Assembly: GCA_021160245.1 (NCBI GenBank)
Contig: JAGHCW010000166.1
Location: 1 to 12,985, forward strand
DNA from: a bacterium
GTDB taxonomy: Bacteria > B130-G9
Direction of reading: 5' to 3'
DNA: 12,985 nt
The notes under the pieces are model-generated. The model saw nothing but the letters and a program-made list of their open reading frames with translations. It was not told the DNA's origin and did not search any database. Positions 1-12,985 of the stretch are shown here, piece by piece. The translations under genes and the position numbers were made by a program. Within the stretch, counting starts at the first letter, position 1, and every line of letters starts with the position of its first letter.

Positions 1-207
1 GTGATTGACTTCGTGGACTTTCATTTCGGCAGCGGCTATCACTGGGCGGCGTTCAACGTCGCGGATATGGCGGTGTCGATTGCAACGTTTCTGCTTTTAA
101 TTCGCATCCTAAAAGCCGGATTCTGGTCCCACGACGAGGCGCAGAAATGTGACGCCGACTCAGACCAGGTCCTTGAGCCATCGCCGGAGCAGGAATTTTC
201 CGACTGA
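1..207 (+). CDS. lspA: Lipoprotein signal peptidase (signal peptidase II), C-terminal part
   Basis: This is the 3' end of a gene that begins before the window, so the GTG at base 1 is an internal valine codon. The visible residues contain the last conserved block of LspA: VIDFVDFHF, then W..FNVAD, then a final hydrophobic helix (about residues 24-40). In the family the Asp of the FNxAD block is one of the two catalytic aspartates; the other (in the NxxDR block) would lie upstream. The enzyme cleaves signal peptides from diacylglyceryl-modified prolipoproteins in the inner membrane. The protein ends in an acidic polar tail of about 25 residues. The last 48 bases overlap the 3' end of the oppositely oriented HPP gene. 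Identification is firm for so short a fragment because the motif is distinctive. Confidence 0.85.
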   Translation: MIDFVDFHFGSGYHWAAFNVADMAVSIATFLLLIRILKAGFWSHDEAQKCDADSDQVLEPSPEQEFSD

Positions 208-666
208 GAGCATAATCGCGCCCAGTAGAACGCTCACCATGACTGCAAAGGAAAAATCCGCGAATGCGGTTCCGACTGCGGTCCCGGCTGCTGGGGGATG
301 CTCAGTGTCCGTGATCACCATCATGAAAAGAGAGAGCCCGACAGCGAGACTGCAGGAGACGATCATCTCGATCTTGGGGCTCAGCGCCACGAAGTTAACA
401 AATAAGTCGTGAATAGAAAGCCTGGTGAGTGTCCCGACAATGAAACAGACGATGTGACCACCAACAACAAAACGGGGCCCTGCGCTGACTTTGCTCGGCA
501 TTGCGAAGACTATGAACGCGGAAGAGCCAAGCCCGGCCACGATGACCAATTCTACGATGTGGTCCAAAACCATGAAGACCAAGAATATGTATCCAGTGGC
601 AATGGCGGCTTGAAACAGGTAATTCCGCAACGTCCTTGCTGTGAGCTTGGGATCGATTATGTGCAT
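160..666 (-). CDS. HPP family integral membrane protein
   Basis: The 168-residue protein is mostly hydrophobic, with about four membrane segments (roughly residues 17-35, 38-57, 67-84 and 100-155, the last probably two helices). It carries the signature His-Pro-Pro at residues 123-125 (TEHPPAAGTA), which names the HPP family. Length and topology fit the family. Some plant and cyanobacterial members have been linked to nitrite transport, but most bacterial members have no known substrate and I do not assign one. The ATG at 666 is preceded by an AGAGGA ribosome site about 9 bases upstream. The gene lies 57 bases after the radical SAM gene on the same strand and could be cotranscribed with it. 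Its 3' end overlaps lspA tail to tail. Confidence 0.82.
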   Translation of the reverse strand: MHIIDPKLTARTLRNYLFQAAIATGYIFLVFMVLDHIVELVIVAGLGSSAFIVFAMPSKVSAGPRFVVGGHIVCFIVGTLTRLSIHDLFVNFVALSPKIEMIVSCSLAVGLSLFMMVITDTEHPPAAGTAVGTAFADFSFAVMVSVLLGAIMLSVGKFLLRRWLKDLV

Positions 667-723
667 GAAGCCTATTCCTCTGGGTGTTGTTCTCGGCCTA
701 TTCTGTGGCTCCTAGAAGCGAAC

Positions 724-1653
724 TCATTCTCTTGATCCAATGTAGAACGTCTTGTCCTTATGTTCGAATCTATTGACCTTACCCGCATGCTTCAGCTCCT
801 CAAGCTTCCCAAGTAAGACCGGCCTCTTGCCGCCCACAGCCGATTCAATGTCGTCAATGGTGCATGGCCGGCGCGTGATAAGAGCGAGCAGCCTCTCGGT
901 CATGTTCTCGGTCGAATCGCCCGCAAGGTCCCTTGACGGCCCGCCGATCATGACCGCTCTTGGCCCCAGCGTCGAGCAAATCTGAGCGAGCCTCGGCTCG
1001 GAAACGGGCTCAGCCCAATCTTCCGTTCCGGGCCTCTCGACCGTTCCAACCTGAACGTGCAACGGATCGATGTGCCGAATTGTATCCGCCAGCGCCTCGA
1101 TATGTTCGTCGGCATCGTTCATGCCAGCCACAATCAGGACCTCAAGCCACATTTGACCCCGACTTGCCCTGACAAAGCGGGAGATGGCGTCGGCAACCTC
1201 CGCCGCTAGAATGCCGGAGACCGGCCTGTTGACCGTCTCAAATGGCTCCTGCAGAGAAGCGTCAAGCGAGGGTATGACAAGGTCTGCCAAGAGCAGCTCG
1301 CGGAAGACCTTCTCGTCGGGCATGAGCGAGCCGTTTGTGAGCACCGCGACTGGTATATCAGTTCGGGCCTTTACCTCCTTGATCAGCTCGCCGCACTGGA
1401 CGTTTAGCGTGGGCTCTCCACTGCCTCCTAGGGTGATGTAATCGATTCGACGCCCGCTCGAAAGGACCATTTCGATCTCATCCAGCACCGGCCCGATCGA
1501 TTCGAAATGCTGGCGCCGAGTCGTCTCGTGTACCGTCGTCTTTCCACATTCGCAATAGACGCAATCGAACGTGCATGTCTTGTAAGGAACCATGTCTATG
1601 CCGAGAGAGAATCCGAGCCGCCTCGAGGGAACTGGGCCAAATACGTATCGCAA
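724..1653 (-). CDS. Radical SAM protein with C-terminal winged-helix region (COG0731-like)
   Basis: The protein opens with the family block YVFGPVPSRRLG.SLG.D, followed by the 4Fe-4S ligands C27, C31 and C34 in a CxxxCxxC loop (CTFDCVYC). A GSGEPT motif follows; in radical SAM enzymes it contacts S-adenosylmethionine. The last 60 or so residues look like a winged helix (IDDIESAVGGKRP..LGKLEELKHAGKV). I chose the TTG at 1653 as start (309 residues). It has a GGAGG site 7 bases upstream, and the family normally begins M(K/R)YVFGPVPSRR. A longer reading from a TTG at 1695 adds 14 residues but has no ribosome site. The substrate is unknown: these proteins resemble the TYW1/wyosine group in the core but are a broader, mostly uncharacterised family. 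The downstream HPP gene may share its transcript. Confidence 0.85.
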   Translation of the reverse strand: MRYVFGPVPSRRLGFSLGIDMVPYKTCTFDCVYCECGKTTVHETTRRQHFESIGPVLDEIEMVLSSGRRIDYITLGGSGEPTLNVQCGELIKEVKARTDIPVAVLTNGSLMPDEKVFRELLLADLVIPSLDASLQEPFETVNRPVSGILAAEVADAISRFVRASRGQMWLEVLIVAGMNDADEHIEALADTIRHIDPLHVQVGTVERPGTEDWAEPVSEPRLAQICSTLGPRAVMIGGPSRDLAGDSTENMTERLLALITRRPCTIDDIESAVGGKRPVLLGKLEELKHAGKVNRFEHKDKTFYIGSRE

Positions 1654-1660
1654 ATCTCCG

Positions 1661-1665
1661 CCTCC
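1661..1665 (-). promoter_or_regulatory. Ribosome binding site that fixes the TTG start of the radical SAM gene
   Basis: On the minus strand GGAGG lies 7 bases before the TTG at 1653-1651. The upstream in-frame TTG at 1695 has no purine-rich site in front of it. This spacing is what supports the shorter reading of the protein. Confidence 0.7.
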
Positions 1666-1874
1666 AATATATTCTATGATTTCATTATGGGACAAGAGAA
1701 TATCAGAAAGAAGACGGACATAAAATCATCTTGTAACGATGGGTGTGACCTCAGATTGTAGGTAACTTGGCTGCGCTATTGCGCATCCGACCGAGGAGCG
1801 GTCAGGTTGGAGAGCTTCTTCCTCCGAATCACTGTATTTTAGTGTGGCGATATAGATGACTCTCATCATACCAA

Positions 1875-1998
1875 CACCCGAAGTTATTCGGGTGGCCTGT
1901 GGAGGCAAGGCGCGCCCTCCTCCCTCCCCGGATCTCCCATCTGAAGGGCATATAGGGGAGGTGTCGGCTGCCGCACATCCCCCGAATGAATTCGGGGG
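1875..1998. repeat. Paired palindromes flanking a foldable core (REP- or MITE-like element)
   Basis: The left palindrome at 1875-1894 has arms CACCCGAA and TTCGGGTG around a 4-base loop. The right palindrome at 1979-1998 has arms CCCCCGAA and TTCGGGGG around TGAA. Both share the core CCCGAA..TTCGGG. Between them, 1898-1907 pairs with 1969-1977 (TGTG with CACA, GGCA with TGCC, small internal loop). CCTCCCC at 1923-1929 pairs perfectly with GGGGAGG at 1955-1961. A self-complementary GGCGCGCC lies at 1909-1916. The whole segment can therefore fold as hairpin, nested stem, hairpin. Such paired palindromes are typical of REP/BIME sequences moved by RAYT transposases and of short IS200/IS605-type derivatives. 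No transposase is present here. Neither hairpin is followed by a T run, so intrinsic terminators are unlikely. Its exact boundaries are not known. Confidence 0.55.
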
Positions 1999-2107
1999 TA
2001 GGACCATAAGAACCCTTTGCATCGCCACCGCTTACGCCGGGCGATGAGGCGCCAGGCCGGTGAGCTCCTTGTCGCACTGTCGGAATCGCGGCGAATGAGC
2101 GCATTGC

Positions 2108-3595
<1,488 letters not shown>

Positions 3596-3603
<8 letters not shown>

Positions 3604-3982
3604 CTTCATCTCCTAGAATCTTGTCTATCACTTCCTTGACAAGTTCGGGGGTGAACGGCTTTCTGATGTATGCGCGAACGCCCTTGGCCTTGAGTTCCTC
3701 GACTCTTGTTTGGCTACCTTCTGTCGAGATCATGACCACAGGAACTGTCTTCATCAGCCCGCTCTCGCTCATCTTTTCGACCATCTCAATTCCGGTCATC
3801 TCAGGCATGTTGATATCGGCAAGAACGAGATCGACCCATTTGTCATCCAGAACTGCAAGACCTTCCTTCCCATTGCCCGCTTGGTATAACTCGCCCACAT
3901 CGACGCCCGCCAGACTGAGCGTCTTCTTGATGATCGCGCGCACGATGGCGGAATCATCAACGACAAGGATGTTATATGCCAT
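3596..3982 (-). CDS. Single-domain response regulator (CheY-like)
   Basis: At 128 residues this is a lone receiver domain with all the expected residues: D9/D10, phospho-acceptor D56 in LADINMPEMTG, S86, Y105 and K108. Nothing follows the receiver, so it acts through protein contact. An open frame extends upstream to 4063, but it reads through the HDOD gene in another frame. The ATG at 3982 (MAYNILVVDDS) has an AAGGAA site about 7 bases upstream and is the real start. Only 1 base separates it from the HDOD stop, and its end overlaps cheX. It is diverged from the CheY at 6504-6878 and lacks the T82 seen there. It could be a second CheA target acting as a phosphate sink or an output to the HDOD protein. 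That role is inferred from position only. Confidence 0.92.
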
Positions 3983-3983
3983 C

Positions 3984-4844
3984 TTATCTTCCTTTCTGCT
4001 GGTCAGCGAAGAGATTCCTGACTTCGGCGATTCGCGTTGATGCCATACAGGCTGCCAGCTCAAGCACGTGGATATCGATGTTCAGTCGGGAGATTGCGGC
4101 TTTTGATGGTCTGTATTGCAGACCGTCGCGACCCGTTCCGAGTCCGCTACTGAGGCAGAGGGAGTCGGCTATGTGAATGATGTCTGTCGTCAGTTGATTG
4201 ACCGTAGCATATTCGGGTCTGTGGTGCCATTTAACGGGATCAGTCAGCTCAGTCGGCAGCTTCCATTTCTCTAGAATGATGGCTCCCACCTCCGCATGAT
4301 CAATCCCCAGGCTCTCTCTCTCCTCATCATCAAATGCTCCGCCGACTTCAAGTAACCTAGCCTCGATCTGGGTAATCTTCTCCGCCACAAATGAGCCCAG
4401 CACAGCCTTTCCGATGTCATGGAGTATTGCGGCTGTGAACGTTACATCAGGGGCCTGAATCTTGAGAGCCTTCGCGATTTCCTCAGCCGTTATGGCAACC
4501 GCAATGGAGTGGTCCCATAGATCGCCTCGGCCCAAACCATACCCATCAACGGGAGCGTGCATTGTGCTGTGTGCAAATGCCACTGTTACTATCTCTAGTA
4601 TCTTGGCCGTTCCGAGTCGCACGAATGCCTCTCTCACTGACCGAATGTTGCCGGTTCCACCATACGCGGCAGAATTGGCGGAGCGCAACAGCTCGGCCGT
4701 AAGACCGGGCTGGTATTGGATTTGCTCGGTTATCTTGTTTGTATCGGCATCTGGATTTCTCAGTAAACCCATAAGCTGAGCAGCGGAGGTCGAAGACGCC
4801 TGGAACTTATCTATTGCCTTGAGTATCTCTTCCCTGCGTGTCAT
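3984..4844 (-). CDS. HDOD domain protein in the chemotaxis unit
   Basis: This is a 286-residue single-domain HDOD protein (HD-related output domain). The first 110 residues hold the HDOD helical core (QLMGLL, ELLRSANSAAYGG, VREAFVRLGTAKI). The second half keeps the metal-site motif H142-D143 in AAILHDIGK and further histidines (IDHAEVGAIILEKW, WHHRPEY). Many HDOD proteins have lost the HD pair, so enzymatic activity is not excluded. I see no membrane segment or attached signalling domain. The chosen ATG at 4844 overlaps the cheD stop by 4 bases (ATGA). A GTG three codons upstream (4853) has a purine-rich stretch before it and cannot be ruled out. HDOD proteins sit in several chemotaxis and surface-motility loci, but a common function is not established; its role here is inferred from the operon. 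Confidence 0.88.
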   Translation of the reverse strand: MTRREEILKAIDKFQASSTSAAQLMGLLRNPDADTNKITEQIQYQPGLTAELLRSANSAAYGGTGNIRSVREAFVRLGTAKILEIVTVAFAHSTMHAPVDGYGLGRGDLWDHSIAVAITAEEIAKALKIQAPDVTFTAAILHDIGKAVLGSFVAEKITQIEARLLEVGGAFDDEERESLGIDHAEVGAIILEKWKLPTELTDPVKWHHRPEYATVNQLTTDIIHIADSLCLSSGLGTGRDGLQYRPSKAAISRLNIDIHVLELAACMASTRIAEVRNLFADQQKGR

Positions 4845-5317
4845 AACTCCCACTCTTTGCCTTTCGACTTTATCGCCACTCGGCCTGTGGCAATTTCAAG
4901 GGTTAGTGTCCGGGAAATCTGTCCGCCCACATCCTCTGCTTTGATGAGTATGTTGTTCTTCCAGAGCAACTTCCGAAGAACTGCATAATTGCGCTCGCCT
5001 ATCCTAAATAGCTTCTTGTCGTCCATCAACTGGGAGCCACCGGCCACTTTTACAACCAAGTCCTTCATTTGAGCGCCCATCTTGAGCACCTCATTGAGAA
5101 GAACGGGAATACCAGAATCAATAAACATGCACGGCTTTTTCTCCGCCTTCGCTTTATCAATCTTGGAGAGTGGAAGCATGCAATGAGCCATTCCACCTAC
5201 TAGCGCAACAGGGTCATAGACAACTACTCCGATGCACGACCCGAGCGAATAGGTGATCAGGACATCGGCCGGGTTCTTCGAAGCGATCATCTCCGATATG
5301 CCAACAGTGTGCCTCAT
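4841..5317 (-). CDS. cheD: Chemoreceptor glutamine deamidase CheD
   Basis: The protein is 158 residues from the chosen start, a usual CheD length. The catalytic triad known from Thermotoga CheD is present as T22, C28 and H45 (TYSLGSC and GGMAHCMLP). CheD deamidates specific receptor glutamines; in Bacillus-like systems it also binds CheC and links adaptation to CheY-P. The ATG at 5317 is preceded by GGGAG at 5 bases. An ATG at 5359 would add 14 residues with no good ribosome site and no resemblance to the family's N-terminus. It is the first gene of the leftward unit and overlaps the HDOD gene by 4 bases. A sigma-28-like promoter lies about 130 bases upstream. Only CheX-type, not CheC-type, phosphatases are visible here, so whether CheD has a phosphatase partner is open. 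Confidence 0.94.
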   Translation of the reverse strand: MRHTVGISEMIASKNPADVLITYSLGSCIGVVVYDPVALVGGMAHCMLPLSKIDKAKAEKKPCMFIDSGIPVLLNEVLKMGAQMKDLVVKVAGGSQLMDDKKLFRIGERNYAVLRKLLWKNNILIKAEDVGGQISRTLTLEIATGRVAIKSKGKEWEL

Positions 5318-5447
5318 TCTTTCTCCCAAAGTAGGGGTGTGATTCGAACAACCATCCATGTACCTGAATAGTCTGAATCAACGACGATTTCAAGCACTAA
5401 ATTAACATCTATTGCCCGTATTTACGCAGGCTCAAATCCCACAAGGC

Positions 5448-5475
5448 CTATCGGTTGAGTCCGCCAAAAACATTA
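5448..5475 (-). promoter_or_regulatory. Possible sigma-28 (FliA-type) promoter for the cheD-cheB unit
   Basis: Read on the minus strand, TAATGTTT (5475-5468) is followed after 12 bases by ACCGATAG (5455-5448). The FliA consensus is TAAAGTTT, 11 bases, GCCGATAA. The -35 element matches 7 of 8 and the -10 element 6 of 8. The spacer is one base longer than ideal, so this call is weaker than its plus-strand partner. Confidence 0.45.
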
Positions 5476-5556
5476 GCCCAGTTTCGTCATTTTGAGCAAC
5501 TTGCCGACGGCCTGCGCCAGACTTCTCATTGAGACATTTGCCAGCATCATATCCGC

Positions 5557-5583
5557 TAAAGTACTAGCCCGAAAATCCGATAC
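5557..5583 (+). promoter_or_regulatory. Sigma-28 (FliA-type) promoter for the rightward che unit
   Basis: TAAAGTAC at 5557-5564 is followed after exactly 11 bases by TCCGATAC at 5576-5583. Against the FliA consensus TAAAGTTT-N11-GCCGATAA this matches 6 of 8 in each element with ideal spacing. Initiation about 7-10 bases later would give a leader of roughly 35 bases to the ATG at 5626. This places the cheA unit under flagellar late-gene control, if the organism uses this sigma factor. Confidence 0.6.
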
Positions 5584-5625
5584 TTAAAGCGAAATGGGCA
5601 ACAATCCAGCAGCAAACCAGAATCA

Positions 5626-6489
5626 ATGAGGACTAAGACATTGCCTAATATCTTTCTACACAGTTTTCGCCCAGCTCTTGCCCGGATGACAGCTAACGTC
5701 CTTAAGAGTGAGGGCTTTGATGTGGTGGCTGCTGAGGATGGTGAAGCAGCAAACGGGGTGCCGGAGGGCGTGGATGCTATTCTAGTAGAGCTCAGAGCTG
5801 ACAACGGCTTCGCTGACAAGATATCTGGATTGCGAGCAGCATCAAGGTTCAAGAACATCCCAGTCCTTGGCGTTGTAGAGAGCTCAGCTAAAGACCTAGT
5901 TGCTGTGGCAGACACGGCGGGCGCCAGCGACCACTTCTTCCTTCCACTCGACCCTAAGAATCTCTCAGCTAAGATCGGCGATCTGCTCCGACCTGTCGGC
6001 AAGAATGGCAATGTCAATGTGGACATCATGAAGCCCTTCATTGCGTCAACAATCGACATCTTCTCAACGATGGCTCAGATCAAAGTGGAGCAGAAGGAGT
6101 TATTTCTCAAGAAGGACTACAAGATGTTTGGCGACCTCTCCGGCGTGATCGGTCTTTCTGGGGAGGCAGTCGGCTCTGCCGTGATAAGTTTTTCCGAGGA
6201 ATTGGCCCGCAAGTTCGTCGCCAAAATGCTTCAAGATGAGCCGGATAATCTCTCGATGGACGATGTGCGAGACGGCGTAGGGGAATTCATAAATATGATA
6301 GCAGGTGGCGCAAAGGCGGCTCTTACCGATACCCCATATCACTTCCGCATCTCGATACCGACCGTTGTTCAGGGCCACGGCCATGAAATTAGTCACAGAA
6401 GGGACACTCCTTGCATAGCGGTTGTGTTCAGCGCGAATGGAGATGAGTTCGCCGTTCAACTTTCATTAGCACCAAAGAAAACGAGTTAA
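5626..6489 (+). CDS. Degenerate receiver domain fused to a CheX-type phosphatase domain
   Basis: The 287-residue protein has two parts. Residues 1-120 follow a receiver fold (NIFLHSF, then GFDVVAAEDGEAA, then IPVLGVVES, then DHFFLPLDP), but the acidic pair is H12/S13, the phospho-acceptor position is E55 and the conserved Lys is replaced by Leu. It therefore should not be phosphorylated. Residues 132-285 form a CheX domain with the active helix D216-x3-E220-x2-N223 (DGVGEFIN), so phosphatase activity is expected. The ATG at 5626 has no clear ribosome site. A TTG at 5641 has GAGGA 8 bases before it and could be the true start, shortening the protein by 5 residues. As the first gene of the rightward unit, next to cheY, it probably dephosphorylates CheY-P, with the pseudo-receiver acting as a docking or regulatory module. 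That last point is inference. Confidence 0.82.
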   Translation: MRTKTLPNIFLHSFRPALARMTANVLKSEGFDVVAAEDGEAANGVPEGVDAILVELRADNGFADKISGLRAASRFKNIPVLGVVESSAKDLVAVADTAGASDHFFLPLDPKNLSAKIGDLLRPVGKNGNVNVDIMKPFIASTIDIFSTMAQIKVEQKELFLKKDYKMFGDLSGVIGLSGEAVGSAVISFSEELARKFVAKMLQDEPDNLSMDDVRDGVGEFINMIAGGAKAALTDTPYHFRISIPTVVQGHGHEISHRRDTPCIAVVFSANGDEFAVQLSLAPKKTS

Positions 6490-6503
6490 GAAGGATTACT
6501 GCC

Positions 6504-6878
6504 ATGAAGATACTTGTCGTGGATGATTCGAAGACCATGCGTCGCATCATCGTTCGGAGCCTCGCCGGCCTCGGCGAAGAGGATGTTATAGAGGCTGTTG
6601 ACGGAGCTGATGCGCTGACCAAGGCGAGTCAGGACGCATTCGAGCTAATCCTTACAGACTGGAACATGCCGAATCTCGATGGTCTTGGCCTCGTTGTGAA
6701 GCTGCGCAGTGAAGACAAACACAAGAAAACCCCAATCATAATGATAACGACCGAGGCGGAAAAAGGCAGCGTCGTTGAGGCCGTAAAGGCGGGTGTAAAC
6801 AACTACATCGTGAAGCCCTTCACCCCAGCAACGCTCAAGGCCAAGATACAAGATACTGTGGGCGGCTTCGGGAATTAG
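6504..6878 (+). CDS. cheY: Chemotaxis response regulator CheY
   Basis: This 124-residue lone receiver has D7/D8, phospho-acceptor D52 in LTDWNMPNLDG, T82, Y101 and K104, the complete set used by flagellar-motor CheY. The WNMPN block is typical of true CheY. An AAGGA site precedes the ATG by about 8 bases. It lies 14 bases after the receiver-CheX gene and 13 bases before the DUF342 gene. CheA-P should phosphorylate it, after which it would bind the flagellar switch. Of the two single-domain regulators in the window, this one is the better candidate for motor CheY because of its closer match and its place beside cheA. Confidence 0.95.
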   Translation: MKILVVDDSKTMRRIIVRSLAGLGEEDVIEAVDGADALTKASQDAFELILTDWNMPNLDGLGLVVKLRSEDKHKKTPIIMITTEAEKGSVVEAVKAGVNNYIVKPFTPATLKAKIQDTVGGFGN

Positions 6879-6891
6879 AAGCAAGGAGAAT

Positions 6892-8301
6892 ATGGCCATG
6901 GATCAAGACGTAGTTACTGAGAGAAAATATGATATTTCGGTTTCCAACGATAAGATGCAGGCCGTGCTCGAGGCGTATGCCCCGATCATAGTAAATGAAG
7001 ATGAAATCCTCAAGGACCTTCGTGAGAATGAGCACCTGGCTTCCTTACGTGTTGCGGCTGTTCAGGAGTTTGTCACAAGTTGTGCCGGTAGTGAGGGCCA
7101 AGTTCGAGTCATCGTTGCAGAGGGGGAACCTCCGGTACATGGCCGAGATGGTCAATTCGAGTTCTCCAAGGAGCTGCAGGACGAGGAAGAGCGTGGTGAG
7201 AACGAAAGAGTGGATTGGTACGAGCAGAGCAAGCTGAAGTCAGTGGCCCGAGACCAATTAATAGCCATTCTGATTCCCCCGACCGAGGCCAAAGATGGCA
7301 TCGATGTGATTGGCGAGGTCTCCCATGGGAAAGAGGGCAAGCCGGCGAGTATCCAGGTAGGTCAGAACATTGCTTTTTCTGAGGAAAGCGGCCGATTGGT
7401 GGCGGAAACAGATGGCATACTAAAATACAACGGCAGATCAATATCCGTTGAGCCCGTGTACAAAGTTAACGGCAACGTGGATTTTGAGACGGGCAATATC
7501 GACATCAAGGGCAAGGTTGTCATCCAAGGCAACGTTCTGGACCAATTCAAGGTTAAGGCCTCTGAGGGCATTGAGATAAAAGGGCTCGTGGAGGGCGCGT
7601 CGCTCAAATCGCCCGGCGACATCTCGATCAAAGGGGGAGTGGCAGGAAAGGGCAAGTGTGTCATAGCCGCAGGAGGGAATTTGGATGTCAACTACATCGA
7701 CCAAGCTAAAGTCAAGTGTGCCAAGGACATATCAGTCAACGTCGAGGTACTGAATAGCAACATTGAGTCGCGTGGCACAATCTTCGTCAAGCAGGGGGGG
7801 ATTGTCGGTGGACGAGTTGTAGCCGGAGTGAGCATTGAGACCAAGACGCTCGGTTCTGAGGCGGGAATTGCCACGGAGATAGTTGTCGGTCACGACCCAG
7901 CATTGGCATCCAAATTGAATATCCAGCGGATGAAAGAACGTGGACTCGTCGAGCTAATCAAGAACCTTGAGCGGAAGATCTCGGTACTAGACAGGATAAA
8001 GGATCGATTGCCTCCGGATAAGAGAGAGATTCTGACAGAGCTCTTCTATGAGCAAGCGGAGAAGCAGGAGGAGCTTGAGGCCATTCGCGACGACATCCGC
8101 CTGCTTCTGGCCGAAGACAAGGACCTGCTTAAGAACGCCTCCCTCTTCGTCCAAGGCCGAATCAATCAGGGCGTGGTCATTGAAATAGGCGGCGTTAAGA
8201 GGGACGTCATGGAAGCTCTGGATGGCCCATTACACGTGAAATTCGACGTTGCTAAAAAGAGAATTATGATTGTCAGTTCCAGAGAGACTACGAAAAGTTA
8301 G
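6892..8301 (+). CDS. DUF342 / FapA family protein
   Basis: The 469-residue protein fits the FapA (DUF342) family. It has an N-terminal alpha/beta part (about 1-185), a long run of short beta-strand repeats rich in G-x-I/V-x-I-K-G (about 190-325: GNVDFETGNIDIKGKVVIQG and similar), a charged coiled coil (about 345-410) and a short beta tail. The repeats suggest a right-handed beta-helix like that of bactofilins or MinC. There is no signal peptide or membrane segment, so it is cytoplasmic. FapA in Vibrio has been connected with polar flagellum assembly; elsewhere the family is uncharacterised but often near motility genes. AAGGAG lies 3 bases before the ATG at 6892 and 9 bases before the ATG at 6898, and either may be used. 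It lies between cheY and cheA, which suggests a role in placing the chemotaxis or flagellar apparatus. Confidence 0.85.
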   Translation: MAMDQDVVTERKYDISVSNDKMQAVLEAYAPIIVNEDEILKDLRENEHLASLRVAAVQEFVTSCAGSEGQVRVIVAEGEPPVHGRDGQFEFSKELQDEEERGENERVDWYEQSKLKSVARDQLIAILIPPTEAKDGIDVIGEVSHGKEGKPASIQVGQNIAFSEESGRLVAETDGILKYNGRSISVEPVYKVNGNVDFETGNIDIKGKVVIQGNVLDQFKVKASEGIEIKGLVEGASLKSPGDISIKGGVAGKGKCVIAAGGNLDVNYIDQAKVKCAKDISVNVEVLNSNIESRGTIFVKQGGIVGGRVVAGVSIETKTLGSEAGIATEIVVGHDPALASKLNIQRMKERGLVELIKNLERKISVLDRIKDRLPPDKREILTELFYEQAEKQEELEAIRDDIRLLLAEDKDLLKNASLFVQGRINQGVVIEIGGVKRDVMEALDGPLHVKFDVAKKRIMIVSSRETTKS

Positions 8302-8379
8302 CCGGCGTCGGAGTCGCCGATAGGCAGCTAATTCTCAGCTTATGATCGTTTGAACTAGAATTGATGAGAAGCAATAGAG

Positions 8380-11304
8380 ATGATTGAGCAAATCGCAGAG
8401 ACCTTGATCCTGATGGACTCGGCCAACCTCCAGGACCTAGCGAGTCTGCATACAAGCTTCCAGCAGTTGGCCAAGCAATTCGAAGGCGACGACCAACAGG
8501 TCACCATTCAGGCTGCATCGAAATGCGCAGACCTGGTTGAGAAAATAATACTCGGAGACGTAGAAAGCACCGAGACCGCTCTTGAAACCATATCGAATGC
8601 GGTCTCCGCCTTCCAGTCGGTAATCTCCGGCAACAGAGCGCCGGAAGAGGCTGGTTTTCCCCAAGAGTTTGACCTCTTTGATTCCGGTGAGAGTGGCGAC
8701 ATCGACCAGACTGTATATTGTTTACCAGCACACGTTGACGAGGATATATTCTCCGAGTTCTTGGCAAAGCAACCCTCCTTGTTAGAGGAGTTGGAGCAGC
8801 ACATCCTTGCGCTTGAAAATGCCGAGAATGATAAGTCTGTCGCGGCCATCAAGCGCATTTTGCATACGACGAAAGGCGAGTCGGGCCTTCTGGGTATGGA
8901 TGATGTTCAGTCGTTTTGTCACGAAGTAGAGGGCTGCTTCGAGAACGACTCGGCGCCATCTGTTGACGCCCTCCTATCCGCAAAGGACTGGCTGGGACGC
9001 GCCTTTGAAGGACTTCGCGTGGGCGAGTGCATTCCTGGCGTACAGGACGTCGTGGAGGCGCTGCGCTCCTCGGTGCTTGAGGACGGAGCCAAAATGGATG
9101 CCCCGGCGGAGCAGCCGGAGCAAGACGCATCGGCTACAAAGGAGCCTGAAGACGAGACGACGCCTGAGACCCCCGAGCCGCAAACGACCGACGAGACTTC
9201 GGAGGAGACTCCGATGTCACTCGACCTTGAATTGGTTGGCGAGTTCTTGATTGAGGCGAGGGAACACCTTGAGCAGGCAGATTTAAACCTACTTGAGCTG
9301 GAAACAGACCCCCAAAACATCGAAGCGATAAACGCCGTATTCAGGGCATTCCATACAATAAAAGGAACGGCAGCGTTTCTAAACCTCGGTGATATCGGAA
9401 AACTCGCTCACGAGGCAGAGAGTCTTCTGAATAAAGCCCGAAGCGGCGAGATACTCTTAAAGGGCCTCGCTGTGGACATCAGTTTAGAGGCTGTTGACGT
9501 CCTCAGGAGCCTGCTGGACGACGTCGAGACGGCGGTCAACAATGGCGATTCAGTTCCACACTCTGGGTCATTGAACGCTCTTATCTCGCGCATAAAGGCC
9601 GCCGCGGAGGGCGATCAAGGCGGTAATGAGCCGGCGCCCGCGACTCCTACTGAGGGAACTGGCGCCAAGCTGGGGGAGATACTGGTAAATAGTGGCGCCT
9701 TGACGCCCGGTGACATGGCCAATGCCCTGTTCGAGCAAAAGACAACCAAGAAGAGCAAGAAGATCGGCGAGTTGCTTGTGAAGACCGAGCGTGTCAAAGC
9801 CAAGGATGTCGTTGGGGCATTAAGAGTCCAGAAGGGCAGCGGCTCCCCAAGTGTGGAAAGACCTCATGATCAAATAGGTAGAGTACTAGTAGAGCAGGGC
9901 GCAGTTTCGACAGATGATGTGGTTGAGGCGCTCGTGGAGCAAAGGGCAGGCAAGGCCGGGCCCAAACTAGGTGAGATACTAGTGAAAAAGGGCCGCGCCT
10001 CAGGCGAGGACGTTGCTCAAGCACTTCAAGCACAGAAGTCCACCGTGGCCCGGCCGGTTACTACAGTCAAAGACGTAATTAAGGTTGACGCCATGCGCCT
10101 CGACCGGTTGGTCGATACGATCGGCGAGCTGGTTATCGCCGAGGCGATGGTTAGCCAATCGGAGGAAGTGCGCAAGGGCGCGTCAGCGGAGATTACGCGG
10201 AAGTTTGGTCAGCTGAACAAGATAACGCGGGAGTTGCAGGAGATGGGCACATCCCTGCGGATGGTTCCGGTCAAGGCCACGTTCCAGAAGATGGCGAGGC
10301 TCGTTCGCGATCTAGCAAAGAAGGCCGGCAAGCAGGTTGAGTTGGTTCTGTCCGGTGAGGACACTGAACTGGACAAGACGGTAGTTGACAAGATCGGCGA
10401 TCCGCTGGTTCACATGGTGCGCAACGCCGTCGATCATGGCATTGAGCCCAACGCACAAGAGCGTCTTCAGAAGGGCAAACCCAGCAAAGGGCGGGTAGAG
10501 CTCAGAGCCTTCCACAAGGGCGGCAATATCCATATTGAGATTGCGGACGACGGGCGTGGCCTCGACCGCGATGCAATCCTCGCAAAGGCCAAAGAGCGCG
10601 GCCTCGTTCGGGAGGGTGAAACGCCAAGCGATCGCGAGATATTCAACCTAATTTTCGAGCCGGGTTTCTCGACGGCCAAGAAGGTCACGGACATCTCCGG
10701 CCGTGGCGTGGGCATGGACGTAGTGAAGCGGAACATTGCGGACTTGCGTGGGAACGTCGAGATCAGCTCGGAGCTTGGCAAGGGGAGCGTATTCAGCATT
10801 CGCTTGCCTCTAACGTTGGCCATTATTGATGGGATGCTACTGCAGGTCGGGCAGGAACGCTACATAATCCCCACGCTCTCCATCATTGGAGCTGTTAAAC
10901 CCGATCCCGAAGCACTGCAGTCTGTGCTGGACCGGGGTCAGATGCTGTCCTTTCAGAACCGCCTCATTCCAGTCTTTTTGCTGGGGCATCTCCTGGGCAT
11001 AGAACATGCAAAGCAAGACGCTAGCTGCGGAATAGTGATTGTGGTGGAAGAGAACGGCAAGAATATGGGGCTAGTTGTTGATAAGCTCCTCGGCCTGCGA
11101 CAAACCGTAATAAAGAGCATGAGCGACTCTCTGGGCAAGCAGGTTGGCGTGGCGGGGGCGACAATTCTCTCCGACGGACACGTCGGGCTAATCCTTGATA
11201 TGGGTGGAATTATGAAACTCATAAACAAAGATGAGGCAGATCATCTCTCTCATCTGTCAGCTGTGTCGCAATTAAAACAACAGGTCAATAGGAGGAGGAC
11301 ATGA
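8380..11304 (+). CDS. cheA: Chemotaxis histidine kinase CheA with two HPt domains and MshEN-like repeats
   Basis: At 974 residues this CheA is much longer than the usual 650-750. Order of parts: an alpha-helical N-terminal region of unknown type (1-110); HPt domain 1 with H162 (ILHTTKG); an acidic Pro/Thr/Glu-rich linker (240-282); HPt domain 2 with H325 (AFHTIKG); four 24-residue MshEN-like motifs (430-453, 461-484, 498-521, 529-552) where the CheY-binding P2 domain usually sits; the P3 dimerisation helices from about 564 (IKVDAMRLDRLVDTIGELV); the ATPase domain with N682 in HMVRNAVDHG, the D723-D-G-R-G box and GRGVGMDVV; and a C-terminal CheW-like P5 domain from about 810. All kinase boxes look intact. 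The ATG at 8380 has only a weak ribosome site. The stop overlaps the start of a small frame by 4 bases. It autophosphorylates under receptor and CheW control and passes phosphate to CheY and CheB. Confidence 0.95.
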   Translation: MIEQIAETLILMDSANLQDLASLHTSFQQLAKQFEGDDQQVTIQAASKCADLVEKIILGDVESTETALETISNAVSAFQSVISGNRAPEEAGFPQEFDLFDSGESGDIDQTVYCLPAHVDEDIFSEFLAKQPSLLEELEQHILALENAENDKSVAAIKRILHTTKGESGLLGMDDVQSFCHEVEGCFENDSAPSVDALLSAKDWLGRAFEGLRVGECIPGVQDVVEALRSSVLEDGAKMDAPAEQPEQDASATKEPEDETTPETPEPQTTDETSEETPMSLDLELVGEFLIEAREHLEQADLNLLELETDPQNIEAINAVFRAFHTIKGTAAFLNLGDIGKLAHEAESLLNKARSGEILLKGLAVDISLEAVDVLRSLLDDVETAVNNGDSVPHSGSLNALISRIKAAAEGDQGGNEPAPATPTEGTGAKLGEILVNSGALTPGDMANALFEQKTTKKSKKIGELLVKTERVKAKDVVGALRVQKGSGSPSVERPHDQIGRVLVEQGAVSTDDVVEALVEQRAGKAGPKLGEILVKKGRASGEDVAQALQAQKSTVARPVTTVKDVIKVDAMRLDRLVDTIGELVIAEAMVSQSEEVRKGASAEITRKFGQLNKITRELQEMGTSLRMVPVKATFQKMARLVRDLAKKAGKQVELVLSGEDTELDKTVVDKIGDPLVHMVRNAVDHGIEPNAQERLQKGKPSKGRVELRAFHKGGNIHIEIADDGRGLDRDAILAKAKERGLVREGETPSDREIFNLIFEPGFSTAKKVTDISGRGVGMDVVKRNIADLRGNVEISSELGKGSVFSIRLPLTLAIIDGMLLQVGQERYIIPTLSIIGAVKPDPEALQSVLDRGQMLSFQNRLIPVFLLGHLLGIEHAKQDASCGIVIVVEENGKNMGLVVDKLLGLRQTVIKSMSDSLGKQVGVAGATILSDGHVGLILDMGGIMKLINKDEADHLSHLSAVSQLKQQVNRRRT
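9667..10035 (+). repeat. Four MshEN-like 24-residue motifs inside cheA
   Basis: Four coding repeats lie at 9667-9738, 9760-9831, 9871-9942 and 9964-10035. Each encodes exactly 24 residues of the pattern (K/Q)(L/I)G..LV followed by ..(D)(M/V)..AL..Q. They form two pairs, each with a 7-residue spacer; 13 residues separate the pairs. Copies 1 and 4 are also alike at DNA level. The first motif residue, Arg in known c-di-GMP binders, is K, K, Q and K here, so ligand binding is uncertain. Confidence 0.75.
11290..11298 (+). promoter_or_regulatory. Strong ribosome binding site inside the end of cheA
   Basis: AGGAGGAGG lies just before the ATG at 11301, with the first AGGAGG 5 bases from it. It is also the coding sequence for three arginines at the CheA C-terminus, so it could be coincidence. 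If used, it drives the 31-codon frame that begins in the cheA stop. Confidence 0.45.
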
Positions 11305-11396
11305 GATGTGAGTGTGTCAGACCAAAAGAACTACCGGGCAACGTGTCGTTTCAGGCAACTGTCAGGCGAATCGGGATGAGAGGAGGTGAAGTATGA
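11301..11396 (+). CDS. Possible small gene (31 codons) bridging cheA and cheW
   Basis: This frame starts at an ATG that overlaps the cheA stop (ATGA, 11301-11304) and ends in a TGA that overlaps the cheW start (ATGA, 11393-11396). It therefore spans the gap between the two genes exactly. A strong AGGAGG site stands 5 bases before the ATG. The product would be a basic 31-residue peptide with two cysteines (start MRCECVRPKE, end RGGEV). I recognise no family. It may be a real small protein or a short frame that couples cheW translation to cheA. A frame this short can also stay open by chance; the double ATGA overlap and the ribosome site are the reasons for listing it. Confidence 0.4.
   Translation: MRCECVRPKELPGNVSFQATVRRIGMRGGEV
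11381..11389 (+). promoter_or_regulatory. Near-perfect ribosome binding site of cheW
   Basis: AGGAGGTGA, complementary to the usual 3' end of 16S rRNA, lies with its GGAGG core 6 bases before the cheW ATG at 11393. It suggests high cheW expression and shows that the host has the common anti-Shine-Dalgarno sequence. Confidence 0.75.
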
Positions 11397-12004
11397 GCGA
11401 AGTGCAGACTATCGAAACAATGGGTCAACAAGTGGCAGGCTTGGAAGATAGAGCAGGGAAGTACTTGACGTTCAAGCTCGCCGAGGAGGAGTACGGACTG
11501 GAGATACTAAAGGTCCGGGAAATCATGGGCCTCATGCCTGTCACCAGGGTGCCTCAGACACCGGCTTTCGTCCGCGGCGTGATTAACCTGCGCGGTAAGG
11601 TCATTCCCGTGGTTGACCTTCGGATGAAGTTTGGAATGCAGAGCATTGAGGACACCGAGGAGACCTGCATCATCGTCGTTGACGTAACCAGAAAGGGCCA
11701 AGTCACGAATATGGGCATAGTGGTTGACAGAGTAGAGGAGGTCTTGGATATCAGCGGAAACGATATCGAGGACACGCCATCCCTTGGCGCCGGTGTTAAC
11801 ACTGATTTCATCCTCGGGATGGGCAAAGTAGGAGATAAGGTGAAGATGCTTCTGGACATCAACAGAGTGCTGTTGAGCGCCACTAGCGCCACCCAAGATC
11901 TCTTCACGGCCGAACGTAAGGTCAAAGAAGATGCTGCCGGCAGTTCGGCAGAGACTGAATCAAAAGACACAGACAACACTGCGGACAAAGAGGAGAACAA
12001 CTGA
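11393..12004 (+). CDS. cheW: Chemotaxis adaptor protein CheW
   Basis: The 203-residue protein carries one CheW (SH3-like) domain at about residues 20-160. It shows the conserved YGLEILKVREI strand, the VPQTPAFVRGVINLRG turn with R67 of the NLRG motif, VIPVVDLR, and GIVVDRVEEVL later. It bridges receptors and the P5 domain of CheA in signalling arrays. It is longer than the common 150-170 residues because of a polar, acidic, probably disordered tail (about 170-203, rich in Glu, Asp, Ser and Thr). It has the best ribosome site in the window and follows cheA by 88 bases. The receptor gene follows after only 2 bases, so cheA, cheW and the receptor are very likely cotranscribed. Confidence 0.96.
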   Translation: MSEVQTIETMGQQVAGLEDRAGKYLTFKLAEEEYGLEILKVREIMGLMPVTRVPQTPAFVRGVINLRGKVIPVVDLRMKFGMQSIEDTEETCIIVVDVTRKGQVTNMGIVVDRVEEVLDISGNDIEDTPSLGAGVNTDFILGMGKVGDKVKMLLDINRVLLSATSATQDLFTAERKVKEDAAGSSAETESKDTDNTADKEENN

Positions 12005-12006
12005 TC

Positions 12007-12985
12007 ATGGCAAATGTGACAGAACCACAAGCGCCGAAAGCAAAAGCCCCGGCGAAGTCCGCGCGCGCAAACGGCGCCGGAAAGGTAAAGGAGCTTGAGC
12101 AGAGGCTCGCCAGCATGGAGGCTGAGCAAGCCGATACGCTGAACGAACTTGGCCGAATCATCAAGGCCGTTAAGAACGGGCAGTTGAATGAAAGAGCGGA
12201 GATTGGGGACGCCACGGGTGTCCTCAAGGTTTTGCGTGAAGGCGTAAATGAGATGCTGGACGCCCTAATCGCTCCGATCAACATGACGGTAGAGTATGTT
12301 GACGCAATCTCGAAGGGCGAGATACCGGAGAGGATTACGGAGGACTACCAGGGCGATTTCAACGAGATCAAGAACAGCTTGAACGCTTGCATCGACGTGA
12401 TGAACGGTCTTTTGAAAGAGACAGACAAACTGGTTCAAGCGACAGCTGCAGGCAAGCTAGAGACTCGTGGAGACGCTGATAGTTTCGCCGGAGGCTGGGG
12501 CAAGCTGCTTGGCAGCGTGAACGATCTAGTCGAGGCGGTTGCCGCTCCGATTGACGACACTGCAAGAGTGATGAGAGCCGTGGCCCAGAAGGACCTTACG
12601 AGCCGGATCACAAAAGAATATCAGGGTCAGTTTGGCGATCTCAAGAATTATATCAATGCGGCCGTTGAGAACATGGATGAGGCGCTATCCCAGGTGAATG
12701 AGGCGTCCGATCAGGTTGCATCAGCTAGCGGCCAGATCAGCACCGGCAGCCAGGCCCTAGCGGAGGGCGCCAATGAGCAAGCCAGCGCGTTGGAGGAAGT
12801 GTCTAGCAGCCTTGAGCAGATGGCCGCAATGACCAAGCAGAACGCTGACAACGCTGGACAGGGGGAAAGCTTGGCTAATGGAGCGACAGATGGCGCCAAA
12901 AAAGGCGTCGAGGCGATGAACCGCATGTCCTCCGCTATGGACAAGATCAAGACCTCGTCCGGTCAGACGGCGAAGATCATCAAGA
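12007..12985 (+). CDS. Soluble methyl-accepting chemotaxis protein with tandem HAMP domains (3' end outside window)
   Basis: The frame is open from the ATG at 12007 to the window end (326 codons seen). There is no membrane segment, so the receptor is cytoplasmic. A Pro/Ala/Lys-rich basic tail (residues 8-28) is followed by a short coiled coil. Four HAMP-like units then follow (about 46-88, 89-132, 136-179 and 180-222). Units 2 and 4 are plainly duplicated with a 91-residue period (API..T....A...ITEDYQGDF against API..TARVMRAVAQ..ITKEYQGQF). The methyl-accepting coiled coil then begins; a site of the usual type lies in EQASALEEVSSS. The kinase-contact hairpin tip is beyond the window. GAGGAG lies about 11 bases before the ATG. 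No sensory domain is seen, so the HAMP array, an unseen C-terminal part or a partner must sense the signal. Confidence 0.9.
   Translation, partial: MANVTEPQAPKAKAPAKSARANGAGKVKELEQRLASMEAEQADTLNELGRIIKAVKNGQLNERAEIGDATGVLKVLREGVNEMLDALIAPINMTVEYVDAISKGEIPERITEDYQGDFNEIKNSLNACIDVMNGLLKETDKLVQATAAGKLETRGDADSFAGGWGKLLGSVNDLVEAVAAPIDDTARVMRAVAQKDLTSRITKEYQGQFGDLKNYINAAVENMDEALSQVNEASDQVASASGQISTGSQALAEGANEQASALEEVSSSLEQMAAMTKQNADNAGQGESLANGATDGAKKGVEAMNRMSSAMDKIKTSSGQTAKIIK

Follow-up and report, generated by a model that had tools for sequence, protein, structure and literature searches.

The chemotaxis kinase CheA encoded in the window (the whole 12,985-nt stretch of DNA analysed here) carries, at the place of the P2 domain, an insert that is homologous to MshEN_N, the c-di-GMP-binding half of the MshEN domain. 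Judged from sequence and structural models, the best reading of this arrangement, and a probable one, is that c-di-GMP acts directly on CheA via the MshEN_N modules that stand in the place of P2. As a hypothesis it is supported, the alternative of a docking function being less likely. The genes, domains and motifs concerned are located in the window as follows.

6504..6878, + strand: CheY, upstream of CheA in the same gene row (PF00072, 4.5e-27)
8380..11304, + strand: CheA, 974 aa (from the open reading frame, Pfam and the full-length AlphaFold model)
9667..9831, + strand: module 1, motifs 1 and 2 (NF053729, 39.2 bits, cut-off 38)
9667..9738, + strand: motif 1, KLGEILVNSGALTPGDMANALFEQ, aa 430-453; leading Lys, every contact class present
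9760..9831, + strand: motif 2, KIGELLVKTERVKAKDVVGALRVQ, aa 461-484; leading Lys, Glu for the central Gly
9871..10035, + strand: module 2, motifs 3 and 4 (NF053729, 46.3 bits, cut-off 38)
9871..9942, + strand: motif 3, QIGRVLVEQGAVSTDDVVEALVEQ, aa 498-521; leading Gln
9964..10035, + strand: motif 4, KLGEILVKKGRASGEDVAQALQAQ, aa 529-552; leading Lys, every contact class present
10072..10245, + strand: P3 dimerisation domain (H-kinase_dim), aa 565-622, right behind module 2 (PF02895, 6e-13)
11393..12004, + strand: CheW, downstream of CheA (PF01584, 4e-37)

The HPt, H-kinase_dim, HATPase_c and CheW domains of a CheA were all found in order, each above its Pfam cut-off. From the N-terminus, the protein consists of a helical bundle, HPt1 (HTTKG), HPt2 (HTIKG), the MshEN_N-type insert, P3, P4 and P5. 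HPt was matched by Pfam in two stretches, the best of them at aa 284-384, while HATPase_c covers aa 674-812 and the CheW domain aa 818-946. The full-length AlphaFold model (mean pLDDT 83, pTM 0.45, the domain arrangement not being fixed by the model) matched CheA P1 (HPt), P3-P4 and P5 structures in the PDB. No Pfam P2 (CheY-binding) family was detected between HPt and P3 at E values up to 10, and the P2 place is taken up by the four motifs. Ahead of HPt1, residues 1-85 (8380-8634) are helical with pLDDT of about 90 or more, partly conserved among relatives and without a Pfam match. The cheA gene is flanked by cheX-cheY-fapA on one side and by cheW and a receptor-like ORF, assigned by eye, on the other; a divergent row consists of cheD-HDOD-cheY-cheX-cheB. 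Two CheX-type genes are present in the divergent chemotaxis gene rows (3130-3609 and 5626-6489), the longer of which has an additional N-terminal part without a Pfam match.

The sequence-only reading had described four 24-residue motifs at 9667-10035, set in two pairs with 7-residue spacers between the second HPt domain and the dimerisation helices. The motifs were found at exactly these coordinates, the linkers between motifs 1-2, 2-3 and 3-4 measured 7, 13 and 7 residues, and Pfam placed the insert between HPt2 (284-384) and H-kinase_dim (565-622). The pattern (R/K/L)LGxx(L/V/I)(L/V/I)xxG...LxxxLxxQ is matched by four motifs in two pairs, with deviations at Q1 in motif 3, E10 in motif 2 and position 17, where Val or Met stands instead of Leu. 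Two further details of the earlier description were borne out, the leading residues K/K/Q/K and the lack of the central Gly in motif 2: the turn Gly at position 10 is present in motifs 1, 3 and 4 and replaced by Glu in motif 2, and is thus not common to every motif. Gly3 and Gln24 are kept in 4/4 motifs, and the sole contact class that departs in this CheA is position 1, with Gln in motif 3.

The relationship to MshEN was established with NF053729, the MshE-related NCBIfam profile 'c-di-GMP_motif', which has a curated cut-off of 38 bits. It matched with E values of 5.9e-20 for the full protein and about 3e-23 (81 bits) for the insert, both motif pairs individually exceeded the cut-off (39.2 and 46.3 vs. 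38 bits), and all 21 four-motif CheAs (21/21) were recognized. Sequence searches of the PDB with CheA returned Thermus thermophilus PilF (E 1.8e-10) and the type IV pilus protein PilB (3e-4), the latter having a 7-residue linker too. A further profile was derived solely from two-motif CheAs, all from other organisms, the window being excluded. With it the insert scored 120 bits, whereas no shuffle out of 5,000 exceeded 14.8, which rules out a chance or compositional repeat; motif-free CheAs reached at most 2.7 bits with the same profile. On the insert, as in 19/21 relatives, DUF4388 (PF14332) scored just below its cut-off; this match is far weaker than that of NF053729 and was set aside as a partial resemblance. 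The proposed similarity to MshEN is thus confirmed by the NF053729 profile and the PilF and PilB sequence matches; the predicted fold points the same way, though via motifs 2 and 3 of a model with pTM 0.50.

The search of the insert against PF05157, which had been suggested as one way to check this similarity, would have misled, as PF05157 (gathering score 23.1 bits) gave no match to CheA at E values up to 10 and NF053729 matches instead. Elsewhere in the same genome, PF05157 matches lie just downstream of 53-residue NF053729 matches (on contig C4, for example, NF053729 at 12664-12816 and PF05157 at 12820-13077), and we therefore infer that PF05157 covers mainly the C-terminal subdomain. It apparently misses CheA because the profile covers MshEN_C, which is absent from CheA. 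Pfam-based annotation thus seems to overlook stand-alone MshEN_N modules, and receptor counts based on PF05157 may miss them. A 378-aa ORF of the same genome (G000:C89) contains a tandem of two units, each made up of an NF053729 and a PF05157 match; as it is too short for an additional ATPase domain, it is a possible stand-alone c-di-GMP receptor.

The AlphaFold model of the insert (mean pLDDT 77, pTM 0.50) has eight helices where they were expected. Structurally it comes closest to c-di-GMP-bound MshE and to PilF GSPII-B, its top 12 structural rows contain MshE, PilF, PilB or XpsE domains only, and unrelated proteins appear from Z 4.0. Superposition on the MshE-c-di-GMP complex (5HTL) gave Z 10.1 and 1.1 Å over 57 residues, and the stretch aligned corresponds to model residues 38-102, that is, to motifs 2 and 3 (at pTM 0.50). 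This raises the question of how the motifs pair. Motifs 2 and 3 could form one MshEN-type site and motifs 1 and 4 pair mutually or across the CheA dimer, making the insert a single composite or dimer-bridging switch; besides the superposition, the 7-residue length of all linkers in most four-motif CheAs is in favor of such an arrangement. Yet the insert model reaches a pTM of just 0.50, both models give the stretch linking motifs 2 and 3 a pLDDT under 50, and in two-motif relatives a single adjacent pair stands alone. Moreover, the two-motif profile scored 69.0 bits on window motifs 1+2 and 63.5 on 3+4, well above 45.3 on 2+3. We thus regard the composite switch as improbable, and pairing as 1+2 and 3+4 is more likely than 2+3. 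Compared with the pair found in two-motif CheAs, motifs 1 and 3 of the window are most like its first member and motifs 2 and 4 like its second, a preference that motif 2 does not show in other four-motif CheAs. The PDB search with the full-length model was filled with kinase matches and has no bearing on the pairing.

To judge whether the modules could bind the ligand, we compared the positions known to contact it. According to the MshE report, c-di-GMP is held by stacking at position 1, hydrophobic clusters of Leu2, Leu17 and Leu21, Gln24, and the backbone of Gly3 and the next residue, while the central Gly forms a turn and makes no ligand contact; isolated MshEN_N binds with a KD of 0.35 µM (PMC5013675). 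Among 132 motifs from 45 CheAs, Gly3 was found in 132/132, Gln24 in 129/132 and K, R or L at position 1 in 108/132, counts that are not independent since the CheAs are mutually related. Mean information in this set was 3.36 bits at ligand contacts vs. 1.86 at other positions, although the motifs were picked by a scoring matrix (threshold 14 bits), which may favor contact residues somewhat; the weakest motif used among four-motif proteins scored 26.7 bits. The contact residues are conserved across CheAs of many phyla, and some of them have decayed in the ATPase-type MshEN domains that the same genome encodes. PilF GSPII-A, a non-binder, is off consensus at positions 1, 3 and 24 and keeps its fold (PMC12002112). 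Since the fold survives changes at these positions and binding is lost, conservation there favors ligand binding. Leu-to-Ile reversion at two hydrophobic contact positions of PilF caused only about a 2.4-fold loss (PMC12002112).

Two features of the window motifs had been held against c-di-GMP binding. The leading Lys is no obstacle: PilF GSPII-B has Lys/Leu at position 1 and binds c-di-GMP with a KD of 6 nM, its position-1 Lys raises affinity, and K167R weakens binding (PMC11731258), so that Lys is allowed and even favorable there. The missing central Gly of motif 2 can be answered as well. Replacement of this Gly by Leu or Ile weakens c-di-GMP binding; yet, as position 10 is a turn and not a contact, the Glu counts against the affinity of module 1 and not against its membership in the profile.

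A survey of CheA homologues for the insert, also proposed in the sequence-only reading, comprised 80 loci from a contig scan and the window (81 in total) and showed that it recurs in several phyla. Four motifs were found in 21 CheAs, two in 29, three in 4, one in 2 and none in 25. By record title, the four-motif proteins belong to Coatesbacteria, Hydrogenedentota, Planctomycetota, Omnitrophota and one Nitrospiraceae MAG, and the two-motif proteins to Fibrobacterota, Poribacteria, Sumerlaeota, Armatimonadota, Spirochaetota, Planctomycetota and others. One two-motif CheA is encoded in a complete genome, that titled Planctomycetes bacterium syqfu (L086). Module 2 corresponds to the unit retained beside P3 in the two-motif CheAs. 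In a genome of the same family (G002), CheA also carries four motifs, each of them with a leading Lys and the central Gly. The CheA of a close relative (L008) has an Ala/Pro linker in place of the insert, so the kinase as such can do without the module. On a kinase-core tree, built quickly and weakly supported at many forks, motif number changed many times, indicating that modules were gained, lost or doubled. A profile match spanning module 2 and P3 was obtained in 32/290 widely sampled genomes (counted from the table), pointing to a widespread architecture. In the second CheA of the genome (G000:C130, 624 aa), the motif pair RIGQILFSGGKVSKEGLEESLSEK-P-RLGDVLQEKGLVTKGDVKHALQLQ likewise lies between HPt and P3; its linker of one residue probably leaves too little room for the geometry of MshE. 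The CheAs of L094, L095, L117 and L124, mostly from Desulfobacterales MAGs, have three motifs with linkers of 0 and 3 residues, unlike the 7-residue class.

The genome has six GGDEF matches, four of them with intact GG(D/E)EF, and eight HD_5 matches, counted by profile alone; FliG is present, and an EAL domain search of the genome gave no match. Absence of c-di-GMP metabolism is ruled out by these GGDEF and HD_5 proteins. Under the proposed mechanism, the insert would form two tandem MshEN_N-type four-helix modules, each taking up to one c-di-GMP molecule, and CheA would be a direct c-di-GMP effector. The modules would take the usual place of P2, on the tether that links the phosphorylated HPt to the dimerisation helices. 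Binding of c-di-GMP might compact or reorient this tether, which in turn could alter the access of HPt to the P4 kinase or to CheY, and chemotactic output would be tuned to the c-di-GMP level. If true, the motile-sessile signal would be read at the kinase itself, ahead of all outputs. A wider proposal, which we put forward tentatively and hold at a little under even chances, is that in a CheA lineage spread over several phyla P2 was replaced by one or two c-di-GMP-binding MshEN_N modules through which c-di-GMP gates array phosphotransfer directly, the response being graded or cooperative where there are two sites. With conserved contacts and a family of zero-, two- and four-motif forms on otherwise similar kinases, the idea is directly testable.

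The modules might instead have kept the MshEN_N fold only to dock CheY or CheX as a stand-in for P2, with no response to c-di-GMP. They do sit at the P2 position in a protein where no P2 family was found, motifs 2 and 3 show some relaxation at the turn Gly and position 1, and MshEN-type domains can dock proteins, as seen for the N-terminal domain of Xanthomonas citri PilB with PilZ (7lko, a weaker structural match). However, P2 is absent from many CheAs without need of a substitute, and docking would not be expected to hold the ligand contacts Gly3 (132/132) and Gln24 (129/132), which non-binders with a retained fold have lost. Docking as the sole function thus appears unlikely. Within the preferred reading of a direct c-di-GMP input, it is conceivable, if rather doubtful, that only module 2, beside P3, is a working c-di-GMP sensor and module 1 a duplicated, partly decayed spacer. 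The single pair of two-motif CheAs adjoins P3, motif 4 is similar to the second member of that pair in 21/21 proteins, and the second motif of module 1 lacks the turn Gly in 18/21 four-motif proteins; on the other hand, module 1 keeps Gly3 in 42/42 and Gln24 in 41/42 motifs, and the odd position-1 residue of the window is in module 2, not in module 1.

Fusions of MshEN to CheA were noted in 2016 by Wang et al. in one main-text sentence (PMC5013675). They concern the same domain joined to CheA, and the main text gives no CheA binding data, module number, position or relation to P2. No study that puts c-di-GMP binding by a CheA to the test came up in the open-licence literature. The combination is thus already known, with its function apparently untested in that literature; the double module at the P2 place, the family-wide conservation of ligand contacts and the explanation of the PF05157 miss are added here.

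The window CheA shares with the MshEN_N/GSPII domains of Vibrio cholerae MshE (5HTL) and T. thermophilus PilF GSPII-B (8PDK) two 24-residue motifs per module, the contacts at positions 2, 3, 17, 21 and 24 and, as predicted, the helix layout, with a model backbone 1.1-1.7 Å from the c-di-GMP-bound MshE and PilF crystals (insert model pTM 0.50); Lys at position 1 is common to PilF GSPII-B. It differs from MshE and PilF in the lack of an MshEN_C subdomain, a linker of 7 residues vs. 5 in MshE, one turn Gly replaced by Glu, one Gln at position 1, two tandem modules, and a chemotaxis kinase as host rather than an ATPase or glycosyltransferase. Known c-di-GMP inputs to chemotaxis, namely the PilZ chemoreceptor Cbp1 (PMC6454048), MapZ-CheR1 (PMC6370697) and CheY-like regulators (PMC5677366), feed c-di-GMP into the pathway, as proposed for the window CheA, but through other domains and at the receptor, the methyltransferase or the motor, not at CheA. 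With the classical CheA of Escherichia coli and Thermotoga maritima, the window protein has HPt, P3, P4 and P5 in common; it departs from them in having two HPt domains and, where no P2 was found, MshEN_N modules instead.
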